From: Acidobacteriaceae bacterium
Lineage (GTDB): Bacteria > Acidobacteriota > Terriglobia > Terriglobales > Acidobacteriaceae
Length of the DNA stretch: 40,900 nucleotides
Direction: 5' to 3'
NCBI GenBank assembly: GCA_025356095.1
Contig: JANXUR010000115.1
Span: forward strand, 1 to 40,900
Shown: positions 1 through 40,900 of the stretch, in pieces
Layout of the letters: each line of letters starts with the position of its first letter
Position numbering within the stretch: position 1 is the first letter of the stretch
The notes under the pieces: generated by a model
The model's input: the letters and a program-made list of their open reading frames with translations, nothing else
Database searches by the model: none
What the model was told of the DNA's origin: nothing
Made by a program: the position numbers and the translations under genes

Positions 1-605
1 CTGGTGTGCAACACCCCTGCATCGAGCGCGGTCGCGATGAGACGAACCAGCAATCTCCTCCACCTCGCCATCACTCGGTCCTCGGTGAGGCTGACGGGGA
101 CGATATGAGGCATTGCTCCCCGCTGAATTCCCCATGCTGAAACAAGGACATGCACATGTGCATTGAACTCCAGCTTGGGATTGAAGGTATGAAGGATGGG
201 CATGACGCCAATCTGCAGGCCAGGGCCGACCTCGGCCTGAAGCGCCACCGCTGCCAACGCAGGCAAAGCCGCAAGCAGGCGCTCATTGTCGCGGAAGATC
301 GGCCAAAACTGTGATGGCATGGTGAGAGTCACAGCTAGATAAGGCAAGTCGGGTAATGCGCACCAGCGCTCGTTTTGCCATTGGAGTGTTCCCCGGAATC
401 CACAACTGGCGCACGGACGCGCCTTGCAGGTGTGGTACACCACCCGTTCTCCGTTCTCTGATGCGAAGACCTCGGCCCCCAAGGCACGGGTGCGGCATTT
501 GGTTGCTCGCAGGAAGGCTTCCCGCAACTCCGGCCCTGTCCCGTTGTGATCCCAGTGCTGACGGCCTCGCCGCAATATCTTCGTGAGTGGGTTTGCGTAT
601 CTCAT
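1..605 (-). CDS. IS91-family HUH transposase, N-terminal part (runs off the left edge)
   Basis: About 201 codons are visible, starting at the ATG at 605 and open to the edge. Family members of this type are roughly 350-400 residues, so about half is present. The N-terminal part carries a cysteine-rich zinc-binding segment: Cys37, then HTCKARPCASCG at about residues 58-69. It is followed by the HUH nuclease motif HVH in a block reading FNAHVHVLVS near residue 150. HUH enzymes of this family nick single-stranded DNA through a tyrosine and move by a rolling-circle-like route; the catalytic tyrosine would lie outside the window. The start codon overlaps the stop of the ParB-like gene (ATGA at 602-605), so the two are probably translationally coupled. 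The family call comes from recognising the zinc ribbon and HUH block. Confidence 0.85.
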   Translation of the reverse strand, partial: MRYANPLTKILRRGRQHWDHNGTGPELREAFLRATKCRTRALGAEVFASENGERVVYHTCKARPCASCGFRGTLQWQNERWCALPDLPYLAVTLTMPSQFWPIFRDNERLLAALPALAAVALQAEVGPGLQIGVMPILHTFNPKLEFNAHVHVLVSAWGIQRGAMPHIVPVSLTEDRVMARWRRLLVRLIATALDAGVLHT

Positions 606-1537
606 TTCATCGCTAGCGACATTTGCCGGTTGCTCATAGACTTTATGAGTTCTCGACCTATAACGACGGCCGTTTGGCGGCCCTGGCTGATTCGGACCTT
701 GATCGATCCAGGCTTATGTTCCTCGTTGTGCATCACAGCTTCCAGAATTTCGCCTGGAGTCAGCGCATCGGCGCGCGGCACGCTGACGGCTCTGTTGATT
801 ACGTTCCGGGCCAGTTTGTCCTCGTAGTATTGACCGAGCATTGCTGCTTGCTCTCTCAGTGGCAACTGGCTCCAGGCGTGAGCTCGGTTGATCGAAACGA
901 CCCCGTTACGAAGAGCAGTCTTGATCGATTCGTGGGCTTTCAGCCGAATCTGCTCGACCTTGCTGACATTGCGGCTGCAGACCCCAGCAACTCTGGCAAT
1001 TTCTTTGCGGACATCGATATGGTCAGCCGCGGGCAAATTTGCCGAACCCTTAAGCGCGCCACCTGTGCGCATGTTCGCAAGAGCACGTGCCTGAAGGCTC
1101 TTCTTGAGTGTGAGTGCGAGACCGATCCGGCAATACTGATTCCACCCCTTGCGAGGCCGCTGCCGGTCGAGAATGAATCGAACTGCCTCTTCGTCTGACA
1201 TGGCACGCTCAAGGCAGAGGATGGTAGAGTCACTAGCCGTGAGCGCCTTTTGCCACCTGCAAGTTCCTGTGAGGATGATGCCACTCGCGGTGACATAAAT
1301 CGGGTCGTCAGGCAATCCGGGCGACGATTGCGCGGCAGAATTCAACTCGTCAACTGAGTCGCCAATGTCCAGGAGCTTGACGCTGGGATGCAGGCAAAGC
1401 ATTCCCAGAGGCCGTGTCACCAGATGCCACTGGGTACGTTTGTTTTCGGTGGGGTTAATAACTGTCGCCCCCGGCAAAACCGAAAGGGTTGCGGGAGGGC
1501 GCAGCACTGCTTCTTGTTGTGCCAGGGCGGCCGTCAC
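602..1537 (-). CDS. ParB-like protein, coupled to AlpA regulator and transposase
   Basis: 311 residues with a GTG start whose GTGA overlaps the stop of the upstream AlpA-like gene. The first half resembles a ParB/Srx-type N-terminal domain: an HPSVKLLDIGD segment, then PIYVTASGIILTGTCRWQKAL near residues 77-97, where ParB proteins have a GxxR/GHRR-type nucleotide-binding box. The middle (about residues 150-230) is helical and contains a helix-turn-helix-like stretch around DVRKEIARVAGVCSRNVSKVEQI. ParB proteins bind DNA and act in partition or as nucleases or regulators on mobile elements. There is no parA here, so classical partition is unlikely. Its place between a regulator and a transposase suggests a role in control or targeting of the element, which is inference. 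Confidence 0.65.
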   Translation of the reverse strand: MTAALAQQEAVLRPPATLSVLPGATVINPTENKRTQWHLVTRPLGMLCLHPSVKLLDIGDSVDELNSAAQSSPGLPDDPIYVTASGIILTGTCRWQKALTASDSTILCLERAMSDEEAVRFILDRQRPRKGWNQYCRIGLALTLKKSLQARALANMRTGGALKGSANLPAADHIDVRKEIARVAGVCSRNVSKVEQIRLKAHESIKTALRNGVVSINRAHAWSQLPLREQAAMLGQYYEDKLARNVINRAVSVPRADALTPGEILEAVMHNEEHKPGSIKVRISQGRQTAVVIGRELIKSMSNRQMSLAMK

Positions 1538-1902
1538 CTTCGGCCTCCTCTCCGGCGTGCCTCCAGATGGCCTACAAGTTCACGAATCTCGGCGTCCGAC
1601 TGGCCTGCGATGCGCGCCAGGTTCACCGCCGCGATCTCGCTGGCGGGCCAGCCTACCGATCTTGGACCGAGGCTCACGGGACGTGGCCAAAGTCCCTGAG
1701 AAATCCTCAGATAGATGGTTGAACGCGAATAGCCAGTGCTGATCCTGACCTCGGGCAAGCGGAGGATTCTCGGTATGTGGAGGTCGGGGTCGCACGGTGC
1801 ACCAACCGACTGGGGCTGCAAACCGGCAGCTTTGTCCTCCGCCGGGTGCGGAAACGCAACGTCCGGCGAAGGTCGTGGCGATTCATTTCGATTCAATGTC
1901 AT
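1534..1902 (-). CDS. AlpA-family (prophage CP4-57 type) DNA-binding regulator
   Basis: 122 residues; start ATG at 1902 preceded by GGGAG with a 7-nt gap. Residues about 45-120 form a typical AlpA/excisionase-like winged helix: ILRLPEV, then TGYSRSTIYLRISQGLWPRP, a turn with GPRSVGWPASEI, and a final helix. The first 40 residues are Pro-rich and probably disordered. AlpA proteins regulate integrase or excision functions of prophages and islands. Here the gene heads a run of three overlapping genes (AlpA, ParB-like, transposase), so it probably controls that operon. Family membership is fairly sure; the target is not visible. Confidence 0.8.
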   Translation of the reverse strand: MTLNRNESPRPSPDVAFPHPAEDKAAGLQPQSVGAPCDPDLHIPRILRLPEVRISTGYSRSTIYLRISQGLWPRPVSLGPRSVGWPASEIAAVNLARIAGQSDAEIRELVGHLEARRRGGRR

Positions 1903-2105
1903 ACATTAGCTCCCGTCAGCTCCGAGTCTGCCGCCAAATTCTGCTGCGTTTGTTCACTTCGGCAGGCTGGCTAGTGGAAATCTCGCTTTGGGGCGCTGTT
2001 TATGCGGATTGAATTAAAAATTTCAGAAGTGGCTAGTGGCTAGTTGGCTAGTGACAAGGGATGCTGAATCCGGTCAAATCCGTCGGCGGGCGCCGGGCCG
2101 GAGCC
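1903..2105. repeat. Intergenic gap with short GGCTAGT direct repeats
   Basis: No gene is visible between the AlpA-like gene and the upstream unknown gene. The heptamer GGCTAGT occurs at 1969, 2031, 2038 and 2046; the last three are nearly head to tail next to an AT-rich patch (2010-2025). This could be a binding-site cluster for the AlpA-like or ParB-like protein, or chance, since the copies are short. Confidence 0.35.
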
Positions 2106-3461
2106 TCATCTGCCTTGTTTTTCAGCGACTGGGAGGTACCGCGCCTTGAACTTCGCTTTTCGGTCTTGGATTTTCTGACGGCACAGGTACGCACCATTGG
2201 AGTCTCTTGGGCGATAAGCTTTGACAAATTGCCTCGGGCATCCTTCCCTTTTCCACGCGGGAGGGACGGGAACGTCCTCCACGTCCAACCGCCCGCAATA
2301 TTCAATGCCTTCGCACCCATCTTGGATCGCCTGAAGCACAGCCAGCATTTCCTTGCTGATCGGCTTGCTGAACTTGCGGGGCGGGGTCTTCGGTTTCGAG
2401 TGAGGAGCTTTCGCCGGTTCTGACGAATCCGATTCCAGGGCACTGATCGCCCAACGGGCGGCAGCTTGTCCGGCCAGTTCCTCAAGCTTTCCTCTAATTT
2501 TGAGGTCGAATCTTTGCTGGAGTGATTCCAGAATTGAACTCGTGGTCACTTCGTCTTCGCGATGCCAGGCCGAGGCGGGGTCATAGAGCGTGTTTCCTGA
2601 CGGCTCCATGTGTACCAGCTTGGGCGCGCGCCAGCTCCTCCAGTGAAACGCGTCGTCACGAGAGACGTCGCCCGGAGATACATAGATCGGCTCGTCACAG
2701 ACCTTCTTGACCCAGTGAATGTTTTGGCAGTTGCGCTTCACAGCCTTCCGAACCTCGATGGTGGCCCATTTATCTGGTGATCCAACGAGTTCATCGGGGC
2801 GATTGCGTGCAGTCTCGAATAGAGTGGCGAACAATCCCGCGAGTTTACCTAGGACGGCTCTCTCGTAGAGTACTTGGTAAGCGTGAAAAGTCGCGGGAGG
2901 GGTTCGCCGCGCGATGGTCGAAAGGAAAGTCTCTTGGGCACTCTTCCCCGCCTCTTGGAACAGTGTCGGGAGCGCCTCTTCGTAAGGCGCAAGATCGACC
3001 AGCGTACTCGTTTGCGGGTGGAGTGCGGCAAAACAGAGACGCTTCGTAACATTAGAGCAACTCCACTTAAAGTCATCGAAGAGCTTGTGGATGTGGGTGA
3101 CCGCAGGCAAAAGATCATTTGGTACCCCGCCAGCGTCGCAAAGGTGATCCTCTGTCTGCTTCATGCAGAAATCCGCCGAAGCACGGATGACGCCCCGTAT
3201 GACCGTCGCCCCATCCTCCTGAGAGGTGTAGGAGCTACTTGCTTCGATCAGATATGCACCAAAGGCGTCGAGCCAAACGTGGACTGGACGCTTATTCACG
3301 ACCGGGTCGAGTGCCATTACAGCTTCGAGTGCAGTCTTGCGGAATCGCGCCGCGGATGCCCTGGCGGCTCCGCCCGATAGCTCCCACTTCGCCGGCTTCT
3401 TGCTTACCCGACCTGGACAACGAGTCGCCCGCAGCCAACGGCCGTCGCCATCGCGCGGCAC
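2106..3461 (-). CDS. Hypothetical protein of the left island
   Basis: I do not recognise this family. With the GTG at 3461 it is 451 residues, mostly helical and rich in Trp, Cys and Lys. Features include a charged Lys/Pro linker around residues 345-365 (SEPAKAPHSKPKTPPRKFSKP), a conserved-looking C-terminal block from about 365 (EGIEYCGRLDVEDVPVP) and a basic tail. The frame stays open upstream to a stop at 3570-3572. That extension reads like protein (RFSGAILADAHVWEAIGDRFRALARE in part) but has no ATG, GTG or TTG, so the true N-terminus is uncertain: a rare start codon, a frameshift or a 5' truncation. It is co-oriented with the AlpA/ParB/transposase genes and may belong to the same element. 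Function unknown. Confidence 0.65.
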   Translation of the reverse strand: MPRDGDGRWLRATRCPGRVSKKPAKWELSGGAARASAARFRKTALEAVMALDPVVNKRPVHVWLDAFGAYLIEASSSYTSQEDGATVIRGVIRASADFCMKQTEDHLCDAGGVPNDLLPAVTHIHKLFDDFKWSCSNVTKRLCFAALHPQTSTLVDLAPYEEALPTLFQEAGKSAQETFLSTIARRTPPATFHAYQVLYERAVLGKLAGLFATLFETARNRPDELVGSPDKWATIEVRKAVKRNCQNIHWVKKVCDEPIYVSPGDVSRDDAFHWRSWRAPKLVHMEPSGNTLYDPASAWHREDEVTTSSILESLQQRFDLKIRGKLEELAGQAAARWAISALESDSSEPAKAPHSKPKTPPRKFSKPISKEMLAVLQAIQDGCEGIEYCGRLDVEDVPVPPAWKREGCPRQFVKAYRPRDSNGAYLCRQKIQDRKAKFKARYLPVAEKQGR

Positions 3462-3757
3462 CGCCGCAAGGTCTTCTCGCGCTAAAGCTCGAAATCGGTC
3501 GCCGATGGCCTCCCAAACATGTGCATCCGCCAGAATCGCCCCTGAAAATCTAGATAAGTAATCTAGCCTCTAAGGAATTCAGACCGCGATGTAACCACCA
3601 GAACGGAGAAACTGGCTCACTGGAGAGGCCTGATCACAGCTCAATTGCGGTGTGACGCCTAGCGCGAAAGCGCCCGCAATTTTGTTGGTTGATTTGTGGG
3701 CTGAATCTCATGTAAGAAACGCAAGTCATTCATTTGTAGGTACTTATTAAGTAAATT

Positions 3758-3833
3758 TGGTGGACCTGGTCGGGATCGAACCGACGACCTCTTCCATGCC
3801 ATGGAAGCGCGCTCCCAGCTGCGCCACAGGCCC
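3758..3833 (-). tRNA. tRNA-Ala, anticodon GGC
   Basis: A complete cloverleaf on the minus strand. The acceptor GGGCCTG pairs with CAGGTCC (one G-T), D-arm GCGC/GCGC, anticodon stem CTTCC/GGAAG with loop ATGGCAT (anticodon GGC, reads GCC), T-arm GTCGG/CCGAC with TTCGATC, discriminator A and encoded CCA at 3760-3758. The gene marks the border between the accessory left end and the conserved chromosome. tRNA 3' ends are common integration sites, and the island lies on exactly that side. Confidence 0.95.
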
Positions 3834-3877
3834 ACAATGAGGAAGGACGACCGCAGTGTTCTGCGACCGCTTCCTCT

Positions 3878-3907
3878 ATTTTCTCCCACCGCATCGGGAT
3901 GCGTCAA
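3878..3907 (-). promoter_or_regulatory. Possible sigma-70 promoter of the tRNA-Ala gene
   Basis: On the minus strand TTGACG (3907-3902) is followed after 18 nt by GAAAAT (3883-3878), about 45 nt upstream of the mature tRNA 5' end. The -35 is a good match and the -10 a moderate one. A small hairpin CGCAG/CTGCG (about 3852-3865) lies in the short leader. Confidence 0.4.
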
Positions 3908-4041
3908 ACTTTGGCGTAAAACACCAAGTTTCCCGCATTTTTCGGGCTAACCACTGTGGCAGGACTTTGCCAACCCAGCCGCCCGGGCCACAGCTCTCTG
4001 CGAGCGACATTTATTGGGCGATAATTATTTTTCTCCCGCAG

Positions 4042-4070
4042 GGAACCTTCTCCCCACCGTCGGCGTCTAT
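4042..4070 (+). promoter_or_regulatory. Putative ECF-type promoter upstream of the sigma/anti-sigma pair
   Basis: GGAACCTT (4042-4049), a 15-nt spacer and GTCTAT (4065-4070) match the RpoE-like pattern GGAACTT-N15/16-GTCTAA closely. It lies about 98 nt before the chosen start of the ECF sigma gene, which suggests autoregulation. The rest of the 334-nt gap between the tRNA and the sigma gene shows nothing else I can support. Confidence 0.55.
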
Positions 4071-4167
4071 GATTGCATACCGATGCGGCAAGATCGGTCC
4101 AAGTGTGGCATTTGGCACCCCGCCCTTGGCCGGAAGGTCGAAATCGGATAGGGTGGGGCATACCAAT

Positions 4168-4902
4168 ATGGCGGCGGAACCCTACAGCCTTATCGGCGCA
4201 CTCGAGCCAGACCGGAAAGCCGGATTCAGCCACGAAGCCGCGTTCATCGCCGAACTGCAGGCTGGCAATGAAACAGCCTACGCTCGCCTCATTGAGCTGT
4301 ACCACCGCCCGATCTTCAGCATCATCGCCCGCAACCTGCAAAATCCGGCCGACGCGGCTGACACCACGCAGGAAGTTTTCATTAAAGTATTTCGCGGCAT
4401 CGGTCGCTTTCACGGCGAATCGAGCCTGAAGACCTGGATTTACCGGATTGCCCTGCATGAGGCGTCCAACCAGCGGCGCTGGTGGTTCCGACACAAGGCG
4501 AAAGATACCTCTATCGAGCCGCAGAGCGTCTATGGTGACACGGAAGAATCATCGAGCCCGTGTCTGCGAGACACTCTGGCGGCGCCGGGCAGGTCTCCAT
4601 TTGAGGCAGCCGCGAACGCGGAGCTGCGCCAGCAGATTGAGGCTGCGTTGCTGCAAGTCTCTCAGCCCTATCGCACTTCGCTCATTTTGCGCGACCTGGA
4701 GCAAATGTCGTACGAGGAAATTGCAGAAATTACTGAGGTTTCATTGGGCACAGTCAAATCTCGGCTCACCCGCGGACGCGAGATGCTGCGGCAACGGCTG
4801 GCCGCCATTGTAGGCCGTGCCGACGCCAAAGCAGCACCAGTTCACCGTATTCGGAGGACGGGCGAGCAGGGCGGCGCCCGGCAAGTGGAGGTGGCACCAT
4901 GA
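4168..4902 (+). CDS. ECF RNA polymerase sigma factor (sigma-E/RpoE-like)
   Basis: 244 residues from the ATG at 4168; the frame is open further upstream with an in-frame ATG at 4069, but sigma homology starts only after the later ATG. Sigma region 2 is at about residues 38-108 (YARLIELYHRPIFSI, then ADAADTTQEVFIKVFRGIGRF and LKTWIYRIALHEASNQRR). Sigma region 4 is at about 153-210, with SYEEIAEITEVSLGTVKSRL as the helix-turn-helix. ECF factors direct RNA polymerase to envelope- or stress-response promoters and are held inactive by a membrane anti-sigma factor, which is encoded next with an ATGA overlap (4899-4902). The tail after region 4 is about 35 residues longer than usual and basic. The stimulus cannot be read from the sequence. 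Confidence 0.93.
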   Translation: MAAEPYSLIGALEPDRKAGFSHEAAFIAELQAGNETAYARLIELYHRPIFSIIARNLQNPADAADTTQEVFIKVFRGIGRFHGESSLKTWIYRIALHEASNQRRWWFRHKAKDTSIEPQSVYGDTEESSSPCLRDTLAAPGRSPFEAAANAELRQQIEAALLQVSQPYRTSLILRDLEQMSYEEIAEITEVSLGTVKSRLTRGREMLRQRLAAIVGRADAKAAPVHRIRRTGEQGGARQVEVAP

Positions 4903-5606
4903 ACCACCAGAAAACGCAGTACCGGCAAACGAATTGCAAGAACGCCGAAGTGCTGTTCTCAGCCGATTTCGATGGAGCGCTAACGCGCGCCGAGTCGCAG
5001 GAGTTGCAAACCCATCTGGAAGAGTGTCAGGGTTGCCGCGTCCGCCACGGCGCGTGGCTGGCCAGCCAGCGTCAACTGGCAGCACTGGGACGGGCGGAAG
5101 CTCCGCGAAACCTAGCCTTGCGGCTGCGAGTTGCCGTTTCGAATGAAATTGCGTATGCCCGGCGTCCGCGGTTTGCAATCATGCAAGACCGGCTGGAACA
5201 CGTCTGGCGCACCTGCGCCCTGCCCGCGATCTCTGGTGCAGTCACGGCGATCGGCGTGTTTGTGCTCCTGCTCAGCTTCTTCGCTCCCCCGCCGGTTGCG
5301 GCCAGCAGCGCCGACGTTCCGTTGCTGCTCTCCACCCCGCCAGAGCTGCAGGCGTCGGCTTCCAGCACCGAAACTGGCACCATCATGGAGAATTCTCTAC
5401 TGGTGGAAGTGCTGCTCGATGAGCAGGGCCGCGTCTTCGATTACCGCATCCTGAGCGCCAGCGGCGACGCCTCCCATCTGCTGCCACAGGTCAAGAACTG
5501 GCTGCTGTTCGCCGAATTTCGCCCCGCCATGAACATGGGCCGCCCCATTACCGGGCGGGCTCTGTTGACCTTCTCGGCAACGGTGGTAGCCCCGCGGCGC
5601 GCCTAA
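4899..5606 (+). CDS. Zinc-finger anti-sigma factor with TonB-like C-terminal domain
   Basis: 235 residues, overlapping the sigma gene by 4 bp. The N-terminus has a zf-HC2/ZAS zinc-binding motif: Cys13 and H39-x3-C43-x2-C46 in THLEECQGC. One membrane helix lies at about residues 106-128 (ISGAVTAIGVFVLLLSFF). The C-terminal, probably periplasmic, part (about 166-229) reads LLVEVLLDEQGRVFDYRIL ... FRPAMNMGRPITGRALLTF, which looks like the beta-alpha-beta fold of TonB C-terminal domains. The cytoplasmic zinc domain should bind the upstream sigma factor; the periplasmic domain may sense the signal or contact outer-membrane partners (inference). Confidence 0.85.
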   Translation: MNHQKTQYRQTNCKNAEVLFSADFDGALTRAESQELQTHLEECQGCRVRHGAWLASQRQLAALGRAEAPRNLALRLRVAVSNEIAYARRPRFAIMQDRLEHVWRTCALPAISGAVTAIGVFVLLLSFFAPPPVAASSADVPLLLSTPPELQASASSTETGTIMENSLLVEVLLDEQGRVFDYRILSASGDASHLLPQVKNWLLFAEFRPAMNMGRPITGRALLTFSATVVAPRRA

Positions 5607-5713
5607 AGTAGCGCGAAATTGCTCGGCATGCCACCGATTTTCCGGGTCAAGGCGGTTCCCCACCCAGCATTCCGCCTGCCACCTGCATCTAAAATGGAAT
5701 GTGGAAGGTATGG

Positions 5714-5737
5714 ATTGCGCCCGCGATGGTGCGCAAT
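5714..5737. terminator. Inverted repeat after the sigma/anti-sigma operon
   Basis: ATTGCGC (5714-5720) and GCGCAAT (5731-5737) can form a 7-bp stem with a 10-nt loop in the 177-nt gap before the next gene. No T-run follows, so it may be a weak terminator or an operator. Confidence 0.3.
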
Positions 5738-5783
5738 TCGTCCCTGCCGCGTTTGACCCTTCTAAGGGGAAGTTAATACACTG

Positions 5784-7436
5784 TTGCAGTCACCCTGTTT
5801 GGATTCCTGCCCAGTACGTTCTGGAGGTACTTTCCTGACTCCGTTCCGGCGTCTTCTTCGCTCGCTTGTCCCGCATCTGGCGCTGACGCTAGCGTGCTCG
5901 TTTCCCATGGCTTCGGCCCACGCTCAGAGCACCTCGAAGGCGACGCTGGATTCCAGCGAAACTGTTTTCGTGGTTCTGACGGCTATCAACCATTGTGGCT
6001 ATGATCAGGAACTCGCCGCCTCGGACCCCGTCCGCGAAGCCATTCGACGGGAGGTCACACAGGCGGTGGAAAACACGGCAGGTGCTACCGATGTGTCGCG
6101 CTCCATGTGCGGCTTTTATCACGACCATCGGCCTGACGACCCCGCACGCAATCTGGCGCAGTATGTCTCGCTGGCGCTGAATCTGAACCCAGCCCCGCTG
6201 CTTACGTCCAAATTGAAAGAAGCCGACTTGCCGCCCGATGCTTCCTACGTGGTCGGCTTTGCGCCGCTGGTCAAGCAGTTCTACGATCAAGCGAAGCTGC
6301 ACGACATTTGGCTGCGCCACCAGCCGGAGTACGAAAAGTTGGTGGATGGCTATCACGAGCCGTTACAAAAGTTAATTTTTTCCTCGGATATTTACTTTCG
6401 CCTGCCCATCAGCGGTTACCAAGCCAGCCATTTTGTGATTCTGATTGAGCCCATGACAGCGCCCAGTCAGGCCAACGCCCGCAACTACGGCGAAGACTAT
6501 ACCGTTGTGGTTTCTCCTACCGCCACTGAGCTCAAGCTCGACCAGATTAAGCACACTTACCTGCACTACACTCTGGACGATCTGGCGAGCCACCACTACT
6601 CGTCGCTCAAGCGGCTGGAGCCCATGCTCGATTCCGTGCGCTCAGCCCCCATGGAAGACAGCTTCAAGGGCGACATCGCCCTCTTGGTCACCGAATCATT
6701 GATCCGCGCCGTAGAAGCGCGCACTTCCGGCGACAAGAAAGTGCCGGAAGAGATTCGCCAGCAGGCGGTAAATAGCGCGGTGAAAGAAGGCTTTGTCCTG
6801 ACCCGTTATTTCTATGACCAGCTTCCCGCGTTCGAAAAATCAGACGCAGGCCTGCGCCAGACCTACACTTCGTGGCTCGACGCTATTAATGTGGACGCGC
6901 AGCGCAAGTTTGCCGCGACTTTGCAGTTTTCTGGCAAGCCCGCTCCCGATGTCGTGAGCCTCGGCTCCAAGCCCGGCCGCGATATTCTGCTGGTCACGGC
7001 AGAACGTCGGCTCAGCGAAGGCGACCCTCCGGCAGCGGATCGTCTAGCCGCGCAAGCTCTGGAGACCAAGCAGGGCGACCCCGGTCGCGCCTGGTTCATC
7101 CGCGCACAAGCTGCTTCTGCCAGCCGCAAGATGGAAGAAGCGATTACCGCCTTTGAGAAGACCCTGCAATCCACGCAAGAGGTTCGACTGGTCGGCTGGT
7201 CGCACATCTACTTGGGCCGCATCCTGGATATTCGGGAGGAACGCGACGCCGCCGTCAAGCACTATCAGGCGGCGTTGGTTGCTGCTGATACCCTCCCAGA
7301 GATTCGTGCCGCTGCGCAACGCGGCCTCGACCATGCCTATGAACCGCCCTCTGCGGCGGGAAGAGCGCATCCGCCAGAGGATAAGAAGCCAGAGGATAGA
7401 AAGCCGGACGATAAAAAGCCGGAGGAAAAGAAATAG
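5784..7436 (+). CDS. Secreted TPR-containing protein of unknown function
   Basis: Up to 550 residues with the TTG at 5784. A better start may be the CTG at 5835: it has GGAGGT six nucleotides upstream (5823-5828) and begins a clean signal peptide, TPFRRLLRSLVPHLALTLAC followed by an AHAQ cleavage site. The body (about residues 55-385) is an unrecognised, mostly helical domain containing HTYLHYTLDDLASHHYSSL; its HxxxH-type pattern is not a proven metal site. Tetratricopeptide-like helices follow at about 410-515 (AWFIRAQAASASRKMEEAITAFEKTL, cut here). The tail is a charged Lys/Pro/Asp/Glu repeat (PEDKKPEDRKPDDKKPEEKK). It precedes another exported TPR protein by 68 nt, so the two probably form a unit. 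Confidence 0.8.
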   Translation: MQSPCLDSCPVRSGGTFLTPFRRLLRSLVPHLALTLACSFPMASAHAQSTSKATLDSSETVFVVLTAINHCGYDQELAASDPVREAIRREVTQAVENTAGATDVSRSMCGFYHDHRPDDPARNLAQYVSLALNLNPAPLLTSKLKEADLPPDASYVVGFAPLVKQFYDQAKLHDIWLRHQPEYEKLVDGYHEPLQKLIFSSDIYFRLPISGYQASHFVILIEPMTAPSQANARNYGEDYTVVVSPTATELKLDQIKHTYLHYTLDDLASHHYSSLKRLEPMLDSVRSAPMEDSFKGDIALLVTESLIRAVEARTSGDKKVPEEIRQQAVNSAVKEGFVLTRYFYDQLPAFEKSDAGLRQTYTSWLDAINVDAQRKFAATLQFSGKPAPDVVSLGSKPGRDILLVTAERRLSEGDPPAADRLAAQALETKQGDPGRAWFIRAQAASASRKMEEAITAFEKTLQSTQEVRLVGWSHIYLGRILDIREERDAAVKHYQAALVAADTLPEIRAAAQRGLDHAYEPPSAAGRAHPPEDKKPEDRKPDDKKPEEKK

Positions 7437-7504
7437 ACGTATCGCGCAAGCATAAAGAAGCACTAAGTGGTCAATGCCCTAGCAACAAGCTTAGGAGGCA
7501 CTGT

Positions 7505-8344
7505 ATGAAACAACTCTTGATTTCGGCCATCGGCTTCGCGTTCTTCGCTGTGGCATCGGCCCCGGCCCAGAGTGGGTGCAGCGGTCGCACCCCGACCTCG
7601 ACCGCCGTCTCGCAGGCGAAAGAGACGCAGGATGCACCTGCCCGGCGACCGCCCCAAGCCAAGAGCAAGGCCGAACTGGATGACTACAACGCGGCCAACG
7701 CAGCCAGCGACCTCGCGGTAGTGGAGAAGTCCGCCACCGATTTCGCCGCGAAGTACCCCGCCAGCGAACTGCGCATTCTGCTCTATAAGAGCGCCATGCG
7801 AAAGGCGCAAGCTGCCGGCAACGGCGCCAAAACTGAAGCCTTCGCAGGCAAAGTGCAGGAACTGGACACAGACGACCCGGAAGCACTGGTGAATTTAGCC
7901 ACTGCGATCGTGGAGCGCAGTCAGGCGGGCGATTTGGATTTTGATCAGCAGATGGCCGAAGCCACCAAACTTGCCACCCGCGCTACCGAAACCGTGGACA
8001 CCGATATTGTTCCCCCTGCCGGCGCGCCACCCGCGCAAGTGGAAGCTTACCGCAGCTTTCTGCGCTCCAGCGCTTGGGGCATCCTTGGTACGATTGCCTA
8101 CAATCAAAACAAATTTGCCGACGCCGAGAAGGGCTTGACCAAAGCCATTGATGCCTTTCCCGATCAAGCAGATCCGGTGACTGTAGTCCGGCTGGCGTTG
8201 GCGCTTGACAAGCAGGAGAAGTACGCAGCCGCGCTGGTACAGGCGGATAAAGCGGTCGCGTTGACGCAGGCGGGCAATCCTGTGGGCGACGCCGCCCGCT
8301 CCGAGCAGTCGCGCCTGCAACAATTGTTGAACAAGAAGAAGTAA
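7505..8344 (+). CDS. Exported tetratricopeptide-repeat protein
   Basis: 279 residues; AGGAGG lies 8 nt before the ATG. The signal peptide is MKQLLISAIGFAFFAVASA with cleavage near PAQ. It is followed by a Thr/Pro-rich linker and Ala-rich helix pairs typical of TPRs, for example WGILGTIAYNQNKFADAEKG at about residues 198-217 and VVRLALALDKQEKYAAAL at about 228-245. TPR domains mediate protein contacts, often in envelope complexes; no enzyme motif is visible. It follows another exported TPR protein and lies 40 nt ahead of the RNase III gene. Confidence 0.8.
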   Translation: MKQLLISAIGFAFFAVASAPAQSGCSGRTPTSTAVSQAKETQDAPARRPPQAKSKAELDDYNAANAASDLAVVEKSATDFAAKYPASELRILLYKSAMRKAQAAGNGAKTEAFAGKVQELDTDDPEALVNLATAIVERSQAGDLDFDQQMAEATKLATRATETVDTDIVPPAGAPPAQVEAYRSFLRSSAWGILGTIAYNQNKFADAEKGLTKAIDAFPDQADPVTVVRLALALDKQEKYAAALVQADKAVALTQAGNPVGDAARSEQSRLQQLLNKKK

Positions 8345-8384
8345 AGTAAAAAGGTGTGGGCAGCCTTGGGGCTTCCCGATTCGT

Positions 8385-9287
8385 ATGCCGGCGACCCAAC
8401 TTTCTCATCTCGAAGACGCTCTCGACTACGACTTCTCCAACCGTGAGTTGCTGGAGCTTGCCGTCACTCACAGCTCATCGGTGAGCGATGCGGAGCGCAG
8501 TGCTGAGACGGCGGACTCTCCGCCCTTAGACAACGAAAAGCTGGAATTTTTGGGCGACGCCGTGTTGAGTCTGGTGATTGGCCACGAGATTTTCGAGCGC
8601 TTTCCGGCCTATCGGGAAGGCCAGCTTTCCAAGCTGCGAGCGCACCTGGTTAGCCGGTCGCATCTGGTGCGGGTTGCCCGCCGCCTGAATCTGGGTGCGT
8701 ACCTGCGACTGGGGCGCGGCGAAGACCGCAACGGTGGCCGCGAAAAGGCTGCCCTGCTGGTGGACGCGCTGGAAGCAGTGCTGGGCGCGATTTTTTTGGA
8801 TGGCGGCTTGGCATCGGTACGGCCCGTCATCGTGGTGGAAGTGCTGGAACCGGAACTGGCGAATATGCAGGTACAAGGCAGAGACGACCTGCCCATTACT
8901 GACTTCAAGTCTGCCTTGCAAGAAGCGGCGCAGGCTGCCGGACGTGCCAAAGTGGTTTACAGTCTGGTTGAGCAGTCTGGCCCCGAGCACAACAAATTAT
9001 TTACGGTAGATGTAAGCCTGCGGCGTGACATGTCTGACTCCAGCCTCAGCTACCGGGGCAGCGGCTCAACCAAGAAACACGCGGAGCAGGAAGCTGCCCG
9101 GCTAGCCCTAACTGCTTTGTTTCCATTGCGAGTCTCGCAATCCGGTGCTATGGTTCCATCAGACGCCTACGGCAACGTGAGCCTCAGCACCAACACCTTA
9201 AGCTTAGAGCCGACCGACAACACCACCAGCACCAACAGTACGGAAGGTGACATCACGATCGAGACTTTGTTGAACACTTTGGAGTGA
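8385..9287 (+). CDS. rnc: Ribonuclease III
   Basis: 300 residues. RNase III cleaves double-stranded RNA in rRNA maturation and mRNA decay. The signature NEKLEFLGDAV is at residues 50-60. The acidic metal-binding residues are E54, D58, D127 and E130 (the latter in LVDALEAVLGAIFLDGG). The double-stranded RNA-binding domain spans about 172-246 (DFKSALQEAAQAAGRAKVVY, then GSGSTKKHAEQEAARLAL). After it comes a Ser/Thr/Asn-rich tail of about 50 residues that usual 220-240-residue enzymes lack; it looks disordered. The signal peptidase gene follows on the same strand. Confidence 0.96.
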   Translation: MPATQLSHLEDALDYDFSNRELLELAVTHSSSVSDAERSAETADSPPLDNEKLEFLGDAVLSLVIGHEIFERFPAYREGQLSKLRAHLVSRSHLVRVARRLNLGAYLRLGRGEDRNGGREKAALLVDALEAVLGAIFLDGGLASVRPVIVVEVLEPELANMQVQGRDDLPITDFKSALQEAAQAAGRAKVVYSLVEQSGPEHNKLFTVDVSLRRDMSDSSLSYRGSGSTKKHAEQEAARLALTALFPLRVSQSGAMVPSDAYGNVSLSTNTLSLEPTDNTTSTNSTEGDITIETLLNTLE

Positions 9288-9328
9288 GACCCTAAGTCGC
9301 AGAACGGCGTCTAACGTTTCAGAGTGTG

Positions 9329-9380
9329 AATCAAGCAAGCTAATGAAGCAAGCTAATGAAGCAAGCTAGTGAAGCAAGCT
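9329..9380 (+). repeat. Four tandem 13-bp repeats overlapping the lepB start
   Basis: Units at 9329, 9342, 9355 and 9368, consensus AATGAAGCAAGCT. Each of the last three carries a potential start codon (ATG, ATG, GTG), but 13 is not a multiple of 3, so each lies in a different frame. Only the last unit (GTG at 9369) and the following ATG (9381) are in frame with the signal peptidase. Confidence 0.9.
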
Positions 9381-10235
9381 ATGGATCCCCTAGTCGCCCT
9401 ATCCCCGGAAGCCGAACCCGCAGTGCAATCTTCGCAGGCGGCGCAGTCGGTGCAGGCAGAAGATCATCCCATCCCGGCCGCGGCCCCGAAGCGTCGCAGC
9501 CGGGCACCCGAGCCGCTTTCAGCCAGCCTTCAGTCTCTGCTAGGCACGGTTGTGATTGCCGTCTTCGTTATCACCTTCGTAGTGCAAGCCTTCCAGATCC
9601 CCTCTGAGTCCATGGAAAACACCCTGCTTATCGGCGACTATGTGCTGGTGGATAAGATGCACTACGGCGGCGACGGCGCACACTTGGGGGCAGTCTTGCC
9701 CTACCGCGACATTCACCGCGGCGACGTGATCGTCTTTCGCTACCCGGTGCATCCTAGCGAACACTTTGTAAAACGCGTCGTTGGCGTGCAAGGCGACCGC
9801 ATACGGCTGGTGGAGAAACAGGTGTATGTCAACGGAGTCCCCTTGCGCGAGCCTTACGTGCAGCATCTGGAAAACAACTCCGACGCCTGGCGGGACAACT
9901 TTCCCCGGCTCGACTTCGGCGCTTCCGGCGTGAATGCCAACTGGTATCAGGAGATGGCCGGTCTGGTGCGCAACGGCCAGCTCGTCGTGCCCGAAGGCCA
10001 TTATTTTGTGATGGGCGACAACCGCGACCAGAGTTCCGATAGCCGCTACTGGGGCTTCGTGCCCCGCGAAAACGTCGTCGGCCGCCCCCTGCTGGTTTAC
10101 TGGTCATTGCGCAAACTGGATGACGATGACCCGCCCGCACAAACTCTGGCTGACAAGCTCATGCACCTGGCCTACGTCATCATCAAGATTCCCGAGACCG
10201 CCCGCTGGGAACGCGCGCTGCGCCTGATCCGCTAG
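9369..10235 (+). CDS. lepB: Signal peptidase I (first copy)
   Basis: 288 residues from the GTG at 9369, or 284 from the ATG at 9381, which is equally plausible. The first about 50 residues are Ala/Pro-rich and cytoplasmic. One membrane helix lies at about 56-76 (SLLGTVVIAVFVITFVVQAF). The catalytic serine S81 sits in IPSESMENTL and the general base K135 in HFVKRVVGVQGDRI. The box GHYFVMGDNRDQSSDSRYWG closes the peptidase fold. A spacer insert around residues 160-200 is shared with the second copy. The enzyme cleaves signal peptides of exported proteins at the outer face of the inner membrane. It follows rnc by 81 nt, most of which is a 13-bp tandem repeat. Confidence 0.95.
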   Translation: MKQAMDPLVALSPEAEPAVQSSQAAQSVQAEDHPIPAAAPKRRSRAPEPLSASLQSLLGTVVIAVFVITFVVQAFQIPSESMENTLLIGDYVLVDKMHYGGDGAHLGAVLPYRDIHRGDVIVFRYPVHPSEHFVKRVVGVQGDRIRLVEKQVYVNGVPLREPYVQHLENNSDAWRDNFPRLDFGASGVNANWYQEMAGLVRNGQLVVPEGHYFVMGDNRDQSSDSRYWGFVPRENVVGRPLLVYWSLRKLDDDDPPAQTLADKLMHLAYVIIKIPETARWERALRLIR

Positions 10236-10246
10236 CCCAATCTTCT

Positions 10247-11677
10247 CTACATCACCCGGAAGGGTAGATTGCTGGTCAACGTACCGCTGGGCGTGACCAC
10301 TACCACGCTGCCCGTTGTCGCGCCCGCCGGAACCGTCGCCGTAATCTGCGTCGCCGAAACCACCTGAAAGCTGGCAGGCGTACCGTTGAAGGTGACGCTG
10401 CTTGCCCCCGTCAGGTTTGTGCTCAGGATTATGATCTTCGTGCCCACCTTGCGCGAGGTGGGCAACGTGGTGACGAACGGGGCGAGGCCTAGATCAATGC
10501 TGAAGACCGTTCCGGTGTTGTTGTTCCCGCCGAGCGTCGTCGTACCATACAGCTTGCCGTCGGTGGCTTGAAAAAGTCCAGCAAAGGGGTCGCACCCGTT
10601 GTCAAAGAGCGAAGTAATGACGTTTTCTTTGGAAAGCTCGAAGACGTTACCACCGAAATGGACCATTGTGCTTGTGCCGTAGAAGTTGCCATCGGTGGCC
10701 TGTATCAGCGGCGCATAGGCCAATTCGCCGGTTAACGGCTGGAACTCATGGCTGGAGAATTCGCCCTTCGGAGTAACGCGGAAGGTGGTACCACACCCGT
10801 TCCCGCAACTGAAAGAACCGCCGTAGAGGGCGGTACCGTAAAAGTTGCCGTCGCTTGCGAGAACGAGAGGGCCATTCGGCTCACTGCCGTCGCTGGTTCC
10901 GTTGAAGTTGTGCAGTGTCGTTAGCTTACCTGTAGGTGACAGCTTGAATGCTGTTCCGTTGCCTAGTGCACCGCCCAGACCTGTTACGCCATAGAGGTTG
11001 CCATCATTGCCTGCGGTCAAACTCTTGGGCACGGAACCATCGGGACAACCCTGCTGGGCGCAGAAGTTGTAAATCGTGGAGAATTGCCCCTGCAAAGTGA
11101 CCTTGAACATGGCACCGACGCCGTTCGCTCCTCCGTAAGCCGCGCCATAAAGAGCACCGCCATTGACCTGCACGAGAGTTGTTGCCGGATAGCTTCCGTC
11201 AGAACCAGCAAAGCTATGCACAACACTATATTGTCCGCTGGCGGTAAGCTTGAAAATCACGCCGAGATTGTGCGCACCGCCAAATGTAGCAGTTCCGTAA
11301 AAATTACCATCGGTTGCCAACACCAATGCGCCAATGGGGAGACCGCCTGCTGCGCAACTTCCCTGTGGGCAAAAGGTGTATATAGTCGAAATGACGCCAG
11401 CGGTGGTCAACTTGTAGATGGTTCCGCAACCAATACCGTTGTTACAGAAGTCGTTTCCACCGATATCCGTCATACCGTATAGTTGACCGTCTAACCCCTG
11501 TACGAGCGGCCCCGAGGGGAAACTACCTTGGAGAAAGCTGGCCAATACTGTGTAAGTTTGAGCCGAAGCTACCGCTCCGCCTTGCAGTAAGTGCATAAGA
11601 ATGGAGGCGGCGATGGCGAGCACGGGCAACGTCTTTCGCCCATGCATTTTTTTTATTAATCTCTGCGTCATTTTCAT
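10247..11677 (-). CDS. Secreted GloVer tandem-repeat protein with IPT/TIG-like C-terminus
   Basis: 476 residues with the ATG at 11677, chosen because CAGGAG lies just upstream and a signal peptide follows (LPVLAIAASILMHLLQGG, cleavage near ASAQ). The body has about seven copies of a roughly 50-residue beta repeat with the core DGNFYGTxxxGG...GTxFKLTxxGxxxxxxxF, the GloVer repeat (TIGR03803-like) common in Acidobacteriota exported proteins. The last about 85 residues (from APFVTTLPTSRKVG) look like an IPT/TIG immunoglobulin-like domain. It is convergent with lepB (11-nt gap) and lies 41 nt downstream of another exported protein on the same strand. Surface or extracellular binding is likely; the ligand is unknown. 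Confidence 0.88.
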   Translation of the reverse strand: MKMTQRLIKKMHGRKTLPVLAIAASILMHLLQGGAVASAQTYTVLASFLQGSFPSGPLVQGLDGQLYGMTDIGGNDFCNNGIGCGTIYKLTTAGVISTIYTFCPQGSCAAGGLPIGALVLATDGNFYGTATFGGAHNLGVIFKLTASGQYSVVHSFAGSDGSYPATTLVQVNGGALYGAAYGGANGVGAMFKVTLQGQFSTIYNFCAQQGCPDGSVPKSLTAGNDGNLYGVTGLGGALGNGTAFKLSPTGKLTTLHNFNGTSDGSEPNGPLVLASDGNFYGTALYGGSFSCGNGCGTTFRVTPKGEFSSHEFQPLTGELAYAPLIQATDGNFYGTSTMVHFGGNVFELSKENVITSLFDNGCDPFAGLFQATDGKLYGTTTLGGNNNTGTVFSIDLGLAPFVTTLPTSRKVGTKIIILSTNLTGASSVTFNGTPASFQVVSATQITATVPAGATTGSVVVVTPSGTLTSNLPFRVM

Positions 11678-11718
11678 AGAGTGTGACTCCTGGATGAAAA
11701 GGGTGGGGCAAACCCGCA

Positions 11719-12908
11719 CTACTGTAACTGAATAGTAACATTGACGTTTGAAATTGAAGCCGAGGTTAGCAGTAGGCGGATTGAGTACTTTTGTCCTGAA
11801 GTTATCGTAGTGGAAGTTGGGTCGGTGCACTGTGTACCCGTCGCAGTGCAATTTAGTGTCTGCACATTGTTAACGAAGAGAGCAATAGTGACGCTACCAG
11901 TGAAAGCAGTGTAGTTGACATACATATTCTTCAGAGTGTACGTGCCTGTTCCTTGAAAGGGTAAACTGAACTCACCAGCACCGGTGTTGTTGCAACCGCC
12001 ACCATTCACATAGCCCGTGCCGCTTCCACTTCCCGACGATCCCGTGCAACTAAACTGGAGCACCTGCCCTTGAGCCGCTGCTCCTGACACGCTAGCCTCA
12101 GGAACGAGATCCACGAGGTGCAGGTTTGCGCCGATGCCGCTGTAATCACCGACCTCAATACCGACTGACTCCCCTATTGGGCACGGCGTAGTCCCGTTGC
12201 TTATTACGTAGGCAGCATTGGCGTCGTCTTTACACACAAAGTTTCCCGGATTAAAAGGCAGCCCTGTATAACCGGTGACGCTAAGAATCGGCACGCGTCC
12301 GTACCGAATGGGGACGACGGACACACCCGGAGATCCCTGCTGGATTGAGTTAAAGACACCGATCCAATTTTCCGCCGCGCCGGTTGTTGTGCAGTTTGTG
12401 GCAGTCTGCGGCGAGCTCGCGCCCCCGGGGCAGGCGAGAAGGCCGGGAGTGGGAGGAGTGCTGTCGGCCGTCGACATGGATATGTAGCCTTGAAGTATTT
12501 GTAATGCCCCTTCCTGAGCGTCTGTGCTACTCAAGGACAATGCCGTCAAAAGACCAGGTTGAACCGTAATTGACCCAGCCCTTGGCGTGCCAGCCGATCC
12601 GGTCGCTGTAGTTTTCTGACCCGTAAATGTTGCAAGCACTAGAGACAAATCTGCAGTATTCGTCGGTGCTGGCCCAACCGTCATCTGGCCTGGGGCAGCC
12701 AAGTTAATTGCTTTCGGGAACATCATGGTTATGTTGCCGGTCGAATTGGCCAATGACCCCGTAGGCCGGGACCAAGTGAATATATCCTGCGCATTGCTGC
12801 CCTGACTGTTTGCCACAGAAACCTGGGCGATCCAGCAATCGGCATTGGTCGCCGCAGAGGCACCGATGATGGCTTGCGCGCAAATCCGTAACTGAGGGGA
12901 ATTCACAT

Positions 12909-12912
<4 letters not shown>
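11719..12912 (-). CDS. Exported protein, C-terminal part of a frame-disrupted gene
   Basis: 397 residues from the GTG at 12912. The same frame is open upstream to about 13107 and reads as convincing protein (PNTPLQIINQANTGGGGTLP, then ALAASGFGGIDILQNAAATG), so this start is an artefact of a frame change. The product is Ser/Thr/Gly-rich, beta-type, with several Cys and a final beta-sandwich-like part (NMYVNYTAFTGSVTIALFVN, cut). I do not recognise the family. The preceding ORF at 12909-13388 supplies the missing N-terminus. It precedes the GloVer protein by 41 nt. Confidence 0.7.
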
Positions 12913-13416
<504 letters not shown>

Positions 13417-13658
13417 TAGAACACCTCTACTACACAACAGGCGTTTGGTCGGTTCGCAAATAGGGGGACTCTTTGCAGCCACTAGCGTGAGGTTACTCCC
13501 GATCCGAGCCATTTGCAACACAATTCGCAAAAAAATTAGCAAGCTTAACCGGCCCGCTCGCTGCCTCTTACGCGTCGTTCTGGCCGCGCGCCCGGTTCAC
13601 TGATATCTTTTAAAGGCACTCCATATTCGCCGCAAGGCGACAGGGCTCCGATATTCTT

Positions 13659-14438
13659 ATGGCCAATTCCGATGTCCGCAACCCGAACCCAGCCGCCGCC
13701 CCGCCGCAGTCCGAGACCATGGTGGAGTTCCTCGCCTCCATCGCCAACATTCTGGTCAGCGGACTGTTCATCATCACCTTCATCATGCAGGCGTTTGAGA
13801 TTCCTTCCAGCTCCATGGAAGATACCCTGCTGATCGGTGACCACCTGTTTGTGAACCGCGAGCAGTTTGCGCCGCCAACTAGCTTGCTGCGCAGTCTGTT
13901 GCCCTACAGCGACCCCAAGCGCGGCGATGTCGTCGTCTTCGTCTCGGTGGAGGGCACCGGCATCTACATCGTCAAGCGCATCATCGGCGTGCCCGGCGAC
14001 AAGATCCACCTGCGCAACGGCGACCTTTACCGCAACGGCGAGAAGATCGACGAGCCCTTCGTGATCCACAAGGTGAAGGACGACTATCCCTACCGCGACA
14101 ACTTCCCGCTATATCCACCCAGCGACGCGGCACAACTCAACCCTACTTGGGCAGCGGTGCAGCGCTCGTTTGTTGATGGCAATGACATTGTCGTGCCGCC
14201 GAACTCTTACTTTGGCATGGGGGACAATCGCGATCAGAGCTACGATAGCCGCTTCTGGGGATTTATTCCGCGGGAAAATGTGGTCGGCAAACCCATGTTT
14301 ATTTACTGGTCGTTTGAGACCTCGGGCGAACAGGTGAACAAACGCACTATGGCCGACCGCGTCCAATGGTTCGGCACCATCCTGTTTCACTTTTTCGACC
14401 GCACCCGTTGGAGCCGCACGCTAATGGGGGTGCGGTGA
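13659..14438 (+). CDS. Signal peptidase I (second copy)
   Basis: 259 residues from the ATG at 13659. The membrane helix is at about residues 24-45 (FLASIANILVSGLFIITFIM), the catalytic serine S52 in IPSSSMEDTL, the lysine K106 in YIVKRIIGVPGDKI, and the closing box SYFGMGDNRDQSYDSRFWG. It is clearly paralogous to the copy at 9369-10235, with the same insert, but has a shorter N-terminus. The two copies bracket a block of secreted proteins. Its stop overlaps the GTG start of the AsmA-like gene, so the two are coupled. Confidence 0.94.
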   Translation: MANSDVRNPNPAAAPPQSETMVEFLASIANILVSGLFIITFIMQAFEIPSSSMEDTLLIGDHLFVNREQFAPPTSLLRSLLPYSDPKRGDVVVFVSVEGTGIYIVKRIIGVPGDKIHLRNGDLYRNGEKIDEPFVIHKVKDDYPYRDNFPLYPPSDAAQLNPTWAAVQRSFVDGNDIVVPPNSYFGMGDNRDQSYDSRFWGFIPRENVVGKPMFIYWSFETSGEQVNKRTMADRVQWFGTILFHFFDRTRWSRTLMGVR

Positions 14439-16672
14439 GTATTGCCCGGCCCCGGCGGCGTCATACGAAATGGTGGATCGGCGGCGCGATCCTCGTTCTG
14501 GCTTTGTTGTACTTTATCCGGCCGGGTGCCGATCGCCTGCGCGAATCCATCACCGGGGAACTTAGCAAAGCCTTAGGACGCCCGGTGACCGCGGGCAGCG
14601 TGTCGCTGCGCTTTTTGCCCCAGCCCGGCTTTGATCTGGAGAATTTTTCTGTCGCGGAAGACCCAGCCTTTGGCGCAGAGCCGTTGTTGCGGTCGCGAGC
14701 CGTTTCCGCCAATCTCAGCTTGAGCACACTCTGGCGGCGTCGGCTGGATATCTCTAGCCTGCACCTGACCGAGCCTAGCTTGAACATGGTGCTCGATCAC
14801 GGCCACTGGAACACCGAGAGCATCCTAAACCGCGCCGCGAAAGCACCAGCCACCCCGACATCGCAGGCCCCCACCGCAGAGAAGCCGCCCTTCCCATACA
14901 TTGACGCCACCGAGGGCCGCATCAACTTCAAACTCGGTGCAGAGAAAAAGCCATGGGTCCTTACCGAGGCGGATTTTTCCGTAGCCCTTACCTCAGACGA
15001 CGCTTGGTATTTGAAAATCGAAGGGCGGCCGCTACGCACCGATCAAGGCCTAAGTGACACCGGTACCCTGCGCGGCAGCGTCACCCTGAAGCGCGGTTCC
15101 AGCCTCGCAGAATCCCCCATCGCGGGTGAATTCCGCTGGCAAGACGGCCAACTCGGCCAGATGTCGCGCCTCTTCACCGGGAGCGACCCCGGTTGGCGCG
15201 GTGCCACCCAACTCAATTTGACCTTCGCCGGTCGAGCCGCCGACCTTGAACTCGCAGCGACTGGCTCCTTAAGCGGCTTCCATCGCTACGACATCGAAGC
15301 TTCCGGAGCACCCACACTCTCCCCACGTTGCTCGGCCAAATACAGTGTGTTGAGCGGTGAGTTGAGTGCGGGATCCTGCACCATGGATCTCGGCGGCAGC
15401 AGCGTTCGACTCAAAGGCGCAGTCACCGGATTGCTTGCCCCCACCAACTACTCCCTGACCATTCACGCGGAAAAAATCCCCGCAAACGCACTGCTCGCCT
15501 TCGCCAAAGTCAGCAAACAGAATGTGCCCCGCGACCTTGCCGCCGAAGGAACGGTGGATTTTTCACTCAGTGCCGACCGCACCCTACCGGCCCGGCCCGT
15601 TTGGGCACTCACCAGCAGCGCCAAGGGACTCACCTTGCACGGGGGCTCGTTGCAGCCCGAGTTGACCCTTGGCGACGTGCCGCTGCTGCAAGGCGTGAGT
15701 GTCACAAACCCCCCGCACGCGAACCAGCCGCCAAAATCGCATCTTCATGGCGCAGCGTCCGGCACAAGCGCTGCGCCCGACGCCTTCACGCTCGGCCCCA
15801 TCAAACTGACTTCCCCAAAAGGCACCGTGCTCGACCTCTCCGGCTCAATGGACGCAAGCCGGTACGCGCTGCACCTGGTCGGCGACAGCACCGTGCAACG
15901 CGCCTTGCAGTGGAGTCACGCGGCGGGCTTTGCCGCGCCGGTCACCTCCGCTGACGGCAATGCCCACATTGACGCGAGCTACAGCGGCGCGTGGGCGGGA
16001 TTCGCCACACCCGTACTCACTGGCACGGCACAGTTGCACTCTGTGACCGCGCAGATTGCTGGTTTGCTGGCTCCGCTGGAAATTGAATCTGCCTACCTGA
16101 CGCTGCTGCCCGGGTCGTTTCATCTGGAAAAGCTGAGCGCCAAGCTCGCTGCAACCCGCTGGAGTGGCTCGGCCGAGCGCGCGCTCGATTGCGGCCAGCC
16201 CGAATCGTGCGCTTATCACTTCGACCTGCACTCCGACCGGCTTGCTGCCACCGATTTGCAGGAGCTACTTCAGCCCGCCTCGCCGAAAAAGCCTTGGTAC
16301 CGCCGCTTCGGCTCCAGTACACCTCCCGCAGCCGACTTGGCTCAACTCCACGCAGAAGGCGCTCTCACCATCGCACATCTGGAACCCGCCGACCCCGGTC
16401 CGTCGCGCCTGACCACCTTGAGTGCCTTCACTGCCAATCTCAGCATCCGCGACGGCAAACTCGCCTTTTCGCAAGGCAAACTCAAGGCCGGAAGCAGCAT
16501 CTATACCATAGAGGGCTCGATGAATGGCAATGGCGAACTCGATGCGCAGGCCACCCACGGGCACGAGGGCCACCACCTCACTGGCAGCATTCTGCAGCCG
16601 CAGTGGGATGCCGCAGCAGCAGCTCCGCCCGCGAAGCCAGCAACGTCTTCGCGCGGCAGCGCCTCCCGATGA
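14435..16672 (+). CDS. AsmA-family envelope protein
   Basis: 745 residues from the GTG at 14435, which overlaps the lepB stop (GTGA). An N-terminal basic stretch is followed by a membrane helix (WWIGGAILVLALLYFI, residues about 11-26). Next comes the AsmA-type start of the periplasmic part: RESITGELSKALGRPVTAGS, FLPQPGFDLENFSVAEDP and SANLSLSTLWRRRLDISSLHL (cut here). The rest is long, beta-rich and repetitive, as in AsmA/TamB-like proteins that bridge the periplasm and affect outer-membrane lipid or protein assembly. The end carries a disordered Ala/Pro/Ser tail. The family is clear from the N-terminal block; a precise role is not. Confidence 0.85.
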   Translation: MSIARPRRRHTKWWIGGAILVLALLYFIRPGADRLRESITGELSKALGRPVTAGSVSLRFLPQPGFDLENFSVAEDPAFGAEPLLRSRAVSANLSLSTLWRRRLDISSLHLTEPSLNMVLDHGHWNTESILNRAAKAPATPTSQAPTAEKPPFPYIDATEGRINFKLGAEKKPWVLTEADFSVALTSDDAWYLKIEGRPLRTDQGLSDTGTLRGSVTLKRGSSLAESPIAGEFRWQDGQLGQMSRLFTGSDPGWRGATQLNLTFAGRAADLELAATGSLSGFHRYDIEASGAPTLSPRCSAKYSVLSGELSAGSCTMDLGGSSVRLKGAVTGLLAPTNYSLTIHAEKIPANALLAFAKVSKQNVPRDLAAEGTVDFSLSADRTLPARPVWALTSSAKGLTLHGGSLQPELTLGDVPLLQGVSVTNPPHANQPPKSHLHGAASGTSAAPDAFTLGPIKLTSPKGTVLDLSGSMDASRYALHLVGDSTVQRALQWSHAAGFAAPVTSADGNAHIDASYSGAWAGFATPVLTGTAQLHSVTAQIAGLLAPLEIESAYLTLLPGSFHLEKLSAKLAATRWSGSAERALDCGQPESCAYHFDLHSDRLAATDLQELLQPASPKKPWYRRFGSSTPPAADLAQLHAEGALTIAHLEPADPGPSRLTTLSAFTANLSIRDGKLAFSQGKLKAGSSIYTIEGSMNGNGELDAQATHGHEGHHLTGSILQPQWDAAAAAPPAKPATSSRGSASR

Positions 16673-16706
16673 GTGCGACGAGTGCAATGAGTGCAATGAG
16701 TGCGAT
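16669..16706 (+). repeat. 9-bp tandem repeat at the asmA 3' end
   Basis: Four units of GAGTGCRAY (GAGTGCGAC, GAGTGCAAT twice, GAGTGCGAT) directly after the AsmA-like stop codon and before the next start. The 9-bp period keeps frame. A tiny ORF could be read through it, but nothing supports translation. Confidence 0.8.
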
Positions 16707-17344
16707 TTGAGGATCCGAATTTGAGCCATCGCTACTCTTTTGCTCTGGTTGCTGCTGCGCTCTTGGTGACCGCCACTGCGATCTTCTGCCTTCGGGCGAG
16801 CGCTCAGGTTCCTGGAGCTTCTGCCTGTTCTACGTCGTCTGTGGCAAGTGCCGCCGACCCGCTTCGCGCCAAGCTCGACGCCCTGCAAGCCAACGGCAAG
16901 CGTGAGCATCCCGACCCGCACCCCACCACCATTGCCGAAGACGATGTCAATGCCCACTTTGCCCAGCCTGATGCCAAACTGCCCCGCGGCGTAAAGTCCG
17001 TGCACTTCACCAGTTCACCCGGCACCATCACCGCCGTCGCGCTCGTGGATTTTGACGAGATTCGCGCTGGCCGCACCCACAACGCGCTACTCAATTTGTT
17101 TCAAGGACGCCACGAGGTCACCGCCATGGCCCGCGCCAGCGGCGCACGCTTTTACGGTGAGGTGGATATCGTCTCCGTCTTGCTGGATGGCGTGGAGGTG
17201 CCGCGCTTTTTGTTGGAGCTTTTCGTCCAGAAGTTCGTCACTCCCAAATATCCCGGTGTGGGGCTCGAAACCCGCTTCGTGATGCCCGCCCGCGTAGAAA
17301 ACGCAATCGTCGGCCACCATCGCCTCACCCTCATCCAGCGCTAG
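16700..17344 (+). CDS. Exported protein of unknown function
   Basis: 214 residues from the GTG at 16700. The TTG at 16721 is the better start because GAGG lies 8 nt upstream and the signal peptide begins right after it (RYSFALVAAALLVTATAIFC, cleavage near ASAQ). The mature part is about 180 residues with no motif I recognise. It contains EDDVNAHF, a beta-rich centre (VHFTSSPGTITAVALVDFDE) and FLLELFVQKFVTPKYPGVGL near the end. It follows the AsmA-like gene by about 50 nt and is probably a periplasmic partner or an independent envelope protein. Confidence 0.75.
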   Translation: MRFEDPNLSHRYSFALVAAALLVTATAIFCLRASAQVPGASACSTSSVASAADPLRAKLDALQANGKREHPDPHPTTIAEDDVNAHFAQPDAKLPRGVKSVHFTSSPGTITAVALVDFDEIRAGRTHNALLNLFQGRHEVTAMARASGARFYGEVDIVSVLLDGVEVPRFLLELFVQKFVTPKYPGVGLETRFVMPARVENAIVGHHRLTLIQR

Positions 17345-17386
17345 CCGAGGCATTTTCGCTCTGCGTGGTAAACTTCTAGCTCCGGC

Positions 17387-18088
17387 ATGACACTCGACAT
17401 CATCGCTAAGTTGTTTCAATTCATCATGTTTCTGTTCGCCCTGAGTGTGCACGAGTCGGCACACGCCTGGATGGCGAACCGGCGCGGCGACCCCACCGCG
17501 CGCATGCTCGGTCGCATCACGCTCAATCCGCTCAAGCACATGGACCCGTTTGGCACCCTGTTGCTGCCCCTGCTCGGGTTGTTCGGCGGCGGCGGCATCT
17601 TTGGCTGGGCCAAACCTACTCCCATCACCCCTCGCAACTTTCGCCGCCCCGTGTTGGACGACATTCTGACCACCATCGCCGGCCCCATCAGCAACCTGAT
17701 GCTGGCGACCATCTTCTTGCTGATCCTCGGTGGCATCGCCATGACTTCGCCCGCCGCGCATGACATGGTGATGACCATGCCGACCGAAGGCATTCCGGGT
17801 ATGGAAGCCCTTCTGGCGCAAAACAATTCGCCGTTGCTGCCGCTCATCCTTCTGCTTTTTGAGGGCATGCTGCTGAACATCATTCTGTTCGTCTTCAACC
17901 TACTGCCCATTCCGCCGCTGGATGGAAGCCACATTTTGCGCCACATGCTGCGCGGCAAAGCTCTTATCCTCTACGACAGCATGGGCTGGTATTTGATGAT
18001 TGCCGTCGTACTCATCTTTGGGCGACTGATTTGGGCACTTATCAACCCAGTCATAGTGCTGTTTGAGACAATCTTGTTAAGGTTCTAA
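17387..18088 (+). CDS. Site-2 protease family intramembrane metalloprotease (M50)
   Basis: 233 residues, several membrane helices. The zinc-binding HExxH is HESAH at residues 22-26, in the first helix. The third ligand lies in LPIPPLDGSHIL near the C-terminus (the Asp of PPLDG), and the central GPISNLMLA matches the family. It is the short, PDZ-free type (like the 'YwhC' group), not full RseP. S2P enzymes cut membrane-bound regulators such as anti-sigma factors; an anti-sigma factor is encoded in this window, but no direct link is shown. Confidence 0.9.
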   Translation: MTLDIIAKLFQFIMFLFALSVHESAHAWMANRRGDPTARMLGRITLNPLKHMDPFGTLLLPLLGLFGGGGIFGWAKPTPITPRNFRRPVLDDILTTIAGPISNLMLATIFLLILGGIAMTSPAAHDMVMTMPTEGIPGMEALLAQNNSPLLPLILLLFEGMLLNIILFVFNLLPIPPLDGSHILRHMLRGKALILYDSMGWYLMIAVVLIFGRLIWALINPVIVLFETILLRF

Positions 18089-18135
18089 GTTCTTAGAATT
18101 AGTTGTTGTACAGGAAGCTTTTGAACGGGACTGCA

Positions 18136-19239
18136 ATGCCTGATACCTCGACAACTCGCAAGCGCGTACTAAGTGGCATGCGCGCCACTGGCAAGCTGCA
18201 CTTAGGCAACTATGTGGGCGCGCTGGAAAACTGGGTGCGCATGCAGAATAGCGGCGAGTATGATTGCTATTACTTCATCGCCGACTGGCACGCCCTAACC
18301 ACCGACTACGCCGATACCCGCGAGGTAAAGCGGAATTCGCTGGAAGTTACCATGGACTGGCTCGCCGCCGGGCTTGACCCCGCAAAGAGCACACTGTTTG
18401 TGCAGTCGCACGTGAAGCAACATGCCGAGTTATACCTGATGCTTTCCATGATTACTCCGCTAGGCTGGCTCGAGCGTGTGCCGACTTACAAAGAGCAGAT
18501 GGAAAACCTCACCGGAAAAGACCTGCACACGCACGGCTTCTTGGGATACCCCGTGCTGCAATCCGCCGATATCTTGCTGTACGCCAAGGATGCGGTGACA
18601 CCACTGCTTGTTCCGGTGGGGGAAGACCAGGCTGCGCACTTGGAGATTACTCGGGAGATTGCCAGACGGTTTAACTACTTGTTCTGCTACAACGAGGACT
18701 TCGCGACCGGGCTGATGACTGGCTCGGTGTCGTATGACGGCGTTTTCCCAGAGCCTCAAACCATCCTCACGCCCTCCCCGCGCGTACCCGGCACCGATGG
18801 CCGCAAGATGTCGAAGTCGTACGGCAATGCCATCTTCCTCACCGATTCGGAAGTCGAGGTCCGCACCAAGCTCAAGACCATGGTCACCGACCCGGCGCGC
18901 ATCCGCCGCACCGACCCTGGCGACCCCGAAAAGTGCCCCGTATGGGACCTGCACAAGATCTACAGCAGCGCAGAACGCCGCGCCGAGGTGAACGAAGGCT
19001 GCCGCACGGCTGGCATCGGCTGCATCCAGTGCAAAGGCTGGGTCGCCGACGGCGTGGTGGCCACGCTCGCCCCCATGCAAGAGCGCCGTAGCGAATATAT
19101 GAACAATCCGCGATTGGTTTGGGATATTCTGGAGAACGGTGCCAGTAAGGCACGTAAGGCAGCGGAGCACACCATGGAGTGCGTACGCGAGGCCATGCAC
19201 CTCGACGCGTCGTTCCCCGAACCGCCGAAATCCGAATGA
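18136..19239 (+). CDS. trpS: Tryptophanyl-tRNA synthetase
   Basis: 367 residues from the ATG at 18136; the frame is open 11 codons further upstream. A class I aminoacyl-tRNA synthetase that charges tRNA-Trp. The HIGH-type motif is GKLHLGNYVGAL (from residue about 20), the tryptophan pocket includes YFIADWHALTTDY, and the KMSKS loop is the exact GRKMSKSYGNAIFL. Its length is slightly above the 330-350 typical of bacterial enzymes. The C-terminus has extra Cys residues (CRTAGIGCIQCKGW), a variant found in several phyla. The stop overlaps the scpA start (ATGA), coupling a housekeeping enzyme to chromosome-condensation genes. Confidence 0.96.
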   Translation: MPDTSTTRKRVLSGMRATGKLHLGNYVGALENWVRMQNSGEYDCYYFIADWHALTTDYADTREVKRNSLEVTMDWLAAGLDPAKSTLFVQSHVKQHAELYLMLSMITPLGWLERVPTYKEQMENLTGKDLHTHGFLGYPVLQSADILLYAKDAVTPLLVPVGEDQAAHLEITREIARRFNYLFCYNEDFATGLMTGSVSYDGVFPEPQTILTPSPRVPGTDGRKMSKSYGNAIFLTDSEVEVRTKLKTMVTDPARIRRTDPGDPEKCPVWDLHKIYSSAERRAEVNEGCRTAGIGCIQCKGWVADGVVATLAPMQERRSEYMNNPRLVWDILENGASKARKAAEHTMECVREAMHLDASFPEPPKSE

Positions 19240-20129
19240 GCGAAACCCTGCAACCCGCTACCGAAACCACGACGCCGCTCGCGCCGGTGGACACGTCCGC
19301 GCAACTTGAGAAGCTTCCCTATCTCGATAAGACCGTCCGCCCCGAAAAGGAAAGCGACTTCCCTTTCGCCGTCAGCGTGGAAGAGATTTACGAAGGCCCG
19401 CTCGACCTGCTGCTCGATCTGATTCGCAAACAGAACATTGACATCTACGACATCCCCATCGCGCGCATCACCGCTCAATATCTGATTTATGTGGAACATA
19501 TTCGCCATCTTGACGTGAATATTGCCGCTGAGTTTGTTTACATGGCGTCGCTGCTGATTCAGATCAAAAGCCGGATGTTGCTGCCACGCGACCCAGCCGC
19601 AGCCGATGCGGATGAATCGGGTGACCCGCGGCTTGAGCTTGTCAATCGCCTACTGGAACACGAAAAGTTCAAGAGCGCCGCGCAGATGCTGCAACAGAAG
19701 CAGCAAATTGAAGACGCGGTGATGTCCAATCCATCGCTGCGCGAATTCCGCAATGACGAAGGCACCGAACCCGAGCTTTCCGCCGACGTGGTGGATTTGG
19801 TTCGCGTCTTCCGCGAGATTTTGGGCCGCTCCAAGGAGCGCCCCATCCTGCGCATTGACGAAGAGAGCGTCACCGTCGGCCAGATGATTGACTACCTGCG
19901 TCGCCGCCTGAGTTTTGAAGATCGCCCCATTCGCCTGAAGCAATTACTGCGCACGCTACACTCGCGCCAATCTTTAGTTTGCACTTTTTTGGCGCTGCTG
20001 GAAATGGTGCGCCTGCAGGCTGTTCAGTTGCGGCAGGAGTCGCTCTTTGGCGAAGTGTTAGTCCGCCGCGCCAGCGGATTCGATGCTCTGGCGAATGACG
20101 AAGCTACCATTCGCGACGATTGGCAGTAA
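19236..20129 (+). CDS. scpA: Segregation and condensation protein A
   Basis: 297 residues from the ATG at 19236, which overlaps the trpS stop. ScpA is the kleisin that bridges SMC heads and binds ScpB. Typical segments are FPFAVSVEEIYEGPLDLLLD (about residues 45-64), LIRKQNIDIYDIPIARITAQYL, and EFVYMASLLIQIKSRMLLP. The C-terminal winged helix lies near LEMVRLQAVQLRQESLFGEV. An N-terminal extension of about 40 Thr/Pro-rich residues precedes the conserved part. scpB follows after 112 nt. Confidence 0.94.
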   Translation: MSETLQPATETTTPLAPVDTSAQLEKLPYLDKTVRPEKESDFPFAVSVEEIYEGPLDLLLDLIRKQNIDIYDIPIARITAQYLIYVEHIRHLDVNIAAEFVYMASLLIQIKSRMLLPRDPAAADADESGDPRLELVNRLLEHEKFKSAAQMLQQKQQIEDAVMSNPSLREFRNDEGTEPELSADVVDLVRVFREILGRSKERPILRIDEESVTVGQMIDYLRRRLSFEDRPIRLKQLLRTLHSRQSLVCTFLALLEMVRLQAVQLRQESLFGEVLVRRASGFDALANDEATIRDDWQ

Positions 20130-20241
20130 GTAGCGAGGGCAAAGTAGCCAGAATGAAGGAATTTGGGCCGGTCGTGACTTTTAGCCGCGACATCAAAGCC
20201 GATACGAGATTTGGGCTTTAGCCCCCGAGGTAAGTAGAGCA
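20130..20241 (+). repeat. Short REP-like element between scpA and scpB
   Basis: The gap contains GGGCTTTAGCCCCC (about 20211-20224), a GGGCT/AGCCC palindrome, in a sequence style seen repeatedly in acidobacterial intergenic regions (from memory). Only one copy is seen in this window, so the repeat status is an inference. Confidence 0.35.
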
Positions 20242-21279
20242 TTGAGCACAACCATTAAAAGTAAGGTAGAGGCTATCCTCTACGCCGCTGAAAATCCGGT
20301 GACGGTAGATCAAATCGCCGACTTACTCGCCGAAACTGTCGCGGGTGAGCTAGAGCTCGCTCCCGGTTCGCCCGAGCTAAAGGTCGCCGCCAAAGAGAAG
20401 GTTCGCGAAGCTATCGCTGCGCTCACCGCCGACTACTCCACCGACGAACGCGCCATGGAAGTCCGCAACATTGCGGGCGGTTATCGCATCGCCACCAAGC
20501 CTGAGCATCATGATGTGGTGCGCGGCTTCGCCAAAAGCCTTAAGCCTCCCATTCGCCTAAGTATGGCTGCGTTGGAGACTCTGGCAGTCATCGCCTATAA
20601 ACAACCGGTTACCGTTCCCGAAATCAGCGAGATTCGCGGCGTAGATTCCGGTGGCGTCATCGGCACCCTACTCGAACGCAAACTCATCACCACAGGCGGA
20701 CGCAAAGAAGTAATTGGCCGCCCTATTCTGTATAAAACCACAAAAGACTTTCTACTACGCTTCGGCCTGAAGGACCTCGGCGAACTGCCAAGTATTGAAG
20801 AGTTTGAGAAGCTTATTACTGATTCGCAATCGGGCCTGTTCGGCGAAGTGGGCGGCGCAGTGGCCGATGCCACTGGTGTACCCGACCTACCGGAAGAAGT
20901 TGCGGAACAAGGGGTAGCAAGCCCTGCAAATGCGGCGGGGGCAGAAGCTCCGGAAGAGGTAGCACCTGAGACGGACTCAGTAGACGCAGACGAAGAATCC
21001 GAAGCAGCGCACGAGCAAGACGCAATGCCGCAAGCCGCAGCGTCAGGTGAATCCGAAGCGCCTGAGCCTCGTGTCACACACCACGTCGAGCCTGACCCTG
21101 AAGCCGCACCCGGATCCGAGATCGTCATGGAAGAGCCTGTAATTGGCGGCTCCGCTGAGGATTCACCACCATATCCGGCAGACGCGGCAGGCTCGGAAGA
21201 CTCGGAAGACGCGCCCGCAGATAGAGCGGCGCAACCGCACCACCCCGCGCCGCATGACGAACCCGAAGGCGGCAACTAA
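20242..21279 (+). CDS. scpB: Segregation and condensation protein B, with long acidic tail
   Basis: 345 residues, TTG start. Residues about 1-205 are the paired winged-helix ScpB fold: KSKVEAILYAAENPVTVDQI, IAGGYRIATKPEH, LSMAALETLAVIAYKQPVT, IGRPILYKTTKDFLLRFGL. ScpB homodimers bind ScpA in the SMC condensin. The remaining about 140 residues are very rich in Glu, Asp, Ala and Pro (bacterial ScpB is usually 180-230 residues) and look disordered. The stop overlaps the following gene (TAATG). Confidence 0.94.
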   Translation: MSTTIKSKVEAILYAAENPVTVDQIADLLAETVAGELELAPGSPELKVAAKEKVREAIAALTADYSTDERAMEVRNIAGGYRIATKPEHHDVVRGFAKSLKPPIRLSMAALETLAVIAYKQPVTVPEISEIRGVDSGGVIGTLLERKLITTGGRKEVIGRPILYKTTKDFLLRFGLKDLGELPSIEEFEKLITDSQSGLFGEVGGAVADATGVPDLPEEVAEQGVASPANAAGAEAPEEVAPETDSVDADEESEAAHEQDAMPQAAASGESEAPEPRVTHHVEPDPEAAPGSEIVMEEPVIGGSAEDSPPYPADAAGSEDSEDAPADRAAQPHHPAPHDEPEGGN

Positions 21280-22034
21280 TGGCTCTCGAACGGTTGCAAA
21301 AAATCATGGCCACTGCTGGCGTCGCTTCGCGGCGCAAGGCAGAGGAGTATATTCTGGCCGGCCGCGTCAGCGTCAACGGCGAAATTGTTACCGAACTAGG
21401 CACCAAGGCCGACCTCGATGTAGATCACATTAAAGTAGATGGTAAGTTGCTGCGTGAGACTGAGCGCCACGTTTACTTGATGTTGAACAAACCCAAGGGA
21501 TGCGTCACTACTGCCAGCGACCCCGAGGGCCGTGAAACGGTAATGGATCTGCTGCCCAAACTTAAAGCCCGCGTGTATCCCGTTGGCCGATTGGACTATG
21601 CCAGCGAGGGCTTGTTACTACTTACTAATGACGGCGACTTAGCAAACTATTTAACCAAGGCATCTTCGCACGTCCAAAAGACCTACTTAGTCAAGGTGGC
21701 GGGCGTGCCGGATGAGCGCCAACTCGATAAGATCCGCGACGGCCTCAGCATTGGCGACGGCAAAGGCCGCACCGCCCCGGCGCCGCTCCGACTGATTAAG
21801 GAAGGCGACAACCCGTGGTTCGAGATCACTTTGATCGAAGGCCGCAATCGCCAGATCCGCAAAATGTTTGAACGCATCGGCCATCACGTCGAAAAAATCC
21901 GCCGCGTCAAGTACGGCCCGTTGTTTCTAGACGTCCCGCCCGGCGTCTCCCGCGCGCTAACACTAGAAGAAGTCGCCAAGCTGAAAGGCTCAGGCCGCCC
22001 CGCTCCGCGACACAAGGTTGCGCCGAAGAAGTGA
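21279..22034 (+). CDS. rluB: rRNA pseudouridine synthase, RsuA/RluB family
   Basis: 251 residues; the ATG overlaps the scpB stop. The N-terminal S4 RNA-binding domain is ERLQKIMATAGVASRRKAEE onward. The catalytic motif is PVGRLDYASEGLLLLTNDGD with D106 as the nucleophile, and the C-terminal part holds EGRNRQIRKMFERIGHHVEK. The enzyme converts a uridine of 23S (RluB) or 16S (RsuA) rRNA to pseudouridine. RluB is favoured by the classical scpA-scpB-rluB order, but the exact site cannot be decided here. The C-terminus is a basic tail. Confidence 0.92.
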   Translation: MALERLQKIMATAGVASRRKAEEYILAGRVSVNGEIVTELGTKADLDVDHIKVDGKLLRETERHVYLMLNKPKGCVTTASDPEGRETVMDLLPKLKARVYPVGRLDYASEGLLLLTNDGDLANYLTKASSHVQKTYLVKVAGVPDERQLDKIRDGLSIGDGKGRTAPAPLRLIKEGDNPWFEITLIEGRNRQIRKMFERIGHHVEKIRRVKYGPLFLDVPPGVSRALTLEEVAKLKGSGRPAPRHKVAPKK

Positions 22035-22080
22035 GCGCTCACTCGCCGCGTCCAACTTACTGTTTTCAAGGAGAATCCTC

Positions 22081-22482
22081 GTGTCCCAAGAAAATGTAGC
22101 GTTGATTCAAGGCATCTACGAGGCGTTCGCTGCCGGCGATGTCCCCACCGTGCTCGGCGCCATGTCGCCCACCATCGAATGGCTCGAGGCAGAGAATTTT
22201 ATCTACGCTGATGGCAATCCCTACATCGGACCCGAGGCCGTGCTCAATGGCGTGTTCATGCGGTGCGTCACCGAGTGGGAGGGCTTTACTGTCACGCCCG
22301 AAGCCTTCCACGACGCGGGTGATACCGTTATCGTCACTGGTCGCTACACTGGCCGGAACAACGCGACCGGCAAGCCGCTCAACGCGCAGATGGCTCATTT
22401 CTGGACGCTGCAAGATGGCAAGGTCGTTCGCTATCGCCAACTTGCAGACACCCTACAAACCTTTCAGGCAGCGAACAAGTAG
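22081..22482 (+). CDS. SnoaL/NTF2-like protein
   Basis: 133 residues; GTG start with AAGGAG 8 nt upstream. The fold is the NTF2-like cone: ENVALIQGIYEAFAAGDVPTVL, SPTIEWLEAE, YIGPEAVLNGVF, DTVIVTGRYTGRN, and MAHFWTLQDGKVVRYRQLAD. Proteins of this group include small-molecule isomerases and hydrolases as well as binding proteins; the substrate cannot be told. It follows rluB by 46 nt and may share its transcript. Confidence 0.85.
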   Translation: MSQENVALIQGIYEAFAAGDVPTVLGAMSPTIEWLEAENFIYADGNPYIGPEAVLNGVFMRCVTEWEGFTVTPEAFHDAGDTVIVTGRYTGRNNATGKPLNAQMAHFWTLQDGKVVRYRQLADTLQTFQAANK

Positions 22483-22622
22483 TTCCCCACCACTTTCCGG
22501 ACGGGGGTGCGTGGATTGCGTCGCACACCCGCCGTATTTCTTACGCAGGGGATTCCGCCCTCGCGTTTCCCCCTTGCATTTCCCCTTGCATTCCCGCCCC
22601 ATCCCATGCTTTTGTGACCCAC

Positions 22623-22641
22623 GGCACGGCGCGGCCGTGCC
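22623..22641. terminator. Palindrome in the gap before hisC
   Basis: GGCACGGC (22623-22630), loop GCG, GCCGTGCC (22634-22641), followed by TCCCCTT. It could end the rluB/NTF2 transcript or be a dispersed palindrome. The rest of this 201-nt gap is C-rich with no gene. Confidence 0.4.
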
Positions 22642-22647
22642 TCCCCT

Positions 22648-22653
22648 TATAAT
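22648..22653 (+). promoter_or_regulatory. Possible -10 element (TATAAT) of hisC
   Basis: A perfect TATAAT 31 nt before the hisC start. No -35 of consensus type sits 17 nt upstream (that position falls in the palindrome at 22623-22641), so the promoter is tentative. Confidence 0.35.
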
Positions 22654-22683
22654 CTAATAAGCGGAACTGATTGCGAGGTCGCC

Positions 22684-23802
22684 ATGGCCGCGTTCCTGGA
22701 AGCAGTACCCGCTCGCATTCGTACGCTCGGAGCGTACCAACCGGGCAAGTCTATTCGACAAGCAGAACAGGAGTCGGGCGTGTCCTGCATCAAGCTGGCC
22801 TCCAATGAAAATCCCTATGGCCCGTCGCCGCTGGCGGTTGCGGCCATGCAGCGTGAGCTGGCCGGGGTCAACTTTTATCCGGATCAAGATTCGCTCGACC
22901 TGCGCGCCGCGCTCGCCACCTATGCAGGTGTGCAGCCGGAGCAGGTGCTGCCCACGGCCGGTTCCAGCGATTTGATCTTGTTGCTGCTGCGCTTGTTGCT
23001 TGGCCCCGGCAGCAATGCCGTTGGCGGCGACCTTTCGTTCTTTCTTTATCGCATCATGACGAAGTCGGTCGGCGGCACGCTCAAGCAAGTGCCCATGGTG
23101 AACCATGCCTACGATCTCGACGCCATTGCCGCCGCGATTGACCACAACACTCGCGTGGTGTTGCTGGCGAACCCAAACAACCCCACGGGTACGCTATTTA
23201 CCGCTGACGAGTTCGAGCGCTTTCTGGATAAGGTGCCCGCGCGCGTGGTGGTCGCACTCGACGAAGCCTACTCCGACTACGCGGAAGAGTTTGCGGTTCG
23301 CCGCAATGTAGTGTGGTCGCGCGCCTTTGACTACGTGCGCCAAGGCCGCAACGTGCTGGTGTTACGAACCTTTTCTAAAGCACACGGTCTAGCCGCCGTC
23401 CGCTGCGGCTGGGGTGCGGGTCCGGCGGAACTGATTGGCATGCTGGCCAAGTTGCGCACACTTTTTTCGGTATCGTCGGTGGCGCAGGCCGCTGCGCTGG
23501 CGGCGCTGGGCGATCTGGAACACATCCACAAATCTGCCATTGCCAATGCAGAAGGCGAAGCCGCGCTCAGCCATGCACTGGCGGAAGCAGGCTATCCCGG
23601 TGTGCCCACCTGGGGCAACTTTATTTTTGTGGAAACAGGCGAGCCCGCGCTCGAAGTCGCGGCCAAGCTGGAAAAACAAGGTGTGATCGTGCGTCCGATG
23701 AAGGCCTGGGGCGCGCCCACTGCCATTCGCGTCAGCATTGGCACATCTGCGCAGAACGAACTGTTCCTCACCGCCTTCCGCAAAGTGATGCCTGCACACT
23801 AG
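22684..23802 (+). CDS. hisC: Histidinol-phosphate aminotransferase
   Basis: 372 residues, class I/II PLP-dependent aminotransferase. It transfers an amino group from glutamate to imidazole-acetol phosphate in histidine synthesis. Markers are KLASNENPYGPSP (residues 37-49), LANPNNPTGT (161-170), ALDEAYSDYAE (191-201) and the PLP lysine K232 in RTFSKAHGLAAVRCGW; the phosphate-binding arginine is in the same block. No other his gene is adjacent, so it stands alone as in many acidobacteria. A general aromatic aminotransferase of the same subfamily cannot be fully excluded. Confidence 0.92.
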   Translation: MAAFLEAVPARIRTLGAYQPGKSIRQAEQESGVSCIKLASNENPYGPSPLAVAAMQRELAGVNFYPDQDSLDLRAALATYAGVQPEQVLPTAGSSDLILLLLRLLLGPGSNAVGGDLSFFLYRIMTKSVGGTLKQVPMVNHAYDLDAIAAAIDHNTRVVLLANPNNPTGTLFTADEFERFLDKVPARVVVALDEAYSDYAEEFAVRRNVVWSRAFDYVRQGRNVLVLRTFSKAHGLAAVRCGWGAGPAELIGMLAKLRTLFSVSSVAQAAALAALGDLEHIHKSAIANAEGEAALSHALAEAGYPGVPTWGNFIFVETGEPALEVAAKLEKQGVIVRPMKAWGAPTAIRVSIGTSAQNELFLTAFRKVMPAH

Positions 23803-23851
23803 CGCCGTAGGTGTTGCGTAGTGCTACGTAGGTGCTGAGTGGTGTTGGGAG

Positions 23852-23875
23852 GCGCTTGCCGTCTACTGGCAGCGC
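23852..23875. terminator. Possible stem-loop between convergent hisC and mutM
   Basis: GCGCTTGCC (23852-23860) and GGCAGCGC (23868-23875) form an 8-bp stem with a bulged T and a 7-nt loop. No T-run follows on either strand. It lies between two converging genes, which fits a bidirectional stop, but support is weak. Confidence 0.3.
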
Positions 23876-23896
23876 ACGGCTGGCCGCCGTCTGCTG

Positions 23897-24823
23897 CTAC
23901 TTCTGGCACTTCGCGCAATAGTGCGCGCTGCGCCCCGCAATCACAATCCGCTCGATCGGTAACTTACACTTACGGCACGGCTCGCCTTCGCGTCCATACA
24001 CCCGATGCTTCAGTTGGAAGAAGCCGGGTTCGCCATTCGCGGTCACGTAGTCGTTGATGGAAGAGCCCCCCAACTTGATCGCCTCCGCCAGCACCTTTTG
24101 CACCGCCCGATGCAGTTTGCACATCTCCACGCCAGTCAGCGACGTTGCCCTGCGCATCGGACGGATCCCCGCCCGACTCAGCGCTTCATCCGCATAAATA
24201 TTGCCCACGCCCGCAAGCAGCGACTGATTCAGCAATGCACTCTTGATCGGCGTTTTGCGGCCCTTGAATAGCTCCGCAAACCCTGCGGCACTCACCGTCA
24301 GCGGCTCTACTCCGGGCGCGGCAAAATCCGCAGCAGGCTTTACTGCAAGCCGCCCAAAGCGCCGCGGATCCACAAACCGCAACTCGCGACCGCTTACTAG
24401 TTTCGCTATCAGATGCGTGTGCTTGGCTACTTCCTCAGCCGCTTCCACCACCAGCATCCGGCCGGTCATGCCGAGGTGCACAATCCACTGCGCGCGCTCG
24501 GCGGCGGTTCCGTTCGATTCGGCAGCCGTCTTCGCCTCTTTTCTCTTCGTCGCGTTGCTCTTCACAGCCTTGCTCTTCACCGCCTTGCTCTTCACGGGCA
24601 TGCTCTGTGCGCCTCGTTCCGCGCGCGTTAGTTCCACCACAATGTGTTTGCCGGTGCGATGCACCGCAGCAATGCGCGCCCCAGTCAGCACCCGTACAAT
24701 CTCAGCGGCGGGCGACTGCAACGGCTCCGGCTTTTCGCCCAGCCACACCGATTCAATTACATCGCCCTGCACCCGCTGATGCAGGCCGTTGGCTATGGTT
24801 TCTACCTCTGGCAGTTCTGGCAT
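23897..24823 (-). CDS. mutM: Formamidopyrimidine-DNA glycosylase with repeat-encoded insert
   Basis: 308 residues from the ATG at 24823, giving the classical MPELPEVET N-terminus (after Met removal Pro1 is the catalytic amine and Glu2 the acid). The enzyme removes 8-oxoguanine and cuts at AP sites. K59 in HRTGKH matches the catalytic lysine. The helix-two-turn-helix region and the C-terminal zinc finger (CRKCKLPIERIVIAGRSAHYCAKC) are intact. Between the strand IVVEL (about residue 65) and WIVHLGMTGRML (about 113) lies an extra segment of about 45 residues absent from E. coli Fpg, rich in Lys and Ala, with three KSKAV-like pentads coded by 15-bp repeats. The usual length is 270-275. It is convergent with hisC and divergent from purA. 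Confidence 0.94.
   Translation of the reverse strand: MPELPEVETIANGLHQRVQGDVIESVWLGEKPEPLQSPAAEIVRVLTGARIAAVHRTGKHIVVELTRAERGAQSMPVKSKAVKSKAVKSNATKRKEAKTAAESNGTAAERAQWIVHLGMTGRMLVVEAAEEVAKHTHLIAKLVSGRELRFVDPRRFGRLAVKPAADFAAPGVEPLTVSAAGFAELFKGRKTPIKSALLNQSLLAGVGNIYADEALSRAGIRPMRRATSLTGVEMCKLHRAVQKVLAEAIKLGGSSINDYVTANGEPGFFQLKHRVYGREGEPCRKCKLPIERIVIAGRSAHYCAKCQK
24553..24606. repeat. 15-bp in-frame tandem repeat inside mutM
   Basis: Three units of the type TTGCTCTTCACMGCC on the plus strand, encoding repeated KSKAV pentads on the minus strand. The period of 15 keeps the reading frame, so unit gain or loss would only change the length of the protein insert. Confidence 0.8.
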
Positions 24824-24999
24824 ACGCTGAGTGTATCGCGGCAACCAGGGGCGAAGCCTGTGCGAAACTCGCGTTGCCCCTGCGCCTCGCAAGCGTTATC
24901 ATCGTAGAGGGTAAATAGGCGGCTGCTTCGCCTCTCAATACGCCGCCTCCGCACTGGACGCGGCTATCTTCACGATCTTTTTTGGAGCGTACGTTGAAC

Positions 25000-26343
25000 A
25001 TGAAAAAGGCTGCGGGAAAAACTGCGGTCATTATTGGGGCCCAGTGGGGCGACGAAGGTAAGGGCAAGATCGTGGACGTTCTTTCGCAGAACTTTCAGGT
25101 CGTAGCCCGCTACGCTGGCGGGCACAACGCCGGACACACCGTTATTATCAACGGCAAAAAATTTATTCTTCAGTTGGTGCCTTGCGGCGTCCTGCGGCCC
25201 GGTTGCCTTTCCGTCATCGGCAACGGCGTGGTGCTTGACCCCATGGCCTTTTTGAAGGAAGTCGGCGCACTGCGCGCCAACCACGTTGCGGTAGATGGCC
25301 ACCTGTTCGTCTCCAATCGCGCCCACGTGATTCTGCCATACCATCGCATGATTGAGCTGGCCTCAGAAAATGCGCCGGGTCGGGTGAAGATTGGCACCAC
25401 CTCGCGCGGCATCGGCCCTACGTATGAAGACAAAATGGGTCGCCGCGGCCTGCGCGTCGCCGACATGTTCGATTCCGCCACCATGGAGCAGCACATTGAA
25501 AACGCCTGCCGCGAAAAGAACACCATCGCGCACGCGCTGTTCAACTCCGCGCCCATTGACCCGCACCAGATGTTCGAGGAGTACGCCACCGCTGCTGAAG
25601 AACTGCGACCGTTTGTCCGCGACACGGCCGCGTTGCTGAATCGCTCACTGCGCGAAGGCAAGAACATTATGTTTGAAGGCGCCCAGGGCACCATGCTGGA
25701 TATTGACCACGGCAGCTATCCCTTCGTCACCTCATCGAGCGCGACTTCCGGCGGCGCGGTAATCGGCACAGGCGTCCCGCCCAATGCCATTCAAGACGTT
25801 ATCGGCATTACCAAAGCCTATTGCACCCGCGTCGGCGAAGGTCCCTTCCCCACCGAGTTGCATGGTGCCGATGGCGAAGACCTGCGCGCCAAGGGCAACG
25901 AGTACGGCGCGGTCACCGGACGCCCCCGCCGCTGCGGCTGGCTTGACCTGCCCCTGCTGCGCTACTCAGCGATGATCAATGGCTTTACCTGGCTGGTGGT
26001 CACTAAGCTCGACGTGCTCGACCATCTGGCGGAGATTCCGGTTTGCGTCGGCTATCGCGTAGATGGCAAGCCTACTGACGAGATTCCCGCCCGCGGCACC
26101 GGCTACGAGAAGATTGAGTGCATCTACAAGACCATGCCGGGCTGGCGCACCCCTACCGTCGGCATTGATCATTTCGACAAGTTGCCGCAGGCCGCCCAGG
26201 AATATTTGCGCTTCATTGAGCGCGAAACCGATGCGCCCATTGGCATGGTTTCCACCGGCCCCGATCGCGACCAGACCATGCTAGTGAAGGGATTCGCCGA
26301 AGCCTTTGGCGTGACCATGGACGGCGGAGAATCCCACGGATGA
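25000..26343 (+). CDS. purA: Adenylosuccinate synthase
   Basis: 447 residues from the ATG at 25000. In-frame TTGs at 24982 and 24994 are alternatives, and GGAG at 24984-24987 is better spaced for the TTG at 24994. The enzyme joins aspartate to IMP with GTP in AMP synthesis. The P-loop-like GAQWGDEGKGK is at residues 13-23, with AGGHNAGHTV, GTTSRGIGPTYEDK, FEGAQGTMLDIDHGSYPFVTSS and TGRPRRCGWLDL all present as expected. Length is as in the family (430-450). Its stop overlaps the next gene (ATGA). Confidence 0.97.
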   Translation: MKKAAGKTAVIIGAQWGDEGKGKIVDVLSQNFQVVARYAGGHNAGHTVIINGKKFILQLVPCGVLRPGCLSVIGNGVVLDPMAFLKEVGALRANHVAVDGHLFVSNRAHVILPYHRMIELASENAPGRVKIGTTSRGIGPTYEDKMGRRGLRVADMFDSATMEQHIENACREKNTIAHALFNSAPIDPHQMFEEYATAAEELRPFVRDTAALLNRSLREGKNIMFEGAQGTMLDIDHGSYPFVTSSSATSGGAVIGTGVPPNAIQDVIGITKAYCTRVGEGPFPTELHGADGEDLRAKGNEYGAVTGRPRRCGWLDLPLLRYSAMINGFTWLVVTKLDVLDHLAEIPVCVGYRVDGKPTDEIPARGTGYEKIECIYKTMPGWRTPTVGIDHFDKLPQAAQEYLRFIERETDAPIGMVSTGPDRDQTMLVKGFAEAFGVTMDGGESHG

Positions 26344-26633
26344 TTGCACTGATTGTGAATTTTAGCGTTCGGCCCGGTACCGAAGTAGAGGTGAAGCGGC
26401 TGATTGCCCTGATGGAGCACAACACGCGCCTGGAGCCGGGTTGCCACGCCTATATCGGCTTGCAGTCCCTTGACGACCCGCTGGCCTTCAGCTTTTATGA
26501 AGAGTACGACAATCAGGCGGCGCTGGATGCACATTGGGCATCGCCTTACTTCGCCGAGTATGTGACGAACGGCCTGACGCATCTTTACGACAAGATCGAG
26601 AAGTCTCTCTATACCGTCGTAAGTAAACCGTAA
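26340..26633 (+). CDS. Antibiotic biosynthesis monooxygenase (ABM)-domain protein
   Basis: 97 residues; the ATG overlaps the purA stop. It has the small ferredoxin-like ABM fold: VNFSVRPGTEVEVKRLIALM, EPGCHAYIGLQSLDDPLAFSFYEEYDNQAALDAHWASPYF (shown in two parts: EPGCHAYIGLQS and FSFYEEYDNQAALDAHWASP). Relatives include quinol monooxygenases such as YgiN and small scavenging enzymes. No cofactor-binding motif is needed in this family. Coupling to purA is probably positional; a ferredoxin-like gene follows 23 nt downstream. Confidence 0.85.
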   Translation: MIALIVNFSVRPGTEVEVKRLIALMEHNTRLEPGCHAYIGLQSLDDPLAFSFYEEYDNQAALDAHWASPYFAEYVTNGLTHLYDKIEKSLYTVVSKP

Positions 26634-26656
26634 TCAGTTCAATTCTTGCTGGATAG

Positions 26657-26992
26657 GTGGAGATTGTTGCGTTGAGCGAATCGCAAGGCAAAATTAGGTT
26701 TGTGGAACTCAAGGGCGATGTCTGCATCGCCTCGGCAACCTGCTGTGTGGTTGCCGGAGAAATTTTTAAGCACGACGCCGCCAAGCGCACCACGAACATG
26801 CTCTGCAAAAACGGCAGCTTGACGCAACTGAAAGTAGCAGTAGAAGAGTTAGTGCTCTCCGAAGGTGCCGCAAACACCGGCAGTCAAGACGCCGCCCTCT
26901 CGTCCGCAGCAGGCATGTGTCCTGTAGCCGCCATCCGCCTGTATGACGCCGAAGGCCGCCGCCTCGAACCCGATTCGCTCGAAGCGATGTAA
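26657..26992 (+). CDS. Ferredoxin-like protein (probably single Fe-S cluster)
   Basis: 111 residues from a GTG; a TTG at 26672 is an alternative. The layout resembles small single-cluster ferredoxins: C23-x5-C29 in DVCIASATCCVVAGEIF, and near the C-terminus C87-P in GMCPVAAIRLYD. Three cysteines in this spacing fit a [3Fe-4S] or a degenerate [4Fe-4S] site; C30 and C50 are extra. The middle is longer than usual. The N-terminal ESQGKIRFVELKGD is like the first strand of such ferredoxins. It lies behind an ABM-type oxygenase and may donate electrons in a shared pathway (inference). The family call is moderate. Confidence 0.55.
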   Translation: MEIVALSESQGKIRFVELKGDVCIASATCCVVAGEIFKHDAAKRTTNMLCKNGSLTQLKVAVEELVLSEGAANTGSQDAALSSAAGMCPVAAIRLYDAEGRRLEPDSLEAM

Positions 26993-27012
26993 TCACTACC
27001 GCTGAGTGCTTT

Positions 27013-27045
27013 ACCTGAGTCCAGCCCACTTTGCCGGAGTCAGGT
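27013..27045. terminator. Stem-loop between converging genes
   Basis: ACCTGAGTCC (27013-27022) and GGAGTCAGGT (27036-27045) pair over 10 positions with one mismatch. It lies between the ferredoxin-like gene and the oppositely oriented tautomerase, so it may end both transcripts. There is no T-run. Confidence 0.4.
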
Positions 27046-27063
27046 GCGCCAACAGAAGCCAAC

Positions 27064-27252
27064 TTACGTCTTGTCACACATCAATACACCACCACTCGCG
27101 TAGCTATCGCGCGGTGTGTCGTGGAACGCCACTACAATCGCTTCCCTCTTCGCTCCCGCGTCTTCCACCAGCACATCTGTAATGCGCGCTGCAACCTTGC
27201 GCTTCTGCTCCACCGTGCGGCCCTCCAACAACGTGATATGAACGAGTGGCAT
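27064..27252 (-). CDS. 4-oxalocrotonate tautomerase family protein
   Basis: 62 residues, the standard subunit size. MPLVHITLLEGRTVEQKRKV gives the catalytic amino-terminal proline after Met removal, followed by the helix and AIVVAFHDTPRDSYASGG. Members are small hexameric enzymes that shift double bonds in oxo-acids; the true substrate is often unknown. A strong AGGAGGAG ribosome site lies just upstream. Transcription may come from ndk upstream, but a strong hairpin lies between. Confidence 0.88.
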   Translation of the reverse strand: MPLVHITLLEGRTVEQKRKVAARITDVLVEDAGAKREAIVVAFHDTPRDSYASGGVLMCDKT

Positions 27253-27286
27253 CAGTATCTCCTCCTAAGTTATCCTATTGAGCGAA

Positions 27287-27319
27287 ACGGGGAACAGCGG
27301 CTCTGCCGCTGTTCCCCGT
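27287..27319. terminator. Perfect 15-bp hairpin between ndk and the tautomerase gene
   Basis: ACGGGGAACAGCGGC (27287-27301), loop TCT, and its exact complement at 27305-27319. It follows the ndk stop by about 56 nt on the minus strand. Only a short GTTTCG follows the stem on that strand, so termination may be imperfect; a dispersed palindrome is another possibility. Confidence 0.55.
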
Positions 27320-27375
27320 GAATTCGACATACTCCTGCTCCGCAAACAAGCATGTAGGGCGGAGCGATTGTTCAA

Positions 27376-27798
27376 CTACTTCGCCAGTTCGTATCCGGCG
27401 AAGAAGAAGCTCAGTTCAAAACGCGCAGTATCTTCCGCGTCAGAACCGTGAATCGCATTGAACTCAATGTTAGTAGCCCACTTCTTGCGGATGGTACCCT
27501 CTTCAGCCTTGGCCGGATCTGTCGCGCCCATCAGTTTGCGCAGGTCTGCAATGGCATTTTCTTTCTCCAATGCCAGCGCCACAATTGGGCCGCTGGACAT
27601 GAACTCAGTGAGCGAACCATAAAACGGACGCGCCGCGTGCACGGCATAAAACTGCTCCGCCTGCGACTTCGAGATTTCCAGCATCTTCATGGCGAGGATG
27701 CGGAAACCCTGACTTTCAAACTGCTCAATGATGTCGCCGATAGCTCCACGCTTTACCGCGTCGGGCTTAATGATGGTAAATGTGCGTTGTAGTGTCAT
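27376..27798 (-). CDS. ndk: Nucleoside diphosphate kinase
   Basis: 140 residues. The enzyme passes phosphate between NTPs and NDPs through a phosphohistidine. Present are [19 protein letters not shown], the substrate loop around [20 protein letters not shown], and the active-site H117 in [15 protein letters not shown]. Complete, family-typical length. It lies behind sucC and sucD on the same strand (113-nt gap), linking GTP/ATP exchange with succinyl-CoA ligase; joint transcription is plausible. Confidence 0.96.
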
Positions 27799-27911
27799 AA
27801 GTCGTCTTCGTCGCTTTCTATTCTTTATCTATTGCCGCGAATCTCAGCTTCCGTACACAAAGGCGTGCGCAACCAGTCTTAAAAACCCGAACCTGAAGCT
27901 CGAAACTGCTG

Positions 27912-28784
27912 TTATTTCCCAATCGCGCGCGCCACGGCTTCGCCCATCTCTGCTGGCGAAACTACAACGTGGATGCCCGCGTCGGTCATCACCTTCATCT
28001 TCTCTTCCGCCGTGCCCTTGCCACCTGCAATAATGGCACCGGCATGGCCCATGCGGCGGCCTTCTGGAGCGGTCTGCCCAGCGATAAAGCCAACCACCGG
28101 CTTCTTCATGTTGGCCTTCACCCAGGCGGCGGCGGTCTCTTCCGCGCTGCCACCAATTTCGCCAATCATGATTACCGCCTCGGTATCGGGATCATCATTG
28201 AACAACTTCATGGCGTCAATATGCGTGGTGCCAATAATCGGGTCACCGCCGATGCCAATCGCTGTGCTCTGCCCTATACCGCGCTGAGTAAGCTGATGCA
28301 CTGCCTCATACGTCAGGGTGCCTGAGCGCGAAACAATGCCCACACTACCTTCTTTATGAATGCGTCCTGGCATGATGCCGATCTTGCACTTACCCGGCGA
28401 AATCACACCAGGACAGTTCGGCCCAATCAGCCGCGATCCTTTACCTTGCATGTAAGCCCAGGCCTTGATCATGTCCATCGCCGGAATACCTTCGGTGATG
28501 CACACAATCAGCGCAATGCCCGCGTCGGCCGCTTCCATAATCGCTTCGCCGCCGCCCGGAGGGGGCACAAAGATTACCGTCGCATTGGCTCCCGTCTTCT
28601 CCACTGCTTCTTGCACGGTGTTAAACACGGGCCAGCCCTCATGCGTGGTTCCTCCCTTTCCCGGAGTAACTCCGCCCACCACCTGTGTGCCGTACTCCGC
28701 ACACTGCTTGGCGTGGAAGGTACCTTCTTTGCCCGTCAGGCCTTGCACAATCAACCGCGTGGACTTGTCTACTAGTACGCTCAT
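27912..28784 (-). CDS. sucD: Succinyl-CoA ligase, alpha subunit
   Basis: 290 residues from the ATG at 28784 ([15 protein letters not shown]). The alpha subunit binds CoA and carries the phosphorylated histidine of this TCA-cycle enzyme. Markers: [24 protein letters not shown] (CoA site), [30 protein letters not shown] and the phosphohistidine in [18 protein letters not shown] near residue 247. It lies 107 nt behind sucC. Confidence 0.97.
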
Positions 28785-28891
28785 GAATTGTTTTCCTAAA
28801 ATTGCATTCGCAGCCAAGGCCGCGTTCCAACTTGTTATCAACCTTAGCGGAGCGAAGGCACCCTACTTAGCCCGCAAACTCGCACACAGCC

Positions 28892-30070
28892 CTACTGTAT
28901 CCCGGCCGCCGCGGCCACAACCTTCTCCGCTGCGTCCTTCATAGTTTGCGCCACTATAAAGTTCAAACCCGACTCCGCCAGTATCTTGCGGCCTTCTTCT
29001 ACATTGGTGCCTTCCAGCCGCAACACGATCGGCAACTGAATGTTCGTCTTCCGCGCTGCTTCCACCACGCCCTTGGCTAGCGTATCCACGCGCAAAATGC
29101 CGCCGAAGATGTTAATCAAAACCGCCTTCACCGCGTGGTCGCTCAACAAAATCTCAAACGCGTGGGTAATCTGCTCGGCATTCGCACCGCCACCCACATC
29201 CAAAAAGTTCGCTGGCATTCCGCCTGCATACTTAATAATGTCCATGGTCGCCATCGCCAGGCCCGCACCATTCACCATGCAGCCCACCGTGCCATCCAGC
29301 TTGATGTAGTTCAAGTTGTACTTCGAGGCTTCCACTTCCAGCGGGTCTTCCTCGTGGATGTCGCGCAGCTCCCGCACATCGGGATGCCGGAACAGCGCGT
29401 TGTCATCAAACGTCACCTTGGCATCCAGCGCAAACACCCTGCCATCCGTCGTGGTAATGAACGGGTTGATCTCCATCAGCGAGCAATCCATCTCTTGATT
29501 CGCCTTGGCCAGCGCGATCATAAACGGCACTGCCTGCTTCACCTGCTCGCCCCTCATGCCCAGATTAAAGGCCAGCCGCCGCGCCTGGAAGCCTGTCAGG
29601 CCTACGCCGGGGTCAATCACTTCTTTCAAAATCGCCGCGGGGTCTTTTGCTGCTACTTCTTCAATCTCCATACCACCCGATTTCGAGGCCATGAAAACCA
29701 GCTTCGAGATCGCACGATCCAGCACGATGCCCAAATACAGCTCGCGCTCAATCGGCAACGTCTCTTCCACCAGCAACTGGCGGACGATGCGCCCTTCGGG
29801 CCCGGTCTGGTGCGTGACTAGGTTCATGCCCAGTATCTGTGCCGCCAGTTCGCCCACTTGTTCAACGGTCTTGGCGATTTTCACGCCCCCGCCCTTGCCG
29901 CGGCCACCGGCATGGATCTGCGCCTTCACCACCGCGCCCGTCGCGCCTTGCTCGAACAGCATCCTGGCCACACTCACCGCTTCATCGCGGGTGGAAGCTA
30001 CTTCTCCCCGCGGCACCGCGACGCCGTACTTCCGCAGAATGTCTTTTGCCTGAAACTCGTGAATTTTCAT
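28892..30070 (-). CDS. sucC: Succinyl-CoA ligase, beta subunit
   Basis: 392 residues from the ATG at 30070 ([20 protein letters not shown]). An ATP-grasp protein that binds nucleotide and, with SucD, interconverts succinyl-CoA and succinate. Visible: [20 protein letters not shown] (nucleotide-binding), [44 protein letters not shown] and [10 protein letters not shown]. Length fits the family. The 260-nt gap upstream of it (to the divergent AhpD-like gene) shows no gene. Confidence 0.97.
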
Positions 30071-30330
30071 GATTGCCTTTACGCGCCTTGGCGGCTGCTG
30101 CCCGCTGTATAAGAGGATGCAAGGCCCGCACTGCGCCCCGCACCGAAATCGCAAACACTTGATTTTAGCGGATTGGCGCAGCCCGAAGCAAAACGCCCCG
30201 CCCGCCCCGCCTCCTTCGCCAACTTTCGTTGTTGTTTGTCACCTTTTTGCCCACAGCGACTCATAGTAAGGGAAGTCAGTTCGGCCCCATCAGCAACCGC
30301 AGCATTGGCCGGACGAAAGGAACCACCCTC

Positions 30331-30888
30331 ATGACTCGTATTTCAGCTTTGAATCCCGCAGAGACCACCGGTAAGACTGCTGAACTGCTCGCCGGCGTGC
30401 AAAAGCAGCTTGGCATCACGCCGAACTTGATGAAGACTTTAGCCCACAGCACCGCTGGCCTCGAAGCCTACCTCAACTTCAACGGTAGCCTGGCGCATGG
30501 CAAGCTCAACCCCAAGCTGCGTGAGCTGATCGCCGTGGCAGTGGCGCAGGAGAATAGCTGCCAATATTGCCTCTCCGCCCACACCACCATTGGCGGTATG
30601 GTCGGCCTTACTCCCGAACAGACCAACGACGCACGTGACTTCGCTTCCGCCGACGCTAAAACCGCGGCGGGTCTGCATTTCGCCAAGGCGGTGCTCCAGC
30701 AGCGCGGCCAAATTGCCGATGCTGAACTGGCGTCCGTTCGTGCCGCGGGCTTTAGTGACGCCGAAGTCGTGGAGATCATCGCCCACGTCTCGCTCAACAT
30801 CTTTACCAATTACTTCAACAACGTCGCCGCTACCGAAGTGGACTTCCCGTTGGTAAGTCTGGAACGCGAAGCGGTTACAGTCGCCTAA
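30331..30888 (+). CDS. Carboxymuconolactone decarboxylase / AhpD-like protein
   Basis: 185 residues from the ATG at 30331; AAAGGA lies 10 nt upstream. It has the AhpD-type redox motif C77-x2-C80-x3-H84 in ENSCQYCLSAH, preceded by LRELIAVAVAQE with E74, and a second helical half (EVVEIIAHVSLNIFTNYFNN). Such proteins are peroxidase or disulfide-relay partners of alkyl hydroperoxide reductase; stand-alone members are common. Stress-related peroxide removal is likely, though the partner is not in the window. Confidence 0.9.
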   Translation: MTRISALNPAETTGKTAELLAGVQKQLGITPNLMKTLAHSTAGLEAYLNFNGSLAHGKLNPKLRELIAVAVAQENSCQYCLSAHTTIGGMVGLTPEQTNDARDFASADAKTAAGLHFAKAVLQQRGQIADAELASVRAAGFSDAEVVEIIAHVSLNIFTNYFNNVAATEVDFPLVSLEREAVTVA

Positions 30889-30999
30889 CTGGTTGCCGGA
30901 AGCAAGCTGCACGCCCCACGTCCTGGACACTTCCCGGACGTGGGTGCCGGTAGCATAGACTATCGGGGGTCTCGATTTCCCCCAACGAGGAATCCTCGC

Positions 31000-31410
31000 A
31001 TGCCTAGCCCCATCATTCCACCATTCACGCCGGCCACGGCTCTGGCCAAAGTGCAAGCCGCCGAAGATGCCTGGAACAGCCGTGACCCTGAGCGCGTTGC
31101 CAAGGCATACTCGGAAGATTCCCAGTGGCGTAATCGCACCGAGTTCTTCACCGGCCGCCCCGCTATCATCGAATTCCTTACTCGCAAGTGGGCCAAGGAA
31201 CTCGACTATCGCCTCATGAAAGAGCTGTGGTGTTTCACCGACAACCGTATCTCGGTGCGCTTTGAGTACGAATGGCATGACGACGGCGGCCAGTGGTTTC
31301 GCACCCACGGCAACGAGCATTGGGAGTTTAACGACGACGGCCTGATGCGCCGCCGCGATATGAGCGCCAACGACTACCCCATTGCGGAAGCAGAGCGAAG
31401 ACTCCGTTAA
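31000..31410 (+). CDS. DUF1348 / NTF2-like protein
   Basis: 136 residues; ATG at 31000 with AGGA 8 nt upstream. The sequence fits the DUF1348 group (nuclear transport factor 2 fold): [60 protein letters not shown] and [18 protein letters not shown]. No biochemical role is established for the group. It follows the AhpD-like gene by 111 nt on the same strand. Confidence 0.88.
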
Positions 31411-31515
31411 CCCGGCCGTCCCGGAGCGGTTGACCCCGAGACATTTGTCTGCAAAGATGGCAGCGCATCGTTTTTTATCGGCTCAAACTTTCAGCCTTCC
31501 CCCAAGGAGCACTCC

Positions 31516-32958
31516 TTGAAGATGACACGCTTTATCACCGCATTCACCTTGACTGGCTTGCTTTGCGCCGTTGCCGCGCGGCCAGCCTCCGCCCAAGTCG
31601 CGGGTGAGCACTACTCCGTCAGCCCCGCCCATCCCGTGGCCTCGATTCAAGATACCGAAACCCTCGCCCAGCATGATGCCCGCATGCACTGGTGGCGCGA
31701 GGCGCGCTTTGGCATGTTCATCCATTGGGGCTTGTACTCGATCCCGGCTGGCACCTGGAATGGCCAGCAAATCCCCAACATCGGCGAGTGGATCATGAAC
31801 ACCGCCTCCATTCCCGTGGCTCAGTACAAGGCGTTGGCGCCCCAGTTCAATCCCACATCCTTCAACGCTCACGACATCGTCGCCCTCGCCAAGTCTGCGG
31901 GCATGAAGTACATCGTCATCACCAGCAAGCACCACGACGGCTTTGCCATGTTCGGCTCCAAGGCCGACCCCTTCAACATTGTCAGCGCAACGCCGTTTCA
32001 TCGCGACCCGCTGCGCGAGCTCGCGGAGGAGTGTAACAAGCAAAGCATCAAGCTGGGCTTTTATTATTCGCAGGATCAGGATTGGACCGCACCCGGCGGC
32101 GCGGCCTACAAAACCGGCAGTCACAACGCCCCCAATCATCACTGGGATCCCGCACAGGACGGCACCTTCGCCGACTATCTCCACACCAAAGCAATTCCGC
32201 AGATGAAGGAGCTGCTCGCCAACTACCATCCCGCCGTTATCTGGTTCGACACTCCAACCGACGACATGACACCAGCCCTCGCGGGTGAAATCGTTTCTCT
32301 GGTCAACCAATATCCCAGCCTCATCTGGAATAATCGGCTCGGCGGCGGCTACAAAGGCGACACCGAAACTCCAGAGCAATACATTCCGCCGCAGGGTTAT
32401 CCCGGACGCGACTGGGAAGCCTGCATGACCATCAACGACACCTGGGGATACAAGTCCTACGACACTAACTTCAAATCCACCGAAACCCTGCTGCGCAACC
32501 TGATTGATATCGCCAGCAAAGGCGGCAATTACCTACTGAACATTGGCCCGGACTCCAAAGGCAACGTGCCCGCAGGTGAGTCCGACCGCTTGCGCGAAGT
32601 GGGGAAGTGGCTCGCGGTGAATGGCGTAGCCATCTACGGCACACGCGCCACATTGTTTGGCAGCGAGGCTGGCCGCTTCAGCCCCACTGAGAAAGATGAA
32701 GACGGCAAGCCGAAGTTTGTTCCCGCCTGGGACTGGCGGTCCACCACGGCGGCCGACCGCATCTATATTGCGCTCTTCAAGTGGCCGGGAAAATTCCACC
32801 TAGACAACACTCCTCGCACCGTGACCAGCGCCTACCTGCTGGCCGACCCGGCACACACACCACTCCCGCTAACCAAGACCGCGACCGGCATTGACGTTGC
32901 CTTGCCAAGTCGCGCTCTAGACCCCATCGCCACCGTGCTGGTGCTGGAGACGAAGTGA
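31516..32958 (+). CDS. Secreted alpha-L-fucosidase, GH29
   Basis: 480 residues from the TTG at 31516, or 478 from the ATG at 31522; AAGGAG lies 6 nt before the TTG. Signal peptide FITAFTLTGLLCAVAARPAS with cleavage near SAQ. The GH29 barrel is clear: HWWREARFGMFIHWGLYSIP (residues 58-77), AGMKYIVITSKHHDGFAMF, LGFYYSQDQDW, and the nucleophile D245 in VIWFDTPTD. The C-terminal about 90 residues form a beta domain (IYIALFKWPGKF and on). The enzyme hydrolyses alpha-L-fucosides; being exported, it fits plant or microbial polysaccharide breakdown. Exact linkage specificity cannot be read. Confidence 0.92.
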   Translation: MKMTRFITAFTLTGLLCAVAARPASAQVAGEHYSVSPAHPVASIQDTETLAQHDARMHWWREARFGMFIHWGLYSIPAGTWNGQQIPNIGEWIMNTASIPVAQYKALAPQFNPTSFNAHDIVALAKSAGMKYIVITSKHHDGFAMFGSKADPFNIVSATPFHRDPLRELAEECNKQSIKLGFYYSQDQDWTAPGGAAYKTGSHNAPNHHWDPAQDGTFADYLHTKAIPQMKELLANYHPAVIWFDTPTDDMTPALAGEIVSLVNQYPSLIWNNRLGGGYKGDTETPEQYIPPQGYPGRDWEACMTINDTWGYKSYDTNFKSTETLLRNLIDIASKGGNYLLNIGPDSKGNVPAGESDRLREVGKWLAVNGVAIYGTRATLFGSEAGRFSPTEKDEDGKPKFVPAWDWRSTTAADRIYIALFKWPGKFHLDNTPRTVTSAYLLADPAHTPLPLTKTATGIDVALPSRALDPIATVLVLETK

Positions 32959-32959
32959 G

Positions 32960-33628
32960 ATGATGCGCGTCATCTCACTCAACGTCGCGACGCCCAGCGT
33001 CATCACCTGGCGCGGAGAAACCTTCACCACCGGTATCTACAAGCAGCCCGTGGAAGGTAAAGTCCGCCTGCGTACGCTGAACTTCGATGGCGACCGTCAA
33101 GCCGACCTCTCCGTGCACGGCGGCCCGCTCAAGGCGGTGTACGCCTACGCTTCGGAGCACTATGCAGGCTGGCGCGACGAACTGAGTTCGGACGCCCATG
33201 CCGCCACTTTACTAAGCGAATGGGGAGCCTTCGGCGAAAACCTGACCACTGAGGGGTTGACGGAAGACAACGTGCAGATTGGGGATCAATTCCGCATGGG
33301 CACAGCGCGGGTGATGGCCGTGCAGCCTCGCCAGCCCTGCTACAAGCTGGTGGCCAAATTCGATCGCGACGAGATCGCCGACCGAATGATGAGGAATGGC
33401 TTCAGCGGAATCTATTTTTCTGTGCTCGAAGAAGGGGATGTGCAGGCGGGTGACGAAATCGTCCGTTTGTCGGGTCGCGACTCCAGTGTCAGCGTGGCCG
33501 AAGTCAATCGCTTGATTGCCAGCGATCGGCTCAACATCAGCCTGCTGCGGCGTGCGGTGCAAGTCACCGAACTGCCCGAAGGCTACATTCGCCGGTTCCA
33601 ATCACGGCTGCGACAACTCGAACCCTAG
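32960..33628 (+). CDS. MOSC-domain protein (YiiM-like)
   Basis: 222 residues; the start lies 1 nt after the fucosidase stop. The MOSC beta-barrel includes DRQADLSVHGGPLKAVYAYA, WGAFGENLTTEGL, and the conserved cysteine C127 in VQPRQPCYKLVAKF. The C-terminal helices (SVAEVNRLIASDRLN) match the YiiM extension (3-alpha domain). MOSC proteins handle molybdenum-cofactor-bound sulfur and, in YiiM, reduce N-hydroxylated bases. The pairing with a fucosidase is probably positional. Confidence 0.92.
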   Translation: MMRVISLNVATPSVITWRGETFTTGIYKQPVEGKVRLRTLNFDGDRQADLSVHGGPLKAVYAYASEHYAGWRDELSSDAHAATLLSEWGAFGENLTTEGLTEDNVQIGDQFRMGTARVMAVQPRQPCYKLVAKFDRDEIADRMMRNGFSGIYFSVLEEGDVQAGDEIVRLSGRDSSVSVAEVNRLIASDRLNISLLRRAVQVTELPEGYIRRFQSRLRQLEP

Positions 33629-33653
33629 TCTGCAACAGCAGCATGAACGAAAA

Positions 33654-33679
33654 AAGGCTTCGCGCAATCGCGGAGCCTT
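33654..33679. terminator. Bidirectional intrinsic terminator between MOSC and permease genes
   Basis: AAGGCTTCGCG (33654-33664), loop CAAT, CGCGGAGCCTT (33669-33679): an 11-bp stem with one wobble. On the minus strand (permease) the stem is followed by six Ts (33656-33650 region); on the plus strand by CGCTTT. Placed between two converging genes, as expected. Confidence 0.8.
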
Positions 33680-33700
33680 CGCTTTGCCCCAGCAACAGTC

Positions 33701-35134
33701 CTAGTCGCCGCCCGAGCCTGCTAGGCTCTCGCGAACCGCAACCGGCCGCACCTTCTGCGGGGCCAGCAGCATCTTCACCCCATAAATCACCACGCCCGCC
33801 GCCATCAGCAGCAAGCCAAATTCAAGCGAGCTCATGCCTAGAATCTCCTCATGCTCGCTGCGAACAATGCCGAAGCCCAGCAGCATCATCGGTGCCACGC
33901 CAATCAGGATTGCGCCCAACTTGCCGCCCGGCACCTTGAAAGGACGATGTAACTGCGGCTCGCGGAAGCGCAGCACCGCCAGCGCCACAAACTCCAAGCC
34001 CAGACTCGCGCCATACACAAGAATGTCGAGCGTCACCAGCCGGTCAAACCCCAGCAGCAGGCACGGCACCCAACACACCGCCAGCACTACAATCGAAAGC
34101 CAAGGCGCACGCCACTGGTTCTGCCTCTCGAAAGCCTTGGGCAGCATTCCATCCTTTGCCATCGCCAGCGGCAGCCGCGCGTAGCTCATCACCAGCGCGT
34201 TGAACATCCCAAACGCGCTGATCATCCCGCCCACCACCAGCGCCACCCGCAGCCATTCGCCACCCAGCATCCCTGCCAGATCCGCCCACGAACCCGTCTC
34301 AAAGGCGCCGGGCGTCAGGCCCGTCATCCACATCGCCGCCACCGGCAACAGGTAGCTTACCGCCACCAGCACCACGGCCAGCAGCATCGCTCGCGGATAC
34401 GTCTTCTGCGGCTTTTCCACCTCGGTCGCAATGGTCGAGGCGTTGTCCCACCCCATGTAATTCCACATGGCGATGAGTAGCCCACCCATGATGTCTAGCC
34501 CGCCGCCCGGGTTGATGGCCGCAACATGCACCAGCGCACCGTGTTTGAAAGGTGCCAACAACACAATCGCAATAAACGGTGACGACAGCAGCACAAACAG
34601 CCATAGTGACGTACTCGCCACCAGCTTCACCCCAAACACATTCATCAGCACGCAGACCGCGATGACCGCCAGCCCCACGAAAAACTTGTTGTAACTTTCG
34701 TTCACCCACGGCACCAGCCGCCCCATGTAGGTAACAAACAGCGTGGGGTAAATCGCCATGTCAAACACACTGGCCGCCAACGAGAGCCACGCCTCCTGAA
34801 AACCCCAGAAGTTGCCCATCGCCCGCCGCACCCAGGCATAAAACCCACCTTCAAACGGAAGCGCGCTCGCCAGTTCGCCGATCATGAACGCCGTCGGCAG
34901 ACTCCACAGTACGGGCGTGATCGCAAGTATCAGCAGCGCTTGGCCGTAGCCCGCGCCATGCACAATCTCTTCCGTGCCATAGGTTCCGCCCGAGACCATA
35001 AAGAAGGTCGCGGCGGCCAGGGGCCACACGGTGAGCCGCATAAACAGTTTCTTGGAGGGCGGAGAGCTGGAAGTGGAGGGACTAGCGGATGAAACCCTGG
35101 GGACAGCCGACATGGCGGCGCGAGCAGTGGCCAA
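33701..35134 (-). CDS. APC-superfamily amino acid permease
   Basis: 477 residues from the TTG at 35134, with GGAGG about 12 nt upstream; the ATG at 35113 (470 residues) is an alternative. About 12 membrane helices. The start of the core, LTVWPLAAATFFMVSGGTYGTEEIV, is the APC helix-1 signature, followed by PTAFMIGELASALPFEGGFY and WNYMGWDNASTIATEVEKPQ. It resembles the acidobacterial and plant-type polyamine/cationic amino acid branch. Substrate unknown. The gene ends just after a strong terminator hairpin and stands alone, oriented against the MOSC gene. Confidence 0.9.
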   Translation of the reverse strand: MATARAAMSAVPRVSSASPSTSSSPPSKKLFMRLTVWPLAAATFFMVSGGTYGTEEIVHGAGYGQALLILAITPVLWSLPTAFMIGELASALPFEGGFYAWVRRAMGNFWGFQEAWLSLAASVFDMAIYPTLFVTYMGRLVPWVNESYNKFFVGLAVIAVCVLMNVFGVKLVASTSLWLFVLLSSPFIAIVLLAPFKHGALVHVAAINPGGGLDIMGGLLIAMWNYMGWDNASTIATEVEKPQKTYPRAMLLAVVLVAVSYLLPVAAMWMTGLTPGAFETGSWADLAGMLGGEWLRVALVVGGMISAFGMFNALVMSYARLPLAMAKDGMLPKAFERQNQWRAPWLSIVVLAVCWVPCLLLGFDRLVTLDILVYGASLGLEFVALAVLRFREPQLHRPFKVPGGKLGAILIGVAPMMLLGFGIVRSEHEEILGMSSLEFGLLLMAAGVVIYGVKMLLAPQKVRPVAVRESLAGSGGD

Positions 35135-35325
35135 TTTCTATGGCTTCCTCCTTGAACGACTCACTCTCACCACCTTGGCCGCTGCACGCCAAGGTTCGCG
35201 GTGTTGGCGATTCCGCGCATTTCGGTGGAGTTGGTTCGCAAGATTTAGATTACAGAATATTGTGGCTCTTGCGGAAACAATTTCGCGCCAAAGGGCCGCC
35301 CGCTCGTTGCCTGTCGCGACAGTTC

Positions 35326-36555
35326 TTACACCTTCTCAAACAGCCCGGCCCGCGGATCCTCTGGATTCAGTTCCGCCAGCTCGCGCAGCAACTCCTTCGT
35401 CCGCTCATCGCGCGGCATGGGAACCGCGATCTGGATCTCTACAATTTCGTCGCCGCGCTGGCCTTCCCGCGAAGCGGATGGCACACCCTTTTCCCGCAGC
35501 CGCAGCTTCTGTCCGCTCTGCGTTCCCGGAGGCACCCGCAGCAGCGCCCGCCCGTCAATCGTCGGAACTTCCACCTTCGCGCCCAGCGCCGCTTCGCTCA
35601 CCGAGATCGGCACCGTCAGCGTAATGTCATCGCCATCGCGTGTGAACACCGCATGTTGCCCCACCCGCAGAATCACATAGAGATCGCCCGCCGCTCCGCC
35701 CTGCGACCCTGCGTTGCCCCTGCCCGCCACACGTATCCGCTGGCCATCCCGCGTACCCGCCTTGATGCGCACCTCAATTGGCGTCACGTTATGGGTGGCA
35801 CCCGCACCCCCACAATGCTTGCACGGCGAAAAGTTTTTGCCCGTCCCGTGGCAGCGGGGACACTGCACATTGAACTTCATCCTGCCGCCCATCTGCGTCA
35901 CTTGCCCCGAGCCTTTGCACTCGGCGCACACTCCGGGACTTTCCAACGCACCACTTCCGTGGCAGCGACCGCACACTTCACGCCGCGGAATATTAAGCTT
36001 CACCACCGTGCCGCGAATCGCATCCCAAAAACTGATGCTTGCTAGGTATTCCAGGTCAGCCCCAACCTGCGGCGCAGCTTGGGGCTCGTGGCCCGCACCT
36101 CCGCCGCTAAACATGCCGGAGAAAATATCCTTGAAGCCACCACCGCCGCTGCTGCTTTGCTGCCGAGGCCGCTTGCCCACGCTATCAATGATGTCCGAAA
36201 AATCGAATCCGTCGAAATCCACCCGCGTACCACCCTGCGGAGTGTAGGCACCGCCGCCCGCGTAGCCGCCCGTACCCTGCGGTGTCCCTGCCCGGGCGTA
36301 GGCCTCGGCTGCCTCGGGTGTAATGTTGTCCGAGTAGTAGCCAAACTGGTCGTAAATCTTGCGCTTTTTGGGGTCGCTTAGAACTTCATTGGCTTCTGAA
36401 AGCGTCTTAAACTTCTCTTCCGCAGTCTTGTCGCCCGCGTTCACATCAGGATGGTACTTGCGCGCCATCTTCTTGAACGCCTTGCGAATGTCTTCCGCAG
36501 AAGCAGTCTTCTTGACGCCAAGCGTCGCGTAATAGTCTTTGGTGGGAGTGGCCAT
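35326..36555 (-). CDS. dnaJ: Chaperone DnaJ (type I, with zinc-finger domain)
   Basis: 409 residues. The J-domain (about 6-72) has the HPD motif at 35-37 in [11 protein letters not shown] Gly/Phe-rich linker runs about 95-170. Four CxxCxGxG zinc repeats follow in order: [32 protein letters not shown]. The C-terminal client-binding domains follow. It stimulates DnaK ATPase and delivers clients. It lies 33 nt after a VapC toxin gene and on the same strand as dnaK, which is separated from it by vapBC and a small ORF. Confidence 0.96.
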
Positions 36556-36588
36556 GGAATGTGTGGACTCGCTGTCTCGCGACTCTAA

Positions 36589-37056
36589 CTATATCGTCTC
36601 CAGCCGCTCCCGATCCCCAGGATGTATCGCCTCGACCTCACGATAGCGGGCAAAGTCGGCCGTGTTCATGGTGATAATCGAATGCACACGATGGCTCAAC
36701 ATCACCGCCACAATTCGCGCATCATGCACCTGTGCGCCTCGCACGCTATAGCGGCAAACCAAGTCGTGCCAAATCGCGGGTGTTTCGCTGGTCTCGCTGA
36801 GGACGCGAACGGTGTTTCGAACCACCTGAAGGTAGCGATCGGCATCGGAAAGGCTCATGCCAAATCCGTTTGCAGACTCAGGGCGAGTGCAGACATTCCA
36901 AAATTCAGCCAGATTTTGCAAAGAGCAGCCAAACTCTAGGCCGTGTGTACCCGACTGCTTCATTAGATTGGCGACCAGATCATAGTCTGGCCTTTGAACC
37001 GCCACCGTCCGAAGCAGGACGTTGCTATCGAGAAAGCATCGGCGCGGGGCAGTCAT
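36589..37056 (-). CDS. vapC: PIN-domain toxin, VapC type
   Basis: 155 residues. PIN-domain RNases cleave tRNA or mRNA and are neutralised by a partner antitoxin. The acidic metal-binding residues appear as D10 (CFLDSNVLL), E51 (NLAEFW), D112 (QVHDARIVAVML) and D134 (TMNTADFARY). The start follows directly on the antitoxin stop with no gap (37057/37056), the normal VapBC layout. The pair sits between dnaK and dnaJ. Confidence 0.9.
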   Translation of the reverse strand: MTAPRRCFLDSNVLLRTVAVQRPDYDLVANLMKQSGTHGLEFGCSLQNLAEFWNVCTRPESANGFGMSLSDADRYLQVVRNTVRVLSETSETPAIWHDLVCRYSVRGAQVHDARIVAVMLSHRVHSIITMNTADFARYREVEAIHPGDRERLETI

Positions 37057-37317
37057 CTAGTCGTGATCTTGATAGAAGCTCTCTCGGCTAAATGCCTCTT
37101 CCGGCAACACAGGCAGGCGCTCACCGCCCTCGGCCATCGCGCGCAGAAACGCTTCTGCCTTTTCCGGTGTCATTGGGCCGGGCCCATCTTCCGCGCTCGC
37201 GCTCCCGGCCTCACGCAGCAAGGCGTTGGCATACTCGGTCAGTGACATACCTAGCGCCTCGGCGTCGCGCACCAAGCGGCCCTCGACCTCGGGCGCAAGC
37301 TCAATCTGAATCGTCAT
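37057..37317 (-). CDS. vapB: VapB-type antitoxin
   Basis: 86 residues from the ATG at 37317 (MTIQIELAPEVEGRLVRDAE); the frame is open a few codons upstream. The N-terminal half is a ribbon-helix-helix-like DNA-binding part (EIELAPEVE-type strand, then a helix with GMSLTEYANALLREAG). The C-terminal half is acidic and flexible (PGPMTPEKAEAFLRAM), the part that would wrap the toxin. It is immediately followed by the PIN toxin. Autoregulation by the pair is usual in this family. Confidence 0.85.
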   Translation of the reverse strand: MTIQIELAPEVEGRLVRDAEALGMSLTEYANALLREAGSASAEDGPGPMTPEKAEAFLRAMAEGGERLPVLPEEAFSRESFYQDHD

Positions 37318-37346
37318 GGCTTTCAGTCTTCTTAAAAACATTGAAG

Positions 37347-37375
37347 GAGGGCTGTCCTTGGCTCGGTCAGCCCTC
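37347..37375 (-). terminator. Terminator-like hairpin between the small ORF and vapB
   Basis: On the minus strand GAGGGCTG (37375-37368) pairs with CAGCCCTC (37354-37347) across a 13-nt loop; a TTTTT run comes about 10 nt later. It would separate the dnaK/small-ORF transcript from vapBC-dnaJ. Confidence 0.5.
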
Positions 37376-37390
37376 TCTCAACTTCCGACT

Positions 37391-37528
37391 CTACTTCGAG
37401 TCTAGCACTTTAATGATTGCGTCAATTAGACTTGCTATCTGTTTAAGTTTTTCATCAGACAAACGCGAAACTGTAAGCTTTACGCCGCACTCTTGCAGCT
37501 TCGCACCAAGATCAGCGTTATGTTGCAT
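37391..37528 (-). CDS. Small 45-residue protein directly downstream of dnaK
   Basis: ATG at 37528 preceded by AAAGGAGGTG with an 8-nt gap, a near-perfect Shine-Dalgarno sequence; stop TAG at 37391. The protein reads MQHNADLGAKLQECGVKLTV and continues as an amphipathic helix (SRLSDEKLKQIASLIDAIIK); one Cys, no signal peptide. Base use is more AT-rich than the neighbours. It begins 39 nt after the dnaK stop on the same strand and is followed by a hairpin. I do not know the family. Good ribosome site and position argue that it is translated. Confidence 0.65.
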   Translation of the reverse strand: MQHNADLGAKLQECGVKLTVSRLSDEKLKQIASLIDAIIKVLDSK

Positions 37529-37567
37529 CTGGCGCACCTCCTTTCCTCGTGGATTCGCTTTCAAGAT

Positions 37568-39520
37568 TTACTTCTTCGCCTCGGTCTCCACATCCACATA
37601 CTCGGCGTCAATCACGCCTTCATCCTTCTTGGCCGAACCAGCACCCGCACCGTCGGCGTGGGCCCCATCCGTGTGGACCGCGCCATCGTCGCCAGCCCCC
37701 GGAGCCGCACCCGCTGCAGTCGCTGCCTTGTACATCTCCTCGGCCAGCTTGTGCGACGCGGCTTGCAAGCTCTCATGCGCTTTATCCATGCTCGCCTTGT
37801 CACCTGCCGTCAGTGCGCTTTTGGCATCTGCAATGGCATTTTCCACGTTCGAGCGATCAGCTTGCCCGATCTTGTCGCCATTCTCCCGCAGCATCTTCTC
37901 CACGTTATACAGCAGCGAATCCATCTGATTGCGCGAGTCAATCTCCTCGCGCTTCGCTTTGTCTTCCGCCGAGTGTGCGTCGGCCTCTTTTGCCATGCGT
38001 TCCACCTCTTCCTTGCTCAGGCCGGAGGACGACGTGATGGTGATCTTCTGGTCTTTGCCGGTGGCATTGTCTTTCGCCGTCACATTCAAAATGCCGTTGG
38101 CATCAATATCAAACGTCACTTCAATCTGCGGCACGCCGCGCGGTGCCGGAGGAATGCCCGTCAGTTGAAACTTGCCCAGCGTGCGGTTGTCCCGTGCCAG
38201 CGGCCGCTCGCCCTGCAGTACATGTACTTCCACCGACGTCTGGTTATCCGCCGCCGTGGAGAACGTTTCCGTCTTGCGCGTCGGAATCGTGCTGTTGCGG
38301 CCAATCATCTGCGTAGAAACCCCGCCCATGGTCTCAATCGAAAGCGTCAGTGGAGTCACGTCCAGCAGCAGCAGGTCCTTTACTTCGCCACCCAGCACGC
38401 CACCCTGAATCGCCGCGCCGATTGCCACCACTTCATCAGGATTCACACCACGATGCGGTTCTTTGCCAAACAACTCTTTCACCATCGCCTGAATGCGGGG
38501 CATCCGGGTTTGTCCGCCGACCAGAACCACTTCGTCAATCTTGTCGGCAGTCACGCCGGCATCCTTCAATGCCTGCTTGCACGGAGCGATCGAGCGGCTC
38601 AGGATGTCTTCAATCATGCTCTCCAGCTTGGCGCGCGTAAGCCGCTTCACCAAATGCTTGGGTCCACTGGCGTCCGCTGTGATGAACGGCAGGTTGATTT
38701 CTGTCTCCATCGTGGTAGAAAGCTCGATCTTGGCCCGCTCGGCTGCATCGCGCAGACGTTGCAGCGCCATCTCATTGCCTTTGCCCCGCAGGTCGAGCCC
38801 TTCATCTTTCTTGAACTCGTCAATCAACCAGTCCACGATGCGCTGGTCAATATTGTCGCCGCCCAAGTGGGTGTCGCCGTTGGTGGACTTCACCTCGATT
38901 ACGCCTTCGCCCACCTCCAGGATCGAAACGTCAAAGGTGCCACCGCCAAAGTCGTATACGGCGATCAGCTCGTCCTTCTTTTTGTCGAGTCCGTAGGCCA
39001 GCGCCGCCGCCGTTGGCTCGTTGATAATGCGCTTTACCTCAAGACCCGCGATCTTGCCCGCATCCTTAGTCGCCTGCCGCTGCGCGTCATTAAAGTAAGC
39101 AGGCACGGTAATCACCGCTTCCGTCACAGGCTCACCCAGATAGTCCTCAGCAGCCTTTTTCAGCTTCTGCAGAATCAGCGCTGACACCTGCGGCGGAGTC
39201 TGCTCCTTATCCTGCGCCACCACGGCCAGGTGGTCGCCCGACTGCACCACCTTGTAGGGCACCATCTTCATCTCTTCATTCACTTCGTCGAAGCGGCGAC
39301 CCATAAAGCGCTTGATGGAGTAAATTGTGTTGGTCGGGTTAGTGATGGCCTGCCGCTTGGCCACCTGGCCCACGAGTCGCTCGCCATTCGCGGCAAATCC
39401 CACTACGGAAGGCGTGGTCCGACCACCTTCTTCATTGGCGATTACCTTGGGGTCGCCACCTTCCATCACCGCCACCACCGAGTTGGTCGTGCCCAAATCA
39501 ATGCCGATAATCTTGCCCAT
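37568..39520 (-). CDS. dnaK: Chaperone DnaK (Hsp70)
   Basis: 650 residues from the ATG at 39520, with AAGGAG 9 nt upstream. Hsp70 folds and protects proteins with DnaJ and GrpE. The ATPase domain starts [20 protein letters not shown]; it includes [17 protein letters not shown] and the [17 protein letters not shown] block. The substrate domain contains [18 protein letters not shown] and the lid with [18 protein letters not shown]. The C-terminus is Gly/Ala-rich and ends in acidic [11 protein letters not shown], typical. A consensus promoter lies about 330 nt upstream and the leader carries dispersed repeats. Confidence 0.98.
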
Positions 39521-39581
39521 AATATTGCTCTCCTTAAACGTTGAATCCCGCAAAACTGCCGAAAATCGGTCCTGCGCCTGC

Positions 39582-39730
39582 TGTCATCCTGAGCGAAGCG
39601 AAGTACCCCTACCCCAGCTAGCCACCCCACTGAAAATCCCTGTCATCCTGAGCGAAGCGAAGAACCCCTACCACCGGCTAGCCGCCCGCACCCGTAACTG
39701 TCATCCTGAGCGAAGCGAAGTACCCCTACC
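39582..39730. repeat. Three direct copies of a dispersed repeat in the dnaK leader
   Basis: Copies start at 39582, 39641 and 39699 (periods 59 and 58). Each begins TGTCATCCTGAGCGAAGCGA and runs on through ACCCCTACC; the first two also share a GCTAGCC after it. This sequence type is a familiar dispersed repeat in acidobacterial genomes (from memory, not checked). It lies in the untranslated leader of dnaK. Confidence 0.85.
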
Positions 39731-39827
39731 TCGACAACGAATCCACCAGCTTAGCCGCCGCGCGACCCATTTCCGAGTAACATGCACCGAAGCTAACCGC
39801 TTTGCCTACAACAAAATACGAACCAGC

Positions 39828-39840
39828 GGAGCATTGCTCC
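39828..39840 (-). promoter_or_regulatory. Hairpin at the predicted 5' end of the dnaK transcript
   Basis: GGAGC (39828-39832) and GCTCC (39836-39840) pair with a 3-nt loop, next to the transcription start expected from the promoter at 39848-39876. A 5' stem of this kind could stabilise the mRNA. The rest of the leader down to dnaK holds the direct repeats. Confidence 0.4.
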
Positions 39841-39847
39841 TACATGA

Positions 39848-39876
39848 ATGATAAGATGTGAGTGAGTTATTGTCAA
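39848..39876 (-). promoter_or_regulatory. Sigma-70-type promoter for dnaK
   Basis: On the minus strand TTGACA (39876-39871), spacer of exactly 17 nt, TATCAT (39853-39848). The predicted start is near 39841, giving a leader of about 320 nt before the dnaK ATG. No CIRCE (HrcA) inverted repeat is seen nearby. Confidence 0.7.
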
Positions 39877-39881
39877 GCTAT

Positions 39882-39897
39882 GCGACTGCCAAGTCGC
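39882..39897. promoter_or_regulatory. Small inverted repeat between dnaK and the toxin-antitoxin genes
   Basis: GCGACT (39882-39887) and AGTCGC (39892-39897), 4-nt gap. It sits between the dnaK promoter and the antitoxin gene, and could be an operator for either; no direct support. Confidence 0.25.
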
Positions 39898-39990
39898 TAC
39901 ATTTCACGAGGGGTGCGCTTTCCCCGCCAAAGAGCGCATCCGAGTCGACTCCCGGTTTCGCATCTAATTTAGTGTAAACTTGGTGTTGCC

Positions 39991-40281
39991 ATGCTAGACA
40001 TAAGCAAAGACATCCATTCGCTCAGCGACTTCAAGCGCAACACGTCCGAGTTCCTGCGGCAGACGCGCGAAACGGGTAGGCCCGTCGTGCTGACCATCAA
40101 CGGCAAAGCGGAATTGGTGGTGCAGGATGCCGCGTCGTACCAGAGGATGCTGGAAATGGTAGACCGTGCCGAGGCTATTGAAGGCGTCCAGCGCGGATTG
40201 GACGACGTCGCCGCTGGACGGACTAAACCCCTGAAGCAAGCCTTCGCGGAGATTCGTGCCAAGCATGCGATATCGCGTTGA
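39991..40281 (+). CDS. Phd/YefM-family antitoxin
   Basis: 96 residues. The N-terminal Phd/YefM fold reads SDFKRNTSEFLRQTRETGRP followed by VVLTINGKAELVVQDAASYQ, the typical strand-helix-strand. The C-terminal helical tail (about 55-96, GVQRGLDDVAAGRTKPLKQA) would cover the toxin. It binds its own promoter in known systems. The toxin gene overlaps its last 17 nt, so the two are translated together. Confidence 0.92.
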   Translation: MLDISKDIHSLSDFKRNTSEFLRQTRETGRPVVLTINGKAELVVQDAASYQRMLEMVDRAEAIEGVQRGLDDVAAGRTKPLKQAFAEIRAKHAISR

Positions 40282-40609
40282 CCTTGCCGATAACGCCAGA
40301 GATGAGATTCAGGCCGCATTCGACTGGATCGTCGGCAAGGCTTCGCTAGAAATAGCGGACCGATGGCTCGACAGGCTGGAGCAGACGCTCGAAAGTCTTG
40401 AAACGATGCCCCAGCGTTGCGAGAGGGCCCCTGAGTCGGATCATTTCCAACGTGACCTTCGTCAACTGCTGTTCGGGCGCAAGCACGGCACCTATCGCCT
40501 CATCTTCGGGATAGAAGAAGTCGAGCGGCGCGTGACGATTCTCCACTTTCGACATGCGGCGATGCGCTGGATCGGGTCGGAAGCCAGCGAATCGGACAAC
40601 GACGAATAG
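40265..40609 (+). CDS. RelE/ParE-family toxin
   Basis: 114 residues from the ATG at 40265, overlapping the antitoxin. Fold markers: RYRVDLADNARDEIQAAFDW, a helical hairpin to ESLETMPQRCERAPE, and the closing strands GRKHGTYRLIFGIEEVERRV and VTILHFRHAAMRW. Both ParE (gyrase poison) and RelE (ribosome-dependent RNase) share this fold; ParE-type is slightly favoured by the DEIQAAFDWI start, but the target is undecided. Confidence 0.9.
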   Translation: MRYRVDLADNARDEIQAAFDWIVGKASLEIADRWLDRLEQTLESLETMPQRCERAPESDHFQRDLRQLLFGRKHGTYRLIFGIEEVERRVTILHFRHAAMRWIGSEASESDNDE

Positions 40610-40611
40610 CC

Positions 40612-40900
40612 CTACTCCACCGTAACGCTCTTAGCCAAATTCCGGGGCTGGTCTACGTCGCAGCCTCTACGCACCGCGATGTGATACGCCAGCAACTGCA
40701 TGGGCACGATCTCCAGAATCGCCGAGAGTTCTTCCGGCGCGTGGGGCACAAACAGCACGTGGTCGGCAACAGTGGCAATGTCGTGGTCGCCTTCCGTGGC
40801 AATGGCGATCACTTTTCCGGAGCGCGCCGTTACCTCCTGCAGGTTCGACATGGTTTTTTCATAGCGGGTGACTGACGCATGGTCGTTGCGATCGCAGGTG
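40612..40900 (-). CDS. glmS: Glucosamine-fructose-6-phosphate aminotransferase, C-terminal part (runs off the right edge)
   Basis: The last 95 residues are visible, ending in the near-invariant [11 protein letters not shown]. This is the second SIS (sugar isomerase) domain: [40 protein letters not shown]. GlmS makes glucosamine-6-phosphate for cell-wall precursors. The glutaminase domain lies outside. It converges on the toxin gene with a 2-nt gap. Confidence 0.95.

Follow-up and report, generated by a model that had tools for sequence, protein, structure and literature searches.

The question raised by this locus is whether three overlapping genes at the very end of an acidobacterial contig, coding for an AlpA-type regulator, a ParB-like protein, and an IS91-type transposase, form the working part of a mobile element or simply happen to adjoin each other. 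The window, i.e., the whole 40,900-nucleotide stretch of Acidobacteriaceae DNA that was analyzed, starts at base 1 of its contig (G000:C37), which is why the transposase gene is cut at codon 201. From ~5 kb on, the analysis of the window covered its ORFs and tRNA genes.

The operon and its protein products

All three genes lie on the minus strand. The gene for the AlpA-type excisionase/regulator (positions 1534 to 1902; 122 amino acids [aa], ATG start) is followed by the ParB-like gene (positions 602 to 1537; 311 aa), whose GTG start overlaps the AlpA stop, and then by the N-terminal 201 codons of the IS91-type (HUH) transposase gene (positions 3 to 605), which has an ATG start and runs off the contig end. 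According to the open reading frame (ORF) list of the window, the 4-base overlaps are GTGA at 1534-1537, between the AlpA and ParB-like genes, and ATGA at 602-605, between the ParB-like and transposase genes. All coordinates and both overlaps that the preliminary description had given for this chain could be confirmed, except that it had called the genes fused; they are separate genes, joined by overlap only.

The first gene product is assigned to the AlpA family on the basis of its match to Pfam PF05930 (E value, 1.1e-14; 54.5 bits against a cutoff of 21). The truncated transposase is predicted to be an IS91 family enzyme, as it combines the Zn_Tnp_IS91 domain (PF14319; E value, 1.4e-10) and a partial Y2_Tnp domain (PF04986; E value, 3.5e-4; 21.1 bits against a cutoff of 20.9) with the HUH motif, the HxH stretch being present in all six aligned transposase rows, that of the window included. 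The same two domains are recognized in the transposase of locus L012 with E values of 4.4e-32 and 8.1e-15, respectively, and the NCBIfam model transpos_IS91 gives the window protein, cut as it is at 201 residues, 101.6 bits against a cutoff of 125. A Y-x3-Y pair is found in 5/5 complete relatives; the window protein ends before that point. ISCR transposases have a single catalytic tyrosine, and the pair seen in the five complete relatives therefore speaks against an ISCR assignment. The catalytic tyrosines of IS91 itself are given as Y249/Y253 in the available part of the source (PMC5714925). The C-terminal half of the window transposase was not detected elsewhere in its own assembly, either with the transposase profile or with a C-terminal query from L059 that had no positive control.

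The middle gene product matches no curated ParB family: among 11 members of this group, no ParB model in Pfam or NCBIfam was matched at an E value of 0.1 or below. PHROG ParB matches are weak, that of the window protein being to the family “ParB-like partition protein” (E value, 7.8e-4). Its AlphaFold model has a mean pLDDT of 71.5, with 91 of the 311 residues, mostly N- and C-terminal, below 50. A Foldseek search with this model returned 24 matches at E values of 0.001 or below, every one of them to a ParB, Noc, Spo0J, or KorB-type chain (best E value, 3.4e-6). Superposition of the whole chain is poor (TM-scores of 0.2 to 0.5, with high rmsd), the closest VIA match being 5k5d_B (Z score, 10.2; rmsd, 5.5 over 192 residues), and single domains fit better, as in 4umk_C (Z score, 8.0; rmsd, 3.0 over 101 residues) and 7bm8_A (Z score, 6.8; rmsd, 2.5 over 91 residues). 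Because of these matches to ParB-type chains, the designation “ParB-like” holds at the level of the predicted fold, a ParB/Srx-type N domain followed by a helix-turn-helix (HTH) domain. The direct neighbors of the gene in the window are those for AlpA and the transposase, and no ParA-like or transfer genes were recognized beside the pair in the ORF lists and limited Pfam scans. Plasmid searches gave no match with the window ParB and one weak match, annotated as ParB/RepB/Spo0J, with the L012 ParB (30% identity); the ParB search of phages and viral contigs gave none.

Upstream of the AlpA gene, a repeat box (positions 1968 to 2052, minus strand) consists of four ACTAGCCA units (1968-1975, 2030-2037, 2037-2044, and 2045-2052) arranged around TCCGCATAAACA. 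The four exact matches to ACTAGCCA in the window compare with 0.65 expected, and as many were reached in 1 of 100 shuffles, for a pattern that was picked after reading the sequence. Boxes of like layout with a different unit sequence are found upstream of ParB in the relatives that carry QatC genes, and L053, L068, and L105 each have two of them in inverted arrangement.

Pairing of the ParB-like and transposase genes

Of 297 genomes of the phylum, 5 gave matches to the window ParB as a query; its own genome is among the 5, and two of the matches were weak. A six-row ParB profile matched 25 of the 200 family genomes searched. A first scan of genome contigs confirmed no relative, and a second one yielded 15 loci, of which four were new: L134, L140, and L141, each with a transposase, and L135, with only ~22 transposase codons. 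By its match in this second scan, L139 is the same as L036. We read 26 ParB-like loci and the fragment L014 and found transposase sequence directly downstream in 24 of these 27. The three remaining cases are L014, a broken ParB at a contig end; L049, whose transposase is interrupted just past its first codons; and L061, which reaches a contig end. Counted from the other side, 25 near-full-length transposases (profile matches of at least 450 bits) are encoded in the 200 family genomes, and 24 of them have a ParB-like gene directly upstream, the sole exception being L157 (G359), in which the transposase is preceded by, and continuous with, an integrase-like fragment. The two genes mostly overlap or abut, and the same pair is found in a genome from the Vicinamibacterales (L141). 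Pairing is, on these sequence counts, far above chance. The objection that homologs of the ParB-like gene might mostly occur without the transposase, making the operon a chance arrangement, accordingly fails.

The association becomes looser among partial sequences. Eight short or partial loci with weaker ParB matches were read together with their flanks; a transposase is present in L038 and L040, and none was found in L036 (a contig end), L039, L041, L042, L043, and L089. Nine partial transposase rows scoring 180 to 336 bits include five with ParB (the window, two of G467, G306:C24, and G417) and four where none was found (G306:C25, G355:C28, G454:C111, and G382:C87). Ordinary full-length IS91 copies from the same family score no more than 175 bits with the transposase profile, and no ParB was detected at seven such loci, either by the ParB profile or by tblastn with 13 ParB queries, the latter being a weak control because it did not pick up a ParB piece that the profile had found in L159. 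In the three of these ordinary IS91 loci whose ORFs were listed, the upstream ORF looks, on inspection by eye, like that of a XerC-type recombinase. Decay is visible in this clade as well: 4 of the 25 near-full-length transposases have in-frame stops, as do four ParB matches, and broken copies include L014 (in ParB), L015, L049, L060, L135, and L157. Two of the 24 ParB-like loci with transposase sequence downstream are deletion forms, L060 missing part of the transposase and L015 having ParB joined to a transposase end.

The first gene of the operon is far less constant. AlpA was confirmed by Pfam in three loci only, namely, the window, L049 (G301, with its broken transposase), and L141, the window protein being 62% identical to the AlpA of L049 and 52% identical to that of L141. 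In the latter two loci, the trio has overlaps at both junctions, both of them ATGA in L141. An HTH_17 protein precedes ParB in L058, L059, and L056, where it scores above the cutoff, and in L050, where it falls just under (26.0 versus 27); no AlpA or HTH gene was seen among the ORFs listed for the other loci. The AlpA-associated copies are not grouped together in a 25-row ParB tree, although L141 sits on a long branch and its placement is unsure. We reject AlpA as an obligatory component: the three-gene order highlighted in the preliminary description does recur, in L049 and L141, but its first position may be taken by HTH_17 or by nothing that could be seen.

Ends, tRNA genes, integrases, and cargo

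Downstream of the transposase, we found an oriIS-like motif, GATTTTTG[T/A]TTTTCCTATA, often followed by nnTCAAG. Allowing up to four mismatches, it is present in 23 of the 29 loci searched, and 19 of these have it at a distance of 1,146 to 1,356 bases past the ParB match; the test is not independent, because the motif was derived from these same loci. Among the six loci where it was not found, the sequence stops at or short of the expected position in four (the window, L061, L053, and L054), and L049 has lost most of the transposase; L068, with 1,479 bases beyond the ParB match, is a true miss. The remaining 761,338 bases of the same loci contain the motif three times; one occurrence is a chance match with four mismatches, and the other two are the oris of the two elements on the L051 contig, each counted from its neighbor. 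L135, which is outside the 29, has kept the motif even though all but ~22 transposase codons are deleted. No common 5' terminus (ter) was found, the upstream content varying between copies. Taken with the pairing in both directions (24/27 and 24/25), the motif (23/29) bears out the earlier proposal of a rolling-circle unit of composite make-up, in which the ParB-like partner is real and conserved.

On the left side, tRNA sequences are a recurrent feature. Because Rfam reported half tRNAs poorly, tRNA 3' ends were located by a script that required a strict motif, the T arm plus CCA. In the 3 kb upstream of ParB (72,779 bases in total), it found 14 of them, versus 7 in 281,234 bases elsewhere, and four of those 7 are left-flank tRNAs lying further out, those of L052, L053, L068, and L141. 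The Poisson value of 9e-9 for this enrichment is overstated because some loci are related and hence do not count independently (a common tRNA-Ser half is found in L013, L134, and L135). A tRNA 3' end lies within 3 kb of the pair in 10 of 22 eligible loci and within 500 bases in 6 of 25. The strict motif also misses sequences recognized by eye, namely, halves in L065 and L066 as well as a 5' half in L057. Ten of the 14 upstream motifs are antisense to ParB; ARAGORN called no complete tRNA at those of L050, L054, L060, L067, L013, L015, L134, and L135, as halves should give, and did call one at the antisense motif in L061 and L062. In L060, a 66-base tRNA-Ser half matches the tRNA-Ser genes of relatives, and another tRNA-Ser gene of the same genome appears by eye to be adjoined by the end of an integrase-like ORF. 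Against anchoring at tRNA genes, no tRNA motif lies in reach of several pairs (e.g., L011, L012, L049, L055, and L064), and tests in two genera revealed no empty site, i.e., none at which the two flanks adjoin in the absence of the element.

In the window, the order is an intact tRNA-Ala (GGC) gene (positions 3758 to 3833, minus strand), ORF451 (positions 2106 to 3461, minus strand; 451 aa, function unassigned), and the operon, 1.9 kb from the tRNA gene. This tRNA-Ala is the probable attachment site and element boundary, the far border lying outside the contig. A tRNA-Ala (GGC) gene lies within ~1.5 kb in 7 of the 29 relatives that have the neighboring sigma-factor gene. In four of these 7, read by eye, an integrase-like gene ends at tRNA-Ala in L201, a fragment reading as an integrase C terminus, probably a remnant, is found in L202, and no integrase beyond tRNA-Ala was seen in L200 and L203. 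Among 150 family genomes, ORF451 is matched only in its own, plus one weak partial match; considered as a possible hidden integrase, it matches no family in Pfam, NCBIfam, or PHROG. The ORF list and Pfam show no integrase between tRNA-Ala and the operon, the other side of which is beyond the contig end. Because of the 1.9-kb distance from tRNA-Ala and the lack of an integrase in the visible part, the window copy is possibly partial.

Integrases are better represented in the relatives. A Phage_integrase domain scored above the cutoff in 6 of 7 candidates scanned (L141, L052, L053, L058, L050, and L068), the seventh, L059, having a subthreshold fragment; the L141 enzyme also contains an Arm-DNA-bind_3 domain. 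In L050, L058, and L141, the pair comes after integrase and HTH or AlpA genes. The integrases differ between copies, an observation that goes against a tRNA-anchored integrative element. The most complete copy, L141, has the order tRNA-Ala, integrase, ORF438, ORF262, AlpA, ParB, transposase, and ori motif (with four mismatches), and L052 has tRNA-Met, integrase, a QueC/QatC-like gene, a gene for a 270-aa protein, ParB, transposase, and ori. L053 and L068 have a tRNA, an integrase, and, by DNA match, the same cargo as L011, and L051b has 1.3 kb of L011-type cargo in common with it. L011 itself carries QatC-like cargo (PADLOC QatC; E value, 6.4e-55) with no tRNA or integrase in reach. Its pair adjoins a broken gene, by eye of a glycosidase type, rather than a tRNA, which fits plain IS91-type movement; the continuation of the broken gene was not found in the contig stretches examined. 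In L105, QatC-type cargo lies beside what reads by eye as an integrase N terminus.

Possible roles and relation to known systems

On balance, we lean toward the view that the operon serves an integrative element anchored at a tRNA gene as its module for mobility and control and that the pair is probably part of tRNA islands with tyrosine integrases rather than a free-standing insertion sequence. In such an element, the integrase would recombine at the tRNA, with the AlpA or HTH protein acting as a directionality factor, and the transposase would nick the ori and drive rolling-circle copying, one-ended transposition, or, after excision, replication of the circular form. The ParB-like protein may bind the upstream repeats and repress the operon, or it may help assemble the nicking complex; KorB-type relatives of ParB act in that way on plasmids. 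A bolder version, which we offer only tentatively and consider doubtful, is that these loci represent a previously undescribed class of dual-mode elements. Such an element would use an integrase at the tRNA under AlpA/HTH control as well as a Y2 HUH enzyme at its own ori, the near-obligate ParB-like clamp loading on nearby repeats and licensing nicking or strand choice, and would carry defense-type cargo (QatC-like) in a fixed slot.

These views have to be weighed against a plain IS91 family element with a ParB-like accessory gene that moves alone by rolling circle, the tRNA islands being merely tolerant hotspots and the integrases and QatC-like genes being owned by the islands or carried along by one-ended transposition. 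We judge this explanation somewhat unlikely, yet it stays serious because of L011, with its broken gene and no tRNA motif, and because of the variable left flanks. It would account for the oriIS-like motif, for L012 as another pair out of reach of a tRNA motif, for L056 and L057 being 89.6% identical from about the ParB start on and not upstream, and for the tRNA-Ser islands L085 and L090, which have the same left 150 bases and no recognized ParB pair. It does not readily account for the tRNA 3' ends near the pair, mostly halves antisense to ParB, or for the integrase and HTH or AlpA genes ahead of the pair in L050, L058, and L141. Improbable, in our estimate, is that the HUH protein has lost transposition and now initiates replication as in plasmids, or acts as a relaxase, in integrative elements for which ParB would be the partition or copy-number regulator. 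The KorB-like fold of the partner would suit such a role, and a virus replication protein is reportedly homologous to IS91 transposases (Wang et al. 2018, cited in PMC6563490), but ParA-like and transfer genes were not recognized beside the pair and L011 looks inserted away from a tRNA. As for a chance neighborhood of decaying mobile-element genes, the several broken copies and the cut window copy could be taken to suggest it, but for the ParB-transposase pair it is refuted by the pairing counts and the recurrence of the pair in the Vicinamibacterales genome, which leaves it a very small probability overall.

IS91-type enzymes move genes by rolling circle, and to our knowledge, their end choice and regulation are poorly understood. 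In a conserved partner that has a ParB fold and whose gene is coupled to that of the enzyme, HUH transposition would gain a new type of accessory factor, and such a partner would tie plasmid-type DNA-binding proteins to island mobility. The pair is also a starting point for learning how defense genes may be exchanged among soil Acidobacteriota. No ParB-IS91 pair is named among the papers listed by searches of the open-access literature.

The transposases resemble those of the IS91 family in the Zn-binding and Y2_Tnp domains, HxH, the Y-x3-Y of the complete relatives, and the ori-like motif downstream, and the loci differ from that family in the near-constant ParB-like partner, the optional AlpA/HTH partner, and the tRNA and integrase context. 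The middle protein shares with ParB family regulators (KorB, Noc, and pNOB8 ParB) the predicted fold of an N domain plus an HTH domain; unlike them, its group gives no Pfam or NCBIfam ParB match, and its neighbor is a transposase and not a recognized ParA. P4/CP4-57-type islands combine a tRNA site, an integrase, and AlpA, and the present loci share with them the tRNA site, the Arm-DNA-bind_3 integrase (L141), and AlpA, but they have the IS91-type transposase and the ParB-like gene in the same operon. The nearest described system that we have met is GIsul2 with ISCR2 (CR2-sul2), which, in the available part of its description, likewise has int, alpA, and the IS91-related rcr2 together in one island (PMC9376610). 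There, Int is responsible for movement of the CR2-sul2 unit as well as of the island, and overexpression of alpA made GIsul2 movement visible (PMC9376610). Unlike the elements described here, GIsul2 is linked to guaA and has repA/C, stbC, and resG, with ParB nowhere mentioned in that part of the account (PMC9376610). In the window, the operon lies beside a tRNA gene, and the visible genes match no guaA, repA/C, or resG family, most of the element being outside the contig. According to the same portion of the source, the CR2-sul2 unit is located at the 3' end of the island and not in the alpA operon (PMC9376610), whereas here the transposase gene shares an operon with the gene for AlpA.

Deleted and broken copies of the ParB-transposase pair

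Several loci in other genomes carry incomplete versions of the pair formed by the ParB-like gene and the IS91-type (HUH) transposase directly downstream of it. At L135 (1197-1400), ParB is followed by approximately 22 residual transposase codons, with the oriIS-like motif (ori) directly after them; this is an internal deletion in which the element end, marked by this motif, has been retained. An in-frame fusion of the ParB N-terminus with the transposase C-terminus is found at L015 (8816-9598) and is a relic of the pair left by deletion. At L157 (940-2300), ParB is absent and the transposase is continuous with a preceding integrase-like fragment.

Sequence beyond the ori motif

In the Vicinamibacterales copy (L141), a truncated P-loop gene (9226-10218) lies immediately past the ori motif. 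It has a weak match to DUF6079 and is BrxC-like when read by eye, and this end of the element looks as if it had landed within a defence gene. The short segment past the ori motif of L060 (positions 3725-3860 of the query) matches at many sites in genomes of the same genus and is a dispersed repeat.

Surroundings of the window operon

The 451-aa ORF between tRNA-Ala and the operon (window positions 2106-3461) encodes an orphan protein, with a single weak partial match among 150 family genomes. The tRNA-Ala gene (3758-3833) adjoins a sigma-factor gene and is a possible hotspot for integration. Four relatives were read next to the same tRNA-Ala: in L201 it is directly adjoined by an integrase-like gene, and in L202 by what is probably an integrase remnant.

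Cargo, repeats, and neighboring genes

A QatC-like gene with a partner of 268 to 285 aa recurs as cargo immediately adjoining ParB-transposase pairs or ParB, as in L011 (9650-12222), L052 (3339-6103), and L105 (1042-3704), and inverted repeat boxes are found on both sides of this cargo in L053, L068, and L105. At L056, three near-identical tandem repeats of approximately 60 bases each, located by eye approximately 300 to 520 bases upstream of the start region of an HTH gene, form a possible operator array. The L051 contig encodes two different ParB-transposase pairs (182-2175 and 16042-18050) in convergent orientation, with approximately 14 kb between them. In ordinary IS91 copies from the same bacterial family (L163, L165, and L168), an upstream ORF resembles, by eye, a XerC-type recombinase.
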